Shown here: piece by piece, positions 1 through 64,000 of the stretch
Layout of the letters: the number at the start of each line of letters is the position of its first letter
How positions within the stretch are numbered: the stretch's first letter is position 1
Origin: Streptomyces diastatochromogenes
Lineage (GTDB): Bacteria; Actinomycetota; Actinomycetes; Streptomycetales; Streptomycetaceae
Direction of reading: 5' to 3'
Length of the DNA stretch: 64,000 bases
Assembly (NCBI GenBank): GCA_001418405.1
Contig: LIQL01000039.1
Coordinates: 1 to 64,000, forward strand
Notes under the pieces: model-generated
The model's database searches: none
What the model saw: the letters and a program-made list of their open reading frames with translations, nothing else
What the model was told of the DNA's origin: nothing
Position numbers and translations under genes: made by a program

Positions 1-58
1 CCTACCGGTGCGGGGCGGCCACGGGACACACACCCACTGGCCGCCCCGCACCGGTAGG
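1..58. terminator. Long perfect hairpin upstream of the TerD-family gene
   Basis: Positions 1-21 and 38-58 are perfect reverse complements (arm starts CCTACCGGTGCGGGG), separated by a 16-base loop. The window edge cuts the left arm, so the stem may be longer. It sits 10 bases before the GAGGGGG ribosome binding site of the gene starting at 83. A stem this long could end transcription from a gene to the left or control transcription into the TerD gene. There is no T-run, so intrinsic termination of the classic type is uncertain. Confidence 0.6.
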
Positions 59-82
59 AGCCACAACGAGGGGGTGGGCACA

Positions 83-817
83 GTGTCGTTCCTGGGGAAC
101 ATGTGGCGCGGCAACGCGCCGAAGTTCGACGGCGGTGGCGCGTCGTACGTCGTCGAGCTGACGAAGCGCAATCCGGTCGTCTCGCTGACGAAGCAGGGGG
201 CGGCCAACGGCCATCTGCGGGTCAACCTGAGCTGGCAGATGAGGACCTCGGACTTCGGTGAGCGGGGGCAGCGCTCGGGCAGTCTGCTGCGCAACCCGAG
301 CAAGCTCTTCCGGCCCGAGATCGTGCAGGCCCAGGGCCCGGCCGTGGTCAACGTCGACCTCGACCTGGCCTGCATGTACGAGCTCGCGGACGGCAGCAAG
401 GGCGTGGTGCAGCCGCTGGGCGACTTCCTCGGCGACCTCAACGCCGCGCCGTTCGTCAAGCTCAGCGGCGACGACCGGTTCGGTTCCGGTTCCGGCGAGA
501 CGCTGTACGTCAACCTGGACCACCGCGACGAGATCAAGCGACTGCTGATCTTCGTCTACATCTACGACGGGACCCCGGCGTTCGACCGCACGCACGCGGT
601 GGTGACGCTCTACCCGAGCAGCGGGCCGCGGGTCGAGGTCAAGCTGGACGAGCGGGCGCCGCAGGCCCGGTCCTGCGCCATCTTCATGTTGGAGAACGGC
701 AAGGACGGGCTGACCGTGCGCCGCGAGGTGAAGTACGTCTACGGCTTCCAGGCCGAGCTGGACCGGATGTACGGCTGGGGTCTCCAGTGGGGCCGCGGCT
801 ACAAGTCGAAGGTCTGA
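83..817 (+). CDS. TerD-family tellurium resistance / stress protein (TerA-like)
   Basis: A 244-residue cytoplasmic protein with the TerD fold seen in tellurite-resistance and general stress (Ter) operons; members bind calcium and are thought to act in envelope or redox stress. Family signs are the Gly-rich region with SLTKQG near residue 33, the N-terminal half ending in an acidic stretch, LVIFVYIYDG-like sequence around residues 155-164 and the C-terminal KYVYGFQAELDRMYGW segment. The GTG at 83 is chosen because GAGGGGG lies 7-12 bases upstream; the frame is open further upstream but runs into the hairpin at 1-58. No other ter genes are visible, so it is either the last gene of a cluster to the left or a lone paralogue. 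TerA-like is an inference from length and sequence; the exact Ter subclass is unsure. Confidence 0.8.
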   Translation: MSFLGNMWRGNAPKFDGGGASYVVELTKRNPVVSLTKQGAANGHLRVNLSWQMRTSDFGERGQRSGSLLRNPSKLFRPEIVQAQGPAVVNVDLDLACMYELADGSKGVVQPLGDFLGDLNAAPFVKLSGDDRFGSGSGETLYVNLDHRDEIKRLLIFVYIYDGTPAFDRTHAVVTLYPSSGPRVEVKLDERAPQARSCAIFMLENGKDGLTVRREVKYVYGFQAELDRMYGWGLQWGRGYKSKV

Positions 818-1019
818 GACGGACCGAGGGGCTTGGGGGACGTTCGGTGCGGCCGGGGCGTCGGGACGCGCGTGCGGACCCGGCGCCCCGGCCGTTTCCG
901 GTGCGTCAGCGGCGCTGGAACTGCGGCCCCTGGGGCGGCAGGACGAACGCCGGGTCGGGCACGAACGGCTGCGGCTGCGGCTGCGGCGGACGCTCGGCGC
1001 CGGTCTCGCCGGGGCCCTG

Positions 1020-2123
1020 GTGTGCGGGATGGGCCTGGTCCTGGCCCAAGTCGCGATGAACCAGTCGCGGCCGGCGACGCCGAAGGAGCCGGCCGGCCCC
1101 TTCGTCCTCGTCCACATGTGGTGGGTGACCGTGACGGTCCTGGCGGCCTGTCTGCTGACGGCCGTGGTGGTGGCCGCCGGCGCACGTCGGCACTGGCTGC
1201 TGCGGGCGCTGATCGCCGCGCAGGTCGTCCAACTGCTCGCCTACGCCGAGGTGTTCGTCCTCTTCTCCGTCGACGGCTGCCTGGGGCCGTTGAACACCGC
1301 CTTCGACGTGTGCCGGTGGCGCCCCGGCAACGGCCTGATCATCGACGGCACCGTCACCTCCTTGACGCTCGTCAACGCCGTCCTCGGCTCGGCCTGCGCG
1401 GCGTTGGTGGGGGCGGGACTGGCGTGGGCGGTGCGCCGGTTGCGCGGCCGCCCCCCGGCGCACGAGGCCGCCGTGCCGGTGCCGAGTCCGGCGGACCGCC
1501 CGCCCTCGACGCTCCTGAAAGCGGGAACGCTCCTCGCGCTCGGCCTGCCGGCGGTGGTGCTGGCCGCCATGACCTTCACCCAGGCGGCCGCCTCCGACGA
1601 CTCCCGCCAGTGGCAGGAGGCGGCCGACGCGGTCCGCAAACAACGCGGGCCCGCCCCGCCGGCGCACACCCCGCAGACCCGCGCCTGGCAGGCGGCATCC
1701 TGGCTGAACGCCGGCGGCACCCTTCGTGCCCAGCAGATCAACGCCGCCTCGATCGCCCTGGACTCCGAACTCCTCAAGGCCGCCGCCGGCAAGCGCAACG
1801 CCGACGGGACGGTCGCGCTGGACGAGCAGGCGTTCCACCGCCGCTGCGGCACCCTCGGCCAGCGCGTCGAGGAGGCGCGCGCCTACTTCCCCGTTCCGGA
1901 CCGGGACCTGCAGAGGAACTGGTCCGGCGCACTGGACCAACTCCACCGCGGGGTGACGGACTGTCAGGAGGCGACCGTCCCGCCCAAGGGCGCACCGCAC
2001 CGGACCGATGCGGAACGCGAGCACCTCTTCACCACGTCCCTCAACGAGATCGTCAACGCGATGCGCACCTTCGGCACCGCGGTCCTCGACATCAAGCAGG
2101 CCGCCACCTCGCCGCCCAAGTAG
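1020..2123 (+). CDS. Hypothetical multi-pass membrane protein
   Basis: 367 residues, not recognised as a named family. There are about four hydrophobic segments: residues 1-12, 33-52, 62-83 (ending LFSVDG), 115-140 and 176-192. A long polar C-terminal half with several Cys (RRCGTLG, VTDCQEA) is probably extracytoplasmic. The frame stays open upstream of 1020 without ATG or GTG and the upstream codons read LRLRLRRTLGAGLAG, a plausible start of the first membrane helix, so the true protein may begin slightly earlier at a rare start codon. G+C at third positions supports coding. It follows the TerD-family gene in the same direction with about 200 bases between them. Confidence 0.6.
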   Translation: MCGMGLVLAQVAMNQSRPATPKEPAGPFVLVHMWWVTVTVLAACLLTAVVVAAGARRHWLLRALIAAQVVQLLAYAEVFVLFSVDGCLGPLNTAFDVCRWRPGNGLIIDGTVTSLTLVNAVLGSACAALVGAGLAWAVRRLRGRPPAHEAAVPVPSPADRPPSTLLKAGTLLALGLPAVVLAAMTFTQAAASDDSRQWQEAADAVRKQRGPAPPAHTPQTRAWQAASWLNAGGTLRAQQINAASIALDSELLKAAAGKRNADGTVALDEQAFHRRCGTLGQRVEEARAYFPVPDRDLQRNWSGALDQLHRGVTDCQEATVPPKGAPHRTDAEREHLFTTSLNEIVNAMRTFGTAVLDIKQAATSPPK

Positions 2124-2166
2124 CGTCCGGGGACGCGTCGCCGGGCACGGGCGTCCGCTTGGCCCG

Positions 2167-3423
2167 TCAGGCGCCGTCCGGCGCCGGCGCCGGTACCGAC
2201 TCCGGCGCGGCGTGGGGCGGTGCGGCGCGACGGGGGAGCAGGAGCGGGGTCGCCAGCAGGAGCACGCCGGCCAGGCCGATGGCGGTACGCGGGCCGAGGA
2301 GGCCGGCCAGTGCGCCCCATACGGCCGTCAGGAGCGCGGTCACGGCCTTGGTCGTCACCGACCAGGCGGACAGCGTCCGGGCGATCCGGTCGTTCGCGGT
2401 GCGTTCGAGGCGGTAGGTGGCGTAGACGGGGCCGAAGACCCCGCAGCAGAAGATGAGCCCGAGTTCGACGCCCATCACCAGCAGCAGGCCCCCGGTGCCG
2501 GGTCCGATGAAGGCCAGCCCGACGGGCCAGAGCGCCCGCAGCGTCCCGACCGCGACCAGTACCTGGTGCTGGCCGAAGCGAGCGGCGAGCGGCCGGGCCA
2601 GCCGTGACCCGAGCAGCCCGCCGAGGGAGGGCACGGCGAAGGCGAGCCCGTACTGCCACGGCGAGAACCCGAGCGGCCCGAGCATCAGCACGGCGAGCAG
2701 CGGATCCGCGGCCATCAGCAGGCCGTTGAACAGCGCGGTGTTGAAGAACAGCGGGCGCAACGTCCGGTCGGCGAGGATGTACCGCCAGCCGTCGAGCAGG
2801 TCACCGGCCCGCAGCCGCGCGTCCGGCCGACGCTCGGGCCGCGGCTCGTCGCCGCCCGTTGCGCGGATGCCCAGGGCCGAGAGCAGGTAGCTGACCGCGT
2901 CGGCGACCACCGTCGCCACGGGACCGAGGAGCCCGATCGCCGCGCCGCCCAGCGGCGGTCCGACGACCGTGGTCGTCCACGTCGTGGACTCGAACCGGGC
3001 GTTCGCGACGAGCAGGTCCTCGGCCGGCACCAGCGTCTTCAGGTACGCGCCCGAGGCGGCGCGGAAGGTGATGTCGGCCGCCGAGACGACGACCGCGACC
3101 AGCAGGAGCTGAACGAAGGAGAGCACGCCGCACGCGAAGGCGACGGGGATCGTCAGCAGCGCGGCGAACCGTACGAGATCCGTGCCGATGAGCACCGGCC
3201 GCTTGCGCCGGAACTCCACCCACGGGCCGAGCGGCACCGCCACGGCCGCGCCCACCGCGGCCCCCACGGCGGACAACGCCGCGACCTGCGCCGGCCCGGC
3301 GTGCAGCACGTGGATCGCGATCAGCGGGAACGCGCCGAAGGCGAGCCAGGTGCCGAGCGCGCTGGCCCCGTACGCCCCCCACAGCCACCCGAACCGACGG
3401 CCCAGCCGATGCCCGTTCCCCAT
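2167..3423 (-). CDS. MFS efflux transporter
   Basis: 418-residue major facilitator of the EntS-like exporter type, with about 12 hydrophobic helices. The N-terminal half carries the loop VEFRRKRPVLIGTDLVR (a form of the MFS A-motif region between helices 2 and 3) and NARFESTTWTTTVVGPPLGG, common in macrolide/siderophore efflux members. The ATG at 3423 follows GGTGAGG; a GTG 18 bases upstream at 3441 is the alternative. It is divergent from the LysR gene at 3552, whose product probably controls it through the palindrome at 3525-3539. Substrate unknown. The C-terminus ends in a short Pro/Ala-rich tail. Confidence 0.85.
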   Translation of the reverse strand: MGNGHRLGRRFGWLWGAYGASALGTWLAFGAFPLIAIHVLHAGPAQVAALSAVGAAVGAAVAVPLGPWVEFRRKRPVLIGTDLVRFAALLTIPVAFACGVLSFVQLLLVAVVVSAADITFRAASGAYLKTLVPAEDLLVANARFESTTWTTTVVGPPLGGAAIGLLGPVATVVADAVSYLLSALGIRATGGDEPRPERRPDARLRAGDLLDGWRYILADRTLRPLFFNTALFNGLLMAADPLLAVLMLGPLGFSPWQYGLAFAVPSLGGLLGSRLARPLAARFGQHQVLVAVGTLRALWPVGLAFIGPGTGGLLLVMGVELGLIFCCGVFGPVYATYRLERTANDRIARTLSAWSVTTKAVTALLTAVWGALAGLLGPRTAIGLAGVLLLATPLLLPRRAAPPHAAPESVPAPAPDGA

Positions 3424-3524
3424 GTTCGACGCCCTCACCACTCACCCGTACAACCGATCCGCGATCGGAGGTATCAAAGCGAGCGTCATAGCCCGACGAC
3501 AAACAACCCTGGGGCCACCTTGCT

Positions 3525-3539
3525 ACAACCAGCGGTTGT
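3525..3539. promoter_or_regulatory. Inverted repeat between MFS and LysR genes
   Basis: ACAACC-AGC-GGTTGT is a perfect 6+3+6 inverted repeat in the 128-base divergent region, 12 bases upstream of the LysR start. A further copy of the half site ACAACC lies at 3503-3508. LysR regulators typically bind such dyads between themselves and a divergent target, so this is the likely operator. Binding is inferred, not shown. Confidence 0.55.
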
Positions 3540-3551
3540 TCCAGTAGGCTG

Positions 3552-4511
3552 GTGACCGTGGATCTCGAAGCAGTCCGGACCTTCGTCGCCGTCGCTGACG
3601 CCGGGCAATTCCAGGAGGCCGCCGTCGAGCTGGCCGTCACCCAGCAGGCCGTCTCCAAACGCATCGCCGCGCTGGAGCGCAACCTCGAAGTGCGACTGTT
3701 CACCCGCACCCCGCGCGGGGCGCAGCTCACCATCGACGGGCAGGCGTTCCTGCCCCACGCCCGGGAGCTGCTGCGCGTCGCCGACCGGGCCGTCGCCTCC
3801 GTGCGCGCCGGACGCCGTCCCCTGCGCGTCGACGTGATCAACTCGCGCGGTGCGGCCTCGGGCCTGATGCGCGACTTCCACCGCGCCCATCCCGAGATCG
3901 ACCTCGACGTGATGTTGCTGTTCGAGATCGACACGGCCGTCGCCGCCCTCCGGTCCGGCGCGATCGACGCGTCGTTCCGCGCCGTCGGCGTGCCCGGTCG
4001 CCCCCTTCCCCCGGACATCGAGTCCGCCCGGGTGGTCGACGAGCCGCTCCAACTCCTCACCGGTTCCGCCCACGCGCTGGCGGGTGCCCGGTCGGTGACC
4101 ATGGCGCAGCTCGTCGGGCACCGGATCTGGATGCCCGGCATCGTCCCCGGGACGGAGTGGGCCGCCTACTACGACGACCTCGTCGCCGAGTTCGGCCTCA
4201 CCATCGAGGCGACCGGCCCCAACTTCGGTTCGGACGCCCTCCTCGACACCGTCGCCGACACCCCGGCCCTGGCCACCTTCATGGGCGCGCACACCCGCCT
4301 CGTCTGGCCCGCCGACCACGGCCTGCGCCGCATCCCGGTGACCGACCCGACCCCGGTCTACCCGCATGCGCTGTTGTGGCACCGCGACAACCCGCACCCC
4401 GCGCTGGCCGCGCTCCGCGCCCACCTCGCCGGCACGGCGGCCGACCACGACGCGACCGGCACCTGGACACCGGACTGGACACCGGACTGGACGACCGCGA
4501 CCGCACGCTGA
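3552..4511 (+). CDS. LysR-family transcriptional regulator
   Basis: 319 residues. The N-terminal winged helix-turn-helix (residues 3-62) has the classic LysR pattern: DLEAVRTFVAVADAGQFQEAA, then VTQQAVSKRIAALE as recognition helix, then LFTRTPRGAQLT. The remainder is a periplasmic-binding-protein-like effector domain. Start GTG 3552 (alternative GTG 3558). It is divergent from the MFS exporter and probably regulates it. The C-terminus contains a short TPDWTPDWT duplication, coded by a 12-base tandem repeat near 4467-4490. Confidence 0.88.
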   Translation: MTVDLEAVRTFVAVADAGQFQEAAVELAVTQQAVSKRIAALERNLEVRLFTRTPRGAQLTIDGQAFLPHARELLRVADRAVASVRAGRRPLRVDVINSRGAASGLMRDFHRAHPEIDLDVMLLFEIDTAVAALRSGAIDASFRAVGVPGRPLPPDIESARVVDEPLQLLTGSAHALAGARSVTMAQLVGHRIWMPGIVPGTEWAAYYDDLVAEFGLTIEATGPNFGSDALLDTVADTPALATFMGAHTRLVWPADHGLRRIPVTDPTPVYPHALLWHRDNPHPALAALRAHLAGTAADHDATGTWTPDWTPDWTTATAR

Positions 4512-4578
4512 ACGCCGCTGGGCGGAGGGGCGACGACCGCGAACCGGTGGGTTGGCGGTCCACCGTCCGCCCGCCGCG

Positions 4579-5127
4579 TCACCGGAGGCCGGTCGCCCAC
4601 GCCGCCAGCGTCTCGAAGTCGTCGACGGTGAGTCCGTGCCGCGGGTCGATCCGGTGCAGGAGGGCGGGGCCGTCGTGGTGCTCCGCCACCCAGGCACGAT
4701 CCGCCCGTGTGATGTCGTCGTCCACCCAGGCGAACGCCCGGCCCCTCGCCCACGCCACGATCGCGGGCGTCTTCCAGAACACCCAGCCCTCGGGCTCGGG
4801 CCGCGGCCAGGGCCAGGCGATGAACGGCAGTTCCGGCAACCCCAGGACGGGCGCGACGTAGGCGTTGGCCTCGTCCTCCCACGTCGTCGCCCAGACCAGG
4901 TCGAAGGGGAGCGAGCGCAATGCCGGGCCGTGCTCCGGGTTGAGCCACACCCGCAGCGGTTTCACGCGCGCGTCCGGCGTGCCCCACTCCGCCAGCCGAC
5001 GCCGCTGGGTGGCCTCCCAGCGCGGCGTCAGCAGACGGTGCGTCTGATAGCCCGCGGGCCGCCGCTGCGGTTTCGCGGCATACGGATTCAACGGTCCGTC
5101 CACGTCCACCAACAGCAGCGGGCGCAC
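4579..5127 (-). CDS. HAD-like hydrolase domain protein
   Basis: 182 residues. It opens with a hydrophobic strand and LLLVDVDGPLNPYAA, a DxDG motif that in HAD enzymes supplies the nucleophilic Asp and the general acid/base. Later VWATTWEDEAN and FAWVDDDITRADRAW fit the second and fourth HAD motifs (T/S and the acidic pair). The family occurs widely in Streptomyces; the substrate is unknown. The start is GTG 5127 because AAGGGGGAG lies 8 bases upstream; a GTG at 5157 precedes this ribosome binding site and is less likely. It converges with the LysR gene; no operon partner. Confidence 0.75.
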   Translation of the reverse strand: MRPLLLVDVDGPLNPYAAKPQRRPAGYQTHRLLTPRWEATQRRRLAEWGTPDARVKPLRVWLNPEHGPALRSLPFDLVWATTWEDEANAYVAPVLGLPELPFIAWPWPRPEPEGWVFWKTPAIVAWARGRAFAWVDDDITRADRAWVAEHHDGPALLHRIDPRHGLTVDDFETLAAWATGLR

Positions 5128-5266
5128 CAACTCGCTCCCCCTTCGGATCTGTTCCACAGCGGAAGCATGCCTCCTGCCCTCCCCGTGACGCGTCCGAATT
5201 CCGGCGGCGGCACCGGGAAGGACGGTGAGGGGAGGGGCGTGAGGTGTCCGGCTGGGGAATGCCTGG

Positions 5267-5986
5267 CTAGGCCGCGTCGGCCAGTTCCTGCGGCCTGACG
5301 ACGACGTATGCCTGACCCTGAGCCGCCTGGAAACCGGTCTCGCGATGGGCCAGGAACGTCGATACCGGGGTGGGGATGTGGTAGCAGAGCACCGACGAGG
5401 GGACGGAGAACACGCCGGGCGAGTCCGCGAAGAGCGGGGCCTCGGCGAGCACGTAGTTCAGACCGGCCCGCAGGTGTTCCTCCGAGATGCCGACGCCGTC
5501 ACCGGGCCGGTTCATCACCACGGCGCGCACCATCTCCTCGCAGACGGTGGCGAACTCGCCGTCCTCGCGGAAGGCCCGGTCGGTGGACTCGCGTGCGGCC
5601 CGGTACTCAGGGGTCTCCTGGATCTCGGACAGGGACCGGACGCGGAACCGCTCGCTGTGGTCGCCCACGCTTTCCAACGAGCGCCGCAGCCTGCGCCGCA
5701 GATCCTTGAGCGTGCGCTTGACCGACTTCTCGGCTTCCTGCGCGCTGCGGCCGTCCGCCATCAGCATGTCGTCGATGTGCGTGTCCACGTAGACGACATC
5801 CGTGCGCTCGAAATGCTGCCCGGCCCATTGCAGCAGCATGGTGACGTTCTTCTGGCTGAAATAACTGTTGCCCGCACTGATTCCAATGAGAGCGTGCTCA
5901 CCGCGTTGCCGGATCTTTCGGCCGCGATTGCCAAGTATTTCTTCCCGCATGCTGTGGTCCAGCGCGGGAACTAAGCCTGATAGCAT
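5267..5986 (-). CDS. albC: Cyclodipeptide synthase, AlbC-type
   Basis: 239 residues, the length of S. noursei AlbC. Cyclodipeptide synthases take aminoacyl-tRNAs and make cyclic dipeptides without an NRPS; AlbC makes mainly cyclo(Phe-Leu). All known AlbC active-site residues are at the same numbers here: Ser37 in LIGISAGNSYFS (covalent aminoacyl nucleophile), Tyr178 and Glu182 in NYVLAEAP, and Tyr202 in VLCYH. The basic helix RTLKDLRRRLRRSLES (91-106), used for tRNA contact, is also present. It starts 36 bases after albB stops, in the order albA-albB-albC, and is probably cotranscribed. Sequence agreement with AlbC as I recall it is high along the whole length. Confidence 0.95.
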   Translation of the reverse strand: MLSGLVPALDHSMREEILGNRGRKIRQRGEHALIGISAGNSYFSQKNVTMLLQWAGQHFERTDVVYVDTHIDDMLMADGRSAQEAEKSVKRTLKDLRRRLRRSLESVGDHSERFRVRSLSEIQETPEYRAARESTDRAFREDGEFATVCEEMVRAVVMNRPGDGVGISEEHLRAGLNYVLAEAPLFADSPGVFSVPSSVLCYHIPTPVSTFLAHRETGFQAAQGQAYVVVRPQELADAA

Positions 5987-6022
5987 GCTATGAAATCCTT
6001 TTGGGGTTGCCCCGGACGAATG

Positions 6023-7606
<1,584 letters not shown>

Positions 7607-8341
7607 CTAGTGCTGGATGACCGAGCGGATCCAGGCAAGTTGTTGGGAGACCTCGCCGGCCTCGGCGATCTCCTCCCGGTCGGAGCCGTCGAAGACGCCG
7701 ACGAGGGTCTCGGTGCCGCGCGGACCGATGCTCATGATCGGACCTCCGGAGTCGCCACCGGCGGGAATCCCGGCCACCTTCTCCATGCAGAAGTCCGAAC
7801 CGCCCGGCGCGGTGTGGCCCTCGCAACGCGGGTCGTCCGCCCGTACGACCCGCAGGTCCGACTGCTTGAGCACCGGGGACTGGCAGGTGTTCTCGTCCCC
7901 GGTGCAGGTGGCGCCCCACCCGTACTGGCGCACGACTTGACCCTGGTGGACCCCGGCCGTGGCCAACGGGGCCGTGCGGACCTTCATCGGCGGGACCTTG
8001 ATGAGCATCATGTCGGCGTCCGCGCTCCCCACGCGTCGACCGGGCACCGGGCGGACGGTGACGCCCTTCCGCATGTCGAGGTTGCCGACCCGGAACGAGA
8101 TCCGCTTGTCGGCGACCGGCTGGGCCTGCTCGAAGAAGCAGTGCGAAGCGCTGATGATCCACTGGGGTGCGACCGCCGTCCCGGTGCACGTCGGTTTCCC
8201 GTCGACGAGCATCCGCACCGCCCACGGCCCGTAGGCGCTCTTCGACCCGCCGATCACGGCGGAGGCCGGCGCCGACGACATCACCGCTCCCGCCACCAGC
8301 ACCACGGTGCTCACCAGCAGCACACGAACTCGACGCATCAT
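7607..8341 (-). CDS. Secreted trypsin-like serine protease (S1 family)
   Basis: 244 residues. A signal peptide (basic MMRRVRV, hydrophobic core to residue 23, cleavage near SAPASA) precedes the mature start VIGGSKSAYG. The catalytic triad is visible: His67 in SASHCF, Asp110 in ADADMMLI and Ser198 in GIPAGGDSGGP. Cys52 and Cys68 flank the His loop and further Cys pairs fit disulfides. The start ATG 8341 follows GAGGAG; a second ATG is at 8338. There is no propeptide of the alpha-lytic type, so it belongs with chymotrypsin-like secreted proteases rather than the Streptogrisin group. Monocistronic, divergent from Endo H. Confidence 0.9.
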   Translation of the reverse strand: MMRRVRVLLVSTVVLVAGAVMSSAPASAVIGGSKSAYGPWAVRMLVDGKPTCTGTAVAPQWIISASHCFFEQAQPVADKRISFRVGNLDMRKGVTVRPVPGRRVGSADADMMLIKVPPMKVRTAPLATAGVHQGQVVRQYGWGATCTGDENTCQSPVLKQSDLRVVRADDPRCEGHTAPGGSDFCMEKVAGIPAGGDSGGPIMSIGPRGTETLVGVFDGSDREEIAEAGEVSQQLAWIRSVIQH

Positions 8342-8616
8342 CCGGGACAGCTCCTCGCTTGTGGGGGCACGCACTGGAGGAGATGCCCCACTGGGCCGAA
8401 AAGTTCCGCATGATCTCCGTGAAGCGCCTCTGCGGCGCCGCAACGACCGCGCCACTCGACAACAGGACCCACCCCCCCCCGCCAGTGACCTCGACGATTC
8501 CGGGGCGTGCCGAGAATCCCGCGGCAGCCCTCAGGGCCCGTTGACCTGCGCATCGCCTAAGGCCCTTACAACTGGGGCAAGTTCACGATGCCACCCCATC
8601 GACAGGAGATTGGTCC

Positions 8617-9534
8617 ATGACTTTCACTTTAGGTCGAGGCAGAACGCGCATGGCTGCGTTCGCGCTTCTGCTCGTAGCAGCACTCTCGGCCGGTGCCAAG
8701 GCGGCCGCCAGCCCTGCGGCTGCGGCACCGGTCAAGAAGGGTCCCACCTCGGTCGCCTATGTCGAGGTGAACAACAACAGCATGCTCAACGTCGGCAAGT
8801 ACACGCTGGCCAAGGGCGGCGCCAACGTGTTCGACGTCGCGGTCATCTTCGCCGCCAACATCAACTACGACACCACCAAGAAGTCGGCCTACCTGTACCT
8901 CAACGAGAACGTGCAGCGCGTCCTCGACGATGCGGCCCACCAGATCCGACCGCTACAGGCCAAGGGCATCAAGGTCATGCTGTCGGTGCTCGGCAACCAC
9001 GAAGGGGCCGGCTTCGCCAACTTCCCGTCCAAGGAAGCGGCCTCGGCGTTCGCCAAGCAGCTGTCCGACGCCGTCGGCAAGTACGGCCTGGACGGCATCG
9101 ACTTCGACGACGAGTACGCCGAGTACGGGAAGAACGGCGCCGGGCAACCCAACGACAGCTCCTTCGTCCACCTGGTCTCCGCGCTGCGTGACTACATGCC
9201 CAACAAGCTCATCTCCCTGTACAGCATCGGCCCGTCGGCGGAGAAGCTGTCCTACGGCGGCGTGGACATCACCTCGAAGTTCAACTACGCCTGGAATCCC
9301 TGGTACGGGCAGTGGCAGGTGCCGGGCATCGCGCTGCCCAAGTCGAGCCTGTCCCCGGCAGCCGTCCAGATCGGCGCCACGCCTGCGGGCACCGCGGCCG
9401 ACTTCGCCCGGCGCACCGTGGGCGAAGGCTACGGCGTGTACCTGACCTACGACCTGGACGGTTCCGACCGGCACGACTACCTCTCCAGCTTCACGAAGGA
9501 GCTGTACGGCAGCGACGCCGTCTACACCCCTTGA
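8617..9534 (+). CDS. Endo-beta-N-acetylglucosaminidase H (Endo H), GH18
   Basis: 305 residues, close to S. plicatus Endo H over its full length. The enzyme cleaves the chitobiose core of high-mannose N-glycans, releasing them from glycoproteins outside the cell. A signal peptide (residues 1-32) leads to VKKGPTSVAYVEVNNNSMLN. The GH18 signature DxxDxDxE is seen in LDGIDFDDEYAEYG, residues 158-171, with Asp164 and Glu166 corresponding to the catalytic Asp130 and Glu132 of mature Endo H. ATG 8617 follows AGGAGA by 7 bases. A GC-rich hairpin at 9603-9630 follows. The gene stands alone and suggests use of eukaryotic (fungal or plant) glycoproteins. Confidence 0.95.
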   Translation: MTFTLGRGRTRMAAFALLLVAALSAGAKAAASPAAAAPVKKGPTSVAYVEVNNNSMLNVGKYTLAKGGANVFDVAVIFAANINYDTTKKSAYLYLNENVQRVLDDAAHQIRPLQAKGIKVMLSVLGNHEGAGFANFPSKEAASAFAKQLSDAVGKYGLDGIDFDDEYAEYGKNGAGQPNDSSFVHLVSALRDYMPNKLISLYSIGPSAEKLSYGGVDITSKFNYAWNPWYGQWQVPGIALPKSSLSPAAVQIGATPAGTAADFARRTVGEGYGVYLTYDLDGSDRHDYLSSFTKELYGSDAVYTP

Positions 9535-9602
9535 CGACATTCAGGCGGGCGCCGCCGACTCATGCGCCCCGTCCGGCAGTCCGCAGGTCGGCGAAGACGC
9601 TC

Positions 9603-9630
9603 CGCCCCACCCCGAGCCCGGGGCGGGGCG
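9603..9630 (+). terminator. Hairpin after Endo H
   Basis: CGCCCCACCCC and GGGGCGGGGCG form an 11-bp stem with one G-T/mismatch around a 6-base loop, 69 bases after the Endo H stop. No long T-run follows, as is usual in Streptomyces terminators. Confidence 0.6.
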
Positions 9631-10191
9631 TCGTCGTTGCGCCAGTCGCGCTGACCTGCCGGCCGATCGTCGGCGCACCGAGCGCGCATGCCGTCACCGT
9701 GCTTTCCCGGCGGGCGTGGACGCAGGCGGGCGACACTTGCCAGGACGACGATTCCCGGCATGTCGGCAAGCACCAGGGGGACCGCCGGAGCCGCCGTGGA
9801 AGGCCATGGGATATGGCTATTACCTGACTAGGTGCCTGAGGGGGAGGGCCGTCCCTTCGGGGTGCGAGGGCGTCTGCCGGCCCGGGCGGGCAGACGCGGC
9901 CGGCGGAAACGGGTACGACCCCGGCGCGAACTCCTGAACTCGTACACGCCTGAACTCCTGAACTCCGCACGGGCGTCAGGGGGTTGTTCGGTGCCCTGGC
10001 CCGAGCGCGTCGCGGCCTTCGGGGCGACGTCGAGGGGGCACGGGTCCGGCCCGCCGCTTGCCGGCGTCCACGGGGTCTCGTGCGGGGCTGCCGGATTTCG
10101 GTGGGGCCAAGAGCCGCAAGCCGCGTCCGCACACCGCGCGCCTCGCCCTTCCCGTCGAGGGAACCTTGTCTAATATCCCGAGCTGTCCAAA

Positions 10192-10220
10192 TTGATCCGT
10201 AATGGGTCAGTTTGTATAGG
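10192..10220 (+). promoter_or_regulatory. Probable housekeeping-type promoter
   Basis: TTGATC at 10192-10197 and TATAGG at 10215-10220 are separated by 17 bases, a good match to the sigma-70/HrdB consensus and unusually AT-rich for this DNA. It lies 52 bases upstream of the ATG at 10272. Confidence 0.6.
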
Positions 10221-10271
10221 TTTGGTGAACCGCTTCACGCGCTTTGCACCTCGAGAAGGGTTACGAGCTCC

Positions 10272-11144
10272 ATGAAGACCTCCCGCATCTTCCCCGCCTC
10301 GCACGCCTCCCTGCGTGCCGTCTGCACCGCCGCTGTGCTCGCCGGGGCGATGGCCGTACCGACCACCGCGTTCGCGGTGGGCACCCCGGAGCAGCAGGAC
10401 CGGCCCGCGTCCGCCGGCGCCGCGCGCACCGCACCCCAGGCGACGGCCAAGGACAGGGTCCGGGCCGTCGGCCTCGGCGGCGGCATGGAGGCCGTGATCC
10501 ACAACGGGGTCTGCGACCTCCAGGCGATCGGCAGCGGCAAGCCGTTCGCGACCCTGAAGAAGGGCCAGAGCTACAACAAGGGCATCTACGTCTACTTCGA
10601 CGGCACGCACGTCCATTCCAGGGCGCAGGGCGTGAACAACCACGACAAGAACAAGCCGGGCCCGGCCCGTACGGTCACGCTGACCAACGGCGCGCGCGCC
10701 ACCGTGCAGAAGGTCAACGGCAGTTACACGGCGAAGATCCAGCTCAAGAACAAGCAGATCGCCACCCTCAGCTCGACCCACCGGTCCGTCACGCACGAGG
10801 GCGTGCGCTACACGGTGAACCCGGCGAACGGGGCGGTGGCGATCCAGAGCCTGAAGAAGCGTCAGGGCGTGCACCCCGCGAAGCACCGGGTGATCCACGC
10901 GAGGACGCAGATGCGCCGCGTCCCGCAGCGCCGATTCCAGGCGCCGGTGGCGCCCCAGGCGCAGCCCATCGTGACGGAGCAGGCACAGCCTCCCGTCACG
11001 GAGCAGGCGCAGCCCCCCGTGACGGGCCAGGTCCAGGCACCGGCCTACGGCGACTGGGCGGCGCACCACTCGTACCGTCCGACGGGCCGGGCGGGCGCGG
11101 TGGCGATGTCGTTCGCGGCCGCGGGTTCCGGCGGGGGCCGCTGA
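10272..11144 (+). CDS. Secreted hypothetical protein with C-terminal Pro/Gln repeats
   Basis: 290 residues, not recognised. A signal peptide is seen (MKTSRIFPASHASLRAV, hydrophobic to AVPTTAFA, cleavage near residue 36). The middle part is a compact domain with alternating beta-type sequence (GIYVYFDGTHVHSRAQG, ARTVTLTNGARATVQKV). Near residue 235 a short tandem repeat of the type AQPPVTEQ occurs about three times, followed by a His/Tyr-rich tail. ATG 10272 is preferred over upstream starts because the signal peptide begins there. It stands alone behind a strong promoter and before a hairpin at 11313. Confidence 0.7.
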   Translation: MKTSRIFPASHASLRAVCTAAVLAGAMAVPTTAFAVGTPEQQDRPASAGAARTAPQATAKDRVRAVGLGGGMEAVIHNGVCDLQAIGSGKPFATLKKGQSYNKGIYVYFDGTHVHSRAQGVNNHDKNKPGPARTVTLTNGARATVQKVNGSYTAKIQLKNKQIATLSSTHRSVTHEGVRYTVNPANGAVAIQSLKKRQGVHPAKHRVIHARTQMRRVPQRRFQAPVAPQAQPIVTEQAQPPVTEQAQPPVTGQVQAPAYGDWAAHHSYRPTGRAGAVAMSFAAAGSGGGR

Positions 11145-11312
11145 GGTCGCAGGAGGCCGCTCGGGACGAAGCCGGCGCGCGCGTGACGTGAGCCGCGTGC
11201 TCACGGTCTCCGGCCCCGTCACCTCCGCCCGGGCCTGCACGCGGGACCGCGCGACCGTCGGCCCGAACCGTCACGTCGGCTTCGGTGCGGAGTCCGCCCG
11301 TGCGTCCTGATC

Positions 11313-11338
11313 GGCGGCTGCTTCTCGGAGCAGCCGCC
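11313..11338 (+). terminator. Hairpin after the secreted-protein gene
   Basis: GGCGGCTGC and GCAGCCGCC form a perfect 9-bp stem with an 8-base loop. It lies between the convergent gene at 10272-11144 and the small minus-strand ORF ending at 11362, so it can serve both directions. Confidence 0.65.
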
Positions 11339-11361
11339 GCTCGCGGCTCCTGGCGCTCCCC

Positions 11362-11487
11362 TCAGGGCAGTTGACGGCCCCTCTTCGCCGACTGCCGGTT
11401 CCGCCCCTTGGTGTCCCACCACTCCTCCAACGCGGCGCGAACCAGGCGTACGAGTTGTCCGAGACGCTCGGGCTCCGCCATGTGCAT
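11362..11487 (-). CDS. Small hypothetical protein, 41 residues
   Basis: The frame reads MHMAEPERLGQLVRLVRAAL followed by EEWWDTKG and a basic tail. GGAAGG lies 6 bases before the ATG at 11487 (a second ATG is at 11481). The regular helix pattern and basic end look protein-like. It is downstream of the YeiH-type transporter gene in the same direction (98 bases apart). Function unknown. Confidence 0.45.
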   Translation of the reverse strand: MHMAEPERLGQLVRLVRAALEEWWDTKGRNRQSAKRGRQLP

Positions 11488-11585
11488 CGCCCACCTTCCA
11501 CCAGCTCCCGTGTGGGACGGCGTTGCTCCGCACTCGCGTCCGAGGCCGTGCGGTGCGTGCCGACGTGCCTCGGTGCGCGCGACCC

Positions 11586-12674
11586 TCACAAGTACCGGGT
11601 CAGGAACTGGACGGTCAAGCTGGTGACGGACACCACCAGCCACAGGCAGCCGCCGAGCAGCAGGGGGGCGGCGCCAGCGCGGCGCAGCTTGGCGGGTTCG
11701 GTGGACAGGCCGATGGCCGAGAGGGCGACGGTGATGAGGAAGACCGCGAGCGCGCTGAGCGGGCCGTGCGCGGCCTGCGGGACGAGTCCGGCGGTGTTCG
11801 CGGCCGCGAGGACGAGGAAGCCGCCGAGGAACCACGGCACCAGTCGGCCGACGCGGACCCGGCCGGGGAGCCCTTCCCCCGAACCTGCTGCGCCGGCGTC
11901 AGCCGTCCGCGCGCGGCGCCGGGCGAGGGCGGCGAGCCCCAGGCAGATCGGGATGATCAGCAACGTGCGCGCGAGTTTGACCACCACCGCGTAGTCGGCC
12001 GCCGGGCCGCCGTAGGTGGTGGCGGCGGCGACCACCGACGACATGTCGTTGACCGCAGTGCCGGCGAACAGGCCGAAGGCGTGCTGCCCCATTCCCAGCA
12101 GGTGCCCGAGGACGGGGAAGGTCAGCACCGCGGCGATGTTGAAGACGAAGATCGTGGAGACGGCGTAGGCGACCTCTGCCTCGGCCGCTCCGATGATCGG
12201 GGTGACCGCGGCGATCGCGGAGGCGCCGCAGATGCCGGTGCCCACCCCGATCAGGGTGCGCAGGTCGCGGACGACACCCAGGCGGCGTCCGATGCCGTAC
12301 GCCGCGGCCAGGCAGACCGCGAGGGTCACGAGCATCACCGGCAGCGAGCCGACACCGACCCGCAGCACCTGCCCCAGGGACAGTTGCGCGCCCAGTACCA
12401 CCACCGCGGCCTGGAGCACGCCGCGTCCGGCGAAGGTGATGCCGGGCCGCATCCGGGCGCCGGGCCGCGCCACGACCGCCACCAGCACCCCGAGCACGAT
12501 GCCGCTCACCGGCCCGCCGACGACGGGGACCAACCGACCCAGTGAGGTCGCGACGAGGGCGATCGCGACGGCGAGCGCGAGCCCGGGCAGCCGGTCGACG
12601 AGGGCCGCGCCGGGCTTTCGGGCGGGGGCGAGGTCGGGTGGGCGGGTTGGCCGGGGGAGGCTGGCGTCCTTCAT
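11586..12674 (-). CDS. YeiH-family putative sulfate/anion exporter
   Basis: 362 residues with about ten membrane helices. It belongs to the YeiH/UPF0324 family. Typical segments are VLGAQLSLGQVL (near 105), LIGVGTGICGASAIAAVTPI (near 140) and FAGTAVNDMSSVVAAATTYG (near 205), the conserved half-helices of this transporter fold. The start ATG 12674 is preferred because upstream codons are polar and unlike the family. It is divergent from a LysR regulator, the arrangement also seen for yeiE-yeiH in enterobacteria, so sulfite or sulfur-related control is plausible. The transported ion is not proven for the family. Confidence 0.85.
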   Translation of the reverse strand: MKDASLPRPTRPPDLAPARKPGAALVDRLPGLALAVAIALVATSLGRLVPVVGGPVSGIVLGVLVAVVARPGARMRPGITFAGRGVLQAAVVVLGAQLSLGQVLRVGVGSLPVMLVTLAVCLAAAYGIGRRLGVVRDLRTLIGVGTGICGASAIAAVTPIIGAAEAEVAYAVSTIFVFNIAAVLTFPVLGHLLGMGQHAFGLFAGTAVNDMSSVVAAATTYGGPAADYAVVVKLARTLLIIPICLGLAALARRRARTADAGAAGSGEGLPGRVRVGRLVPWFLGGFLVLAAANTAGLVPQAAHGPLSALAVFLITVALSAIGLSTEPAKLRRAGAAPLLLGGCLWLVVSVTSLTVQFLTRYL

Positions 12675-12730
12675 GATCACCACTCTGGGTGGCCGCGTGC
12701 TCGCCCTGTAGCCCCTGATCGTGCAGGAGG

Positions 12731-12749
12731 TCATAGCGTGCACGCATGA
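12731..12749. promoter_or_regulatory. Palindrome at the LysR start
   Basis: The 19-base stretch from TCATAGCG to GCATGA is a near-perfect palindrome centred on the perfect 10-mer GCGTGCACGC (12736-12745). It ends over the LysR ATG (12746) in the 71-base divergent region. It is a good candidate for LysR self-control and for control of the transporter gene. Confidence 0.5.
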
Positions 12750-13717
12750 CCGACTCATACGCTGGGGCTGTGACAGAGCCCTCCGCGTCCGACCGCCACT
12801 CCGTTCACCTGCCCCTGCGCACGCCCGACCTGGAGTCGCTGCGGCTCCTCGTCCTCGTGGCCGATCTCGGGAGCCTCGGCCGTGCGGCGGAACGGCTGCG
12901 GATCTCCCAACCGTCCGCCAGCCGCCGGCTGTCGACGTTGGAACGGGGGCTGGGACTGGTGCTGCTCGACCGGACCCGACGCGGCTCCCGGCTGACGCTG
13001 GCCGGGCAGGTCGTCACGGGACACGCCCGGTCCGTCCTGGCCGAACTGGACGATCTGCTCACCGGGGCCGGCAAGCTGCGCGATCGGCGGGAGGCCGAAC
13101 TGCGCGTCGCCGCGAGCCTCACCATCGCCGAGTACCTGCTGCCGACCTGGATCAGCGAACTGCGGAGCCGTCGGCCGGACCTGTACATCGGGCTACAGGT
13201 GACCAACAGCGAGCACGTGCCCGAACTGGTCGAAGCGGGCGAGGCAGACATCGGGTTCATCGAGGGACCGCGCCTGTCCCGCGTGATGTCCACGCGGCAG
13301 GTGGCCGAGGACCGGCTCGTCGTCGTGGTCGACCCCGGTCACCCGTGGGCGCGTCGCCGCGAGCCGCTGTCGGCACGGGAACTGTCCCGCACGCCGCTGG
13401 TGCTGCGGGAGAGCGGTTCCGGCACACGGCAGACCCTGGACCGCGCCCTGCACCTGGCCGGCTGCGACCGTGCGCGGCCCTTGGTCGAGCTCGGCTCGAC
13501 GGCCGCCGTGCGCGGCGCCGTGATCGCCGGCACCGGGCCGTCCGTCCTGAGCGAGCTGGCCGTCCGCGGGGACATCGTCGAGGGTCGGCTGACCCGCGTC
13601 GAGGTGGCGGGCGTCGACCTCACCCGCGACCTGCGCGCGGTCTGGCCGACCGGACGGCGCCTGGTGGGGCCGGCGGCGGAACTGGTCGCGGTGGCCCGGC
13701 GGGAGGTCGCCGTCTAG
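12746..13717 (+). CDS. LysR-family regulator next to the YeiH-type gene
   Basis: 323 residues. The DNA-binding domain begins at about residue 29 (LESLRLLVLVADLGSLGRAAE) with recognition helix ISQPSASRRLSTLE and wing LLDRTRRGSRLT. The effector domain matches the CysB/CbbR/YeiE branch, including LVVVVDPGHPWARR and LVLRESGSGTRQTLD, the latter a conserved ligand-loop motif. It has a 28-residue N-terminal extension; the start ATG 12746 lies within the palindrome. It likely controls the divergent transporter. It converges with the 3' fragment of the disrupted glyoxalase gene. Confidence 0.88.
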   Translation: MTDSYAGAVTEPSASDRHSVHLPLRTPDLESLRLLVLVADLGSLGRAAERLRISQPSASRRLSTLERGLGLVLLDRTRRGSRLTLAGQVVTGHARSVLAELDDLLTGAGKLRDRREAELRVAASLTIAEYLLPTWISELRSRRPDLYIGLQVTNSEHVPELVEAGEADIGFIEGPRLSRVMSTRQVAEDRLVVVVDPGHPWARRREPLSARELSRTPLVLRESGSGTRQTLDRALHLAGCDRARPLVELGSTAAVRGAVIAGTGPSVLSELAVRGDIVEGRLTRVEVAGVDLTRDLRAVWPTGRRLVGPAAELVAVARREVAV

Positions 13718-13900
13718 CGGCCTGCCTGTGCGGTGCCCGACGGACCGCGGCGCCCGTCGCGGTGAAAATCGGTGCCGCCGACGCTCGAAGCCGGGGGAGC
13801 GGCCGGCAGGACGATGCAGGGGGCGCACTCGCCCGGGCGCCCATGCGCCCGAGGGGGCTCCGCTCCGCGCCGCCCGTTCGTCGTGAGCGGGGCGGCTCGG

Positions 13901-13939
13901 TCAGTGGAGGCAGAGGCAGAACGGATGGCCCGCCGGGTC
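13901..13939 (-). pseudogene. 3' end of VOC/glyoxalase gene cut off by the integrated element
   Basis: Minus-strand codons read DPAGHPFCLCLH then TGA. This is the standard C-terminus of bleomycin-resistance/glyoxalase-like VOC proteins and exactly the piece missing from the gene at 23008-23361. The two parts share the bases GACCCG (minus strand), the crossover core. Confidence 0.85.
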
Positions 13940-13968
13940 TCCGAACGCTCCGGAACTAGCGTTCTGGA
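13934..13968. other. attL
   Basis: The crossover core CGGGTC is at 13934-13939. Left of it is chromosomal glyoxalase sequence, right of it the element half-site CCGAACGCTC (13941-13950), the exact reverse complement of GAGCGTTCGG at 23016-23025 at the other end. A further copy AGCGTTC at 13959-13965 extends the dyad. The integrase gene starts 10 bases later. Confidence 0.8.
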
Positions 13969-13977
13969 GGCCCCGTC

Positions 13978-15783
13978 GTGGCGGCAGCAACACAGGTCAG
14001 CGTGGACAAGGAACCCTTGCGCTCCAGCGAGGGCATGACTTCTTCTTCTGAGATCTCCCAGGGTGGGCAATCGGCTCACCAGACGCCGGGCATGGAGACC
14101 GTTGCCCGACTCAGGGGCGTACGTGCCGTGCGCCTGTCCGTGATGACCGACGAAACGACCTCCCCGGAGCGGCAGCGAGAGGCGGACGACATCGCTGCCG
14201 CCGCGCTGGGCATCGACTTCGACGGGGGCGAAGCCGTGGACCTGGACGTGAGCGCGTCCAAGGTGGGGCCGTTCGACCGGCCGGAGCTGGGCGCGTGGCT
14301 GGCCCGCCCGGCTGAGTTCGACGTGATCGTCTGGTGGCGCTTCGACCGTGCCATCCGCTCCATGAGCGACATGAACGACCTTGCGAAGTGGGCGCGCGAG
14401 CACCGGAAGATGCTGGTCTTCGCTGAGGGCATCGGCGGGGGCCGACTGGTCTTCGACTTCCGCAACCCCATGGACCCCATGAGCGAACTCATGATGATGA
14501 TGCTCGCCTTCGCGGCTCAGGTGGAGTCGGCCAGCATCCGGGACCGCGTTCTTGGCGCGCAGGCGGCTATGCGGAAGATGGCTTACCGATGGCGGGGCGG
14601 ACGGCCGACGTACGGCTACATGATCGCGGACATGCCGAAGGAGCACGGCGCGGGCAAGACCCTCGTTCCCGACCCGGCCGCCGTGAAGGTGATTGAGCGG
14701 ATCATCCGTGACCTGTTGTCCGGCAAAACGATCAACAAGATTTGTCAGGAACTCAAGGCGGAGAAGGTGCCGACTCCGCGTGATCACTGGTCCCTCAGCC
14801 AGGGTCGCGCGACGGGCGGGAAGACCGGCGGCGCGAAGGGGGAGACGACGCTCCGGGACGCGTTCAGTTGGGTTCCGTCCGTGGTCCGGAAGCTCCTGAC
14901 CTCCCCGGCGTTGCTGGGGTGGAAGCTGCACGGCGGCAAGCCGGTCCGGGACGCTGAGGGTGCCCCGATCATGCTGACGGAAGCGCCGATCCTCACCCGT
15001 GAGGAGTTCGACGCGATCGGCAGGCTCTTTGAGGACCGGAAGCTTGGCCCGCATGACCGGGTGGACCAGAAGTCCAAGCTCCTCCGGGTCATTCACTGCA
15101 ACGGGTGCGGCAGCCGGATGTACCACATGTCGAACAAGCGCAAGGGTGTGCAGCACGCTAGCTACAAGTGCACGGCGCACCTGACCGGCATCGTGTGCCC
15201 GGCGCCGGTCGCCATCCGCGCCGACTGGGTGGAGGAGTACGTGGAACGTGAGTTCCTGGCGCTGATAGGTGATCTCCAGACTCAGAAGACGATCGTTACG
15301 CCCGGATATGACCCGGCGCCCGAACTGGCCGCGACGCTGGCTGAGTTCAACGCACACCAGGAAGAGAAGGGGCGGCAGAAGTCGGCGGCCGCGAAGCGGG
15401 CATGGCAGGAGCGGGCGGATGCACTGGACAACCGCCTTGTCGTCTTGGAAGAGACCCCGGCCCGGCCGGAAAAGCGGGAAGTCGTGCCGACTGGCCGCAC
15501 GCTCCGGGAGGTCTGGGCGGAGTCGGAGGACCAGGGGAAGCGGCACTTGCTCCTTGAGGCGGGCGCGCGACTGATGATCAAGAAGGGGACGCGGGGCGGC
15601 TGGCGAACACTGGATGTGTCCCGCGTGAGTTTCGCCCTGGGCAACGGCTTCTTCCGGGAAGCCGCCGACGCGCTCATGGCACTCCGGGAGGAGCTTGCCT
15701 ACGAGACCCGCCCGGAGGCGCCCCAGGCACGTGGTACGGGGCTGAGGCTGTCGGAGACGGACGACTACGCGACGGCCGCATAG
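13978..15783 (+). CDS. int: Large serine recombinase (site-specific integrase)
   Basis: 601 residues. The catalytic domain begins near residue 47 with VRAVRLSVMTDETTSPERQR, where Ser54 is the expected nucleophile and the following Arg/Gln residues fit the family. WWRFDRAIRS and DPMSELMMMMLAFAAQVESASIRDR match the conserved catalytic core and long E helix. A recombinase domain with GKTLVPDPAAVKVIERI and TPALLGWKLHGG-like sequence follows, then a zinc ribbon (CNGCGSRMYH ... CTAHLTGIVC, residues 380-408) and a coiled-coil region. GTG 13978 follows GGAGG by 8 bases. It sits directly beside attL, as usual. It should recombine attP with a site in a VOC gene. Confidence 0.95.
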   Translation: MAAATQVSVDKEPLRSSEGMTSSSEISQGGQSAHQTPGMETVARLRGVRAVRLSVMTDETTSPERQREADDIAAAALGIDFDGGEAVDLDVSASKVGPFDRPELGAWLARPAEFDVIVWWRFDRAIRSMSDMNDLAKWAREHRKMLVFAEGIGGGRLVFDFRNPMDPMSELMMMMLAFAAQVESASIRDRVLGAQAAMRKMAYRWRGGRPTYGYMIADMPKEHGAGKTLVPDPAAVKVIERIIRDLLSGKTINKICQELKAEKVPTPRDHWSLSQGRATGGKTGGAKGETTLRDAFSWVPSVVRKLLTSPALLGWKLHGGKPVRDAEGAPIMLTEAPILTREEFDAIGRLFEDRKLGPHDRVDQKSKLLRVIHCNGCGSRMYHMSNKRKGVQHASYKCTAHLTGIVCPAPVAIRADWVEEYVEREFLALIGDLQTQKTIVTPGYDPAPELAATLAEFNAHQEEKGRQKSAAAKRAWQERADALDNRLVVLEETPARPEKREVVPTGRTLREVWAESEDQGKRHLLLEAGARLMIKKGTRGGWRTLDVSRVSFALGNGFFREAADALMALREELAYETRPEAPQARGTGLRLSETDDYATAA

Positions 15784-15803
15784 CCGAACTGAGCCCCGAA
15801 CAG

Positions 15804-15837
15804 GCCCCGTTGGTCACGGTGACCGGCGGGGCTTTTT
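15804..15837 (+). terminator. Rho-independent terminator after the integrase
   Basis: GCCCCG at 15804-15809 pairs with CGGGGC at 15827-15832, with the inner palindrome GGTCACGGTGACC, followed by five T. It ends the integrase transcript 20 bases after the stop. Confidence 0.85.
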
Positions 15838-15943
15838 CACGCCCTGTTTCGGATGTGGCGAGCGTCACTCGTATGTTCGGCGCGGGAAGTCGCTTCCAGG
15901 TAACGGCTGCGCTCTAGGTCGGGTGAGAGAGGCGGCGAGGCAG

Positions 15944-16013
15944 TGCACCACGTGGTGCAAAGGATCACCGAATCGCGTGACCCGGAGATCGCTAGCAATG
16001 CCTCACGTGAGGC
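15944..16013. promoter_or_regulatory. Two CACGTG-centred perfect palindromes
   Basis: TGCACCACGTGGTGCA (15944-15959) and GCCTCACGTGAGGC (16000-16013) are perfect palindromes with the same CACGTG centre, 55 bases centre to centre, close to five helical turns. They are strong candidates for operators of a dimeric repressor encoded by the element, for example the XRE-TPR protein. Confidence 0.5.
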
Positions 16014-16106
16014 GCTGCCCCCACTGGCGGGCAACCCGCTCCCCAGACCCGTGGTGAGCCGGGACAGGAGTCCCGGCAGGGGGACACGAAACCACAGGCC
16101 ACAGGG

Positions 16107-16133
16107 GGCTGTCCCCCTTGTCCCCCGTGTCCC
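16107..16133 (-). repeat. Three 9-bp iteron-like repeats, set 1
   Basis: On the minus strand the sequence is GGGACACGG, GGGACAAGG, GGGACAGCC, three head-to-tail 9-mers with the common core GGGACA. The same unit GGGACACGG recurs in set 2 at 17957-17983 in the opposite orientation. Confidence 0.65.
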
Positions 16134-16178
16134 GCCCATGGACCGGCTGACGCCTATCAACAGAGAGAGACCCAACTC

Positions 16179-16682
16179 ATGACGATGACCCATACCCAAG
16201 CGCTCCGGCGCGCGACTGAGCGGCTGGACGCTCCCCGCCCGGAGGGTGAGAAGTGGTCCACGGACTTCTTCCCCGGCAGGCGCGAACGACTCCTCAACTA
16301 CCTTGCACAGCAAGGCCGTTCAGGCGAATTCGGACCCCACTTCGAGGATCTCGCCGACCATCACGCCGTCCACATTCCCGGATGCGCGGAACGGACCATA
16401 CGGGCCCTGTTGGACGCCGTAGCCGACACCGGTCTACCGGTCGCCGCCGAGATCACGCCGGGCAAGGCGCCCCGCTTCGCACTGGGCGGCAGGCACGCCA
16501 CAGCGGGACTCCTGGATGCCCGGAGCGTGGTCCTGGCGGTCCTGGTCACCTACGCCGAGAACGGCCGTCAGGCTCCCGCTGAACTGGTCCACGCGGCCTA
16601 CCGGATGAGCTCATCTGGCACGCACGCGGCAGGGGTGGCGTTCCGGTTCGCTAAGGCGCTCCGCCGGATGGTGAGCGCATGA
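16179..16682 (+). CDS. Hypothetical protein paired with the DUF3631-like ATPase
   Basis: 167 residues, not recognised. It is mostly helical, with a possible winged-helix region around residues 45-85 (FGPHFEDLADHHAV ... ERTIRALLDAVADTG) and C-terminal helices. It starts at ATG 16179 and its stop overlaps the start of the next gene (ATGA), so the two are translationally coupled. Position ahead of the ATPase suggests a DNA-binding or loader partner; this is inference only. Confidence 0.75.
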   Translation: MTMTHTQALRRATERLDAPRPEGEKWSTDFFPGRRERLLNYLAQQGRSGEFGPHFEDLADHHAVHIPGCAERTIRALLDAVADTGLPVAAEITPGKAPRFALGGRHATAGLLDARSVVLAVLVTYAENGRQAPAELVHAAYRMSSSGTHAAGVAFRFAKALRRMVSA

Positions 16683-17950
16683 CGGCCCCGGATGCTCAGG
16701 CCGTTGTGGCGGCGCTCAAGGCTCAGGCCAAGGTGACTCCGGGCGGGGCCGACGCGCTAACGCAGGCGGAGAAGGCGCTCCGGCGCTTCGTGTGGTTTCC
16801 GGAGCCCCGTCACTTTGACGTGGTCACCCTGTGGGCGGCGTACACGCACCTGTTGACGCGCTGCCCTGATCTCCCGATCGCTCCGCGACTGGGCTTCTTC
16901 TCGGGTTCGCCCGGCAGCGGCAAGACACGCGCTCTGGAGATCCTGAGTCGCCTTGCCGCCAACGGTCAGGATGTGGGGTCGCTGTCGGCTGCCGCCATGC
17001 TGCGAATCATCGGCGCGGCAGCAACGGCCGACGAACCAGGCGCCCATCCCGTGACGCTATTCCCCGACGAACTGGACCGGACGTACTCCGCGAACTCAGC
17101 GGGAAATCAGGATGACTTGACGATCATTCTGAACTCTGGATACAAGCGCGGTGCCGTCGTAGTCAGGGCCCATAAGGACAAGCAACAGGAGGTGATCCGG
17201 TACCCCTGCTTTGGGCCGGTCGCTTTCGCTGGACTGGCCACAGCGCGGCTGCCGGACGCATTGCTGACCCGTACCTTTGTCGTCCACACGAAGCGGGCCC
17301 GACCGGAGGAACGCCCGGACTCCTTCCTGCCCGTCGCTCATCAAGACGACTTGACCAACGTCCGTGCCTCACTGGCTGATTGGGCGGCAGAGTCGGCGCT
17401 CAGGATCAGCGAACCGGCGGACATGTTGGCGCTGTTGCTGGACGAACGCATTACGGCCGTGACGGACGGGCGGGACCATGAAATCTGGTCGTGCCTGTTC
17501 CTGACTGCTGTTCTGGCGGGCGGTGTCTGGCCGGAGCGCTGTCTAGCGGCAATTGAGGCAGCCAAGGAGGACACGGCGGACCGAATGGACCGTTCACCGT
17601 CCGCACGACTCCTCACCACACTGAGGCGCCATTACAGCTCCCGTCCGGCTGAGGTGTGGCCGGTCGGAATCAGTAAGGAAGACATCGCCTCTACGGCAAT
17701 CGACCTGGACCCGCTGACCTTTGAACGCTTCGACGGCCGCGAGGAACTCCGATCGGCGGACGTAGCCGACCTGTTGAGGGAGCACGGGCTCAAACAGGTC
17801 CGTGTCCGAACGGCGCATGGCCGCTCGTACGGCTATCGCTGGTCGGCTCTCCGGGACGCGTGGGAACGCGCATTGCCGCCACTGGTCGAGACCGACGAAG
17901 ACGACGGTCCCGAAGACGAATCAGGGGCAACCGTCTCGCTCTTCCGATGA
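16679..17950 (+). CDS. P-loop ATPase, DUF3631-like (phage/ICE replication type)
   Basis: 423 residues. Walker A is GSPGSGKT at 76-83, Walker B is TLFPDELD at 126-133, and PVAFAGLATARLPDALLTRTFVV near 180 fits the sensor region with an arginine finger. This family often forms the helicase-like half of primase-helicase proteins in actinobacterial prophages and integrative elements, so a role in element replication is likely. No primase domain is present here. It overlaps the previous ORF by 4 bases. Set 2 of the 9-bp repeats begins 7 bases after its stop. Confidence 0.8.
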   Translation: MTAPDAQAVVAALKAQAKVTPGGADALTQAEKALRRFVWFPEPRHFDVVTLWAAYTHLLTRCPDLPIAPRLGFFSGSPGSGKTRALEILSRLAANGQDVGSLSAAAMLRIIGAAATADEPGAHPVTLFPDELDRTYSANSAGNQDDLTIILNSGYKRGAVVVRAHKDKQQEVIRYPCFGPVAFAGLATARLPDALLTRTFVVHTKRARPEERPDSFLPVAHQDDLTNVRASLADWAAESALRISEPADMLALLLDERITAVTDGRDHEIWSCLFLTAVLAGGVWPERCLAAIEAAKEDTADRMDRSPSARLLTTLRRHYSSRPAEVWPVGISKEDIASTAIDLDPLTFERFDGREELRSADVADLLREHGLKQVRVRTAHGRSYGYRWSALRDAWERALPPLVETDEDDGPEDESGATVSLFR

Positions 17951-17956
17951 GCGAGG

Positions 17957-17983
17957 GGGACAACAGGGACCACAGGGACACGG
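17957..17983 (+). repeat. Three 9-bp iteron-like repeats, set 2
   Basis: GGGACAACA, GGGACCACA, GGGACACGG in exact 9-base phase directly after the ATPase stop. The core and the unit GGGACACGG match set 1 (minus strand, 16107-16133). Confidence 0.65.
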
Positions 17984-18037
17984 CACGAAGACGCAGGTCA
18001 ACAGCCTATGCCGTGTCCCTCTGTTGTGCCGTGTCCC
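17975..18037 (+). promoter_or_regulatory. Alternative stem-loops in the capsid gene leader
   Basis: GGGACACGGCA (17975-17985) can pair with either of two identical copies of TGCCGTGTCCC (18009-18019 and 18027-18037). The two mutually exclusive hairpins lie 45 bases ahead of the TTG start of the protease-capsid gene, so they could regulate its translation or readthrough, or mark a packaging/origin site. Confidence 0.5.
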
Positions 18038-18081
18038 GCTCACTCACCGGGACCCATCCAAGGAAAGAAGAGGAACCCACC

Positions 18082-19707
18082 TTGTCCAACGTGCTCAGGC
18101 GCACGGCGCCGCATGCCGTATCTCTCCGAAGTGCCGGAGGGGTGCGCACCATCACCGGATACGCGATCCGGTTCAACGAACTCAGCAGCGATCTAGGCGG
18201 ATTCCGCGAGCGAATCACCTATGACGCGTGGAACCCGTCGGCAAGCCGGACGGATGTTCTCGCGACGTTCAACCACAACGCCGACAACGTTCTAGGGCGC
18301 GTCTCCGCTGGAACCCTCCGCTTGTTCCGCGACCTTGAGGGAATCCGCTACGAAATCGATTTGCCGAATACCCGGGCCGGTGAGGACGTGGCGGAATTGA
18401 TCAACAGGCGTGATGTGATCGGCAGCTCTTTCACGTTCCGCGTGAAGCCAGACGGCCAGAAGCGTGCCGGAATCGATGCCGTGAGCGGACTCCCCATCCG
18501 TGAGATCACCTCAATGGAAGTCTACGAGTTGGGCCCCGTGACGAACCCTGCCTACCCGACCACAAGCGCGAATTCACGCGCCCTTGACATTCTGTACCCG
18601 ATGGAAAGCGAGTCCCGCATGAATGACGCCCCTATCCGTACCGGCGCCGGTTTCCTGCCGGTCAACCGTCGCAGCATTGCTTCCGGTGCGCACTGGGAGG
18701 CGACCGAACCGGCTGCCCTGTGGGTCAACCTGGTTGGACCGAAGTCCCGCTTCCTGGCGAGCATTCCTCAGTCCAACAAGCTGCCCATGCATGAAGCCGC
18801 GATGACGCTTCCGGCGATCAAAACGGGTGACGGCGGCTACACGGATGTGAACACCTCTATTCCGGAGCCGGATACCGCAATCACGTCGCGTACGGCACGG
18901 GCAACCAAGTTCGGGGCACTGGAGAAGGCGACTTCCGAAGTGCTCCAGGATATGCGTCCGGACCTTACGGCCGGTATCAATCAGTCGATTGCCGCTGCAC
19001 TGGCACGCGCTATCGACAAGGGCCTGTTCAACGGCGCCGGACCGGCGGACCCCAACGACAACCGCCGCGTAATTGGCCTACTTGCCCAGGGCGACACGAA
19101 GCACATAGCCCCGTCCATTGCCGAGATCAGTGCTGCTCTTGAGCGACTGGAGAATTCCGACGCTGAGGCAACGGTCCTGTGGGTTGACCCGTCCGCCGCG
19201 AAGGCCCTGCGCGGGGAAGTGTCTGCCACGGATTGGGAGAAGGGAATCTATGGTCTCAAGCCGGTCGTGACGCGGCACCTTCCCGCCAACACGGCGGTCA
19301 TCGCGGACACTTCGCGCATCTTTGTGGGTCTGCACTCCGGTATTTCTATCGCCGTGTCTCGCGTCGCTCCGGGTGCCTTCTCAGAAGACCGTGTTCTCTT
19401 CCGTGCTCTGGCTCGCGTTGCGGGTGTTTGGGTGCAGGAATCGGGATCGGTTCAGATCATCAGCTCGACGCTTCCGGACAATAAGCCGAACCTTCTGGCG
19501 TTCGCGGATCAGCCTGAACTCGACCTGAATCACCCGAAGATGATTGCCGCCCAGCAAGACCAGCACGCCGCCGAATATGCCGCGTACACGGCCCTGCCCC
19601 GCGCGGAGAAGAACGCCCGAATGCAGACCGCCCAGAAGTTTAACGACGACCAGGCCACTCAGGACCGGGTCCGGCGGCAGCGTGTACGGGCCAAGGAGCA
19701 GTCATGA
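18082..19707 (+). CDS. HK97-type prohead protease fused to major capsid protein
   Basis: 541 residues. Residues 11-170 are an HK97 prohead protease: TITGYAIRFNELSSDLGGF, then FNHNADNVLGRVSAGTLRL with catalytic His65, then DVIGSSFTFRV with Ser115/116 as nucleophile and ELGPVTNPAYPTTSA. Residues 195-510 are an HK97-fold major capsid protein (SQSN-type N-arm, LEKATSEVLQDMRPDL helix, FRALARVAGVWVQESG near the end). In most phages these are two genes. TTG 18082 follows GAGGAA by 7 bases; GTG 18091 is an alternative. With no portal or terminase in the element, packaging would need a helper. Confidence 0.9.
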   Translation: MSNVLRRTAPHAVSLRSAGGVRTITGYAIRFNELSSDLGGFRERITYDAWNPSASRTDVLATFNHNADNVLGRVSAGTLRLFRDLEGIRYEIDLPNTRAGEDVAELINRRDVIGSSFTFRVKPDGQKRAGIDAVSGLPIREITSMEVYELGPVTNPAYPTTSANSRALDILYPMESESRMNDAPIRTGAGFLPVNRRSIASGAHWEATEPAALWVNLVGPKSRFLASIPQSNKLPMHEAAMTLPAIKTGDGGYTDVNTSIPEPDTAITSRTARATKFGALEKATSEVLQDMRPDLTAGINQSIAAALARAIDKGLFNGAGPADPNDNRRVIGLLAQGDTKHIAPSIAEISAALERLENSDAEATVLWVDPSAAKALRGEVSATDWEKGIYGLKPVVTRHLPANTAVIADTSRIFVGLHSGISIAVSRVAPGAFSEDRVLFRALARVAGVWVQESGSVQIISSTLPDNKPNLLAFADQPELDLNHPKMIAAQQDQHAAEYAAYTALPRAEKNARMQTAQKFNDDQATQDRVRRQRVRAKEQS

Positions 19708-19979
19708 ACCTGAGATTCAACAGGGAACAGAGAAGGGCAGCGGCAGAGCTGGACATCATGGCTGAACAGGCCTGGCGTCCGAATGAGTGGCCGTGTGAGG
19801 GTGAATGCCACGGACAGTGGAGTGACAAGGCGCTGTTCAATCTCTGGCGCCCCTGGGACCTTCGAATGCTGGGCGTGTCATTCAATCAGGAGAATTCCCG
19901 TGCTGGGTTCGTTCCGGTCTGTGGGCCGTGCTCCGACACGTCCCATGAGCGGTTCTACTGGGCACGGGAGAAGTGGTGA
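19704..19979 (+). CDS. Small Cys-rich protein downstream of the capsid gene
   Basis: 91 residues. It overlaps the capsid stop (ATGA at 19704). Two Cys pairs, CEGEC at 30-34 and CGPC near 73-76, could bind a zinc ion; Trp content is high. The N-terminus is basic and helical. Not recognised. Position suggests a capsid-associated or regulatory role, but this is inference. Confidence 0.7.
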   Translation: MNLRFNREQRRAAAELDIMAEQAWRPNEWPCEGECHGQWSDKALFNLWRPWDLRMLGVSFNQENSRAGFVPVCGPCSDTSHERFYWAREKW

Positions 19980-20359
19980 CGAGAAGATGGGTATTGAAGG
20001 TGCGTGCCACGCTGGCGGATTGGTGGGCCGTTGTAGTCAACCTGTGCCGGTGGCGTGGCCGTTCTCCTCAGCGTGAACCGCTCCTTGCCAAAATAGCGGC
20101 CCATCTCTCTGAGATTGGCGAGCGCGGTTATCCAATTCGCTGTGAGCGATGCGACGGTACAGGCCACGTGTCCGCCGTCGTGCTGGCATGGACCACACCC
20201 ATTCAGAAGGGCGGCAGGAGGGAACGGTACAACGTCCACGCATCGTGTCTCGGGTGCTGGCGTGAGACTGGCCGGACTGATGGCTTGCCCGTGCTGGAAG
20301 GTTCGCTCATTCATCGGCGCGATACTCCGAAGAAGGACGCGGTAATCGTCTGCCTTTGA
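19973..20359 (+). CDS. Small protein with CxxCxGxG zinc motif
   Basis: 128 residues. The motif CERCDGTGHV (about 57-66) with CLGCW (about 92-96) resembles a DnaJ-type or zinc-ribbon site. The basic N-terminus MVTRRWVLKVRATLADWW is followed by a helical stretch. GTG 19973 overlaps the previous gene's stop, so it is translationally coupled. Function unknown. Confidence 0.65.
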   Translation: MVTRRWVLKVRATLADWWAVVVNLCRWRGRSPQREPLLAKIAAHLSEIGERGYPIRCERCDGTGHVSAVVLAWTTPIQKGGRRERYNVHASCLGCWRETGRTDGLPVLEGSLIHRRDTPKKDAVIVCL

Positions 20360-20694
20360 GGTCTGGGCAGGGGCTGGGCGGCTTGAAAGTTCAGACGGCA
20401 TGCCCGCTGGCGATCCCGGCTCCAGCTCGAAATACGCACCCTGGGTGTGACGCTGTTTTTTGGGCCTCCAGACAATGAACACCACTGACCTATAAGGGAG
20501 TTCGTCGTCTCCCGGTCAGGAGAACGGCCTTCTTAAGGGGTTGTTAAGCCCCCTGTAGGCACCTTGAACGCGCCGGTAGATCCGGCGAAGCGCACCTGGC
20601 TCCCGTGGCTGCCCCTTTGCTGGGGGTGGCTGCGGGAGCTTTCGCGTGTCCGGGCACCCTCGGCGGGCATACGCTGGATGGGAGGTGAGCACTG
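20360..20694. other. Intergenic region between the late-type genes and the XRE-TPR gene
   Basis: 335 bases without a gene. A hairpin AGGGG...CCCCT lies at 20536-20554, and a strong hairpin GCTCCCG...CGGGAGC at 20600-20639 is followed by TTT, a likely terminator. The XRE-TPR gene has the ribosome binding site GGGAGGTGAG just before its ATG. Confidence 0.5.
20600..20642 (+). terminator. Hairpin terminator after the capsid operon
   Basis: GCTCCCG (20600-20606) pairs with CGGGAGC (20633-20639), with an inner CCCC/GGGG pairing, and TTT follows. It separates the capsid block from the regulator gene. Confidence 0.6.
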
Positions 20695-21936
20695 ATGTCC
20701 ACAGGATTGGCTGACAACGTCAGGAAGTACCGCCGCACGGCCGGTCTGAGCCAGGAAGGTCTAGCCGAAGTGGCTGACCTCTCGCTGAGCACCGTTCGCA
20801 AGGTTGAGCAGGGTGGGCACGTGAGCATGGAGACCCTTGCGTCTCTCGCCCGCGCGCTGGGGGTCTCCACTTCAGCCCTCTTCGCCAGTGAGGCGCCAAA
20901 GTCTGTGCTCGGAACGGAGGATGAGGCGAACCGCCGATACCTTGCTGAGCTCCGACGCGCCCTAATGCCGCCCATCGGGCTTGCCGCGCCCCTCGCAGAG
21001 GCTGGTGAAGCCGGAGAGGTGTCCGCCATTCGGCAAGGCGTACAGGACGGCCACGCGCTCTACCAGGCAGACCGGTACACATCCGTTGCCAGGAAGCTAC
21101 CTGGCTTGCTGCGCTCCTCCGAGGCTGCCGTGTTGATCCTTGAGGGCGAAGACCAGCAGCACGCCATGGTTGCCCGCTCCCACGCGCTGTTGCTCACGGG
21201 CAAGTACTTGACGCAAGTCAGGCAGTACGACATGGCTTACTTCGCGCTCGCTGAGGCGATCCGACTTGCCCGGGAGGCTGGCCAAACTCAGTTGGCAGCA
21301 ACGGGAGTTGTGGGGCTGTGCTGGCTGCTGTTGAGGCAGGACCGATTCGACGAAAGCGAGCACCTGGCAGCGCAGACGGCAGGGGACGTCGAACCTCGCA
21401 TGTCCGATGCGACACCCGCGCGCCTTGCTGTGTGGGGTGAGCTGTGGCTCAGGGTCGCTGCGGCAGCCATGCGGAACAATCGGCCGGACGAGGCGCAGGA
21501 GGCCCGCAGGATGGCGCGCACAGCCGGGGGTGCCCTGAACAGCGAACACGCGGAGTTCCCAGCGCACTGGAGCGCCTTCGGCCCCGTGACCGCTGAAGCA
21601 AAGGCGATCGAAGACCTGTCACTGATCGGTGACGCGCGGGGTGTCCTGCGTCGAGCTGATGACGGGCCGCTCAGCTCCAACGGGCTTCGAAACTATGGGA
21701 AGTTGAGCGCGAACAACTGGGGACGTCACCGGCTGGATGTAGCCCGTGCCCACGTCGTGCTCGGGTCCCACCAGGACGCTATGGACGAGCTGTTGCAGCT
21801 CCGCCGAACGTCCGGCGAGTGGCTGACCCATCAGCCCATGGCGCGGCGCGTGATGACGGACCTACTCAAGACACGCAAGCGGACGCTGACCGAAGACATG
21901 CGCAGCATGGCGGTTCACCTTAGGGTCACTGGATAG
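20695..21936 (+). CDS. XRE-family regulator with TPR-like C-terminal domain
   Basis: 413 residues. Residues 5-62 are a Cro/CI-type helix-turn-helix (RKYRRTAGLSQEGLAEVADL, then SLSTVRKVEQGG, then LASLARALGVSTSALF). The remaining 340 residues are helical repeats of TPR type, a layout common in Streptomyces elements and in peptide-sensing regulators. ATG 20695 follows GGGAGGTGAG. It is the probable control protein of the element; the operators could be the palindromes at 15944-16013 or 22704-22745. Confidence 0.85.
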   Translation: MSTGLADNVRKYRRTAGLSQEGLAEVADLSLSTVRKVEQGGHVSMETLASLARALGVSTSALFASEAPKSVLGTEDEANRRYLAELRRALMPPIGLAAPLAEAGEAGEVSAIRQGVQDGHALYQADRYTSVARKLPGLLRSSEAAVLILEGEDQQHAMVARSHALLLTGKYLTQVRQYDMAYFALAEAIRLAREAGQTQLAATGVVGLCWLLLRQDRFDESEHLAAQTAGDVEPRMSDATPARLAVWGELWLRVAAAAMRNNRPDEAQEARRMARTAGGALNSEHAEFPAHWSAFGPVTAEAKAIEDLSLIGDARGVLRRADDGPLSSNGLRNYGKLSANNWGRHRLDVARAHVVLGSHQDAMDELLQLRRTSGEWLTHQPMARRVMTDLLKTRKRTLTEDMRSMAVHLRVTG

Positions 21937-21965
21937 GTACGGCGCAGCGTGGTGGTTCGGTGGCC

Positions 21966-21994
21966 TTGATCGCTGAACTACCGTTCTGCATACG
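21966..21994 (+). promoter_or_regulatory. Probable promoter for the two small ORFs
   Basis: TTGATC (21966-21971) and CATACG (21989-21994) are spaced by 17 bases, 62 bases before the GTG at 22057. The -35 hexamer matches that of the promoter at 10192. Confidence 0.4.
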
Positions 21995-22056
21995 TGGATT
22001 GGCCCTCTTCTGGCTCGTACGGTCCCTGTATCGACCAGCGGACCGAGGGGGCCGAG

Positions 22057-22446
22057 GTGACAGAGAGAACTGAGGGCGACCGGGAGCGACGGCGCGACCT
22101 GGCCGACGCAGCGTCAGGCGTACCGCCCCGGTTGCTGCCATGGGCCAGGGATGGGAAGGCGTGCTACCTCAGCACGGACGGCGGACCGCACAGCTTCCTG
22201 TCCCGCCTTGCTGACGACATGGAAAGCGTCCAGCTTGAGGCAGGCGCGGAAGTTCTGGAGACGGCGTGCAAGGTGCTGGACGACCCCATGTCGCCGCACG
22301 CTGAGGTGAGGTACGCGGCGGTCCGTTTGTCTGAATGCCTAGGCGACGCTCTGAGGGTCGCCGAGAGCCGGGGCGCGCGCATCCCAGAACCGGACGACGA
22401 GGTCACCGAGAACGGTCCGACGCTGCCCGCTGAGGCGTTCGGATGA
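22057..22446 (+). CDS. Hypothetical protein of the element
   Basis: 129 residues, mainly helical and acidic at both ends. Not recognised. GTG 22057 follows GAGGGG by 6 bases. Its stop overlaps the start of the next ORF, so both form one operon. Central region LADDMESVQLEAGAEVLETA and AAVRLSECLGDALRVAESRG are amphipathic helices. Confidence 0.65.
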   Translation: MTERTEGDRERRRDLADAASGVPPRLLPWARDGKACYLSTDGGPHSFLSRLADDMESVQLEAGAEVLETACKVLDDPMSPHAEVRYAAVRLSECLGDALRVAESRGARIPEPDDEVTENGPTLPAEAFG

Positions 22447-22643
22447 TCACGGCAGCCGATATCGGCCAGCGGGTTACGGATGCTGCGGGACGTGTTGGCA
22501 TCCTGCGGGACGTGATCAAGGACTTTGAGGACCCCGCCGAATCGCCCGGCGAGCGGCGTAAGCAGACGGTTGCGTTCATCTGGCCCGAACGCGGGGGCCG
22601 TGAGTGGATGGCTCCCCCGGCCAGCGTGAAACGCACTGGATAG
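22443..22643 (+). CDS. Small hypothetical protein (66 residues), possible SH3/KOW-like fold
   Basis: It begins MITAADIGQRVTDAAGRVG and continues with ILRDVIKDFEDP, KQTVAFIWPERGGREWMAPP. Short beta strands with Gly turns suggest a small SH3/KOW-like barrel, seen in small ORFs of actinobacterial elements. It overlaps the preceding ORF by 4 bases. A recombination directionality factor or accessory role is possible from position near attR but not shown. Confidence 0.6.
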   Translation: MITAADIGQRVTDAAGRVGILRDVIKDFEDPAESPGERRKQTVAFIWPERGGREWMAPPASVKRTG

Positions 22644-22650
22644 ATTCCCG

Positions 22651-22692
22651 ACCCCGCTGCCGGTTCCCCTTGGCAGTGGTCCCCAGCGGGGT
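22651..22692 (+). terminator. Hairpin after the small-ORF operon
   Basis: ACCCCGCTG (22651-22659) and CAGCGGGGT (22684-22692) form a perfect 9-bp stem, with an internal GCC/GGC pairing in the loop. Confidence 0.6.
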
Positions 22693-22703
22693 TCGGGTTG
22701 GCT

Positions 22704-22745
22704 CCGCTCCGGTGTGCTCAGTGGGGACTCAGGGCACCGGAGCGG
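22704..22745. repeat. 11-bp perfect inverted repeat near the right end
   Basis: CCGCTCCGGTG (22704-22714) and CACCGGAGCGG (22735-22745) with a 20-base spacer. It lies between the terminator and a weak ORF near attR; it may be an operator or an accessory recombination site. Confidence 0.45.
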
Positions 22746-22767
22746 GCAAGGTCCGGCACGCGGAGCG

Positions 22768-22986
22768 ATGGCGAGTAAGACAGCTCAGCGCGTCGGGTGG
22801 GCGACGTCTCCGACCGGACAAGCCCCGGCCAGGGACAGGACGTGTCCCGTCTGCGTTGACGTGCGCAGGCTCCCGCCCCGGTCCGCCTCTTCGCTGAGGT
22901 GCCGCGCAAGCGGTGAGGACGTAGCCAGCGACCCCGGTTCAGCGCTTTCCCTTGGGCGCTGGATCGGGGCATTCTGCTGCCGCTGA
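22768..22986 (+). CDS. Doubtful small ORF with a CPVC motif
   Basis: 72 residues; GGAGCG precedes the ATG directly. It reads MASKTAQRVGWATSPTGQAP, then RTCPVCVDVRRLPP. Only one Cys pair and a low-complexity tail; no family recognised. Third-position G+C is weak. It would be the last gene before attR. Listed as a possibility only. Confidence 0.25.
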   Translation: MASKTAQRVGWATSPTGQAPARDRTCPVCVDVRRLPPRSASSLRCRASGEDVASDPGSALSLGRWIGAFCCR

Positions 22987-23000
22987 CCAGCCGATAAGCT

Positions 23001-23028
23001 AGAACGGTCAGTTGAGAGCGTTCGGGTC
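23001..23028. other. attR
   Basis: The element half-site GAGCGTTCGG is at 23016-23025 and the core CGGGTC at 23023-23028; to the right the glyoxalase gene continues on the minus strand. Joined to attL, the element halves give GAGCGTTCGG-GTCT-CCGAACGCTC, a perfect 10-bp dyad, with outer AGAACG (23001-23006) facing CGTTCT (13961-13966). Confidence 0.8.
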
Positions 23029-23361
23029 CGCGTAGACCCTCCAGTTGGCCCCCGGACGGATCTGGTCCGTGCGCTCCAAGACGGTCGCGCCGAGGGCGAG
23101 CACCCGCTTCTCCTCCCCGTCGAGGTCGTCCACGTCGAAGTCCAAGTGGAGCTGTTGCGGGCGCTGTTGACCGGGCCAATCGGGTGGTCGGTAGCCGTCC
23201 ACCCGTTGGCAGGCCAGCGGCGTCCCCGCAAACCCCTGCACCTCGACCCATCCGGGATCCTCCGGGTCCGCGACCACCCGGCCGCCGAGCAGTTCCGCGT
23301 AGAACTCCGCGAGCCGTACCGGATCGGCGCAGTCCAGCGCGACCGCTTGCAGCTTCCGCAT
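23008..23361 (-). pseudogene. VOC/glyoxalase-family gene, 3' end replaced by element sequence
   Basis: 117 codons. MRKLQAVALDCADPVRLAEF, then QQLHLDFDVDDLDGEE and GANWRVYADP are typical of a single-domain vicinal-oxygen-chelate (bleomycin-resistance/glyoxalase-like) protein. After YADP the frame leaves the gene at the crossover and adds NALN and a stop from the element. The native C-terminus (AGHPFCLCLH) is at 13901-13939. VOC metal-site residues lie before the break, so partial function cannot be excluded, but the last strand is lost. Start ATG 23361, possible GTG 23364. Confidence 0.85.
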
Positions 23362-23636
23362 CACTTCCGACAGCCCTCGCTCTCCGGTCACTTCCACCAC
23401 GTCCCGTGCGACAGGGACGTACCCGCCGCAGCGGCGGACATGCGCGACCCGAACCCCCATCGAACGGACCACGGTGCGTGACGAGGGCGTGCCGATCAAG
23501 CAGGATCGGGCGGGCGCGCCGATTCCGCCCCACGCGATGGGGAAGACGGCGCGCCGGCCTTCAACGAGCGGCGCCGACCTCCCCGTCGGGGCCGTTGACC
23601 GGGAGCGCAGCTCCAGTACGGAAGTCGGTGGCAACG

Positions 23637-25247
23637 ATGTCCGAGCAGCCCACCGTCCGCAGCGTCACCTACGACCTCCTGCGGACCCTGAACCTCACCA
23701 CGGTCTTCGGCAATCCGGGCTCCACCGAACAGCCCTTCCTCCAGGACTTCCCCGAGGACTTCACCTACGTCCTGGCGCTGCAGGAGGCGTCCGTCATCGC
23801 GATGGCCGATACGTTCGCCCAGGTCACCCGCCGTCCCGCACTGGTCAACGTGCACTCCTCGGCCGGACTGGGAAACGCGGTGGGCAATTTGGTCGCGGCC
23901 TACCACGGCAACACGCCACTGATCGTCACGTCCGGGCAGCAGCACCGGGAGCTGGTGATCGGGGAGCCCTACCTCGGCAACCGCGAGGCCACCACGCTGC
24001 CGAAGCCGTGGGTGAAGTGGTCCTACGAGCCGGCCCGTGCCGAAGACGTCCCGGACGCCTTCATGCGGGCCTATGCGCAGGCGCTGCAGCCACCGGCGGG
24101 ACCGGTCTACCTGTCGATTCCCATGGACGACTGGAAGCGGCCCTCGTCGGGCTTCGACCGGGTGCGGACGGTGAGCCACCGCGTCGCACCCGACACCGAG
24201 CGCCTGCGCGGATTCGCCGGGCGCCTCTCCGCGAGCAACCGTCCGGCGTTGGTCTTCGGCCCGGAGGTCGACCGCAGCGGCGGCTGGGACGCGGCCGTGA
24301 ACCTGGCGGAGAAGCTGAGGGCCGCCGTCTACGGTGCGCCGCTGCCGGACCGCGCCTCCTTCCCGGAGGACCACCCCCTCTTCGGCGGCCCGCTCGGCAT
24401 GTCCGTGAAGGCCGTCAGCGACAAGCTGGCAGGACACGATCTGGTGGTCGTCATCGGTGCCGAGGTGTTCCGGTACTACCCCTACGTTCCCGGCGACTTC
24501 CTCCCCGCCGGAACACAACTCCTCCAGATCACCGGCGATCCGGAGGTCGCCGCCGCGGCGCGGGTCGGCGACAGCCTCCTGGGCGATCCCGCGACGGCGC
24601 TCGAACTGCTCCAGGACATGGTCGCGGACGGCTCCGCGCGCCCCGCCCCGCAGTCGATGGCGCGACCCCACGCTCTCCCGCAGACGCCGAGCACCCCGCT
24701 CACCCCGCCGGAGGTCTATGCCGCCCTGAGCCGCGTGCGGCCGCCCGACGCGGTCCTCGTCAACGAATCGACGTCCACCATGGCGCAGCACGTCGAGTGG
24801 CTTCCCACCGTCAGGACCGGGTCGTTCTTCGCGACGGCCAGCGGCGGCATCGGCTGGGGCACCCCGGCGGCGGTCGGGGTCGCGCTCGGCGACCGGGACC
24901 GCGGCGTCGAACGACCGGTGGTCGGCCTGATCGGCGACGGCTCCTTCCAGTACTCCGTGCAGGCCATCTGGACGGCGGCCCAGCATGACCTGCCGATCGT
25001 CTACGTCGTCATGCGCAACCACGAGTACGCCATCTTGAAGTCGTTCGCGGAGTTGGAGGAGACCCCGGGCGTGCCGGGGCTCGACCTGCCCGGGATCGAC
25101 ATCGCCTCCGTGGCCCGTGGCTTCGGGTGCCGCGCGGTCGACGTGGAGACCGCCGAGGACCTGGAGCGGGAGTTCACGACGGCGCTGAGCGCCGGCACCA
25201 CCACGGTCATCGTGGTGCCCACGCGCCCCCAGAAAGCGCTGCTGTAG
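23637..25247 (+). CDS. mdlC: Benzoylformate decarboxylase (ThDP-dependent)
   Basis: 536 residues. The enzyme decarboxylates benzoylformate to benzaldehyde and CO2 in the mandelate pathway. The N-terminal part has VFGNPGSTEQPFLQDFPED, LALQEASVIAMAD and NVHSSAG, placing Ser29, Glu50 and His73 at the positions of catalytic Ser26, Glu47 and His70 of the Pseudomonas putida enzyme (offset of 3). HPLFGG supplies the second active-site His. The ThDP/Mg motif is GDGSFQYSVQAIWTAAQH, with the closing Asn in MRNHEY. ATG 23637. No mandelate racemase or dehydrogenase is nearby, so its pathway partners are elsewhere or it serves another 2-oxo acid. It is divergent from the split glyoxalase gene. Confidence 0.9.
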   Translation: MSEQPTVRSVTYDLLRTLNLTTVFGNPGSTEQPFLQDFPEDFTYVLALQEASVIAMADTFAQVTRRPALVNVHSSAGLGNAVGNLVAAYHGNTPLIVTSGQQHRELVIGEPYLGNREATTLPKPWVKWSYEPARAEDVPDAFMRAYAQALQPPAGPVYLSIPMDDWKRPSSGFDRVRTVSHRVAPDTERLRGFAGRLSASNRPALVFGPEVDRSGGWDAAVNLAEKLRAAVYGAPLPDRASFPEDHPLFGGPLGMSVKAVSDKLAGHDLVVVIGAEVFRYYPYVPGDFLPAGTQLLQITGDPEVAAAARVGDSLLGDPATALELLQDMVADGSARPAPQSMARPHALPQTPSTPLTPPEVYAALSRVRPPDAVLVNESTSTMAQHVEWLPTVRTGSFFATASGGIGWGTPAAVGVALGDRDRGVERPVVGLIGDGSFQYSVQAIWTAAQHDLPIVYVVMRNHEYAILKSFAELEETPGVPGLDLPGIDIASVARGFGCRAVDVETAEDLEREFTTALSAGTTTVIVVPTRPQKALL

Positions 25248-25294
25248 GCCGGGTGGCCTGCATCGGAGAGCACCCGGCGCTCGACTCCGAACCG

Positions 25295-26047
25295 TCAGGT
25301 CAGCTCGGCGGTGATCCGCCAGAACGGCAGGAGAACCCTGTCGTTCTGGTCCAGGGCCACCAGGCCCTCGCCTTCCGGGGCGTCCGTGACGGCCGGCGAC
25401 AAGCTCCGCCACTGCTGTAGGGACAAACTCGTGGTGTAGTGGCAGGGCTCCATGCGCCGGATCGTCCAGTCGTGGTCGAAGTCCGCGCGCAGGCTGTCTT
25501 CGTCCATGGCGGCCGGCATCTGGAGGGAGGCCGCCAACTCGCCGCTGAAACAGAGGGCGTGGAGCTTGGCGCCAGGTGCGCACACCCGACGGAGCCCCGT
25601 CAGGTACGCCCGCCGCTGATCGGCGGTGAGGCAGTGCAGCATGGCGCTGTCGACGACCGTGCGGAAGCCGCCGGGGACGCCGATGCCGTTCAGTTCCGTC
25701 GCGTCGGCGACCGTGAAGGTCACCGGGGCGGCGGCGGTGACCTTGGACCGGGCCTTCTCGATCGCGGCCGGCGCGGCGTCGAACGCGGTCACCTCGTGGC
25801 CGCGGCTCGCCAGGAACACGGCGTTGTCCCCGAGCCCGCAGCCGCACTCCAGGACCGGGCCGGTGATTTCGCCCGCCGCCTCCAGCTCGACGAGCAACGG
25901 CTGGGGACCGTCCAGCCGCCACGGGATGAGGTCCGCCTGGGGGGAGGCGGCTCCGTAGGAGACCTCGCGCCCTTGGTACACCGCCTCGAAGTCCAACGCC
26001 GGCTCTCCGCCGCCCTGCTGGTCACGCACCGCATGCTGATTGGCCAC
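25295..26047 (-). CDS. SAM-dependent methyltransferase (class I)
   Basis: 250 residues. Motif I is VLECGCGLGDNAVFLASRGH near residue 65, followed by EVTAFDAAPAAIEKAR (acidic residue binding ribose) and a later VADATELNGIG. This fits the small-molecule methyltransferase superfamily, thiopurine-type/TehB-like. The substrate is unknown. GTG 26047 is chosen because GGGGTGAG lies 5 bases upstream. It is divergent from a TetR regulator with an inverted repeat in the 83-base gap, so it is probably repressed by it. Confidence 0.82.
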   Translation of the reverse strand: MANQHAVRDQQGGGEPALDFEAVYQGREVSYGAASPQADLIPWRLDGPQPLLVELEAAGEITGPVLECGCGLGDNAVFLASRGHEVTAFDAAPAAIEKARSKVTAAAPVTFTVADATELNGIGVPGGFRTVVDSAMLHCLTADQRRAYLTGLRRVCAPGAKLHALCFSGELAASLQMPAAMDEDSLRADFDHDWTIRRMEPCHYTTSLSLQQWRSLSPAVTDAPEGEGLVALDQNDRVLLPFWRITAELT

Positions 26048-26079
26048 AACTCTCACCCCTAGTAGTAGACGAGGCTGTT

Positions 26080-26093
26080 CACTAAAACAAGTG
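26080..26093. promoter_or_regulatory. TetR operator candidate
   Basis: CACT-AAAACA-AGTG in an AT-rich patch midway between the divergent methyltransferase and TetR genes. A wider pair TAGACG (26067-26072) / CGTCTA also flanks it. Confidence 0.45.
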
Positions 26094-26130
26094 TAGGCAG
26101 GAAGGAACGTCACCGTCTACTGTCGGACGC

Positions 26131-26721
26131 ATGGCAGAGAGTGCGAACCCGGGCCGCCGCCGTGGCGCGGAGCTGGAACACGCGATCTACGTCGCGACGC
26201 TCGACGAGCTGGCCGCGAACGGATACGGCCGGCTCTCCATGGACGGCATCGCCGCCCGGGCCGGCACGGGCAAGGCCGCGCTCTACCGTCGCTGGCCCGG
26301 CAAGCAGCCCCTGGTCCTGGATGCCCTGCGCTACGCCCTGCCCCCGCTGCCCGAGCCGAACCCGGAGCGCTCGACCCGTGAGAACCTCGCCGGCGTCCTG
26401 ACCGCCTTCAACGACGTGCTGGCGGGCCGAACCCTGATACCGGGCATCGGGTTCATCGTCGACATGCTGCACGAGCCGGAGCTCCGCGCCCTGTTCGCGC
26501 AACAGATCATCGCGCCACGCCTGGAAAGCATCGACGCCCTCCTCCACGAGGGCGTCCACCGCGGCGAGTTCGACTCCGAGGCCGTGCAGCCCCTGGCCGC
26601 CCGCACCGGGCCCGCCCTCATACTGCAGAGCTTCCTCCTCACCGGCGAACCGCCCGGCCCGCAGGAGATCGACCTCATCATCGACACCGTCCTCCATCGA
26701 CCGGCACCGCCCGGGCGGTAG
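26131..26721 (+). CDS. TetR-family regulator
   Basis: 196 residues. The helix-turn-helix is at about 13-60 (LEHAIYVATLDELAANGYGR, then MDGIAARAGTGKAALYRRW with PGKQPLVLDAL). The ligand domain resembles the C-terminal domain of actinobacterial TetR proteins with LRALFAQQIIAPRLE. ATG 26131. Divergent from the methyltransferase it probably controls. Confidence 0.88.
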   Translation: MAESANPGRRRGAELEHAIYVATLDELAANGYGRLSMDGIAARAGTGKAALYRRWPGKQPLVLDALRYALPPLPEPNPERSTRENLAGVLTAFNDVLAGRTLIPGIGFIVDMLHEPELRALFAQQIIAPRLESIDALLHEGVHRGEFDSEAVQPLAARTGPALILQSFLLTGEPPGPQEIDLIIDTVLHRPAPPGR

Positions 26722-27031
26722 GGGCACGGCGAAGGCGAGGGACCGGCGCGCCCGGTACCGACCGGATACCGACGGGCCAGTGCGCCGTCCGCGACGCCGT
26801 CAGGGTTGCACGGTGCGGGACTCCCTCCCGTTCGGCCGTTCCTCGCGCCGGGCGCCGAGCGCCAGGCGGGCGCCCCGTTCGCCCTCGACGCCTGACGTGA
26901 CCGGCTTCCTTCCAACGGGGTGTGCGCAGGTCAGCGCGTTGGCCTAGAGTGAAACCGGGGGTGACCCCAGTTGGTAAGTGAGGGCGCCCCAGCTGGCAAG
27001 GGGAGCGCGTGAGAGGGGACGACGATCGCTG
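26722..27031. other. Intergenic region with direct repeats ahead of the second TetR gene
   Basis: 310 bases, no gene. A possible -10 element TAGAGT is at 26945-26950, directly followed by two repeats of CCCCAGYTGGYAAG at 26965-26978 and 26987-27000, 22 bases apart. Confidence 0.5.
26965..27000 (+). promoter_or_regulatory. Direct-repeat operator of the second TetR
   Basis: CCCCAGTTGGTAAG (26965-26978) and CCCCAGCTGGCAAG (26987-27000). A third copy, CCCCAGCTGGTAGA, is at 27681-27694 downstream of the TetR gene, upstream of the kinase remnant. The half CAGCTGG is itself palindromic. Confidence 0.5.
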
Positions 27032-27607
27032 ATGGCTGACGCAGGAGCACCACGACCGTTGCGGGCCGACGCACGCCGCAACCGGGAGAAGATCCTCACC
27101 GCCGCCGTGCGCGCGTTCGCGACGGAGGGGCTGGACGCGCACCTGGAACGCATCGCCAAGGAGGCGGGCGTCGGCAGCGCGACGCTGTACCGCAACTTCC
27201 CCACCCGCGAGGCACTGATCGAGGCGGTCTACCGCAACGAGGTGGCCCAACTGTGCGACGCAGCCCCCACCCTGCTCGCAACGAAACCGCCCCACGAAGC
27301 CCTGCGCGCCTGGACACTGCTCTTCCTGGACTACGTCACCGCCAAATACGGCATGATCGACGCCCTGCGCGCCCTCGCCGCGACGGGCAGCAACCCCTAC
27401 GGCCACAGCCGGGAAATGATCCGGGCGGCCCTCACCGCACTCATGGACGCGTGCGCGGCCGCCGGGACGATCCGCACCGACATCAGCCCCACCGACCTCG
27501 GCGCCGCCCTCGAAGGCATCGCCCTCACCTCTGCACGCCCCGACCAACGCCCGCAAGCGGAACGCCTGCTCGCCCTCACCCTGGACGGCCTCACGGCCCG
27601 CCCGTGA
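27032..27607 (+). CDS. TetR-family regulator
   Basis: 191 residues. RADARRNREKILTAAVRAFA and LERIAKEAGVGSATLYRNFP (residues 10-55) form the DNA-binding domain; the C-terminal domain is of the TetR_C SbtR-like type (REMIRAALTALMDACAAAGTI). ATG 27032. It resembles the TetR at 54979 in the same window (ALYRNFPTR versus TIYRHFPTR, and shared C-terminal pattern), so they are paralogues. It probably binds the CCCCAGYTGG repeats around its own start and at 27681. Confidence 0.88.
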   Translation: MADAGAPRPLRADARRNREKILTAAVRAFATEGLDAHLERIAKEAGVGSATLYRNFPTREALIEAVYRNEVAQLCDAAPTLLATKPPHEALRAWTLLFLDYVTAKYGMIDALRALAATGSNPYGHSREMIRAALTALMDACAAAGTIRTDISPTDLGAALEGIALTSARPDQRPQAERLLALTLDGLTARP

Positions 27608-28023
27608 AGAGGCTCGCGACTGCCGTCGTACCGCGGCGCCGCCGCGACCGATGACGTGCGCGCCCGCGTTCCGTCGACGCCCCCAGCTGGTAGACCCGCC
27701 CCGCTCCGCGAGAGCGCCGAAGCCCCGGCCCCGACCATCGAGGAGTCGCCGATGCCTGCCCAGACCCACGGCACGCCGGGCGGCTCGCCACGTACGGAAC
27801 CCTCGCCACGCGCCTGTCCCTGCTGAGCGATCGGCGGCTCGGCGAGATCGTGTCCGCCGCCCCGCTGGGGTCCGGCGTCGGCGGCAGGCCCGCGGAGCTG
27901 GACGTCGGCCGGCGCAGTGGACCACCGGTCGAAGGGGCCCACCGCGCCCTGCGCCGCCGCGGCCGCCGCCCGGCGGAGCCTCCGACGCTCAACGGTGTCG
28001 CGGGCGGCGTGCGCGCGGCACGG
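27608..28023. other. Intergenic region with a broken gene
   Basis: 416 bases containing the third CCCCAGCTGG motif (27681-27694) and the kinase remnant at 27752-27912. The rest has no recognisable gene. Confidence 0.45.
27752..27912 (+). pseudogene. N-terminal remnant of a Streptomyces protein-kinase/phosphotransferase gene
   Basis: ATG 27752 follows GAGGAG. MPAQTHGTPGGSPR runs into a stop, but the next frame continues as TYGTLATRLSLLSDRRLGEI then VSAAPLGSGVGGRPAELDVG, the start pattern of a common Streptomyces kinase-like family. One frameshift (near 27790) and loss of everything after about 27912 show it is dead. The TetR-type repeat at 27681-27694 lies at its promoter, so it was probably the target of the upstream TetR gene. 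The family call rests on a short stretch. Confidence 0.4.
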
Positions 28024-28689
28024 TCACGCCACCAGGCGCAGCCAGGCCGCCGCGAGTGCGGCATGACCGGCCGGAGTCGGGTGCACGCCGTCCGCGGACC
28101 AGTGCTCCGGGTCGCTGGCCGCGGCGAGTTCGGCGAACATGCCGTCCGCGGCGAGCAGGTGCGCGCCGTACCTGCGGGCGAGTTCGCGCACGACCTGGAT
28201 CTTCGGGTCCAGGTCGGCCCGCCACTCCTCGCGCACCGCGTCGTCGATCTGCGCGCCGGGGCCGGCCATGACGGTGCCGCGGATCGGCAGCAGGAACGGC
28301 TCGACGAGGATCAGCTCCGTGCCCGCCTCGGCCAGCGGGGCGAGCAGCCGGTCGTAACCCGCCGCGAACTCCTCCGCGGGGATCACGCGGCCGTCCGGGT
28401 CGAGTGTGTGCCAGCCCATGTCGTTGACGCCGACGAGGAGCGACACCACGTCCGGGCGCGCGTCGAGCACGTCCGTCTGCCAGCGGGTTTCCAGATCGCT
28501 CACCTTGTGGCCGCCGATGCCGGTGTTCAGCCAGTTCACGGGCCGGTCCGGGTGCCGGAAGTCCCACTCGCCCGCGACCCGCAGCGGGTAGCCGAAGCCG
28601 AGGCCGTCCTCGCTGTCCAGCCGCTGGCTGTCGGTGATGGAGTCGCCGGCGAACATCACGGTGGATCCCGGGCGCAGGGTGATCGTCAT
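28024..28689 (-). CDS. SGNH/GDSL-type hydrolase
   Basis: 221 residues. Block I is MFAGDSITDS (Ser16 nucleophile), block II has Gly in NTGIGGHK, block III is LLVGVNDMGW (Gly-x-Asn-Asp), and block V is SADGVHPTPAGH with the Asp/His pair. No signal peptide, so it acts inside the cell, probably as an esterase or acetyl-xylan/deacetylase-type enzyme. ATG 28689 follows AAGGAG by 6 bases. It lies 60 bases after the monooxygenase gene in the same direction and is likely cotranscribed. Confidence 0.85.
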   Translation of the reverse strand: MTITLRPGSTVMFAGDSITDSQRLDSEDGLGFGYPLRVAGEWDFRHPDRPVNWLNTGIGGHKVSDLETRWQTDVLDARPDVVSLLVGVNDMGWHTLDPDGRVIPAEEFAAGYDRLLAPLAEAGTELILVEPFLLPIRGTVMAGPGAQIDDAVREEWRADLDPKIQVVRELARRYGAHLLAADGMFAELAAASDPEHWSADGVHPTPAGHAALAAAWLRLVA

Positions 28690-28749
28690 CTGTGCTCCTT
28701 GAAAGGTGAGGCGGGGGCAGGGAGGGACGAGGAGGGACAGGACGGCGGC

Positions 28750-30273
28750 TCAGGTTCCGGCGTTGCCGAACCACCGGTCGGCGGCCTGCTCGAACGCCTT
28801 GTGGTCGAAGTCGCGCGCGCCGACCCAGGCGACGACGCCGTCCGGCCGGACGAGCACGGCACCCAGTCCCAGGTCGTCCTTGGCCGTGCCGGCCGCGTAC
28901 CGCAGCAGGCTCGGCCGGTCCGCCGCCGCTTCCCGCAGCCGGCGCCCGGCGCCGAAGTCGAGCACGACGCCCCGTCCGTCGTGCATCAGGTCGGCGAGGT
29001 ACGTGCCGTCCCCCAGGCGGAAGTCCGGGGCGTTGCGGCCGACCAGCGGATGCTCGCTGCCGAGGTCGTGGCGGACCGACGAGCCCGACAGCTTCCCGAA
29101 CGCGTAGGTCGTCCCGTCCTGGGTCCCGAGCAGGTCGCGGAGCACTCCTTGGACGGCCTGGCCGTGCCGGTCCGGAGCCATGGCCGCAACCTGGGCGCGC
29201 GACCAGTCGAGCACCTGCGCGCCGACCAGGTGGCGTTCGCGGGTGTAGGTGTCGAGAAGTCCGTCCGGCGCGTGCCCGTGCACGGTCGCCGCGAGCTTCC
29301 ACCCCAGGTTCAGGGCGTCGCCCAGTCCGGTGTTGAGCCCCTGTCCGCCGAGGGGGGAGTGGATGTGCGCGGCGTCGCCCGCGAGCAGAACGCGTCCCTG
29401 CCGGTAGGTCGTCGTCTGCATCGCCCGATCGGTGAAGGTCGACGCGCGGTGGACCTCGCGCAGCGTCACCTCGGTGCCGGAGACGCGGCGCAGCACCGTC
29501 TGGAGGTGGTCGAGGGTCGGCGGCTGCGAACGGTCGAACGCACCGCCGTCGAAGTCCATCGCGCCGATGTGCCCCTCCGCGCGCAGCCGGAGGTACATGC
29601 CGGTCGGCGTCAGGTTGATCCCCGGGCGCAGCACCTCGGGATTGGCGAGGGTGGCGACGACGGTGTAGCCGGTGAACCGCGGCTCGGTACCGACGAACGC
29701 GAAGCCGGCGAGCCGCCGCACCGTGCTGCGCCCGCCGTCGCACCCGACGGCCCAGCGGGCCGCGTACGCGTCGTCGCCGGCCCGCACGACCACGCCCTCG
29801 TCGTCCTGTGCGACGCCGGACACCGTGACGCCGCGCTTGATCTCCACGCCGAGCTTGGCGGCGCGCTCGGACAGCACCGTCTCGACCGCGGCGAGGCTGG
29901 TCATCGTGAAGTCCGGTGCCAGGCTGGGCAGTCGGAACGGCAGCGCGGCGAGGTCCACCTTGGTCGGGTCGAGCACGATGCCGGCGAAGTGGCCCACGCC
30001 GCCGCGGATCGGCGGCGGCCCGTCCGCGTCGAGGTCCGGACCGGGTGCGTCATGGACGCCCGACGCGGCCAGCAGCGGGGGCAGCAACCCGCGGCGGTGG
30101 AATGCCTGGAGCGACGCGGCGAACAACCCCCGGACCCCGAGCGGCTCCGCCCGCCACGGGGACCCGGGCTCCGCCTCCCGCTCCAGCACCACGACGGAGC
30201 AGCCGGCGAGCCCCAACTCGCAGGCGAGGAACAGACCGACCGGGCCGGCGCCCACGATCACCACGTCATGCAT
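28750..30273 (-). CDS. FAD-dependent aromatic monooxygenase (PgaE/RdmE-like)
   Basis: 507 residues. Class A flavin hydroxylase: GxGxxG in VVIVGAGPVGLFLACELGLA (residues 4-23), the DG motif in WAVGCDGGRSTVRRLAGF, and the GD motif in VLLAGDAAHIHSPLGGQG with the following LNTGLGDALNLGWKL. The C-terminal 130 residues form the thioredoxin-like domain of this subgroup, which hydroxylates aromatic polyketides or antibiotics such as rifampicin and tetracyclines. ATG 30273. It is divergent from the AfsR-like regulator; three 11-bp repeats lie between. The substrate is not known; resistance or tailoring are both possible. Confidence 0.88.
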   Translation of the reverse strand: MHDVVIVGAGPVGLFLACELGLAGCSVVVLEREAEPGSPWRAEPLGVRGLFAASLQAFHRRGLLPPLLAASGVHDAPGPDLDADGPPPIRGGVGHFAGIVLDPTKVDLAALPFRLPSLAPDFTMTSLAAVETVLSERAAKLGVEIKRGVTVSGVAQDDEGVVVRAGDDAYAARWAVGCDGGRSTVRRLAGFAFVGTEPRFTGYTVVATLANPEVLRPGINLTPTGMYLRLRAEGHIGAMDFDGGAFDRSQPPTLDHLQTVLRRVSGTEVTLREVHRASTFTDRAMQTTTYRQGRVLLAGDAAHIHSPLGGQGLNTGLGDALNLGWKLAATVHGHAPDGLLDTYTRERHLVGAQVLDWSRAQVAAMAPDRHGQAVQGVLRDLLGTQDGTTYAFGKLSGSSVRHDLGSEHPLVGRNAPDFRLGDGTYLADLMHDGRGVVLDFGAGRRLREAAADRPSLLRYAAGTAKDDLGLGAVLVRPDGVVAWVGARDFDHKAFEQAADRWFGNAGT

Positions 30274-30328
30274 GAGAATTTCCCTTCGAACGAACCAACT
30301 CGTTGACGCCCCAAGGCTGCGGGGCGCC

Positions 30329-30361
30329 GCTCACACCGGGCTCACACGGCGCTGACACGGA
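30329..30361. promoter_or_regulatory. Three 11-bp-phased direct repeats (SARP-type operator)
   Basis: GCTCACACCGG, GCTCACACGGC and GCTGACACGGA run head to tail with exactly 11-base phase at 30329, 30340 and 30351, in the 146-base divergent region between the monooxygenase and the AfsR-like gene. SARP regulators bind heptamer repeats with 11-bp period. Read on the minus strand they are GTGTGAGC/GTGTCAGC, facing the monooxygenase. Confidence 0.65.
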
Positions 30362-30419
30362 AGCGCACCGGTGCCGACCTGACACGAGGACCCGGCGGGG
30401 CGTGCGCGAAGATGGGGAG

Positions 30420-33400
30420 ATGGGCGGGGGTGTGCGGCTTCGCGTCACGCTGCTCGGCGCCTTCGAGGCGTCGCGCGGTGACACCGTCCTGCCCGTTCCC
30501 GGCGCCCGCTTACAGGCTCTGATCGCGCGGCTGGCGCTCGCCGGCGGGCGCGCGGTCGAACGGGCAACACTGGTCGACACGATCTGGGCCGCGGACCCGC
30601 CGACCGACCCCGCCCACGCCCTCCAGGCCCTCGTCTCACGGCTGCGCCGCACCCTCGGCTCGGCCGGCGACGTCGCGCAGGGCGCCGGCGGCTACCGGCT
30701 GGCCGTGGACGCCGCCGACGTGGACGCGCTGCGGTTCGAGCAGCTCGCCGGGGACGGCCGGCACCACCTGCGGGCCGGCGCACCCCAATGCGCGGCGACC
30801 GCGCTAGGGGAGGCCGTGGCGCTGTGGGGCGACCGTCCCGGCGTCGAGCCCGCGCTCGTCGCCGACTTGGCTCCCGCCGTCGCGACCCGGCTGGCCCACG
30901 CCTCGATCGAGGCCGTCGTCGACCTCGCCGACGCCGAACTGGCGCTGGGGCACGCTGACGCGGCCACCGTCCGCCTCACCGCCCTCCTCACCGAGCACCC
31001 CGTCCACGAACGCGCCGCCGCGCTGCTCATGGACGCGCTCGCCGCCCAGGGCCGCCAGGCCGAGGCCCTCGCCCGGTACGAGCAGCTCCGCGCGACCCTG
31101 GCCGACGACCTCGGCACCGACCCGGGCACCGCCCTGCGCGAACGCCACCTGCGCCTGCTGCGCACCGACCGGCCCGCCCCCGACACCGCGCCGACCAGAC
31201 GGAGCAACCTGCCCGCGCCGCTGACCAGCTTCGTCGGCCGCGACGACGACCTCGCCCGGATCGGCACGCTGCTCACGGCCGGACGCCTGGTCACCGTGGT
31301 CGGTCCCGGCGGCGCGGGCAAGACGCGGCTCGCCGTCGAGGCCGCCCGCCACCATCGGACCGAGTACCGCGACGGCGCCTGGATGATCGACCTCGCCTCG
31401 GTCACCGAGCCCACCAAGGTCGGCACGGCGCTGCTGGCCGCGATCGGGCTGCGCGGCTCGGCGCTCTTCGAAGCCTCGGCCAAGCTGCGCGGTGATGCCA
31501 GGGGCGAACTGGACGTACTGGCCGACCAGTTGGGCGGCCGGGAGTGCCTGCTCGTGGTGGACAACTGCGAGCACCTCATCGACGCCGTGGCGCACCTGGT
31601 CTCGGCGCTGCTGGCCCGCTGCGCAGGGCTGCGGGTACTGGCCACCAGCCGCGAGCCGTTGGCGATCGACGGCGAGAGCCTCGTCCTGCTCGGCCCGCTC
31701 GCCCTCCCCGCACCGCACACGGACGTCGCACGGGCCCGCCGGTCGCCGTCGGTGCTGCTGTTCAGCGAGCGGGCGGCGGCCGTGCGGCCGGGGTTCGACG
31801 TCGACGAGCGCAACCTCGGCGACGTGCTGCGCGTCGTGCGCAGCCTGGACGGGCTGCCGCTCGCACTTGAGCTGGCCGCGGCCCGCCTGCGGACCCTCTC
31901 GCTGTCCGACCTGGCCGCCGGGCTGTCCGACCGGTTCCGCCTGCTGACCACCGGCAGCCGGACCGCCGCACCGCGGCACCGCACGCTGCGCGCGGTCATC
32001 GCCTGGAGCTGGGACCTGCTGGGCGCCGATGCACGGACGGTCGCGGAGCGGATCGCGGTGCTGCCCGGTGGCGTCACGCCGGCGTCGGCCACCGCGGTCT
32101 GTGCCGGCACCGCGGTGCCCGCCGACGACGTCCGGGACCTGCTCGCGGACCTGGTCGACCGGTCGTTGCTGCACCTCGCGCCGGACACCGGCCGGTACCG
32201 GATGCTGGAGACGATCCGCGAGTACGGCCTGGAGCGCCTGGCCGAAGAGGACACTCCGACCGACGTACGGGACCTGGCCGCCCGGCACTTCGCCGAACTC
32301 GTCGCCCGCCAGGACCCGTTGCTGCGGGGCCCCGAACAGCTCGACGCGCTCCACGTGCTGCACGCCGAGTACGACAACGTGCTCGCCGCGCTCCGCCACC
32401 TCCACGACACCGGCGATGCCGACCGCGCGACCGGGCTCGCGGTGAACCTCATCTGGTGCTGGCGCATGCTCGGCCGGCATGCCGACGCCGCCTACTGGCT
32501 CGGCGCGGCGGTCGCGTTGCCGGTGGAGCAGCCGAGCGTCGAGCGCGACATCGCCGAGGGGATGCTGCTGCTCAACTTCCTTGCCACCCCGAGCACGCTC
32601 GTCGTCGACGTGTCCGAGGAACGGGGCGAGGAACTGCGCGCGCTCGTCGGCCGCCTGCGCAACCACCCGGAGCTGCCGGGCGTCGGCGGTGCCCTGCTCG
32701 CGACCCGGCTGGCCGCCCTGGACGCCGACGACGCACCGTCGACGTTTCTCCAGCGGCTGGTCGACGGGCCGGACCCGTGGCTGGCCGGGCTGGCCCGCAT
32801 GTTCCGGGCCCACTTCGCCGAGAACGAGGCCCACCTCGATCAGGTACGCAGCGACGTGCCCGCCGCCCTGGAATGCTTCGACCGGGCGGGCGACCGCTGG
32901 GCCCTGGCCAAGGCACTGCCGCTGCGCGCGCTGCTGCGGCAGTACGACGGGGACCTCGACGGCGCGCTGGCCGACCTCGACGAAGCCAAACGCCTGGCCC
33001 GCACGTTCGGGTCGCTCAGCCTCGACGACGAGGTCTTCATCGACCTGCGCCGCATCGACGTGCACGAGCGGCTCGACGACGGCGCGCGAGCGGGGAGGCT
33101 GGTCGCCGCGGCCCGCGAACGCGCGCGGCGCTCGGCCTCGCCCGAGCTGGCGATCGTGCTCGACGCCCGGGAGGCCGGTCTGTGCGTGCGGACCGGCGAC
33201 CTGGAACGGGCCCGCGAGCTGGTCGAGTCGGCCGAGGCCGGACTGTCCGAGCAGCTCCCGGTCGTCGGCCTCCACGGGCGCGCCCTCGTCGCCACGGCAC
33301 GGGCCGCACTCTGCCTCGCACTCGGCGACGGGCCGGGCGCCGAGGAGGCACTGGACCGGGCGTACGCGGCTGCGGTCGACAGCAGGGACATGCCGTTCGC

Positions 33401-33704
33401 CGCGACGGTGGTGGTGACCGTGGCCGGCCTCGCCGCGCTCCACGGGCGGCACCGGGACGCGGCCGGCCTGCTCGGCGCGGCGGCACGGCTGCGGGGCGCC
33501 CACGACCGCACCGACCCGCAGGTCCGCGCGCTGAGCAGCCGCAGCCGGCGCGCGCTCGGCGACGACCGCTTCGCCGAGGCGTACCGGGCCGGCTGGAACC
33601 AGGACCCGGCGGCGGCCCTGGCCCACACCGATCCGGCGCGCCTGCGCTGCGTGGCGCCACCGTCCGCGGCACGTCCCGAACTGGGCGCCGCCGTGCAGCG
33701 GTGA
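30420..33704 (+). CDS. Large SARP/AfsR-like transcriptional regulator (BTAD, NB-ARC, TPR)
   Basis: 1094 residues. Residues 5-95 are an OmpR-type winged helix (VRLRVTLLGAFEASRGDTVL, ARLQALIARLALAGGRAV); 96-250 a bacterial transcriptional activation domain with ARYEQLRATLADDLGTDPG. The nucleotide-binding domain has GPGGAGKTRLAVE near 295 and LVVDNCEHLIDAV as Walker B; then ATSREPLAIDGE and GLPLALELAAARLRTLS of the NB-ARC/LuxR-like type. The C-terminal 450 residues are TPR helices. ATG 30420 is preferred; GTG 30402 is an alternative. It probably binds the 11-bp repeats next to its own start, and those at 33737, linking the monooxygenase and GH43 genes. Confidence 0.9.
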   Translation: MGGGVRLRVTLLGAFEASRGDTVLPVPGARLQALIARLALAGGRAVERATLVDTIWAADPPTDPAHALQALVSRLRRTLGSAGDVAQGAGGYRLAVDAADVDALRFEQLAGDGRHHLRAGAPQCAATALGEAVALWGDRPGVEPALVADLAPAVATRLAHASIEAVVDLADAELALGHADAATVRLTALLTEHPVHERAAALLMDALAAQGRQAEALARYEQLRATLADDLGTDPGTALRERHLRLLRTDRPAPDTAPTRRSNLPAPLTSFVGRDDDLARIGTLLTAGRLVTVVGPGGAGKTRLAVEAARHHRTEYRDGAWMIDLASVTEPTKVGTALLAAIGLRGSALFEASAKLRGDARGELDVLADQLGGRECLLVVDNCEHLIDAVAHLVSALLARCAGLRVLATSREPLAIDGESLVLLGPLALPAPHTDVARARRSPSVLLFSERAAAVRPGFDVDERNLGDVLRVVRSLDGLPLALELAAARLRTLSLSDLAAGLSDRFRLLTTGSRTAAPRHRTLRAVIAWSWDLLGADARTVAERIAVLPGGVTPASATAVCAGTAVPADDVRDLLADLVDRSLLHLAPDTGRYRMLETIREYGLERLAEEDTPTDVRDLAARHFAELVARQDPLLRGPEQLDALHVLHAEYDNVLAALRHLHDTGDADRATGLAVNLIWCWRMLGRHADAAYWLGAAVALPVEQPSVERDIAEGMLLLNFLATPSTLVVDVSEERGEELRALVGRLRNHPELPGVGGALLATRLAALDADDAPSTFLQRLVDGPDPWLAGLARMFRAHFAENEAHLDQVRSDVPAALECFDRAGDRWALAKALPLRALLRQYDGDLDGALADLDEAKRLARTFGSLSLDDEVFIDLRRIDVHERLDDGARAGRLVAAARERARRSASPELAIVLDAREAGLCVRTGDLERARELVESAEAGLSEQLPVVGLHGRALVATARAALCLALGDGPGAEEALDRAYAAAVDSRDMPFAATVVVTVAGLAALHGRHRDAAGLLGAAARLRGAHDRTDPQVRALSSRSRRALGDDRFAEAYRAGWNQDPAAALAHTDPARLRCVAPPSAARPELGAAVQR

Positions 33705-33736
33705 TCCTGCGCGGCCGTCAGACCGGCTGCCGGGGA

Positions 33737-33756
33737 TGTTAGTGGGGTGTTAGTGG
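33737..33756 (+). promoter_or_regulatory. Two TGTTAGTGG repeats in 11-bp phase
   Basis: TGTTAGTGG at 33737-33745 and 33748-33756, 11 bases apart, lie between the AfsR-like gene and the GH43 gene. The shared core TGTnAG also occurs in the minus-strand reading of the repeats at 30329-30361. SARP operator by spacing. Confidence 0.5.
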
Positions 33757-33883
33757 CGTGGCAGGCGGGTGGGGGAGTGTGGGTGTCCTACGGCCGCCCA
33801 CCGCGCCAGACTCCGTAGGCCGACATCCGTCCGGATGCGAGCCCGATGCCCAGCAATTGCGCCACGGTAAGGAAGTGTCGCTG

Positions 33884-35377
33884 ATGTCTCGTCAGTCGAA
33901 GATCGCCCTGTTCGCATCGTTGCTCACCTTGATCATCGGTCTGGTCTGCGCCGCACAGGACCAGGTGGTGGGCCGACCGCAGGCGCAGCCGGAGGCGGAA
34001 GTGGGGACCAAGGCGGGGCACGGGGCGGTGCCGGCGGTCCAGGCCGCGGGGACGTTCCGGAACCCGCTGAACACGGGTGCCGACCCGTTCCTCACCTACG
34101 CGAACGGGGCCTACCACCTCACCACCACCCAGAACGACAGCATCAAGATGTGGAGTTCGCCCTCGCTCGGCACACTGCTCGACGCGGACCCGGTCACCGT
34201 GTGGCGGGACACCGATCCCACACGCAACCAGCACATATGGGCGGCCGAGTTCTACCGTTTCGGAAACCGCTGGTACATGTACTACACGGCCGACGACGGC
34301 GTGGACGAACACCACCGGCTGTACGTCCTGGAGTCGGACGCCGACGACCCGGCCGGGCCGTACCACTTCAAGGCGAGGCTGACCCCGCCCAACCACGCGA
34401 ACGACTTCGCCATCGACCCGAGCGTCTTCCAGCACAACGGCAAGCTCTACCTGGCCTATTCGGGACTCAACCCCTACCAGCACAACGGCCTGAACATCGC
34501 CCCGATGTCCAACCCGTACACCGTCTCCGGGGACGCGGTGGCCCTCAAGGCCGACGGGGGCTGCCCGGAAGTCCGGGAGGCCCCCGAATTCCTCAACCGC
34601 AACGGCCGTACCTGGCTGACGTACTCGACCTGCGACACCGGCAAGCCCGACTACCAGCTGTGGATGCTGTCCCTGCCGGACGACGCCGACCCCTTGAAGC
34701 CCGCCGACTGGCAGCAGCACCCCGGACCGGTCTTCGGCCGCAACGACGCCAAGGGGGTGTACGGCCCCGGCCACCACGCCTTCTTCCGGTCACCCGACGG
34801 CACCCAGGACTGGATCGCCTACCACGCCAAGTCGACCTCGGCGTACACCTACGGCAACCGCACGACCCGGGCCCAGCCGATCGGCTGGCATGCGGACGGC
34901 AGTCCGGACCTGGGCCGGCCGCTCGCCGCGGGCGCCTCGCAGGCCCTGCCTGCCGGCGACCCGGGCAACGGCAACTACTGGATCAACGACGACGGCCGTT
35001 CGAGCGGGCCGGGCCAGGTCTCCTACCAGGGTGCCTGGAACTCGGGCAAGGGGTGCGCGGCCCAGTGCTTCTGGGGCGACGACCACTGGAGCGACCGGAC
35101 GGGCAACACCGCGACCTTCACCTTCACCGGCACCCGCATCGCGCTGCTGTCCGTACAGGACACCGGCAACGGCATCGCCGCCCTCAGCGTCGACGGCGGC
35201 CCCGAAAAGCGCGTCGACTTCTACGCCTCGCCCCGGACTGGCGAGACACTCCAGTACCTCAGCCCGCGGCTGCCTTCCGGCAAGCACACCCTGCGCGTCC
35301 GGGTCACCGGGGAACACGGCGCACCGTCCACCGGATCCTTCGTGAGCGTGGACCGGGCCGAGGTCTACACCAACTGA
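33884..35377 (+). CDS. Secreted GH43-family glycoside hydrolase with C-terminal beta domain
   Basis: 497 residues. A signal peptide is present (MSRQSKIALFASLLTLIIG, to about residue 25), without lipobox. The five-bladed propeller shows the GH43 catalytic pattern: ADPFLTYANGAYHLT (base Asp), FAIDPSVFQHNGKLYL (pKa-modulating Asp) and EVREAPEFLNRNGRTWL (acid Glu). The usual substrates are arabinans or xylans. Residues 365-497 form a beta-rich carbohydrate-binding-like domain. ATG 33884 follows AAGGAAG. It is likely regulated by the AfsR-like protein through the repeats upstream. Confidence 0.88.
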   Translation: MSRQSKIALFASLLTLIIGLVCAAQDQVVGRPQAQPEAEVGTKAGHGAVPAVQAAGTFRNPLNTGADPFLTYANGAYHLTTTQNDSIKMWSSPSLGTLLDADPVTVWRDTDPTRNQHIWAAEFYRFGNRWYMYYTADDGVDEHHRLYVLESDADDPAGPYHFKARLTPPNHANDFAIDPSVFQHNGKLYLAYSGLNPYQHNGLNIAPMSNPYTVSGDAVALKADGGCPEVREAPEFLNRNGRTWLTYSTCDTGKPDYQLWMLSLPDDADPLKPADWQQHPGPVFGRNDAKGVYGPGHHAFFRSPDGTQDWIAYHAKSTSAYTYGNRTTRAQPIGWHADGSPDLGRPLAAGASQALPAGDPGNGNYWINDDGRSSGPGQVSYQGAWNSGKGCAAQCFWGDDHWSDRTGNTATFTFTGTRIALLSVQDTGNGIAALSVDGGPEKRVDFYASPRTGETLQYLSPRLPSGKHTLRVRVTGEHGAPSTGSFVSVDRAEVYTN

Positions 35378-35591
35378 GACCGTCCGACGGCCCGACCGCC
35401 CGCGGCGGGTCGGTGACCGGGCGCCGGGTGCCGCCGCGGACCCGCGCCGAGGCGTCGAGAGCTCCGAACCGGAGGCTCACCCGAACTCGCCGTGCCGCAC
35501 CACCCGTTCTGTGCCGCAGCACCCGCTCTGTGCGGCCCGTTCGTGCTATTCGCGCGCCCCGAGCGGTGATTTCCCGTCGCTGCCCGGGGTC

Positions 35592-36330
35592 GGCGGCGAG
35601 GCGTCGCCCGACCATCCAACGCCGCCTGCCGGACGGCTCCTACCTGGCCCGCCCGGCCGTCCCCTACCGGGCCGGGCACCGCTACGGCACGCTGCCGGTA
35701 CGCGTGATCGAGGCGCGGATCACCGTCACCCTCGCCGACGCTGCCACCCGGCGTGAACCGTGGCGGCTGGTCACCAGTCTGCTCGATCACGAGCGTCATT
35801 CAGCCGGCGAGCTCGTGGAGCTCTACCACCCCCGGTGGCAGGTGGAGACCACCTACTTCTCGATCAAGGCGACCATGCTCGACGGCCGCGTCCTGCGCTC
35901 GCGAAGCGTCCCGGGCCTGGATCAAGAGGTCTACGCGCTCCTGGCGACCTACCAGGCGCTCATCCGCACCGCGGCCGACGCGTTCTCCACCCGGCCGGGT
36001 CTGGCCATGGAGCGGATCAGCTTCACCGTTCTGCTGCGGGCCGCCGCCGATCAGGTCACCACCGCCACCGGTATACACGCCAGCCGGTATACACGCCGCC
36101 GGGCCCGACCCCTTGCTCGGACCGATCGGCCGGATGGTCCTGGACAACCTGCTGCCCACCGCGCGGCGCCAGCGCGTCAAGGCCCGCAGCCGCAAGAACC
36201 CAACGAGCAAGTACCGGCCGAACGCAGGAAAACACCCGCAAACCACCCAGACCTACGCCCTTTCTGTCGAGATCCACGTCATGGAAGACGGACTTGCATC
36301 ACGCCTCCGCCGGTAAACGCAACGGCGTTG
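35592..36330 (+). mobile_element. IS4-like insertion sequence remnant, copy 1
   Basis: Only the C-terminal half of the transposase remains: RRLPDGSYLARPAVPYRAGH, then PWRLVTSLLDHERHSAGELV and ELYHPRWQVETTYFSIKAT (DDE region with the Glu of YHPRWQVET). A 16-base tandem duplication CCGGTATACACGCCAG at 36068-36097 throws it out of frame; the correct C-terminus resumes in another frame (RQRVKARSR, QTTQTYALSVEIHVME). The right terminal repeat is at 36315-36330. The left end is missing. The copy ends 6 bases from the response regulator stop. Confidence 0.75.
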
Positions 36331-36335
36331 AAGTC

Positions 36336-37001
36336 CTAGTTGTATTCGAACCAGGTCAGGATGGCCTTCACCCGGCGGTTGTCCTCGCCGGAGGGCATGC
36401 CGAGTTTCAGGAAGACGTTCCCCACGTGTTTGGCCACGGCGGCGCCCGAGAGGAACAGCTCTGCCGCGATCTCCGGGTTGGAGCGGCCTTCGGCCATGAG
36501 GGCGAGCACCTCCTGTTCGCGGGCCGTGAGCCGGGCGAGCGGGCCCCGCGGCGGGTCGGCGCGGGTGACGTGGCGAACCACCTCGGGGTCGATCACCACT
36601 CCGCCGCCGGAGACCGTCTCGACGGCCCGCAGGAAGTCCGCCACTCTGCCCACCTTCTCCTTGAGCAGGTAGCCGACTGCCCCGTCGGCGCCCGGGCCGT
36701 TCAGGAGTTCGCGCACGTACGGGCCCGTGACGTAGGCGGAGAGGACCAGTACCGGCAGGTCCTGGTGCCGCGACCGAATGTCGATCGCGGCCCGGAGTCC
36801 GTCGTCGGTGTTCCCGGGCGGCATGCGAACATCCGTGATCACCAGGTCGGGGGCGGCTCCGGCGGCGGTGAGGTCGTCGACAGCGGCGACCAGTTCGTCG
36901 GCGTCCTCGCATTCGCGGATCACGTCGTGGGCACTGGAAACCAGGATCTCCCGGATTCCGGCGCGTATCAGCAGACTGTCGTCCGCCAGGATGATTCTCA
37001 C
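36336..37001 (-). CDS. NarL/LuxR-family response regulator
   Basis: 221 residues. The receiver domain has DD at 7-8, phospho-acceptor Asp in LVITDVRMP (about residue 57) and the Lys in YLLKEKVG. The C-terminal LuxR helix-turn-helix is LTAREQEVLALMAEGRSNPEIAAELF. GTG 37001 follows AGGAAA. Partner of the kinase upstream (36-base gap). The two-component genes are divergent from an ABC exporter, DUF4097 lipoprotein and PBP, a layout typical of envelope-stress modules. Confidence 0.9.
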   Translation of the reverse strand: MRIILADDSLLIRAGIREILVSSAHDVIRECEDADELVAAVDDLTAAGAAPDLVITDVRMPPGNTDDGLRAAIDIRSRHQDLPVLVLSAYVTGPYVRELLNGPGADGAVGYLLKEKVGRVADFLRAVETVSGGGVVIDPEVVRHVTRADPPRGPLARLTAREQEVLALMAEGRSNPEIAAELFLSGAAVAKHVGNVFLKLGMPSGEDNRRVKAILTWFEYN

Positions 37002-37037
37002 AATCGATTTCCTATCGCTTTTCCCTGTCGAATTCCG

Positions 37038-38204
37038 TCACCACGGGGGTTGGGTCGGGGCGGATGCCACGACCTCCGTTCCGCCGCCCGGCGGGCTGAT
37101 GATTTCGAGGTTCCCACCGACGCTTCGCATCCGCTCACGCAGCCCGGAGAGCCCGGATCCGGTGCTGATCCGCGCGCCGCCGGCGCCGTCGTCGGCCACC
37201 CGGACGCGGACGCCGCTCTCGGTGCACCGCATCTCGATCCGGGCGCTCCCGACGCCCGCGTGCTTGGCGATGTTCGTCAGGGCCTCGGAGACCGTGAAGT
37301 ACACGGCCGTGGCGATCGGCGAGGAGAGCCAGGCGTCCGTACCGGTGCTGGTCAGTTCGACCTGCAACGGTGATCTTGCCACCAGTTCCCGGACGGCGGC
37401 GATGAGACCGAGATCGCTCAGTTCGCTGGGGTGGATGTCGCGCACCGTCTCCCTCAGCCGTTCGAGCGCGCGCTCCGCCTGGGCCTGGGCCTGGCGGGCC
37501 AGCTGGACGATCCGTTCCTGGTCGGTGGCCGTCGCTGCGGCTTCCAGGATTCCCAGGCGCATGACGAGGGCGACGAGTTCCTGCTGGGCGCCGTCGTGCA
37601 GGTCACGCTCGATGCGCCGGCGCTCGTTCTCGAAGGCCGCCGTCAGCGAGGCCCGGCTGGCGCGGAGTTCCTCCAGTTTCGCGAGCAGGTCGGGGTTCCG
37701 GCTCCCCGAGAAGGCCCGCAGGAGCAGGTCGCGGAGCAGGGAGATGCCGGCCAGCGCGCCCACGGTGACCGCACCGAGGGCGATTCCCGCGGGCACCGCC
37801 ACGAGGGTTTCCCACAGGGCGGCCGGGGTGAACGGGCCGACTTTCGCGGCGATGCCGAAACCCCAGAAGACGGGGGAGAAAACCAGCGCCAGAGTGCCGA
37901 AGAATCCGAAGAAGCCCACCAACAGCGAGAGCGCGGACAGGAGCGCGGCGGTGACGAACACGGGGAGGTCGGTCCTCCACACCGACCGTGCCCGCAGCCG
38001 ACCGGCCACCCACTGCGGCCAGCTGCGGTCGGCGGGTCGCAGCGGCATCGTCCGGACTCCACACCACTGCGCCCTGGAGCGGTCCAGTTCGGCCACCACC
38101 GGAACCGAGACCGGCGCAGCGAGAACGGAAATCAGGAGAATCGGAAAGGCGGCCGCTGCGACGAATTCGGTCAGTATCCTCCGGGCAATACGAATCTGCG
38201 CCAT
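37038..38204 (-). CDS. Sensor histidine kinase (HisKA_3 type)
   Basis: 388 residues. About four membrane segments occur at residues 10-35 and 80-150. The dimerisation/phosphorylation motif is FENERRRIERDLHDGAQQEL with the phosphorylated His near 200. The ATPase domain shows YFTVSEALTNIAKHAG (N box) and VADDGAGGAR then GSGLSGLRERM (G boxes). ATG 38204 is preferred over TTG 38210. It is cotranscribed with the response regulator and divergent from the ABC transporter genes, which it probably controls. Confidence 0.9.
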   Translation of the reverse strand: MAQIRIARRILTEFVAAAAFPILLISVLAAPVSVPVVAELDRSRAQWCGVRTMPLRPADRSWPQWVAGRLRARSVWRTDLPVFVTAALLSALSLLVGFFGFFGTLALVFSPVFWGFGIAAKVGPFTPAALWETLVAVPAGIALGAVTVGALAGISLLRDLLLRAFSGSRNPDLLAKLEELRASRASLTAAFENERRRIERDLHDGAQQELVALVMRLGILEAAATATDQERIVQLARQAQAQAERALERLRETVRDIHPSELSDLGLIAAVRELVARSPLQVELTSTGTDAWLSSPIATAVYFTVSEALTNIAKHAGVGSARIEMRCTESGVRVRVADDGAGGARISTGSGLSGLRERMRSVGGNLEIISPPGGGTEVVASAPTQPPW

Positions 38205-38239
38205 GATCAAAATTTTCGCACAGTTCGGATCGGTCGGGC

Positions 38240-38257
38240 GGTAGATCCAAGTCTACC
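38240..38257. promoter_or_regulatory. Inverted repeat between the kinase and ABC genes
   Basis: GGTAGA-TCCAAG-TCTACC, perfect 6+6+6, midway between the divergent starts. It is a candidate site for the response regulator. A second dyad GTGCA...TGCAC is at 38269-38285. Confidence 0.5.
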
Positions 38258-38315
38258 TCCAATAGCAGTGCAGGCACCCGTGCACTCCACTGCCCGGCCC
38301 TGCTTTCCTTGATTC

Positions 38316-39095
38316 ATGCCATTTTCCACTACCGCTCCCGTGGCGTGCATTCGTTTGCGCGGCCTTCGGACGGAATTCCCCATTCCCGGCCGCCGGGGCG
38401 AGACGACGCGTGTCCTGCACGACATCGACCTGGAGATTCCCGAAGGCCAGCTGACCGCCGTCGTCGGCCCCTCCGGTTCGGGCAAGTCGACGCTCCTGCT
38501 TTGCACGGCCGGGCTGGAGCGGGCGACCGCGGGGTCCGTCGAGATCCTCGGGACGGACGTCCGCTCACTCAGCCCCCGCAAGCAGGCCGCGTTCCGCAGC
38601 GAGAACATCGGCTTCGTCTTCCAGGAGTACAACCTCGTCAGCTCGCTGACGGTCGAGGACAACATCGCCCTGCCGGCGCGGCTCGCCGGCCGCCGGGTGC
38701 CCAGGGCGCGGGTCGAGGACGCCATGGCGCGGCTCGGCATCGCCAAGCACGCGCGGCGACGCCCCGACCGCCTCTCCGGTGGCGAGCGCCAGCGCGTCGC
38801 GGTGGCCCGGGTGGTGGCGAACCAGCCGCGGATCGTCTTCGCCGACGAGCCGACGGGTGCGCTCGACCTCAAGTCGGGTCATGTGGTGCTCGACTGGCTG
38901 CAGGCGCTTCCCGCGCAGGGGAGCACCGTGCTCATGGTCACCCACGACCCTCATGCGGCCGCGCGGGCCGATCAGGTCGTGGTGATGGGGTCCGGGCGGG
39001 TACACGCCGTCATCCCCGGTGGCGACTCCCGCGCGGTGGGCGACGCCGTCCTCGCGGCGCAGTCGGCGGACGAAGCGGACGGGGAGGAGTCGTGA
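38316..39095 (+). CDS. ABC transporter ATP-binding protein (MacB/LolD type)
   Basis: 259 residues. Walker A is VGPSGSGKST near 50, Q-loop FVFQEYNLVS, signature LSGGERQRVAVAR and Walker B RIVFADEPTGALD with H-loop VTHDP. The sequence following the Walker B and the partner FtsX-like permease place it with antimicrobial-peptide/lipoprotein exporters. ATG 38316. It overlaps the permease start by 4 bases (GTGA). Confidence 0.92.
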   Translation: MPFSTTAPVACIRLRGLRTEFPIPGRRGETTRVLHDIDLEIPEGQLTAVVGPSGSGKSTLLLCTAGLERATAGSVEILGTDVRSLSPRKQAAFRSENIGFVFQEYNLVSSLTVEDNIALPARLAGRRVPRARVEDAMARLGIAKHARRRPDRLSGGERQRVAVARVVANQPRIVFADEPTGALDLKSGHVVLDWLQALPAQGSTVLMVTHDPHAAARADQVVVMGSGRVHAVIPGGDSRAVGDAVLAAQSADEADGEES

Positions 39096-40432
39096 TCCGG
39101 CTCGTGCTGTCGGACATCCGCCTGCAGGCGTCGATGTGGTGGTGGACGCTCCTGTGCGCCACGGTCGGCGCGGCGTGCTCGGCGGGCTCGGCCATCGCGA
39201 TGTTCACCGCCGTCTCGGCGGCGCGGGCGGCGGGTGACGCACGGATGGTCTCCGCGTCGATCGCCCTCGGCGGCAACATCGTCTTCTTCACCGTGCTCGC
39301 CGCCGTGGGCATCGTCGCCTCCTCGGTCGGTCTGACGCTGACGACCCAGCGGCGCGAGCACGCCCTGTGGGTGATCCTCGGGATTCCGCGCCACCGGGTC
39401 AGGTTCATCCTGCGGACGGAGATGGTGGTGCTGGGCGCGGTGGCCGGCGCGCTGGCCGCACCGCTCGCCCTGCTGGTCGCGGGTGTCGCCCTCGCACAGT
39501 GGAAGGGGAGGGGTCTCGAACTGCACGGGGCCTCGGTCGGGTTCCGGTTCTGGTACGTCGGCGTGAGCGTGCTGTTCGGACTGGTTCCGTGCCTGCTCGG
39601 GGGCTGGGGCGTCACCCGGCGGGCCGCCAGGACGCCGGAGATGCGCGCCTTCCGGGACTTCTCCGATCCCCCGGCGCGGCCGGGCGTAGCCCGCGGTGGC
39701 CTCGCCCTGTGCCTGCTCGCCGGTGTGGTCGGGATGTGGGTCCCCGGCCTGGGCCTCGAACTCAAGGGCGGGCTCGCCCAGCGGACGGCCTTCGCGTTCG
39801 CCGGGAACCTCTTCCTCGTCTGCCTGCTGCTGCTGATGGGGCCGTGGGTGCTCACCCCGCTGATGAAGCTCTGGACGGCGCTGGTGCCCTCGCGCGGCGT
39901 CGCCTGGCACCTTGCCGTGCAGTCGTGCCGGGCCCGCGCGACGAGGAGCGTCACCACGGTGCTGCCCTTCGCGCTCTCCCTGTCGTTCGTCGGCCTCTTC
40001 ATGGTGATGGGGAAGGTCATGCCCGGAGGCAGCGCCGGGCTGGACGACATCCTGGTCGTGCTGGGCTGGGTCTTCGTCGTGTCCTGGGTCGGGGGCCTCG
40101 CCGTGATCGCCCTCGTCGGGCGGGAGCGCGCCCGTGACTCCGCCGTCGTGACGGTGGCCGGTGCGCGGCCGGGCGTGGTCACCCGGTCGATGGTCTACGA
40201 GGGGGCGATCTACGCGGGGACGGCGATCGTCTTCGGCGCGCTGTTCGTCGCCGTGTCGAGTCTCACCATCGCTCTGGGAGCCCGGATCGACGTCGTCCGC
40301 GTCCTGGCGGGCCTCCCGTGGGCCACGCTCGGGGCGCTCGCCGCCGGGACGCTGGTCACCACCTGCCTCGCGCTGGTCCTGCAGGCGGCCCGGGTGTCGC
40401 GCACGGTCGCGGTCCGGGCGCTGCGCTCGTGA
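39092..40432 (+). CDS. ABC transporter permease, FtsX-like
   Basis: 446 residues with eight to nine membrane helices and two FtsX-like domains. RREHALWVILGIPRHRVRFIL is the conserved intracellular loop that couples to the ATPase, and VTVAGARPGVVTRSMVYEG its second copy. GTG 39092 follows GGAGGAG. It works with the ATPase just upstream; likely exports or senses an envelope-active compound. Confidence 0.88.
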   Translation: MIRLVLSDIRLQASMWWWTLLCATVGAACSAGSAIAMFTAVSAARAAGDARMVSASIALGGNIVFFTVLAAVGIVASSVGLTLTTQRREHALWVILGIPRHRVRFILRTEMVVLGAVAGALAAPLALLVAGVALAQWKGRGLELHGASVGFRFWYVGVSVLFGLVPCLLGGWGVTRRAARTPEMRAFRDFSDPPARPGVARGGLALCLLAGVVGMWVPGLGLELKGGLAQRTAFAFAGNLFLVCLLLLMGPWVLTPLMKLWTALVPSRGVAWHLAVQSCRARATRSVTTVLPFALSLSFVGLFMVMGKVMPGGSAGLDDILVVLGWVFVVSWVGGLAVIALVGRERARDSAVVTVAGARPGVVTRSMVYEGAIYAGTAIVFGALFVAVSSLTIALGARIDVVRVLAGLPWATLGALAAGTLVTTCLALVLQAARVSRTVAVRALRS

Positions 40433-40484
40433 ACCGGGGTGCGGGAATCCACACCACCATGTTCGTTGACGAAGGAAGAATTCG

Positions 40485-41252
40485 ATGGAACCGACCACGC
40501 GCACGCTTCTCGCCTTCGGCGGAGCCGCGCTCCTCGGCCTCGCCGCCACGGCCTGTACCACGGACGGCGCATCGGCCGGCGCGACCGTGGAATCGAAGTC
40601 CTTCGACTTCGCCGGTGGCAGCCTGACCGTCAACTCCGGGTCCGCCGACCTCGCGTTGGTGGCCGCCGACATCGAGGGCGTTCAGGTGGAACGACGGGTC
40701 AGCGGCAGGAAGGTTGGCGGGGAGGTGGGGTCCGGCTGGCAGCTCGAAGGGGGCACGCTCACACTCTCGCTGGACTGCACGGGGATCTCGGTGGACTGCG
40801 GCGCGAAGTACACCGTGAAGGTCCCGCGCGCCGTCGCCGTCACCGCCGAGAGCGGCAAGGGGCGCATCGAGGCCACCGGCTTCACCGCGGACTTCTCGGC
40901 CAGGACCGCCGGCGGCGACGTCCGGTTGTCGGACCTCCACGGAGCCAAGCTGGCCCTGGAAGGCGGCGACGGAAGCATCGAGGGCGACGGGATCTCCGCC
41001 CGGTCCGTCAGCGTCACGTCGCGGAACGGCAACGTCGACCTGGGCCTGGCCGCCGTGCCCGACCTGGTCGACGTGCAGAGCAGGGACGGCGACGTCGAGC
41101 TGGGCCTGCCGGAATCGAAGTACGCGGTCCGCACGGCCGCGAAGAAGGGCGACGTCACCGTGAACGTCGCGCAGGACGACGCGAGCGGCCATTCCGTGGC
41201 CGTCCGGACCCGCAACGGCAGCATCGCCATCGGCACGGGCGGGAAGTCCTAG
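40485..41252 (+). CDS. DUF4097-type beta-solenoid lipoprotein
   Basis: 255 residues. A lipoprotein signal is seen: hydrophobic GGAALLGLAATACTTDG, lipobox Cys24. The mature part consists of repeated short strands with DG turns (SRNGNVDLGLAAV, SRDGDVELGLPES, RTRNGSIAIGTG), typical of DUF4097 adhesin-like beta-helix proteins. It follows the ABC genes and is probably anchored outside the membrane. Such proteins are often in the regulon of LiaRS-like systems. Confidence 0.82.
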   Translation: MEPTTRTLLAFGGAALLGLAATACTTDGASAGATVESKSFDFAGGSLTVNSGSADLALVAADIEGVQVERRVSGRKVGGEVGSGWQLEGGTLTLSLDCTGISVDCGAKYTVKVPRAVAVTAESGKGRIEATGFTADFSARTAGGDVRLSDLHGAKLALEGGDGSIEGDGISARSVSVTSRNGNVDLGLAAVPDLVDVQSRDGDVELGLPESKYAVRTAAKKGDVTVNVAQDDASGHSVAVRTRNGSIAIGTGGKS

Positions 41253-41316
41253 CCGCCGCGCAGCAACCAGGCCGGAAGCGTTCGATCGAGCGCGAAAGTC
41301 GAACAGGAAAGAACGA

Positions 41317-42963
41317 ATGTCAAGCAACTCCCTCTCCGGAATCACGACACCTCGGGTACGGCGGCGTACGGCCCTGGCGCTCGCCGCGTCGATGACGGCT
41401 GCCGTGGCGATGACGGCGTGCTCCCACAACTCCACGGACAACTCAGCCTCTCCGGCACCGGGTGCTGCACGGGTAAGCGCCGACCTGCAGAAGCTCATGA
41501 GTACCGCGCCGTGGTCGTCGGGCCAGTGGGGCCTGCAGGTCGCCGATCTGCGGACGGGGAAGGTCGTCCAATCCAAGGGCGCCGATTCTCAGTTCATGAC
41601 CGGTTCGACGGCCAAGACCTTCGCGGTCAGTGCTGCGCTCGATGTCCTGGGTGACGACCATCGCTTCCGTACGCCCGTGGTGCATTCGGGTACGGTCTCC
41701 GCGGACGGGCGGCTCTCCGGCGATCTCATCCTGGTCGGGAGCGGCGATCTGGCACTCGGTGGGCGGACCACCGCGTCAGGCGGACTGGACGTCCCCGACT
41801 TCGACCACTATGACGCCAACGCCGTACCCGGCATGGCGACCATCACCGAAGAGGATCCGCTGGCGGGTGTCAACGAGCTGGCTCGGCAGGTCGCGGCCAG
41901 TGGAGTCCGCCATGTCGACGGCGACGTGGTGATCGACAACCGACTCTGGGATCCGGTGTCGATCGGCGGGGTGCCGGTCACTCCGACCATCGTCAACGAC
42001 AACCTGATCGACGTGCTCATCACGCCGGGCGCACCCGGCGAGCCAGCCAAGGTCGACTGGCGCCCGAAGACGGCCGCCTTCGGCGTCGACGCGCAGGTGA
42101 CGACCACACCCGCCGGAAGCAAGCCGACGGTGACGACCGAAAGCGTGAGTCCTGGTCATATTCGGGTCCGAGGTTCCGTGCCCGCGGACGTGAAGGCTCC
42201 CTTCGTGACGACCTACCAGGTTCCCGACCCGGCGGCGTTCGCCCGCACCGTCCTCATCGAGGCACTCGCCAGAAACGGCGTCAGCGTATCCGCCCCCTCG
42301 CTGGGAGCGAACCCCGACAGCAAGCTTCCTCCGTCGGCGGAAGTGAGCTCGCTGCCCGTATCGGCGACCTACACTTCTCCGCCCTTCAAGGAGTACGCAC
42401 AGCTGATCAACAAGGTCAGCCACAATCTCGGGGCGAACCTTCTGCCGCCGCTGATGGCAGCACACAACGGGCAACGAACCTATGCGGACGGCATGAAGAT
42501 CGAGAAGGAGTTCCTCGCTCACTCAGGTGTGGATCCGAATTCAGTGAGCCTCGTCGACGCCCAGGGCCTCCCCGGCGACAAGGCGACGCCGACTGCCCAG
42601 GTGGCGCTGCTGCGGCACCTGGCACGACAGGACGACTTCGACGTCTTCTACGACTCCATGCCGAGCATGGGCGTCGACGGTTCGCTTGCCGACGTCATCG
42701 AGCGCACCGATCCCGCCGCAGGACACATCCGTGCGAAGACTGGCACCCTGGTCAGTTCCTACCAGGGCAAGCTGGCTCTCGGCACGAAGGCGCTCGCAGG
42801 CTATATCGATGCGAAGGACGGCCGCCGCTACGCCTTCGCGATCTACGTGAACAACATTCCGGTGCCCAGTGACTCCGTGAGCGATGCCATCGACCTCGCG
42901 CTCAAGGCCAACAAGCAACTGGGAGCGATGGCCGCCACCATCTACAAGTCGCCCAAGGCGTGA
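41317..42963 (+). CDS. D-alanyl-D-alanine carboxypeptidase/endopeptidase (PBP4, S13)
   Basis: 548 residues. A lipobox is visible in AVAMTACSHN (Cys35), so it is probably a lipoprotein. Penicillin-binding motifs: SxxK as GSTAKTF (Ser97, Lys100), SxN as VSHNLGANLL, and KTG as RAKTGTLVSSYQGK. It trims peptidoglycan stem peptides. Base composition is a little less G+C-rich than in its neighbours. It follows the DUF4097 gene by 64 bases in the same direction; a dead IS copy lies 40 bases downstream. Confidence 0.88.
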   Translation: MSSNSLSGITTPRVRRRTALALAASMTAAVAMTACSHNSTDNSASPAPGAARVSADLQKLMSTAPWSSGQWGLQVADLRTGKVVQSKGADSQFMTGSTAKTFAVSAALDVLGDDHRFRTPVVHSGTVSADGRLSGDLILVGSGDLALGGRTTASGGLDVPDFDHYDANAVPGMATITEEDPLAGVNELARQVAASGVRHVDGDVVIDNRLWDPVSIGGVPVTPTIVNDNLIDVLITPGAPGEPAKVDWRPKTAAFGVDAQVTTTPAGSKPTVTTESVSPGHIRVRGSVPADVKAPFVTTYQVPDPAAFARTVLIEALARNGVSVSAPSLGANPDSKLPPSAEVSSLPVSATYTSPPFKEYAQLINKVSHNLGANLLPPLMAAHNGQRTYADGMKIEKEFLAHSGVDPNSVSLVDAQGLPGDKATPTAQVALLRHLARQDDFDVFYDSMPSMGVDGSLADVIERTDPAAGHIRAKTGTLVSSYQGKLALGTKALAGYIDAKDGRRYAFAIYVNNIPVPSDSVSDAIDLALKANKQLGAMAATIYKSPKA

Positions 42964-43003
42964 TGGGCAGCCCGAGCAGGTGATCGATTCAGCAGCCGGA
43001 GAC

Positions 43004-43545
43004 CAACGCCGTTGCGTTTACCGGCGGTGGCGTGATGCAAGTCCGTGTTCCATGACGTGGATCTCGACAGAAAGGGCGTAGGTCTGGGTGGTTTGCGGGT
43101 GTTTTCCTGTGTTCGGCCGGTACTTGCTCGTTGGGTTCTCGCGGCTGCGGGCCTTGACGCGCTGGCGGCGCGCGGTGGGCAGCAGGTTGTCCAGGACCAT
43201 CCGGCCGATCGGTCCGGGCAAGGGGTCGGGCCCGGCGGCGTGTATACCGGCTGGCGTGTATACCGGTGGCGGTGGTGGCCTGATCGGCGGCGGCCTGCAG
43301 CAGAACGGTGAAGCTGATCCGCTCCATGGCCAGACCCGGCCGGGTGGTGACCGCGTCGGCCGCGGTGTGGATGAGCGCCTGGTAGGTCGCCAGGAGCGCG
43401 TAGACCTCTTGATCCAGGCCCGGGACGCTTCGCGAGCGCAGGATGCTGCCGTCGAGCATGGTCGCCTTGATCGAGAAGTAGGTGGTCTCCATCCTCGTCG
43501 TCAGGGACTTGACCAGTCGCCGAACAGCCAAACGCAACGGCGTTG
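43004..43545 (-). mobile_element. Internally deleted IS4-like element with intact ends, copy 2
   Basis: 542 bases flanked by perfect 16-bp inverted repeats CAACGCCGTTGCGTTT (43004-43019) and AAACGCAACGGCGTTG (43530-43545). The minus strand codes a short transposase start (MRLAVRRLVKSLTTRM) joined to the C-terminal half from ETTYFSIKATMLDGS onwards; most of the catalytic domain is missing. It shares the 16-base tandem duplication with copy 1, so both derive from one defective parent. It could be moved only by a transposase in trans. Confidence 0.8.
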
Positions 43546-43652
43546 ACTTCGAAGCACACCCCCGACGACCTCAATGCGCCCGATGCGACGGCCATGACGA
43601 ACCCCCCTCACTCCGCGGAATCTCCGGGCTGCGCCGCCCCGAACGGCGCCCC

Positions 43653-44325
43653 CGTGATCACGCCCTGCACCAGACGACCCTCGGCGGCCCCGAAGTCCTC
43701 CAACTGACCGAGCTTCCCCGGCCCGCGCCCGGCCCCGGCCAGATCCTCGTCGCCGTGCACGCCGCCGGACTCAACCCCACGGACTTCAAGCACCGAGCCC
43801 TGCGCATCTTCCTGCCGTCCCCGCCGCTGACCCTCGGCTGGGACGTCTCCGGCACCGTGGTGGAGACCGGCTACGGGGTCACCCTCTTCCGGCCCGGTGA
43901 CGAGGTGTTCGGCATGCTGCCCTACCCGCACGGGGCCGGTTCCCACGCCGAGTACGTGACCGGACCCGCCCGCGCCTTCGCCGCCAAGCCGGCCGGGATC
44001 GACCACGTCCAGGCGGCCGCTCTGCCGCTCGCCGCGCTCACCGCCTGGCAGGCCCTCGTCGACACCGCGGGACTCCGGGCCGGTCAGCGCGTGCTGATCC
44101 ACGCCGCGGCCGGCGGCGTCGGCCATCTCGCCGTCCAGATCGCCAGGGAGCGCGGCGCGCACGTCACCGGGACGGCGAGCGCCCCCAAGCACGACTTCCT
44201 GCGCGAACTCGGCGCGGACGCCTGCATCGACCACCGCTCCGAGGACTTCACCGACACCGAGAAGCGCTACGACGTCGTCCTCGACGCCCTCGGCGGACAG
44301 ACCGCCACCCGCTCCGTCTGGCCGA
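43653..44325 (+). pseudogene. Medium-chain dehydrogenase/quinone oxidoreductase, both ends lost
   Basis: The frame gives HALHQTTLGGPEVLQLTE, LNPTDFKHRALRI, LGWDVSGTVVE and the NAD(P)-binding GQRVLIHAAAGGVGHLAVQIA, ending LDALGGQTATRSV. No start codon is in frame (GTG 43654 is out of frame) and after 44325 the C-terminal third is missing. The 3' end abuts a phosphotransferase gene in the opposite direction whose end is also affected. The 5' side lies 108 bases from an IS end. Not functional as it stands. Confidence 0.8.
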
Positions 44326-45238
44326 CCGTCGCCGTGAGGCGTCGCAGTGCGGCGTGGGCGGGCGGGCCCCAACTGGGCTTGCCTCCCGGCCGGCCGCGTA
44401 CGCCGGCGTCCGCGATGTGGATGCCGGCGAGGGCGCGCAGCACCGCCCAGCCGCGGGCGCGACGCAGGGTCGCCGCGTCCGGGCTCGGCCGGTAGGTCTC
44501 GTGGAAGCGGTCGACGGCACCGTCCGGGAGCAGGATCCAGGCGGCGGCGAGGTCGCAGGCCGGGTCGCCGGCGAAGAGGTCGCCGAAGTCGATCACACCG
44601 GAGAACGTGCCGTTCTCGGTCAGGACGTTGGCCGGGTGCAGGTCGCCGTGGAGCCAGAGGCGCGGACCTGTCCACTCCGGCGCCGCGGCGGCGTCCGCCC
44701 AGACCGCACGGACCGCGTCCGGGTCACGAATCAAGCCCAGTTCGGTGGCCGCGGCGAGCCCGTGGGCGAAGCGTTCGGCCTGGCCGGTCAACGGTCCCCC
44801 GCGGTCTCGGCCTGCCGGCGCCCCGTCGGGGGCGGGCCGGTGAAGAGCGGTCAGGAAGGCTGCCAGGCTGACCGCCGCCTCCGCGGAACGCGTCGCGGGG
44901 GCGCGGTCGGCAGGCTCGCCCGGCACCCACGTGGTGACGAGCCAGGGCCGCGGAAACCGTTCGGAGGGCTCACCGAGGCGCTGCGGGACGGGGATCTGCA
45001 ACGGAAGGTGCGGGGCGAGGGCGGGCAGCCAGACGTGCTCCTTGCGCAGCAGCGCGTCCGCGGACTGCGTCGCCCAGGGCAACCGCACCGCGAGGTCGTC
45101 GCCGAGCCGCCACATCTGGTTGTCCCACCCGAGCGCCCCGAGCTTCAGCGGACGATCCGCCAGATCGGGGTGCTGCTCGCGCAACAGGTCACGGACCATG
45201 TCCGCTGTGATGTCCCTCGTGGAGTCGATGGTTGTCAT
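44267..45238 (-). CDS. Aminoglycoside phosphotransferase-family kinase with run-on C-terminus
   Basis: 323 codons. Brenner-type motif LWLHGDLHPANVL (catalytic Asp, Asn) and VIDFGDLFAGDPACDLA (metal Asp) are intact. It starts at ATG 45238. The domain should end near SWGPPAHAALRRLTA; the last about 20 codons are antisense to the broken dehydrogenase gene, showing that the original stop was lost in the same deletion. It may still be active. The substrate is unknown. The 594-base upstream region holds two overlapping palindromes and a hexanucleotide tract. Confidence 0.75.
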   Translation of the reverse strand: MTTIDSTRDITADMVRDLLREQHPDLADRPLKLGALGWDNQMWRLGDDLAVRLPWATQSADALLRKEHVWLPALAPHLPLQIPVPQRLGEPSERFPRPWLVTTWVPGEPADRAPATRSAEAAVSLAAFLTALHRPAPDGAPAGRDRGGPLTGQAERFAHGLAAATELGLIRDPDAVRAVWADAAAAPEWTGPRLWLHGDLHPANVLTENGTFSGVIDFGDLFAGDPACDLAAAWILLPDGAVDRFHETYRPSPDAATLRRARGWAVLRALAGIHIADAGVRGRPGGKPSWGPPAHAALRRLTATVGQTERVAVCPPRASRTTS

Positions 45239-45360
45239 GCGGAGCAACGGTAGTTGGAGAGCGGCCGGTCGGGGCACCGACCTGCTCGACGGTTCCTGGG
45301 GTACCCCGTTCGTCGAGGGCCGTGGAGCTGGCGCCGAGGCCCTCGGAGGCGCGGCCACGG

Positions 45361-45399
45361 CGGTGTCAACCGATCGGTTGACACCGGTGTCAACCGATC
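45361..45399. promoter_or_regulatory. Two overlapping perfect palindromes
   Basis: 45361-45386 is a perfect 26-bp palindrome (half GGTGTCAACCGA) and 45372-45399 a perfect 28-bp palindrome sharing the middle half. The result is three half-sites in alternating orientation, as expected for cooperative binding of dimeric repressors. It lies 123 bases upstream of the phosphotransferase start. Confidence 0.65.
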
Positions 45400-45460
45400 C
45401 GCGCGTCGCGGTGAGCCGGTCCGACGACGCCACGCAGCCGGCTGCGGCCCAGGATGGATA

Positions 45461-45520
45461 CGCATACGCATACGCATACGCATACGCATACGCATAGGGA
45501 TAGGGATACCGATACGGATA
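45461..45520. repeat. Hexanucleotide tandem repeat tract
   Basis: Six perfect ACGCAT units (45461-45496) followed by four variants ending in AT (AGGGAT twice, ACCGAT, ACGGAT). 60 bases in 6-base register, rare in high-G+C DNA and prone to length change by slippage. Confidence 0.85.
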
Positions 45521-45832
45521 GGGCCCGGAAGTCCCAACACATATGACAGGCATCGGAGTTGATGGGATGTGAGCCCCGTGAAGGATGGCGAAAAGGCCGC
45601 CAAGCGTGTCCGGGCCGTCATCGGAGTTTCTGCTTCCGGCCTCGTCAGCTCTCCGACGCCGACGGCGCACGGAACCCCACGTGCCGTGGGCCGTCGGCCC
45701 CGCCTGTCCGCAGCCCGCATCCGCGCCGGGCTGCGGGCGGGCATCGGGATCGCGGTCCGCACGAAGGCGGCGACGAAGCTGTCCGTGTTGCGCACCCGTA
45801 CCCGCACCCCCTGGAGTTCAAGGAGCACCACG

Positions 45833-46429
45833 ATGACTGACCTCGACCGTGCCTTGAGTGCGGCCGCCAGGCACGGCGACGCCGATGCCGTGCGCGCCGC
45901 CCTCGACGGAGGTGCCGCGGTGGACACCCGTGACGCACACCGCCGCACGCCCCTGCTGCTGGCCGCGCTCGGCGACCACGTACCGGCCGCCGAGGTGCTG
46001 GTGGCCGCCGGCGCCGACCCGAACGCCCAGGACGCCCGGGACGACAGTCCGTGGCTGGTCACCGGCGTCACCGGCAGCGTCGCCATGATGCGTGCCCTGC
46101 TCCCGGCCGGGCCCGACCTGACGGTGACCAACCGCTTCGGCGGCACGTCCCTCATCCCGGCTGCCGAGCGCGGTCACGTCGCCTACGTGCGTGCCGTGCT
46201 CCGAGAGACCGACATCGACGTCGACCACGTGAACCGGCTCGGCTGGACCGCGCTGTTGGAGGCCGTGATCCTCGGCGACGGCGGCAGCGCCCACCAGGAG
46301 ATCGTCGAGCTGCTGATCACCGCCGGCGCGACCCTGAACCTGCCCGACAAAGACGGCGTCACCGCCCTCAGGCACGCCGTGCGTCATGGGTACACCGAGA
46401 TCGCCGACCTGCTCAAGGTCATCCGGTGA
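45833..46429 (+). CDS. Ankyrin-repeat protein
   Basis: 198 residues made of about five ankyrin repeats: LSAAARHGDADAVRAALDGG, HRRTPLLLAALGDHVPAAEV, LVAAGADPNAQDARDDSPW and WTALLEAVILGDGGSAHQEI show the TxL and GAD patterns. No signal peptide, so cytoplasmic; a protein-binding role. ATG 45833 follows AAGGAG. It overlaps the start of the next gene (GTGA), so the two are cotranscribed; in several bacteria such ankyrin proteins are paired with secreted partners. Confidence 0.85.
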   Translation: MTDLDRALSAAARHGDADAVRAALDGGAAVDTRDAHRRTPLLLAALGDHVPAAEVLVAAGADPNAQDARDDSPWLVTGVTGSVAMMRALLPAGPDLTVTNRFGGTSLIPAAERGHVAYVRAVLRETDIDVDHVNRLGWTALLEAVILGDGGSAHQEIVELLITAGATLNLPDKDGVTALRHAVRHGYTEIADLLKVIR

Positions 46430-47580
46430 CGCGGGCCGTGCCCCGGCGGAGGGCTCTGTCGGCCGTCCGCGCCTCGGCCGTCGTCGCCTCCCTCGCGCTC
46501 GTCGTCACGGGGTGCACCGCCGGTGGGGCGGACGGCGCGGCGGCACCGCACGACGGTACGCCGTCCGCCGTGGCGAAGAGGGTCCCCGCGCCCGCCGGCC
46601 GGACGCCCGACGGCACCGTGCTCGTCGCCGACTTCGGCGCCGACACCGTGACGTTCGTCGATCCCGCCCGCGGCGCCTTCGACTCCGTACGCGTCGGCAC
46701 CGCCCCGTACGGGCTGGCCGTCGGCGACGACGGCCGTGCCTGGGTCGCCACCGCCGAGGGCGTCGCCGTCGTCGACACCGCCGAACGCCGGCGGATCACC
46801 CGCATCCCGTATGAGACGAAGGGCATCGGCAAGCCGACGCACGGCGAATACCGCGGCGGCGGCATGGGCATCGCGCTCGCCCCTCACGGCCGTCATGCGT
46901 ACGTCGGAGTCAACCGGCCCGGCGGCAACGGCACCGTCGAGGCGATCGACACCCGCAGCCTGAAGGTCACCGGGGTCGCCGAGGTGGGCCGCCGTCCGTT
47001 CGACGTGGACGTCGCACGCGACGGGCACGAGGTGTACGCCACGGATCACGACTCTTTCGACGTCACCGTGGTGACCCCGGGCTCCCTCCGTACCCGGCGC
47101 ATCGAGGTCGCCCCCTACGGGACCGAAGGCGGCCTGGGATCCTGGCTCAAGCCGCACTACACCGCCGTACGCCCGTCGGACGGCAGGTTGCTGCTGCCGT
47201 TCGAAGGGGAGCGGCTGGCCGTGGTCGACCCGGAGACGGGCCGCACGCGCATCGAGCGGATGACCGCCGACACCCACCAGCACGGCGTCACGATCACCGA
47301 CGACGGCACGCTGTTCGCCGTCGGCATTGGCCCCATCGACCCCTCCCGGGACAAGGGCCCGTCGCTGACCGTGCGCGCCCCGCAGGGCCAGGAGAAGGTG
47401 ATCCCGCTGGACGGTCCCCACGAGGACGTCGCGGTCTCGCCCGACGGCCGCACCGCCTACGTCACAGGCGGCTTCACCCGCGACGGCTACTGGAACGGCA
47501 TCTCCGTCGTCGACGTGGACTCCGGCACCGTCCGGCGCCTCGCCGCGGGCGACCGCCCCTTGGGCATCACGATCCTCTGA
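46426..47580 (+). CDS. YncE-like beta-propeller lipoprotein
   Basis: 384 residues. A lipoprotein signal is present (SALVVTGCTAGG-like, Cys near 27). The rest is a seven-bladed propeller with YVTN-type repeats: GTVLVADFGADTVTFVDP, PYGLAVGDDGRAWVATAEG, RRPFDVDVARDGHEVYATDH, HEDVAVSPDGRTAYVTGG. GTG 46426 overlaps the ankyrin gene stop. Probably an extracytoplasmic scaffold or binding protein. Confidence 0.82.
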   Translation: MTRAVPRRRALSAVRASAVVASLALVVTGCTAGGADGAAAPHDGTPSAVAKRVPAPAGRTPDGTVLVADFGADTVTFVDPARGAFDSVRVGTAPYGLAVGDDGRAWVATAEGVAVVDTAERRRITRIPYETKGIGKPTHGEYRGGGMGIALAPHGRHAYVGVNRPGGNGTVEAIDTRSLKVTGVAEVGRRPFDVDVARDGHEVYATDHDSFDVTVVTPGSLRTRRIEVAPYGTEGGLGSWLKPHYTAVRPSDGRLLLPFEGERLAVVDPETGRTRIERMTADTHQHGVTITDDGTLFAVGIGPIDPSRDKGPSLTVRAPQGQEKVIPLDGPHEDVAVSPDGRTAYVTGGFTRDGYWNGISVVDVDSGTVRRLAAGDRPLGITIL

Positions 47581-47905
47581 CCGGCGGGGACGAGGAACTG
47601 CGGCTGGTCGTGGCAGCGGGTGACCGGGTGAGACGGTGCGGCGCAGGTCCGAGACATCCGCCCTGTGGCAGATCGTGTCCACTGCCGGCCGGACCCCGGT
47701 GGGCGACGGCTGCGCTGGGCGGAGCTCGCACGGCGCACCGGCGACCCGATCGTCCGTGAGGGGCACTGACTTTCGTTACGCAGCGACCCTGACGACCGTA
47801 AGAACAAAGAGAGTTGGGCGTCGACCGCCGTCGCTTGCCTCGCGGCGGCGGCCGTTGCGGGGGAGGACCGGCGCGGCTTCGGTCGAGGCCGCGCCTCGGA
47901 CGTCG
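47581..47905. other. Intergenic region, no recognised gene
   Basis: 325 bases. One stretch on the plus strand (to the TGA at about 47768) reads LRWAELARRTGDPIVREGH, which looks like the end of a gene, but no start or full-length frame is visible. It may be a remnant. Confidence 0.3.
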
Positions 47906-49504
47906 TCAGCGGCGGGTGACCGCGTCGGCGGAGAGCCCGCGGTCAGCGAGCTGTTGGGCGTAGAGACTGGTGGGGAGGGTGTGGTGGCCGGGTGACTGGA
48001 CCTGTCCGTCGCTTCCGCTCTGGAGGGCTCCGGTGCAGCCGATGGCCCAGTTGTGGGCGGTGGGGGGTTCCTGGACCATGTAGCTCTGGGTGGTGCAGTT
48101 GTACGCGGTGCTGTTGGCGTCGGACCAGCCGTGACCGCCACCGCGGGTGCCGTTGTTGACCAACAGCAGCGAGCCGTCGAGCGTGACGTTGTCATAGAGG
48201 GTGCCGCTGCCCCAGCGCTGGTGGCCGCCGGCGTCGTAGGTGTCCTTGACCAGGGTGGCCTTGCAGTCGACGAAGGAGTTCGGGCCGGCCTGGCGGCCGT
48301 AGGTGGTGAAGGCGTGGACCTTGGTGGCGGTCACCGCACAGTCCTGGACGAGGTTCTGCTGACCTTGGAGCAGGTACGCCTCGGAGCGGGCGGAGCTGTC
48401 GGTGGTCAGCATGTCCAGGGCCTGGGTGCGCAGGACGGAGATGCGACGGGACTGGGGACCGAGCGCGGTCTGACCGCTGCCGCCGAAGTGCCGCCAGGTG
48501 ACGCCGGCGATCCAGGAGTCCTGGACGGCGTTGAACTCCCAGGGCGCGGCGTTGTAGAAGGTCTTGGCGTAGTCCGGGGCGGCGGCCATGGCCCGGCCGT
48601 CCAGGGAGAGGTCCTCGATGCCGACGTGGTCGATGCGCGGGAAGGAGTAGCGGTAGACGGTGGCGCGGGTGTACTGCTTCTCCAAGGCGTTGGTGAGCGG
48701 AACGTCGAGGGTGATCCGCCGCCCCTTGATCGCGGTGATCTTCCGCTCGAAGCGCAGGCTCCAGTTGGGGGTGAAGATGCCGTGCATGCCGATCGCGTCG
48801 ATCCACGCCTGGGTGGTGGGCCGCTCCACCACCACCTCGTCGCCGACCTTGAGTCCCGTGGTGCCGGCGAGGGTGAGGCCGGTCGCCCCGACGGGCACGT
48901 AGCCGTCGGTGACTGGCTCCGCGTCACCGACCCGGGTGTACGAGGACTTCTTGCCGATCGTGATCAGCGTCCGAGCGGTAGCCGTGTCCGCGACCAGCGT
49001 GGTGCCCGAGGCCCCGCTGCCGGCCCCGCGCAGGACGACTCCGCCGGCGTCGAGGTGGAGTTGGCCGGCGATGTGGTAGCTGCCCGGCGCTAGTTGGACC
49101 GCGCCGCGCACACCGTCCTTGCCCACGGGCAGGGCGGACGCCTTGTCGAGTGCGGCCTGGATCGCGGCGGTCGCATCGCCGGCGCCGGGGGCAGACACGG
49201 TCACCCGAGTCGCGACCTTCGGCAGCGGGACGCCCCCGCCTTCGTAGCCGGCGTAGGAGTAGTCGGGTACGCGGTTGCCCTGTGCGTCCCGCCCGTAGAC
49301 CAGCCGTCCGCCCTTGGTGCTGATCCACGTACCACCGACGGGGGAAGCGGACGCCGCCGAACGCTTCCCGGCCCCGGTACCTGTGTCAGGGCTGCCCTGG
49401 GCCGCCGCCTGGGTGATCACGACAGCTGCGACCCCGGCGACCACGGCCCCCGCCGACGCCCACGCGTACCGGCGACTGCGCGTCCGGTTCCTGACCTGAT
49501 CCAC
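47906..49504 (-). CDS. Secreted right-handed beta-helix protein (pectate-lyase-3-like)
   Basis: 532 residues. A signal peptide is present (basic RNRTRSRRYAW, hydrophobic AGAVVAGVAAVVITQAAA, cleavage near 36). The domain starts with DATAAIQAALDKASALP and GAVQLAPGSYHIAGQLHLDA, the N-cap of pectate-lyase superfamily helices, then coils with stacked Asn/Ser (LVQDCAVTATKVHAFTTYG, NVTLDGSLLLVNNGTRGG). Likely a polysaccharide lyase or hydrolase; the catalytic residues are not clear. GTG 49504 follows GGGAG. Confidence 0.78.
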   Translation of the reverse strand: MDQVRNRTRSRRYAWASAGAVVAGVAAVVITQAAAQGSPDTGTGAGKRSAASASPVGGTWISTKGGRLVYGRDAQGNRVPDYSYAGYEGGGVPLPKVATRVTVSAPGAGDATAAIQAALDKASALPVGKDGVRGAVQLAPGSYHIAGQLHLDAGGVVLRGAGSGASGTTLVADTATARTLITIGKKSSYTRVGDAEPVTDGYVPVGATGLTLAGTTGLKVGDEVVVERPTTQAWIDAIGMHGIFTPNWSLRFERKITAIKGRRITLDVPLTNALEKQYTRATVYRYSFPRIDHVGIEDLSLDGRAMAAAPDYAKTFYNAAPWEFNAVQDSWIAGVTWRHFGGSGQTALGPQSRRISVLRTQALDMLTTDSSARSEAYLLQGQQNLVQDCAVTATKVHAFTTYGRQAGPNSFVDCKATLVKDTYDAGGHQRWGSGTLYDNVTLDGSLLLVNNGTRGGGHGWSDANSTAYNCTTQSYMVQEPPTAHNWAIGCTGALQSGSDGQVQSPGHHTLPTSLYAQQLADRGLSADAVTRR

Positions 49505-50029
49505 TGGGGGCTCCCGTTGCGGTGTGGGGATGATCTGTGCTGGTCAAGATGGCGAGCCGGGGTGGGAAGTTCGGGGATCGACAGATGCTTGGGACGCCCT
49601 TGGCGATTTCGAGGCGAAACGATGGCCAAGCGCTGCTCCAGACACGAGGGCGCGCCAGGAATGGGGGGTGAGGGGGCAGGAGTTGGCCTTTGCCCACCTG
49701 CCCACCTGCCCGCTGCCCCGCTCCTGGCTCGTCGCCCGACACGCCGCCGGTGTCCGACTGTCCTCCGTGGGCTTCTCGGCCGTGCCCGCTGGTGCCCGCT
49801 GGTGCCCGCTGGTGCCCGCGACGCGCGACGGGACGCGCACCATCCCCGCTGCGACCAGCGCGGCCCCTGCCACGCGTTCGCTCGGAACAGGCCCCGGCCG
49901 CTGAAGGTGTCGCTGCCCAGGGCGATGCGCACGCCCGGATCGGCGACCTCCTTGACGTTGTCTCGACCGTCCGGATGGATGGCCGACGACCACAGCCCGG
50001 CCGCCCGCTGGCCGTGGCCCGGGCCGGGC
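49505..50029. other. Intergenic region with tandem decamers
   Basis: 525 bases without a sure gene. Four copies of a 10-base unit (GGTGCCCGCT type) occupy 49781-49820. A minus-strand stretch around 49860-49960 reads VADPGVRIALGSDTFSGRG, protein-like but without start or recognised family; possibly a remnant. Confidence 0.4.
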
Positions 50030-51124
50030 CTACTCCGAGGGGTCGCGCAGACGCACGGCGAGGGCGGCGATGTCGTCGTCGAGGCGTCCTTTGCTGTAAC
50101 GGAGGAGGTCGCGGTGAAGAGCCGTGAGCAGCTCGTGGGGCTGCCTCGGCAGCTGTCGGCGCATCCAGGCGGCCAGCGGGAAGAACTCGCCGTCGCGGGC
50201 GCGGGCCTCGGTGACCCCGTCGGTGTAGAGGAGCAGCAGGTCGCCGGGGGAGAAGTCGAAGGCGTCGATGGTGTAGTGATCGCCGATCAGCTCCGCGAGG
50301 TTGAGCAGCGGCGAGGGGGAGGTGGGTTCGAGGGCGCGGAGTTCACCGTGGTTCAGGAGCAGCGGCGGCGGGTGTCCGCAGTTGAGGATCTCGATGCGCC
50401 CGCCCCTGTGCGGCATCTCGGCGAGCAGGGCGGTGGCGAAGCGCTCCACCGGCCCCTCGGCGGGGAAGGCGGCGTTGTAGCGGGCGCAGCTGGCGTCCAG
50501 GCGGCGCGCCACGCTGACCATGTCGGCCTCGCCGTACGCCGCCTCCCGGAAGGAGTTGACGATCGCCGCGGCCGCCCCCACGGCCGGCAGCCCCTTCCCC
50601 CGCACGTCGCCGATGAGCATCCTGACCCCGTATCGGGTGTCGACCACCTCGAAGAAGTCCCCACCGATACGGGCCTCCGCCGCGGCCGCGACGTACAGCG
50701 ACTCGATCTCGATGTTCCCGAAGCGGCGCGGCATCGGGCTCAGCACCACCTGCTGCGCCGCATCGGCGACGAGCCGCACCTGAAAGAGGGTCCGCTCCCG
50801 TTGGAGCCGGACGTGGCTTCCGTACGCCGCCGCCACGGTGACCGCGATGATCCCCCCGGCCGTCCACCACGTCCCCAGACCGGGGAACACGATGCTGAGG
50901 CCGATCATCAGGAAGAGGCAGACCGTCCCCAGCAGGACGGTGGGCAGCACCGGCCACATGGCGGCGGCGAGGGCCGGTGCCGCGGGCAGGAGACGGCTGA
51001 AGGCCATCTCCGGGGGAGTGGTGTAGGCCAGGCTGGCGATGACGACGGTGAGGACGACCGGCGAGAGCCGCACGAGCCTCCACCGGCCGTATCGAAGGAG
51101 CCGCTGCCGCCCAGACCCAGTCAC
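50030..51124 (-). CDS. SpoIIE/PP2C-type protein phosphatase with membrane anchor
   Basis: 364 residues. Three to four N-terminal membrane helices (residues 20-105) precede the PP2C-like SpoIIE domain: VLSPMPRRFGNIEIESLYVA, ARIGGDFFEVVDTRYGVRMLIGDVRGKG (metal Asp residues), PVERFATALLAEM, LLLYTDGVTEARAR and RLDDDIAALAVRL. These enzymes dephosphorylate anti-anti-sigma factors. GTG 51124 with GGAGC upstream. No partner anti-sigma gene is nearby. Confidence 0.9.
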   Translation of the reverse strand: MTGSGRQRLLRYGRWRLVRLSPVVLTVVIASLAYTTPPEMAFSRLLPAAPALAAAMWPVLPTVLLGTVCLFLMIGLSIVFPGLGTWWTAGGIIAVTVAAAYGSHVRLQRERTLFQVRLVADAAQQVVLSPMPRRFGNIEIESLYVAAAAEARIGGDFFEVVDTRYGVRMLIGDVRGKGLPAVGAAAAIVNSFREAAYGEADMVSVARRLDASCARYNAAFPAEGPVERFATALLAEMPHRGGRIEILNCGHPPPLLLNHGELRALEPTSPSPLLNLAELIGDHYTIDAFDFSPGDLLLLYTDGVTEARARDGEFFPLAAWMRRQLPRQPHELLTALHRDLLRYSKGRLDDDIAALAVRLRDPSE

Positions 51125-51428
51125 GCTCCACAGAATATCTATACAAAGCAGACAAAGCGCCCTGATGGGCCGGAGTCGGGCCGCTTGTCGCCGGCCGGTC
51201 TTGGCGTGCCGCCACGGTTTCGATGCTCGCCGTCCCGGGCCGCGCCGGTGTCGCCCGGTCCCGCGGTCCTCTGCCGCGCCACGGCGCGGCCCGGCACCGC
51301 AGCCCGTGGCGCGCGGCCGTTCACCTCGGTGGCGGATGCCGAGGCCGGCGCGGTCGTGAAGCTGCTGTGCGGCGGCTCGGCAGCCCCGGCCTGCGTGAAT
51401 CGGCTTCCGTGTCCGCTATCCCTCGCGG
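51125..51428. other. Intergenic region, no gene seen
   Basis: 304 bases. AT-richer at 51125-51165 (promoter region of the phosphatase gene), then G+C-rich with no convincing frame. Confidence 0.4.
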
Positions 51429-51899
51429 CTATCCCTCGCGGCCTGTTCGACGGGCCAGGGCCTGGCCCGCGCCCTGGTTGGCGACGAGTGCGCGCAGGAA
51501 GCCCCGGACGGCGTCGAGGTCGTGGCCGGCGGCGGCCTTGGCGATCCGTGCGTTCAGCTCCGCCTCGGCCTCGGTGACGCCGCGGGCCGTGCGATGGCCG
51601 GCCGGGGTGAGTGTGAGCTGCACGTGCCGCCGGTCCTCGGCGCCCTCCTCGCGGCGGACCAGGCCGGCGGCCACCAGGCGGTCGACCAGTCGACTGGGGT
51701 TGCCGCCGCTCTCGCAGACCAGCAGCGCGCCGAGCCCGGACAGGGTGAGCGGCTGACGCTCCGCCAGGAGCCGCAGCACCTCACCTTGGGCGGGCGTCAC
51801 GCCCAGTGGTCGCAGGGCCGCCGCCAGCATCCGGTTGCCCTCGCGCTGAGCGGCGAGCACCAGATAACGCACCTCTTCCACCGCATCCATCGCATCCAT
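51429..51899 (-). CDS. MarR-family regulator
   Basis: 156 residues. Winged helix: LGVTPAQGEVLRLLAERQPL, then LSGLGALLVCESGGNPSRLVDRLVAAGLV and the wing RREEGAEDRRHVQLTLTPAG. ATG 51899 with further ATGs at 51890 and 51935. It is divergent from the dehydrogenase at 52024; the intergenic AT-rich stretch around 51895-52000 should hold its operator. Cys in the recognition helix region (LVCESGG) could sense oxidants or electrophiles, an inference. Confidence 0.85.
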   Translation of the reverse strand: MDAMDAVEEVRYLVLAAQREGNRMLAAALRPLGVTPAQGEVLRLLAERQPLTLSGLGALLVCESGGNPSRLVDRLVAAGLVRREEGAEDRRHVQLTLTPAGHRTARGVTEAEAELNARIAKAAAGHDLDAVRGFLRALVANQGAGQALARRTGREG

Positions 51900-52023
51900 A
51901 TCCAAAAGATTACACGGCATTGATTGATACGGCATCGAGCCACCGGGTCCGGCATTGAGGGCCTCGCCCTCCCGATAGATGTCGTATAACTTGATGACGC
52001 GACATGGGAAGTGGTGAGGAACC

Positions 52024-52824
52024 ATGGACGAGATCGCCTTCCGGAAGATCCTCGTCGAGCACTTCGGCGGACCCGACGTGCTGCGCACCGTGCGGGCGAC
52101 GCTGCCCGCACCCGCGCCCGGCTACGCCCGCGTCAAGGTGCTGGCCGCCGGCGTCGGCCTGACCGACGCGATGGCCCGTTCGGGCGACTACCTCCTGCAG
52201 CGCAGGACACCCTTCACCCCGGGCTACGAACTCGCCGGCGAAGTCGTCGACTTCACGACCGCAGACACGCCCGCGCCCTCCTGGCTGCGGCCCGGTGCCC
52301 GAGTGGCCGCCGCGCTGACCCGGATGGGCGGCTACGCGGAGTACGTCACCCTGCCGCTGTGGCAGCTGGTTCCGCTCCCCGACGGCCTGGACCCCCATAT
52401 CGCCGCCGCCGTCCCCCTGGACCAAAACGACCGCGAACCGGGCGGCGTCCAGGCCGTCTTCGACCACATCGGCGGCCCGGCCCTGCGCAAGGGATACCGG
52501 GTACTGGCCCCCGGCGGGGTGCTGGTGAGCTACGCGGCCAGCGGCCGGCCCGGCCGGATCGTCGGCGACACGCTGCGAGCGGCGGCCCGCGTGACGCTGT
52601 TGAACCTGCGCCAGGGCCGCCGCACCGCCCTGGCCATGGTCCGGGAGATCCGCGCCGACCACGCCCGCTATCGCGCCGCGCTGACCGAACTCCTCGCCCT
52701 GGCCCATGCCGGCACGACCGCGCCGCAGATCACCACCGCACCGCTGACCGAGGCCGCGGCCGTCCACACCGACCTCGAACGCCGCGCCCTCACCGGCAAG
52801 GCCGTCCTCACCACAGACGGCTGA
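52024..52824 (+). pseudogene. Medium-chain dehydrogenase with NAD(P)-binding region deleted in frame
   Basis: The frame is open for 266 residues, but family members have about 330-340. The N-terminal GroES-like domain (FGGPDVLRTVRATLPAPAPG, FTPGYELAGEVVD) and the C-terminal part (GGVQAVFDHIGGPALRKGYR, LTEAAAVHTDLERRALTGK) are normal. Between AAVPLD and QNDREPGGVQ about 70 residues, including the Rossmann GxGxxG motif, are missing. It cannot bind cofactor normally. ATG 52024, divergent from MarR. Confidence 0.65.
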
Positions 52825-53022
52825 ACGGATTTGTCCGCCGCCCGGGCCGGCGCCGACGACGTTGGTGCCACGAGCGAGAGGCGGCCGGTCGAGCACGCCG
52901 CCCGAGTGCTCGTCGACCACCTCCCCGACCACCTCTCCGACCACCTCCTCGGCCAGCGGCCTCGCAGCCCGCATGACGCACGGGGAGGCGTACCGACGGT
53001 CGGGAAAGGTGACTGGCCCCGG

Positions 53023-53661
53023 TCAGGCCGTCGTGGCCAGTGGCGCATGGGAGCTGGCTTCCCAGACGAAGTCGTCCAGGTCTCGGCAGGGACTGGCGGC
53101 GCCGGAGAGCACGAGGCGGTGGGATCCGGTGCCCTCGGCGGAGACGCCCACGTCCTTGGCGAGACCGCGGCGCTTGTACAGCGCGAGCTTGACGTGACCG
53201 GGGGCGCTGGCGAACTCGACGTACTTGCTGCCGAAGCTCTTGCCCACGCTCAGGCCCCGGTCCGCGTAGAACTGCTTGGTGGCCTTCACGTCGTCGACGC
53301 CCAACAGGAGCACGAACTCGTCGATGTCCCGGGTGACCGGGCCGGTGTCCTTCTTCGCCGCCGTCGCGATCTTCAGGATCGTGCCGTCCGGTGCCTGGAC
53401 AACGCCGCCGTAGCCCCACAGTGACTTCGAGGGGGTCTTGAGCGCGGTGGCCCCGGCGGCGAGCGCCTCGTCGACGAGGGCGTCGACGTTGCCCGGCTGG
53501 GACACCACCAGCGACAGTGCGAACCCGCGGAAGCCGGTCGTAGGGTCCCCGGCTGCCCGTAGGCGCAGGTGCGGCGAGTCGGGCCCGAGGACGGTGGAGT
53601 AGAAGCGGGTGGCGGCCGAGAGGTCGGCCACCTCCAAGGTGACGGTGTCGATGGAGTTCAT
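53023..53661 (-). CDS. Two-domain VOC/glyoxalase-like protein
   Basis: 212 residues with two VOC modules: MNSIDTVTLEVADLSAATRF, LRAAGDPTTGFRGFALSLVV, and the second starting RDIDEFVLLLGVDDVKATKQ then FYADRGLSVGKSFGSKYVEF. Metal-binding positions are only partly conserved, so a catalytic role is uncertain. ATG 53661. It is monocistronic, convergent with the dehydrogenase remnant. Confidence 0.82.
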   Translation of the reverse strand: MNSIDTVTLEVADLSAATRFYSTVLGPDSPHLRLRAAGDPTTGFRGFALSLVVSQPGNVDALVDEALAAGATALKTPSKSLWGYGGVVQAPDGTILKIATAAKKDTGPVTRDIDEFVLLLGVDDVKATKQFYADRGLSVGKSFGSKYVEFASAPGHVKLALYKRRGLAKDVGVSAEGTGSHRLVLSGAASPCRDLDDFVWEASSHAPLATTA

Positions 53662-53847
53662 GCCGTCGAGGTTAGGGCCGGCCGGGTGACCGGCGCTTCT
53701 TGAAAACTGACCGCTTCCGGATGCCGCACGGATGCCGCCTGGGAACGGAGCCAGCACGCCCGGCAGCCGTCCGGCGCGGCAGTGGGCCGGCGCGGCAGAT
53801 CGGACGACGGCGCCGCGGCCGGTCCGACGCGGGGCGTGACTGCGGAG

Positions 53848-54807
53848 CTACTTGGTTTCGACGTGCCCTACTGCGTCGGGGCCGCTCGTCAGTTCCTCAC
53901 AAGTGGTCTGCCAGATAAGGGAATCGGGGTGGAGTTGGGAGTGGAGGTAGGCCGCGGTGAGCTGGGCGAGGGCGGCGACGCGCGCCGGGTTCTCGTCGGT
54001 GGTCTCGGCGGCGTCGTATCCGGCGATCCCGCCGAGTCCGTGTTCCGCGTCGAAGAGGGTGAGCAGGGTTTTGGGGCCGGGAGCGAGGGTGTAGGGGTCG
54101 CTGTGCCAGGCCGGCCCCATGTCCGTGAAGTGCCGGGAGTCGTCCTTGTCGCCGGCGACGACCAGCGCGGGTGCGGTCATGGTGGAGAAGTCGACGGCCC
54201 CGACGATCGGCCACTGCGCGGCCATGGGCCCGTTGAAGACGTCGCCGCCTCTGCCGGGCGCGGCGAGCAGCACGCCCGTCTTGATCCGCGGCTCGACGAG
54301 GTGCGCCACGTTGCCGGTGTCGGGGTCGGTGAGCCCGGCACCGAGCAGGAGGGCGGCGGTGAAGCCACCGAGCGAGTGTCCGGCGAGGGCGATCTTGGCG
54401 TGGTCGATCCGCCCGGCGAGCTGCGGCACGGCGTTCTCGATCATGTCGAGCCGGTCGAGGACGTGGGTCATGTCCTCGGCGCGGGAGCGCCAGAAGTCGG
54501 GCCCGCCGGGGGCGTCGGCGACCAGGTGGGTCAGGGTGCTGGAGGTGAGGTGGGTGGGTTGGACGACGACGAATCCGTGTGCCGCCCAGAAGTTGGCGAG
54601 CGGCGCGTAGCCGTTGAGCGAGGAGAGGTTGTTCGAGGGGCCGTGGCCGTGGGAGAGGAGGATGACGGGGAGGTCGGTTCCGGTCGCGGGTGCGGAGACG
54701 CGTACTTGCAGATCGACGGGACGTCCGGGCACGGGCAGGACCACGGGGCTGAAGGACAGGACCGGCGCGGGCGCGCCGAAGGCGTCGGTGGTAGTGGGTG
54801 CGCTCAT
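53848..54807 (-). CDS. Alpha/beta hydrolase (chlorophyllase/PET-hydrolase-like fold)
   Basis: 319 residues. Nucleophile elbow GHSLGG near 150, oxyanion region LLSHGHGPSN near 50, Asp in VVAGDKDD and the catalytic His in DAEHGLGG (about 270). No signal peptide. ATG 54807 follows AAGGGAA. It is divergent from a TetR gene with a strong operator in between, so the pair is a substrate-inducible unit. Confidence 0.88.
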   Translation of the reverse strand: MSAPTTTDAFGAPAPVLSFSPVVLPVPGRPVDLQVRVSAPATGTDLPVILLSHGHGPSNNLSSLNGYAPLANFWAAHGFVVVQPTHLTSSTLTHLVADAPGGPDFWRSRAEDMTHVLDRLDMIENAVPQLAGRIDHAKIALAGHSLGGFTAALLLGAGLTDPDTGNVAHLVEPRIKTGVLLAAPGRGGDVFNGPMAAQWPIVGAVDFSTMTAPALVVAGDKDDSRHFTDMGPAWHSDPYTLAPGPKTLLTLFDAEHGLGGIAGYDAAETTDENPARVAALAQLTAAYLHSQLHPDSLIWQTTCEELTSGPDAVGHVETK

Positions 54808-54906
54808 GGTGTGGGTTCCCTTTCGGTGGCGCCGGCCGCCCGGCGGTCTCCTGCGGCCGGCGGGCGGGCAAGGCGGGGTCAGGGGCGTCCCGCTTCGGCT
54901 AAGCTG

Positions 54907-54951
54907 AAACGGAACGCTGCTCCATTTAGTATCCGGAGCGCTGTTCCGTTT
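54907..54951. promoter_or_regulatory. 17-bp inverted repeat, TetR operator
   Basis: Arms at 54907-54923 (AAACGGAACGCTGCTCC) and 54935-54951 match at 14 of 17 positions as inverted repeats around ATTTAGTATCC, an AT-rich centre that includes a likely -10 (TAGTAT). Lies in the divergent region between the hydrolase and the TetR gene. Confidence 0.7.
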
Positions 54952-54978
54952 TGTCAATCGGTGTTGAAGGAGAACGCG

Positions 54979-55575
54979 ATGGCCGCCGAGGGCCCTGCCG
55001 GGCAACCGCCGTCCCGAAGCAGGCGGGCCGACGCCCAGCGCAACCGGGAGGCGGTGCTCACAGCCGCGGCCGCGGTCTTCGTCACCGCCGGCGTCGACGC
55101 ACCGATCCGCCAGATCGCCGCCCGGGCAGGCGTCGGGATGGCCACGATCTACCGCCACTTCCCGACCAGGGCGGACCTCGTCACCGCCGTGTACCAGCAC
55201 CAGATCGAGGCATGCGCCGAAGCCGGCCCGAACTTGCTCGCCGAAGCCGACACGCCACTCGCCGCACTGCACCAATGGGTCGACCTCTTCGTCGACTTCC
55301 TCGTCACCAAGCACGGCCTCGCCGACGCCCTGCAGTCCGACAGCGACCGCTTCGCCGCACTGCACGCCTACTTCCTCGACCGCCTGCTGCCCGTGTGCGC
55401 CCAACTCCTCGACGCCGCGGTCGAGTCGGACGACATCAAGCCCGGCGTGCAGCCCTACGAGCTGATGCGCGGCATCGGCAACCTCTGTATCGGACGCGAC
55501 AACGACCCCCGGTACGACCCCCGACGCCTGGTCGCCCTCCTCCTCCAGGGACTCCAACGACCGCAGACGTCCTGA
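54979..55575 (+). CDS. TetR-family regulator of the divergent hydrolase
   Basis: 198 residues. DNA-binding domain at 15-62: RADAQRNREAVLTAAAAVFV, then IRQIAARAGVGMATIYRHFP. C-terminal SbtR-like domain with ALHQWVDLFVDFLVTKHGL. ATG 54979 follows AAGGAG by 6 bases. Paralogue of the regulator at 27032. Confidence 0.9.
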   Translation: MAAEGPAGQPPSRSRRADAQRNREAVLTAAAAVFVTAGVDAPIRQIAARAGVGMATIYRHFPTRADLVTAVYQHQIEACAEAGPNLLAEADTPLAALHQWVDLFVDFLVTKHGLADALQSDSDRFAALHAYFLDRLLPVCAQLLDAAVESDDIKPGVQPYELMRGIGNLCIGRDNDPRYDPRRLVALLLQGLQRPQTS

Positions 55576-55909
55576 TGCCCCTGAATCGCCACCGCCTGAC
55601 AACGAGGCAGACGCCGGCCAGCAACGGCGCCCCTGAGCTGGTGTTGCCACTTCCCGTGGACGTCGAAAACGCCATCACCAGGACAAGTAGGTTGGCGCGT
55701 AACGGCTTTGGCGACTGCGGGAGTTCGCTGTCCCGATCGGCTGCCTGGCGGAGTGGGGTTGGGCCCCGGTGAAGGTGGGGGAGGAGGTGCCTGGCCTGGT
55801 CGTCGGTCCACGTCGGTCCACGTCGGTCCAGGTCGGTACGGGGCGGGGCCACGAAGCGGCCGCGCGCACCGCGTGCGGAACGCGGCCGAGGAGGGTTCCG
55901 TGACGCACC
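55576..55909. other. Intergenic region with tandem decamers
   Basis: 334 bases without a gene. Three perfect 10-base units CGTCGGTCCA and a fourth variant occupy 55801-55840, a short array like the one at 49781. Confidence 0.4.
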
Positions 55910-56605
55910 CTAATAGCGAGTGATCGCGGTGGGCCCGGAGGCGGTCCCGATCGCGATGTGCGGCCGCTGCCGGGGCTCGATCCAGGCCAGGATCCGGCGC
56001 ACTGCGTCCGCGGGCGCGGAGACGCATCCAGCCGTCGCCGCACGCCCGTTGACGTGCAGAAAGATGCCCGCGCCCCGGCCGCGAACCGGCTTCTCGTAGT
56101 TGAAGCCGATGACGAGCGCGTGCGCGTACTGGGTGCCGTAGTCGGCGAGGTGCTCCGCCTCGGCGGCACGACAGTCGGCGGGCAGCGGCTCGGCCCAGCG
56201 GTTGTAGTCGCGCGAGTGCTCGTCCTGGCACCACCAGGAGTTCCGGTTCACCCGGCGGTACGACACCGAGGTCCCGCTCGGCGCGGCCTTGATCCCGAAG
56301 CCGTAGGGAAGGTCGTACAGCCCGGTGGGGGTGGTGTCGGTGCCCTGAACGCGCTTGCTGCCCTCCACGAGACCCTTCGCTCCGAACCGGGCGGGCGCGC
56401 CGCCGACCATGACCCACCTGCCGCCCTGCCGGTCCCACCAGGTCAGTGCCCCTGTCGTGGCATCGGTGCGGGGCGCGACGGCGATGATCAGCTGACTGCC
56501 CCCGCCGGTCTCGGCCAGCCGGTCCGGCAGCGGCGGACCGCTGCCGAGCGGGGGCAGGGAGAGCAGGACGGCTGAGAGCGCGACAACGGCAGGTACGACG
56601 GCCAC
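55910..56605 (-). CDS. L,D-transpeptidase (YkuD) family protein
   Basis: 231 residues. Signal-type hydrophobic N-terminus. The catalytic motif HxnG...(S/T)xGC(V/I) is IFLHVNGRAATAGCVSAP near 195-212 (His and Cys). Upstream TPTGLYDLPYGFGI is the usual YkuD entry strand. These enzymes make 3-3 peptidoglycan crosslinks or act as carboxypeptidases in Streptomyces. GTG 56605 follows AGGGGG. The end of the gene is at 55910, overlapping no other gene. Confidence 0.88.
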   Translation of the reverse strand: MAVVPAVVALSAVLLSLPPLGSGPPLPDRLAETGGGSQLIIAVAPRTDATTGALTWWDRQGGRWVMVGGAPARFGAKGLVEGSKRVQGTDTTPTGLYDLPYGFGIKAAPSGTSVSYRRVNRNSWWCQDEHSRDYNRWAEPLPADCRAAEAEHLADYGTQYAHALVIGFNYEKPVRGRGAGIFLHVNGRAATAGCVSAPADAVRRILAWIEPRQRPHIAIGTASGPTAITRY

Positions 56606-56987
56606 GGCAACCCCCTAAGGGAGAGGGACGGTTGCTCAGAAGTTACTGGGCGGCGACGAAAGAGGCAGCCCGGCAGGGCCGTCGCTGGTCCCCGTGCGAG
56701 GCGATGTGGTCCTTCTCGGTGAAGCACGCGCTCAGCGTGTCGCCGTACTCGTGCGGGAGGTGCGTGCAGTGCAGGTCGCGATCTTCGTCGTACGGCATGA
56801 CGGACAACCCGTGGGAGCGGGGGCGCGGACGAGACGGATATGCCTGGCCAGATGGATCGCAGGCCGGTGGCTCATGGTGCGTCTCTGGCTTGCCCGCTGC
56901 GAGTACGAAGCCCGGCGGACGGCAGTTTCCGTCGGCGGTGAGATGGATCTTGAGTTCAGACGAGCACGAGCACGAGCACGAGCACGA
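56606..56987. other. Intergenic region with a doubtful small ORF and a hexamer repeat
   Basis: 382 bases. A minus-strand frame at 56643-56798 reads MPYDEDRDLHCTHLPHEYGD, then SACFTEKDHIASHGDQRRP (51 residues), protein-like with Cys/His but no ribosome binding site, possibly a remnant. Four GAGCAC units lie at 56962-56985, directly at the 3' end of the following gene. Confidence 0.35.
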
Positions 56988-57599
56988 TCACGCTCGCTCG
57001 GCGGACCGTTGCTTCCGGGCCTCCAACGCCGAGACGCCAACGAGAAGCAGGATCGCTGCTACCGCCAGAATGCGTGTGACACTCCAGGTCGCTCCCACCA
57101 GCGCCTCCTGGACGTCTGCCTCTGCTGACAGCCGCATGGAAGTTTCCACGAGAGCCACCGCTGGAACCAGGATCCTGAAAGGCAGCCGGTAGTGGCCGGT
57201 ACGTGCGAAGTATCCGGCTATTCCGCAAAGAGATCCGAGGAGGAGAGCGAAGAAGAACCACACGGCGAGCATGGAGAGAAAATCGCTCCAGGCGAAAACG
57301 GTAGGCCCAGCCGGTTCTTCATAACTGGCTTGCGTAAAGTCACCTTGAGTGGCCTTCGTTAGATAGTAGGCCGAAACTGTCACCCATAGTGAAACTATGG
57401 ACAGGGTGACGGCTTGTACCTTGGTCTTGGCTAGAAGCCCGGACGAGAACCCCAGCAGCGCGTATGTCCAGCCCGCGACCAGGATCACGCTTGCGGCATG
57501 AGCTACCGGCCCGCCCGCCTTTTCGAGGACCGGACCGGATATTCCAACCAGCAAACCGCCTGCAAGGGGAATCAATAAAGTCGAGAATGATGAGCGCAC
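56988..57599 (-). CDS. Small multi-pass membrane protein (DUF6518-like)
   Basis: 203 residues with about six helices (residues 5-24, 32-52, 62-80, 105-130, 140-155 and 172-192). Lower G+C than its neighbours. It resembles a small actinobacterial membrane family of unknown function; I use DUF6518 only as a likely label. GTG 57599. No operon partner downstream. Confidence 0.6.
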   Translation of the reverse strand: MRSSFSTLLIPLAGGLLVGISGPVLEKAGGPVAHAASVILVAGWTYALLGFSSGLLAKTKVQAVTLSIVSLWVTVSAYYLTKATQGDFTQASYEEPAGPTVFAWSDFLSMLAVWFFFALLLGSLCGIAGYFARTGHYRLPFRILVPAVALVETSMRLSAEADVQEALVGATWSVTRILAVAAILLLVGVSALEARKQRSAERA

Positions 57600-57720
57600 G
57601 TAGAAATCCTCGATGCTTGGGTGATTTGGCTGGCATCTTACTGGTGTCCGTCATGCTCCCTTGCGGGAAGTTGGAAAATGCGGACGACCTGGCCATTTTT
57701 CGTTGCCAAGGGGTGGCCTG

Positions 57721-57912
57721 TTATCGGTCGCAGGTGATCTGGTCCGCGGTGGTTGCTGCAACCTGGGCCGACCAGAACGAGTGAGACGTGAGGATGCCGA
57801 GCATCTCGTTTGAACCGGGCCCCAGGAAGGCGGATGCCTGTTGCCATCTCAGTTGATGTGGTCCATCTGGGGTTTCGAACTGACACACCACCTGAATGGT
57901 CAGCCATCCCAT
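57721..57912 (-). CDS. Small hypothetical protein, 63 residues
   Basis: Starts 3 bases after the SnoaL-like gene's stop. It reads MGWLTIQVVCQFETPDGPHQ then LRWQQASAFLGPGSNEMLGI. AAGG lies before the ATG at 57912. It is protein-like, and could be the N-terminal remnant of a larger protein; function unknown. Confidence 0.45.
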   Translation of the reverse strand: MGWLTIQVVCQFETPDGPHQLRWQQASAFLGPGSNEMLGILTSHSFWSAQVAATTADQITCDR

Positions 57913-57915
57913 GCC

Positions 57916-58371
57916 TTACATCTGGTCGGTGTTCCGCAGTTGCTCGAACAGTTGGGGTAGCCGCCCGAAGCCGGCTGAGAGCCTCAGAACGTCGGCGTAA
58001 TCCCGCACGTGGACAATTTGTGATCCGCGGGCCCGCAGGAAAAGTACGAACCCTGATGCGAAAGTCTCTCCTGTGGCGTGGTTGACAGCGTCAAACTCGT
58101 GCTCGGCGATGATCAGCTCCGGGTCCGACGTGTCGTGCACCCGCACGTCGGGGAACCCGACCACTGGTGACGGATGCGGCGAAGCCCAAGCCCGGGTGAA
58201 ACCTGCACGGATCTGTTCGCGCCCCTCGTAGCGGGATGCCTCGCGCTGCGGGGCAAGGAAGGGAAACTCATAGACGGCGTCCTCGGCGAACAGGTCAGCC
58301 AGCGCATCTGGCGAGAAGTCCAGCATCGCCTGCTGAAAGCGTTCGAGTAACTGCCTCGGTGTCTGCGGCAC
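57916..58371 (-). CDS. SnoaL-like / NTF2-fold protein
   Basis: 151 residues. MPQTPRQLLERFQQAMLDFS then PDALADLFAEDAVYEFPFLA, YEGREQIRAGFTRAW and the final strand FVLFLRARGSQIVHVRDYAD are the cone-shaped alpha+beta barrel of the SnoaL-like family (cyclase, hydroxylase or isomerase-type activity in natural-product and other pathways). GTG 58371 is chosen since GGAGG lies 6 bases upstream. Followed closely by the 63-residue ORF. Confidence 0.8.
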   Translation of the reverse strand: MPQTPRQLLERFQQAMLDFSPDALADLFAEDAVYEFPFLAPQREASRYEGREQIRAGFTRAWASPHPSPVVGFPDVRVHDTSDPELIIAEHEFDAVNHATGETFASGFVLFLRARGSQIVHVRDYADVLRLSAGFGRLPQLFEQLRNTDQM

Positions 58372-58507
58372 GGTTCCTCCATCTCTGGCTCTGGCGAGCG
58401 CGTGAAACAGTACGGCCCAGCCGCTCTCGGCGCAGGCGAATCTCCGCTGCACCCCAGCCGGTCGCGCGGCATGGTGGTCAGACCTCACAAGACACCCAAC
58501 CCAGCCC

Positions 58508-60085
58508 TCACCACGTCCTCTCGTAGACCGTCACCCGGCGTCCCCCGGCCTCGCCGAAGGTGATGAGGGTGAAGTGCTGGGCGAGGGTGGTGAGTTTGGT
58601 CAGGTCGCGAGGCGTCGACGTCTCCGGGGAGGAACTGCTGTCGCTGACCACCACGATGCGCTTGTGGGTCAGCATGGCGGCGCGTATGCGTTCGGGTACG
58701 GCCTCTACGCCAAACAGTGTTCCGGAAGCGACCGGGCCCTTGGCCAGCGCGAGATCGTCGAGCCCGCTGAACGAGGACGGTGTGACGAGTGCGGCGTCAC
58801 GCCGCTGGTCGGGTATGAACACGACGCCATCACCTGTGCCGGCCAGCGCCGCGACCTTGTCGGCGGCAACCCGCACATCGTCCGTCCGGCTCTTCGGCGC
58901 CCGAAGGCCCAACTCCAAGGGCAACAGTGCCAGGAACACGACCGCCACGACCCCGGCGAGCAGCGTCTCGCCACGCACCCGTCCCCAGCGACGGCCGCGG
59001 GCCCGGCCGTACGACAGCACCGCCTGCACCGCCCGGGCGACGGCGGGACCGACGAGCAGCGACAGCCCGATGTATGCAAAGAGTACGTAGCGGTCGACAT
59101 AGAGCGGCTTGACGAGCCAGGAGGCCAGCAGCAGCCCGAGTTGCGGGACGGCGAGCAGCGGCAGCCCCACCGAGACCGGCGACGGAACGGTACGCGCGCC
59201 GCGCGGCACGCGGGCACATACCAGGGCGACGACCAGCATCGCGGTCACCCCCAGCAAGCTGGCGGCCGAGACTGACGGTATCCATGCCACCTGCTTCGCC
59301 TGCAGACGGCTGGCGAGTGCGAGTGGGAGCGTTCCCGCCACGATCACGGCTGCTGTCACCAACCACCTTGTCAGCAAAGCACGTTGGCTGCCGCGCCTGC
59401 AGATCAGGACGGTCGCGCCGTGAGCCGCCAACGCGAAGAGTGAGAACCAGTTGAGCAGTGCGGTAGCGAGCATGACCGCCGTATAGGCACCCCAGCGCCA
59501 CGCCCATGCGGTTTTGCGCCCACGCCCGTCGCGCGGCGCGGTGTTCCCGGCAGGGCCCGCCGGGAACACCGCGCCGACCAGCAGCCAGGTTGCCACCGCC
59601 ACTCCGGCAGCCACCAGCGCAAACGAGCGCCCCTCCTGCGCGTACCGCTGCATCACCGGCAGCAAGGCCAGCACCAGACCTGCCGAGAGGCCGCCCATGG
59701 GGCCAGCGAGCCTGCGGCCGATTGCCGCGGTCGTCGCCGCAGCGATGAGTGCACCCAGCACCGAGGGCAGCCGCAGCCCTGCCAGGTTTGCTCCGAAGAC
59801 CTCGAACACGGTGTGTATCAGCAGGTAGTAGAGGCCGTGGACGATATCCACCTGCCCGGTCATGTGCCAGATCTCGGGTATAGACCGCTGGGCCACCTCC
59901 CATGTCGCGGCCTCGTCCCGCCATATGGCGCCCTGGCGGGGTAGCCCCCACAAGCCGAGTGCGAGTGCTAGCAGAGCGGGCGCCCCGGAAACCAGCCAGG
60001 TCGTCCACAAGTGCGCTCCGGCGCGGGCCGGGGTGGCTCTTCGCTCGCCGACGGCGAGCGCTGTGGAGTCAAGATCAACGGACAT
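58508..60085 (-). CDS. GT39-like membrane glycosyltransferase
   Basis: 525 residues with about ten helices. The first extracytoplasmic loop carries the acidic catalytic pattern WRDEAATWEVAQRSIPEIWH, typical of lipid-linked-sugar transferases (protein mannosyltransferase/ArnT type). The C-terminal 130 residues are a soluble domain. ATG 60085 is preferred over 60100, since the palindrome TATACAT-TCG-ATGTATA lies over the latter. Confidence 0.78.
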   Translation of the reverse strand: MSVDLDSTALAVGERRATPARAGAHLWTTWLVSGAPALLALALGLWGLPRQGAIWRDEAATWEVAQRSIPEIWHMTGQVDIVHGLYYLLIHTVFEVFGANLAGLRLPSVLGALIAAATTAAIGRRLAGPMGGLSAGLVLALLPVMQRYAQEGRSFALVAAGVAVATWLLVGAVFPAGPAGNTAPRDGRGRKTAWAWRWGAYTAVMLATALLNWFSLFALAAHGATVLICRRGSQRALLTRWLVTAAVIVAGTLPLALASRLQAKQVAWIPSVSAASLLGVTAMLVVALVCARVPRGARTVPSPVSVGLPLLAVPQLGLLLASWLVKPLYVDRYVLFAYIGLSLLVGPAVARAVQAVLSYGRARGRRWGRVRGETLLAGVVAVVFLALLPLELGLRAPKSRTDDVRVAADKVAALAGTGDGVVFIPDQRRDAALVTPSSFSGLDDLALAKGPVASGTLFGVEAVPERIRAAMLTHKRIVVVSDSSSSPETSTPRDLTKLTTLAQHFTLITFGEAGGRRVTVYERTW

Positions 60086-60093
60086 GTCGCGAA

Positions 60094-60110
60094 TATACAT
60101 TCGATGTATA
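60094..60110. promoter_or_regulatory. TATACAT palindrome ahead of the glycosyltransferase
   Basis: TATACAT-TCG-ATGTATA, perfect 7+3+7, 9 bases upstream of the chosen ATG, overlapping the likely -10 element. An operator in that position would block transcription directly. Confidence 0.5.
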
Positions 60111-60203
60111 CGCTCAATTTGTCGGTCCCGCGTGGCTGGGATCTGTTACGAAAGTGGATCTCGGTGAACGTCGCCTCCACGGTCTGCCGGGCCTACCCGC
60201 CCC

Positions 60204-60411
60204 CGCCGGGGTGGGCTGGCGGCCGAGATCCATCTCGGCGTCGAGCAGCGGCACAAGCGTCTGCCTATCGTGGGGCACTGCCGGCCAGTGGTGTGACTCC
60301 CCGCAGTTCAACCGGTGTTGGAAGCTCAGGTGCGCCGACCGGGAGTCGGGCGGCCTCGCAAGCGCCCGCGCCGCGTGCAGGCCGACAAGACTCGCGGCTC
60401 CCGGCGCAACA
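60204..60411 (+). pseudogene. IS5-type transposase remnant
   Basis: Pieces in three frames read AAEIHLGVEQRHKRLPIV, then TAGQWCDSPQFN, then GVGRPRKRPRRVQADKTRGS. This is the central part of an IS5-group DDE transposase (TKIHL...GDSPQF...GRPRxRPxRVxADK) with at least two frameshifts. It is joined directly to the terpene synthase fragment. Confidence 0.75.
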
Positions 60412-60659
60412 ACGACATCGTGTCGGTGGAGAAGGGGGAAGCTGTCGGCGACATCAACCTGGTGCTCCTGCTCCAAGGCGAGCGCCGATGCTCGCGCACC
60501 GCGGCCCTGAAGCTGATGTGCACGATGGTCGAGGAGCGCACAAACCGGTTCATTGCACTGGAGCGGGGACTGCCGGCCCTCGCCGAGAGCCTTAATGAGG
60601 GGGGCTGGGTCGGGCGCCTGGCGCACATTGGTGAAATTGCACCCATTTGGGTGGCCTGA
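60412..60659 (+). pseudogene. C-terminal remnant of a class I terpene synthase
   Basis: NDIVSVEKGEAVGDINLVLL is the NSE metal-binding motif of bacterial terpene synthases (NDxxSxxxE) with the last acidic residue changed to Gly, followed by TMVEERTNRFIALERGLPAL, the usual last helix. The rest of the gene (catalytic DDxxD part) is absent, replaced by the IS5 remnant. Open frame but not functional. Confidence 0.7.
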
Positions 60660-60696
60660 ACGCGTAGTGGGCCTCAAATCTGATGGAGGCCAAGCA

Positions 60697-61128
60697 GTGC
60701 GGCTTGTCTGCCGAAACTTTGGACTGTCGGACCTACCGCGACGCGGTCTCACCCCGCAGGAAGCTCCCCTGGCGGTGCTTCTCCTCGACATCGAGGCAGA
60801 GCTGTCCATCTGGGAAGAGGGGCAGATGGTGTGGTCCGAGGAGGCGTTCCCCGTGGCCGAACTGGCCTACCATCTGGCGCTCTGGCTCCAGTCTTCGAAC
60901 GCAGGCCAGGAGGACTTCGAACTCGACTCGATGCAGGCGGAGGAGGGGCTGATCCGCATTGTGTGCTCAGGCGAGGGCTGGCGGGTTGGCTCCATCTGCA
61001 CGCCAGATTTCTGGTCTTCACCCGTGGCCTGGGACGTTCTTGTGGCGGAGATCCGGCAGTTCGACAGCTCCGTGCGCGAGGGAATCACCGCTTTGGGTAT
61101 CGACCCGGCCTTCATCCCGGAGGTCTGA
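60697..61128 (+). CDS. DUF7878-like protein
   Basis: 143 residues. Begins MRLVCRNFGLSDLP then LAVLLLDIEAELSIWEEGQM and VAELAYHLALWLQSSN; mixed alpha-beta, acidic, cytoplasmic. It resembles a Streptomyces family of unknown function; the label is tentative. GTG 60697 follows GGAGG by 7 bases. It lies between two different IS remnants. Confidence 0.65.
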   Translation: MRLVCRNFGLSDLPRRGLTPQEAPLAVLLLDIEAELSIWEEGQMVWSEEAFPVAELAYHLALWLQSSNAGQEDFELDSMQAEEGLIRIVCSGEGWRVGSICTPDFWSSPVAWDVLVAEIRQFDSSVREGITALGIDPAFIPEV

Positions 61129-61172
61129 CGCATGTTCCGGCCCAGTCGGGCCGGGAATGGGATGATCACGGC

Positions 61173-61475
61173 GTGGCTGGAGTGACCACGGCATCGGAAC
61201 CGTCCTGGATATCGCCGTTCACCGGGCTGAGTGCGCGCTGTTTCGGCAAGTCGGTGACCATGCTTCGGCGCGAAGGAGCGGACACAGTAAGGCGGGCCCG
61301 ACCATGGAGCCTTCCGCTGGAAGACCGAGTCCTGCTGGTCGCCGCCTACTCGCGTACCAACCTGACGCTGCGCGAGCTCGCTCCGCTCTTCGGCGTCTCG
61401 AAGTCCGCGGCCGACCGCATCGTCGATCACCTCGGACCTCTGCTCGCGCTGCGTCCTGCAAGCGGTTCCGAAAGG
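61173..61475 (+). pseudogene. N-terminal part of an IS5/DDE_4-type transposase
   Basis: LEDRVLLVAAYSRTNLTLRELAPLFGVSKSAADRIVDHLG-type sequence is the helix-turn-helix of a DDE_Tnp_4 transposase; after LLALRPASGSERG the reading continues into unrelated sequence antisense to the VOC gene. The catalytic domain is lost. A different family from the remnant at 60204. Confidence 0.75.
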
Positions 61476-61548
61476 GGTAACTCCCGCCCCATACGAGCCC
61501 AGGGAGGTCCAAGGAGGTGGCTCCCCGCCTCCTTGGCTCGGAGAGTGT

Positions 61549-61983
61549 TCAGTCGATGCAGAACTCGTTGCCCTCGATGTCCAGCATCGGAATGCACGAC
61601 TCGTTTTCCTCATCGGCGTACAGCGTTTGCACGTGGGTCGCACCGAGCGCGACCAGTCGTGCGCACTCGGCTTCGAGCGTGGCGAGGCGCTCGTCCCCCA
61701 CGAGCCCGGTGCCGACCCGGACGTCGAGATGCACCCGATTCTTAACGATCTTTCCTTCGGGGACACGCTGGAAGTACAGGCGCGGGCCCACGCCTGAGGG
61801 ATCACCGCAGGCGAACCATGATCCCTGCTTCTCAGGAGGCAGGGTGCGGTTGAAATCGTCCCAGGTGGTGAACCCCTCCGGTGGCGGCGGTATGACGTAC
61901 CCCAACACTTCACACCAGAAGCGAGCGAGGCGCTCAGGTTCTGCGCAGTCAAAAGTCACTTGGAACTTCTTGATCTCTGACAT
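61549..61983 (-). CDS. VOC/glyoxalase-like protein
   Basis: 144 residues. MSEIKKFQVTFDCAEPERLA then WCEVLGYVIPPPPEGFTTWD, PRLYFQRVPEGKIVKNRVHL and LDIEGNEFCID fit a single VOC domain of the type found in Streptomyces. ATG 61983 is preferred over an upstream start at 62022. It is not the same gene as that cut at 23008. Confidence 0.85.
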   Translation of the reverse strand: MSEIKKFQVTFDCAEPERLARFWCEVLGYVIPPPPEGFTTWDDFNRTLPPEKQGSWFACGDPSGVGPRLYFQRVPEGKIVKNRVHLDVRVGTGLVGDERLATLEAECARLVALGATHVQTLYADEENESCIPMLDIEGNEFCID

Positions 61984-62239
61984 CGGCGCACCGTACCGCG
62001 TTCCAGGGGCCCTGCCGCTCATTTCCTCAGGCGAATCCGCCAGTCACCCGTTGCATCCTGGGCCGCCTTGGACACCAAGTGATCAAACCGGACAGTCCAG
62101 GAGAACGGCGCGACGGTGGTAGCGGAGCGCCCCAAAGCGCACCCGTCGCATCAGGGGGACAACAGTCTTTTAAATGACGTGAGTTGGTGAGCGTGGCGGT
62201 CTAGTCTGGGGGCCCGAGTTCCGTGCTAGGATTGCCACG

Positions 62240-63187
62240 ATGGCTGGCCGTTGTGCCTCGCCCGATCACGCCACCCAAGCAGAGCCGACGCCCCACAATC
62301 CGCAGACGGTTGCCCAGCTGCTTGCGGACCACTGGGCACTTCACGCGGCTGAAGTCACCCTCCTCGAAGGCGGAATGAACTCCCTGACGTGGGAGGCCCG
62401 CTCAGGGGGCACCCGTTGGGTGGTGAAGGTGGTACCGCCGGAAGCCGAGGACGCGTTCGTGTTCGGACTTGGGCTGGCGAAGCGACTGGAGCGCGACGGA
62501 ATACCTGCGGGGGCTCCCGTGGCGACGACCCGTGGTCGGTCGGTCGTGCCGTTCGGCGGCCAGGTGATGGCGCTGCTGCGCTGGGTCGAAGGTCGCGGAT
62601 TGACCGGCGAGTCGCACACCGAACTGGGCGTGACGGGTTCCACGTTGGCCCGAGCCCATCGCGCGCTCGGCACGCAGGACGGCAAGGGCACCGGCCCGAC
62701 CCGCCTGTATCTCCCGTCGGAGCACCTGGACGTACGCCCCTGGCTCAGGCCCGTGATCACCAACGTCATGGCCCGGCTCGACGCACTCGACCTGCGGTCG
62801 TTGACCTGGGGGCCGGTGCACGGGGACCCCGCTCCAGACGTCTTCCGCCTCGACCCGGTCAGTGGTGTCTGCGGAATGATCGACTGGAGCGGGGCCGGTG
62901 TGTTGCCGCGGGTGTACGACCTGGCGGCGCTCGTGATGTACCGCGGGCCGGATTCCATGCGGCCACTGATCGACGCCTATGTGGCGGGTGGCGCACTGAC
63001 CCACGAAGAGGTCGAGCGAGCGCTCCACCCCCTGCTGGACTACCGCTGGGCCGGCCAAGCCGCTTACTTCGCCGGCCGGATCGCTCGTGGGGACCTCACG
63101 GGCATAGACGGCCCGCAGGTGAACGAGGCCGGGCTGGAAGCCGCACGTCAGTGGTTCGCCGCACGGGGCGATGACCATTCAGGATGA
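62240..63187 (+). CDS. Aminoglycoside phosphotransferase-family kinase
   Basis: 315 residues. RWVVKVVPPEAED has the ATP-binding Lys; the catalytic loop is GPVHGDPAPDVFRL and the metal Asp is in GMIDWSGAG. In the loop, the Asn usually after Asp (HGDxxxxN) is replaced by Asp/Val, so the active site is unusual. ATG 62240. Its substrate is unknown. The 3' end is followed by short GATGACCA repeats at 63169-63222. Confidence 0.82.
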   Translation: MAGRCASPDHATQAEPTPHNPQTVAQLLADHWALHAAEVTLLEGGMNSLTWEARSGGTRWVVKVVPPEAEDAFVFGLGLAKRLERDGIPAGAPVATTRGRSVVPFGGQVMALLRWVEGRGLTGESHTELGVTGSTLARAHRALGTQDGKGTGPTRLYLPSEHLDVRPWLRPVITNVMARLDALDLRSLTWGPVHGDPAPDVFRLDPVSGVCGMIDWSGAGVLPRVYDLAALVMYRGPDSMRPLIDAYVAGGALTHEEVERALHPLLDYRWAGQAAYFAGRIARGDLTGIDGPQVNEAGLEAARQWFAARGDDHSG

Positions 63188-63612
63188 TGACCACTCGGGG
63201 CGATGACCAAGCGGGGTGAAGACCACTGCCTGTCGGCTTGCCGTCCGTAGCCGCCAACCAGGTCCATCAGGGTAGTTGGTGGTAAGCCGTCGGCCGCCGT
63301 CAGCCCACCATGTCGCTGGTTGCCGACTGCCCTACCCGCGGCCGGGGGCCAGCCGGTTCCCGCCGGCCAGGCCGAGAGCGATTGCCGGGCCGCACGATTG
63401 CATCGCCGGTCGAGGTCGGGCGGATCCTCGCGGAACCCGTCAGCGACCGCCTGAAGTTCCGCGACCGTGCGACTCAGGGCGTCCCGCCACGACGGTGCCA
63501 CGACGGCGCCACGAGGGGGAGCTGAACCAACTCCGGCAGCCCTACCGCGAGCGAGCGAGCGGGCGAGCGGGCCGGCTTCGCCGTCGAGGATCAGTACCCT
63601 CAGGTTCGTCAT
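63148..63612 (-). CDS. Doubtful hypothetical protein downstream of the TPR gene
   Basis: 154 codons. MTNLRVLILDGEAGPLARSL and SRTVAELQAVADGFREDPPD look protein-like; the second half is low complexity and ends antisense to the phosphotransferase gene. ATG 63612 lies 43 bases after the TPR gene's stop in the same direction. Confidence 0.3.
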   Translation of the reverse strand: MTNLRVLILDGEAGPLARSLARGRAAGVGSAPPRGAVVAPSWRDALSRTVAELQAVADGFREDPPDLDRRCNRAARQSLSAWPAGTGWPPAAGRAVGNQRHGGLTAADGLPPTTLMDLVGGYGRQADRQWSSPRLVIAPSGHHPEWSSPRAANH

Positions 63613-63654
63613 GCTGCGGATCTTCTCTCTTCTGCGGGAGCGCGCACCGCGCGT
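63188..63654. other. Region between the phosphotransferase and the TPR gene
   Basis: 467 bases. Contains three GATGACCA direct repeats at its start and the doubtful ORF on the minus strand (63148-63612). No other gene. Confidence 0.35.
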
Positions 63655-64000
63655 TCACCGGTCCGCGGCCGCGGCTCCGAGGACGGACTCCACGGCCTTC
63701 CCGGACAACCCCAGCATGTGCAGCACCTCCGGGACGCGCGCTCCGACCGCGGCGGCGACCTCGGCGGCCTGCCGGTAGTGCTCGCGCGCTTCCGTGTGGT
63801 GGCTCCGGGCCGCGGCGACGCGGCCGAGGCCGATGAGCGTGCGCACCCGGGGCCCAAGACTCTTGATCCAGTGCGGATCGATCCGTTCCAGCGCCTCGCT
63901 GTAGAGCCGTTCCGCCTCTGCCAGGTCGCCCTCCTCCAGGGCGATGTCGCCGAGCCCGCGCAGCGCAGCCGCCAGGTAGGTGGAGCTGCCGGCGCGGCGG
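63655..64000 (-). CDS. TPR-rich C-terminus of a larger regulator (gene continues beyond the window)
   Basis: 115 codons from the window edge to a TGA. Repeats such as LGDIALEEGDLAEAERLYSE and RVAAARSHHTEAREHYRQAA are tetratricopeptide helices typical of the C-terminus of SARP/LuxR-type regulators. The final part AAAVGARVPEVLHML ends near a TGA at 63655. The start lies to the right of the window. Confidence 0.75.
   Translation of the reverse strand, partial: RRAGSSTYLAAALRGLGDIALEEGDLAEAERLYSEALERIDPHWIKSLGPRVRTLIGLGRVAAARSHHTEAREHYRQAAEVAAAVGARVPEVLHMLGLSGKAVESVLGAAAADR

Follow-up and report, generated by a model that had tools for sequence, protein, structure and literature searches.

In the window (the whole stretch of 64,000 nucleotides that was analysed), we identified an integrated mobile element of 9,089 bp with defined ends. 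The 5-bp core GGGTC is present at the left end (attL; 13935..13939) and at the right end (attR; 23024..23028), and is common to the empty site of two relatives, L042 and L043, where the host gene is unbroken and reads ...CTACGCG-GACCC-GGCCGGCCATCC... The coordinates 13937-23028 and the size of 9.09 kb proposed in an earlier note on this DNA were almost exact. The interrupted gene is a VOC/glyoxalase-like gene on the minus strand. Its last 12 codons and stop lie at 13901..13939 and match the intact gene of L042/L043; its N-terminal part lies at 23029..23394 (start approximate; Glyoxalase_6 in Pfam, 1.8e-22) and is 84–85% identical to intact genes in the genomes G001 and G030. A related element of 9,324 bp in Streptomyces abikoensis (L024) has the same core and sits inside a homologous gene. 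That the serine integrase placed the element in a glyoxalase-family host gene is shown at the sequence level.

The genes described below are on the plus strand. The large serine integrase (13978..15783) matched Pfam Resolvase (3.7e-16), Recombinase (2.9e-13) and Zn_ribbon_recom as well as phrog_95 (1.3e-86), and is 84% identical in L024. Upstream of the replication-type genes lies a TGTCCC-rich repeat (D4; 16110..16146), and TGTCCC stretches occur at the equivalent place in L024 and in another related element, L025. The gene that follows (16179..16682) encodes a 167-aa protein with no assigned function and no match in Pfam, PHROGs or NCBIfam; it is 74% identical in L024 and 71% in L025, and adjoins the ATPase gene there too. 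The DUF3631 ATPase (16679..17950; PF12307, 8.3e-16) is a probable replication protein. It is 29–33% identical to three proteins from a plasmid collection, two of which are encoded beside a primase/polymerase gene, and DUF3631 rings were found in none of 14 control genomes. The gap between the ATPase and capsid genes contains a second TGTCCC/GGGACA block (17944..18050), an imperfect inverted repeat (repeats D4 and I1), with a similar block in L024 and L025.

The next gene (18082..19707; the TTG start was chosen) encodes a prohead protease fused to an HK97-type capsid protein, as judged from Pfam, PHROGs and NCBIfam. The protease part spans about 18139-18576 (Peptidase_S78, 6.3e-38; PHROGs head maturation protease, 3.8e-36) and the capsid part about 18799-19440 (Phage_capsid, 3.5e-15; PHROGs major head protein, 5e-20). 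It is followed by an open reading frame for a small Cys-rich protein (19704..19979) with no assigned function and no family match in the same three collections, and by a second Cys-rich gene, cys2 (19973..20359). Further along are an XRE-family regulator with weak TPR matches (20695..21936; HTH_3, 1.5e-11; phrog_5823, 1.8e-128), a conserved satellite protein with no assigned function (22057..22446, start chosen; 46–53% identity over 101–112 aa in L027 and L136) and a small ORF, also with no assigned function (22443..22643), which had no convincing match in Pfam, PHROGs or NCBIfam. The inventory of the earlier note (integrase, DUF3631 ATPase, protease-capsid gene, two Cys-rich proteins and regulator) was thus recovered by Pfam, PHROGs and the ORFs. 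Its statement that terminase, portal, tail and lysis genes are absent also held. None of these families was matched by the nine element proteins in Pfam, PHROGs and NCBIfam at E up to 0.1, scans that could overlook small proteins of connector type that belong to no known family; and the phiC31 TerL, TerS, portal and tail proteins gave no tblastn match at 1e-3 in the window.

Directly after the second Cys-rich gene we observed a phiC31-type cos region (20360..20470, plus strand; nhmmer 9.4e-20). The cos model was built from 4 phages and 6 full prophages, with the window sequence left out, and gave a single match in the window at E up to 1. It also gave one match in each of 11 related loci (E 6e-25 to 0.0066), of which 7 had been found via capsid or cys2 similarity and 4 (L131, L132, L134 and L136) via a cos pattern; the best match on reversed sequences, used as a control, was at E=3.8. 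Compared with the phiC31 cos record X91149.1, the region gives a match at 1e-5, and its best match in a phage covers the stretch of phiC31 that the depositors annotated as 'cohesive ends'. Within it lie the left box AAAGTTC (20386..20392, plus strand), which starts 25 nt before CGATCCC, a predicted 10-nt cohesive end, CCCGGCTCCA (20415..20424, plus strand), and a helper-type right arm, CGCACCCTGGGTGTG (20435..20449, plus strand), the proposed TerS site. The prediction of the cohesive end follows the record ends of phiC31, TG1, Vash and Sebastisaurus, in all of which it is CCCGGCCCCA, the sequence with which the X91149.1 feature also begins. The gene context, an HNH-type gene and then cos, is that of phiC31-type phages, in which TerS comes next. 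This cos site is what decides for the predicted packaging by phiC31-type phages, a reading well supported at the sequence level.

The protein encoded beside cos appears to be a degenerate HNH-family protein (pseudo-HNH). The satellite Cys-rich family matched the phage HNH in a profile comparison (E 1.7e-5 over 63 columns), the cys2 profile matched the HNH of the C8 prophage at 2.5e-6, and the catalytic residues are lost (DH to AW, CH to CW). The predicted structure had a pLDDT of 44 and the HNH fold was not confirmed. As the cys2 profile also matches proteins far from cos with similar E-values (24 places in 19 of 392 genomes), it shows HNH-type ancestry and not a packaging role. This ancestry, the cos site and the phiC31-like prophage described below had no place in the earlier note.

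We assembled 34 cos-bearing elements without a phiC31-like terminase, the window element included; 21 of them were found by a search that made no use of the right arm. The helper-type right-arm motif, which was defined after the sequences were inspected, is present in all 26 elements without a TerS-like gene (among them the window element) and in none of the 8 with one, whose right arm differs from that of the helper. It is present in 11/11 prophages and 4/4 phages. The counts among the 34 elements are raw, with no correction for kinship, and the 26 TerS-less elements are not independent because at least 8 adjoin the same kind of host gene. The TerS-like proteins consist of a new N-terminal domain with a Cys motif and a helper-like C-terminal part, which alone matches phage TerS (2.9e-12). 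Since a TerS-like gene goes with a different right arm in the 8 elements, these sequences suggest that the TerS site is the right arm.

The related elements have no phiC31-like terminase or portal and keep the layout. dN/dS was about 0.09–0.22 for the 167-aa protein, the ATPase and the capsid fusion (against L024 and L025) and for the integrase (against L024); judged by these ratios, the four genes are under purifying selection. A capsid gene of this kind is not always accompanied by cos: an element in G104 (L035) combines a serine integrase with a related capsid gene (32%) but gave no phiC31-type cos match.

The phiC31-type phages (phiC31, TG1, Vash and Sebastisaurus) resemble the element in cos sequence, in the HNH-cos gene order and in the protease part, which is 53–62% identical to phiC31-like phages and prophages. 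Unlike the element, they are full phages, about 41 kb long, and their capsid gene stands separately (about 24% identity). The same genome carries a phiC31-like prophage with open late genes, a candidate helper. The capsid half of the fusion shares only about 23% identity (over 222 aa) with the capsid of this prophage, which leaves unproven whether it would fit the portal of the helper. Co-residence is itself no argument for a helper, because only 1 of 12 known satellite-bearing genomes in the 392-genome sample has a phiC31-like TerL (6/392 overall). In S. abikoensis, S. lavendulae and S. lycii we found no TerL close to that of phiC31 (best 28%).

The element lacks the genes for a complete phage and carries a helper packaging signal, the phiC31-type cos, which are the marks of a phage satellite. 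We therefore read it as an integrated, cos-packaged satellite of phiC31-type phages (probability about 0.8), a reading drawn from sequence comparison. The use of a helper's terminase and tail, as the earlier note had proposed, is well supported at the sequence level by the cos, the gene context, the terminase-less relatives and the purifying selection. Its further proposal, packaging into an own small capsid, is a hypothesis: the portal has to be supplied from outside the element, and a role of the SaPIbov5/Ccm type, in which the helper shell is reshaped, agrees with these data as well.

The element could instead be a remnant of a phiC31-like or other prophage, given the closeness of its protease part to phiC31-type phages and an integrase that shares 51–54% identity with the integrases of three full phiC31-like prophages (L140, L141 and L270). 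However, cos and genes are intact, the same gene block, with dN/dS of about 0.1–0.2, is present in both S. abikoensis and S. lavendulae, and such layouts are common to terminase-less cos elements. In the protease tree, moreover, the 10 phiC31-like proteases form a clade of their own (100/99 support) with the satellite proteases outside it. Homologues with full tail and packaging modules, named by the earlier note as grounds for assuming decay, did not appear among the regions fetched for the capsid/protease search, and the fused gene was seen solely in seven terminase-less elements (the window element, L024, L025, L027, L028, L031 and L032). Where these regions include portal and tail genes, the protease is encoded separately and the capsid is only 21–26% identical to that of the element (the search matches G277, G346, G066, G162, G335 and G315 were left out of this comparison). 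We regard decay as very unlikely. An AICE, that is, a conjugative-type element that acquired a capsid gene and spreads by conjugation rather than in particles, would account for a DUF3631 ATPase resembling the ATPases of two plasmids from Streptomyces that carry a primase/polymerase gene together with a gene for TraB or FtsK. This is hardly credible for an element in which Pfam, PHROGs and NCBIfam detected no FtsK/TraB-type transfer family, and we know of no role of a cos site in conjugation.

Within the satellite reading, the capsid gene may act in two ways. The fusion may build a whole small shell around the helper portal, to which we give nearly an even chance: the HK97 capsid domain is near full length (profile positions 37-272 of 280), it comes with its own S78 protease, and the fusion is under purifying selection. 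Against this, no portal or head-tail connector gene was detected, and cf-PICIs encode both according to the accessible part of PMC10690885. The protein may otherwise co-assemble with the helper capsid, for example as pentamers, and shrink the helper prohead like Ccm of SaPIbov5, a possibility of appreciable weight though less than even. The lack of a detectable portal is in line with it, as is the 23% identity to the resident prophage capsid, near the 24% for Ccm and the phi12 CP (PMC8569155, in the part available); SaPIbov5 too joins a helper-type cos to a capsid homologue (available parts of PMC5052747 and PMC8569155). On the other hand, a protease is fused to the capsid protein in 7 elements whereas the part of PMC8569155 at hand identifies none in SaPIbov5, and the elements have several distinct capsid types.

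Among known systems, the cos-type SaPIs (SaPIbov4/5, Ccm) share with the element a helper-type cos and a capsid-protein homologue. To our knowledge SaPIbov4/5 have no portal gene, and none was found in the element by family scans and tblastn, with helper-type cos and capsid homologue present. Unlike SaPIbov4/5, the element has a serine integrase in a Streptomyces protein gene, a protease-capsid fusion, a pseudo-HNH beside cos, different replication genes and a candidate phiC31-type helper. PICIs have a tyrosine integrase and divergent regulators, in contrast to the serine integrase and the one co-directional XRE regulator here. phiRv1, of about 9 kb and with a serine integrase, resembles the element in size and content (9,089 bp, serine integrase, capsid gene), a likeness that implies no sequence relation. 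phiRv1/phiRv2, which also have an integrase and a capsid gene, are candidate PICIs among mycobacterial elements in the available part of PMC10654092, which gives no cos link to a helper. cf-PICIs have a satellite-encoded capsid protein and protease and an HNH-family gene, as the element does. They also encode a portal, connectors and both terminase subunits (PMC10690885, accessible part), whereas portal, connectors, TerS and TerL were not found in the element by scans that may miss family-less small connectors. MulchRoom and MiniFlayer, like the element, are Streptomyces satellites with their own capsid genes; in the same portion of PMC10690885 they have genes for both terminase subunits, a portal and a scaffold, and the phages that they parasitise are virulent. 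The 8 related elements with TerS-like genes, of helper-like C-terminal and other N-terminal part, are paralleled by the E. coli PICI EcCICFT073, with a different cosB in its satellite cos and a putative capsid gene (PMC6092414, part available), and by pac SaPIs, whose TerS works with the helper TerL (PMC5052747, likewise in part); the window element is without TerS.

For the cos-packaged satellite, we propose that entry of a phiC31-type phage or induction of the resident prophage would be the trigger. The integrase and a putative directionality factor would excise the element, and the DUF3631 ATPase and the 167-aa protein would drive its replication into concatemers. Helper TerS-TerL would recognise the helper-type right arm and cut to leave the 10-nt cohesive end, the DNA would fill a prohead containing satellite capsid protein and the helper portal, and helper tails would complete the particle. 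The pseudo-HNH may replace, or compete with, the helper HNH in the packaging complex. A wider reading, tentative and with the odds against it as a joint whole, is that of an old, large satellite radiation on phiC31-type phages in at least three Streptomycetaceae genera. Its members would hijack the helper in two modes, keeping the helper TerS site on cos, or exchanging it along with a chimeric TerS that could still dock on helper TerL through its C-terminal part. In the window element, a catalytically dead HNH in place of the helper HNH in the packaging complex would favour satellite DNA, and the protease-capsid fusion would build small heads around a portal stolen from the helper.

Among Streptomyces phages, phiC31 serves as the model, and integration tools in wide use derive from it. 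In the literature searched, whose coverage leaves out most subscription papers, there was no satellite of phiC31-type phages. Here, a single Streptomyces genome contains both the element and a candidate helper, and the cos site allows a sharp and cheap test, the ends of protected DNA. The 34 elements are natural variants with which one can test directly what part of cos is read by the small terminase and how satellites redirect this enzyme.

A further observation concerns the spacer downstream of the integrase gene, where the palindrome CTCACGTGAG lies (16002..16011). It is not present in the corresponding spacers of L024 and L025, and save for its one 10-bp core the phiC31 repressor site was not found in the element, a point that counts against the satellite reading. 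This core is that of the repressor site (CIR), with a chance expectation of 0.13 per 64 kb.

The element is 9,089 bp long and is bounded by a 5-bp core, GGGTC, at 13935-13939 and 23024-23028. It splits a glyoxalase-family (VOC) gene, whose N-terminal part lies at the right end and whose last 12 codons lie at the left. In two relatives with an empty site (G030 and G001; loci L042 and L043) this gene runs uninterrupted across the core. The closest named relative, a 9,324-bp element of S. abikoensis (L024), has an integrase 84% identical to that of the element and is inserted in a homologous VOC gene at the same core. On the + strand the element encodes, in this order, a serine integrase, a protein of 167 aa, a DUF3631 ATPase, an S78 prohead protease fused to a capsid protein of HK97 type, a pair of small Cys-rich proteins, a regulator of the XRE family and, last, two further small proteins. 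The serine integrase, ATPase, protease-capsid gene, Cys-rich pair and regulator named in the earlier note are all present. Its claim that terminase, portal, tail and lysis genes are absent also held: the element proteins matched none of these families, and the phiC31 packaging and tail proteins had no match within the 64-kb window. Three proteins of a plasmid collection show 29-33% identity to the ATPase. As two of them, on Streptomyces plasmids, adjoin a primase/polymerase gene, the ATPase is most likely a replication protein. Two more DUF3631 proteins in the same genome (G000:C256:1215-1766 and G000:C288:2372-2935) are far stronger family matches than that of the element, and perhaps represent other integrated elements.

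In its protease part the fusion comes nearest to phiC31-type phages, and we therefore compared the element with the cos junctions of these phages. Downstream of the second Cys-rich gene the element reads GGCGATCCCGGCTCCAGCTCGAAATACGCACCCTGGGTG, and phiC31 reads AGCGATCCCGGCCCCAGCTCGGAAAACGCGCGCTAGGTG. CCCGGCCCCA opens the phiC31 record and closes those of TG1, Vash and Sebastisaurus, which is consistent with a 10-nt cohesive end; GenBank entry X91149.1 places a 'cohesive ends' feature on the same bases. The cohesive end predicted for the element (20415-20424) has one mismatch to that of phiC31. A cos profile trained on four phages and six full prophages, with the window left out, matched 20360-20470 at E=9.4e-20 and nothing else in the 64 kb at E<=1; its best match on the reversed sequence had E=3.8. 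When a 116-base cos query was searched against 50,697 phage records, it found the phiC31 cos record at 1e-5 and one weak Pseudomonas phage match at 0.3. Most phiC31-type records break at cos, so that a full-length match is impossible, and split matches were seen with a better-conserved satellite cos.

An HNH endonuclease gene precedes cos in all four phiC31-type phages viewed, and the element has its second Cys-rich protein (19973..20359, + strand) there. A profile of five such satellite proteins matched the HNH of the phiC31-like prophage resident in the genome at 2.5e-6; as it also matched about twenty other places, it is evidence of HNH-type ancestry in general. In a profile-profile comparison with phage HNH proteins (E=1.7e-5 over 63 columns), the CxxC, GG, N and CxxC motifs line up. 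The catalytic DH is changed to AW or GW and the CH to CW in six of seven satellite rows; in the most divergent row, L135, they are changed to YW and CI. The second Cys-rich protein thus looks like an HNH protein without its active site (pseudo-HNH). AlphaFold gave a pLDDT of 44 on three pseudo-HNH sequences, and this assignment is therefore a sequence-based one. HNH proteins reportedly have an established part in cos packaging, SaPIs included (Quiles-Puchalt 2014). Relatives of the pseudo-HNH were found neither among viral contigs nor among the named phage records. In two other loci (L135, 9491-10456, and L282, 9235-10059), a gene of the pseudo-HNH family and a separate phage-type HNH gene stand in a row before cos, and these pairs are possible intermediates.

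Contig C8 of the same genome carries a phiC31-like prophage, the candidate helper, in which we recognized integrase (39%), HNH (60%), cos, TerS (75%), TerL (80%), portal (75%), protease (58%) and capsid (64%), as well as tail genes, a partial endolysin match, an exonuclease and a primase up to near the contig end. The gp45 gene was unmatched in it, and the polymerase would fall past the contig end. Within this genome the S78 protease occurs at two places only, the element and the C8 prophage. R1, a cos model that leaves the right arm unused and covers only the left part and the core, was made from the window, a further 12 satellites and six prophages; its matches fall at the same two places only, the one in the element by construction. 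A phiC31-like TerL was present in 6 of 392 genomes of the genus, and no close one was found in the other satellite-bearing genomes checked. Of the 12 genomes in the sample known to carry a satellite (G000, G025, G046, G083, G085, G090, G121, G206, G210, G250, G264 and G272), one also has a helper prophage, as against 6/392 overall; these cases are too few for enrichment to be claimed, and co-residence of the element and the C8 prophage by itself proves nothing. According to PMC11389934, a satellite without a close resident helper is not unusual. In the phiC31-like prophage of another genome (G224; L139), the portal gene is broken into two called ORFs (13075-14445), and this prophage may be defective or misassembled.

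We also considered control by the helper repressor. With up to four mismatches allowed, the element has no copy of the 17-bp site of the phiC31 repressor (CIR). A palindrome identical to the 10-bp CIR core, CTCACGTGAG, lies at 16002-16011, upstream of the replication-type genes (0.13 expected per 64 kb), and is not in the L024 or S. lavendulae (L025) spacers. With no CIR site beyond this one core, such control was set aside and the core was left as a curiosity.

A screen of related genomes for the capsid fusion, a check that the earlier note had raised, found it in S. abikoensis, S. lavendulae, S. lycii, G121, G090 and G272; the capsid type of G090 and G272 is a distinct one. Terminase or portal was detectable in none of these relatives, and a cos-like site follows the fusion gene in each (weak in L025, E 0.0066, and L031, E 0.0045). 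Such recurrence bears on whether the element is simply a decayed prophage. Compared with L024, the genes for the integrase, 167-aa protein, ATPase and capsid fusion show dN of 0.09-0.19 and dS of 0.80-1.18. Compared with L025, whose integrase is only 25% identical, the latter three show dN of 0.13-0.21 and dS of 0.94-1.43. The pseudo-HNH gene changes faster than those four (dN 0.60, dS 1.3-1.8). Judged by these rates, the four genes are maintained and not decaying. In the protease tree, satellites and phiC31-like phages group together (87/81), the phages form their own clade (100/99) and the satellites fall outside it; as far as this gene goes, the tree makes the satellites an old sister lineage and not recent wrecks of phiC31 prophages. 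Decay of a prophage was rejected in view of purifying selection, recurrence and the protease tree. Other prophages (L033, L034, L036, L038, L039 and L040) have a separate protease, and their capsid proteins are closer to that of phiC31 (28-37% identical) than to that of the satellite (24-26%, where matched). Among the 80 loci listed of 130 matches in viral contigs, the protease part alone of the fusion was matched, and the ATPase drew one weak match (5e-4) from the named phage records. In G104 (L035, 5506-13537), a serine integrase and a regulator accompany a capsid protein with 32% identity to that of the satellite. A phiC31-type cos is lacking there, and scans of five of its ORFs matched neither portal nor terminase; this is perhaps a cousin, a satellite with another helper.

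The insertion, the gene set, cos, the HNH ancestry and the phiC31-like prophage are all read at the level of sequence, and make a cos-packaged satellite of phiC31-type phages the most likely reading. Such an element would excise and be replicated by its ATPase module; TerS-TerL of the helper would cut and package it at cos, and the portal and tail of the helper would be used. Against this reading stand the distance of the capsid half of the fusion from the capsid protein of the helper, the single mismatch to phiC31 in the predicted cohesive end, the lack of helper repressor sites other than the one 10-bp core, and family counts taken from partial samples without correction for kinship. The satellite capsid protein may form the whole shell, or may reshape that of the helper. 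Reshaping is favored by the 23% identity over 222 aa between the capsid proteins of the element and the prophage, comparable to Ccm of SaPIbov5, which, according to PMC8569155, is 24% identical to the helper capsid protein, occupies pentamer positions in helper shells and forms none alone. Unlike Ccm, the capsid protein of the element is fused to a protease, which argues for more autonomy than Ccm, whereas the portal, missing here in contrast to the cf-PICIs, argues for less autonomy than these have. If shell volume scales with genome length, the shell suited to 9.1 kb of DNA would be clearly smaller than the one that a phage of 41 kb needs.

The wider family was searched with the 18-base cos core in 392 genomes and with R1 in 355 partly overlapping genomes. 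Exact core matches were 12: six in full phiC31-like prophages, five in terminase-less elements and one in G259 (L133), which was rejected as chance, having no integrase, phage homologue or cos-model match. With one mismatch allowed, 101/392 genomes matched; the reversed control also matched in dozens, so these places are mostly chance. Six of them were inspected beside the known ones (G206, G025 twice, G238, G367 and G121, the last a satellite already). G238 and G367 (L143 and L144), which match the cos model only weakly (0.018) and within or next to large ORFs, were excluded, as was the second place in G025 (L138), which has no cos-model match. R1 gave 57 places, of which 26 weaker ones were left out and 31 had E<=1.8e-4; 28 of the latter were fetched, the other three being two in the own genome and G206. 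Four of the 28 were full prophages (L264, L267, L269 and L270), L291 was dropped (cos E 0.69), L268 and L271 were the same as L027 and L024, and 21 were counted.

In these partial genome samples we count 34 cos-bearing elements, that of the window included, without a phiC31-like TerL or portal in the fetched stretch (14-21 kb with cos mostly near the middle; the window was judged over its 64 kb). They spread over three genera of the family (g1, g20 and g27). A serine integrase lies nearby in 31 (in two pieces in L277); L285, with an integrase fragment, and L266 and L281, with no match, stay in the count. A capsid homologue is present in 15 of the 34 (only a fragment in L266). For other kinds of terminase, 138 ORFs of 11 elements were scanned and judged on the 25 commonest of 123 PHROGs and 65 Pfam families; single-ORF scans (ten plus eight by PHROGs, and by Pfam twenty larger unassigned ORFs near the newer elements) gave no terminase, portal or tail family. 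L131, L134, L137, L273, L275-L280, L283, L287, L289 and L290 are smaller-looking, with a serine integrase, a phiC31-type cos, sometimes HNH or XRE genes and no capsid homologue found, and look like minimal cos satellites. A ~190-aa ORF related to serine recombinases stands just before cos in L134, L275, L277, L278, L279, L280 and L283, and further from it in L288. The L275 ORF encodes a full-length protein of DNA-invertase type (phrog_125, 4e-70), and it is odd to find a second, small recombinase next to cos.

Directly after cos, 8 of the 34 elements have a TerS-like gene (L024, L025, L027, L031, L032, L135, L136 and L284). When seven of the eight products were aligned, their C-terminal portion matched phage TerS (E=2.9e-12 over 55 columns); the N-terminal portion differs and carries a Cys motif that perhaps binds zinc. 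Some 17 bases to the right of the predicted cohesive end, the right-arm motif of cos, CT[AG][AG]GT[GA], is found in 26/26 elements without this gene, the element of the window among them, and in 0/8 with it, as well as in 11/11 prophages and 4/4 phages. GTCCGT replaces it in seven of the eight. L280 was counted as TerS-less, its weak TerS-like match (5.3e-5) being in another ORF, upstream of cos. The pattern was first noticed on 12 elements, and L137 and 21 later ones (1 with and 20 without TerS) all conform. The simplest reading of these sequences is that the right arm is the TerS site, and that satellites keep it or swap arm and TerS together. Fisher's test gives p 5.5e-8, on which we do not lean, given the kinship of the elements and the host neighbourhood common to at least 8 of them. 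At least eight TerS-less elements (L272-L276, L280, L287 and L289), in several genomes of two genera, have one and the same kind of host gene a few kb away, encoding a 610-655-aa thioredoxin/NHL-repeat protein; L278, L281 and L290 perhaps do so too, judged by ORF length only. This neighbour points to a common integration site and shared ancestry, or to an insertion inherited from long ago, and the counts are therefore not independent events.

Satellites with cos and a capsid homologue are known (SaPIbov5 and EcCICFT073), as is PmCI172 with a capsid homologue (PMC8569155, PMC5052747, PMC6092414), Streptomyces satellites with full head modules have been described (PMC10690885), and mycobacterial candidate PICIs include phiRv1 (PMC10654092). 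A survey of actinobacterial prophages assumes that many elements <15 kb are satellites, and says that experimental validation lags in actinobacteria (PMC10023795). As far as our searches of the open-access literature show, satellites tied to phiC31-type phages, a protease-capsid fusion with a pseudo-HNH, and the swapping of TerS together with the cos arm are apparently new. One genome, G540, holds both variants: L274 and L284 have capsid genes 69-70% identical to that of L136, and only one of them has the TerS-like gene.
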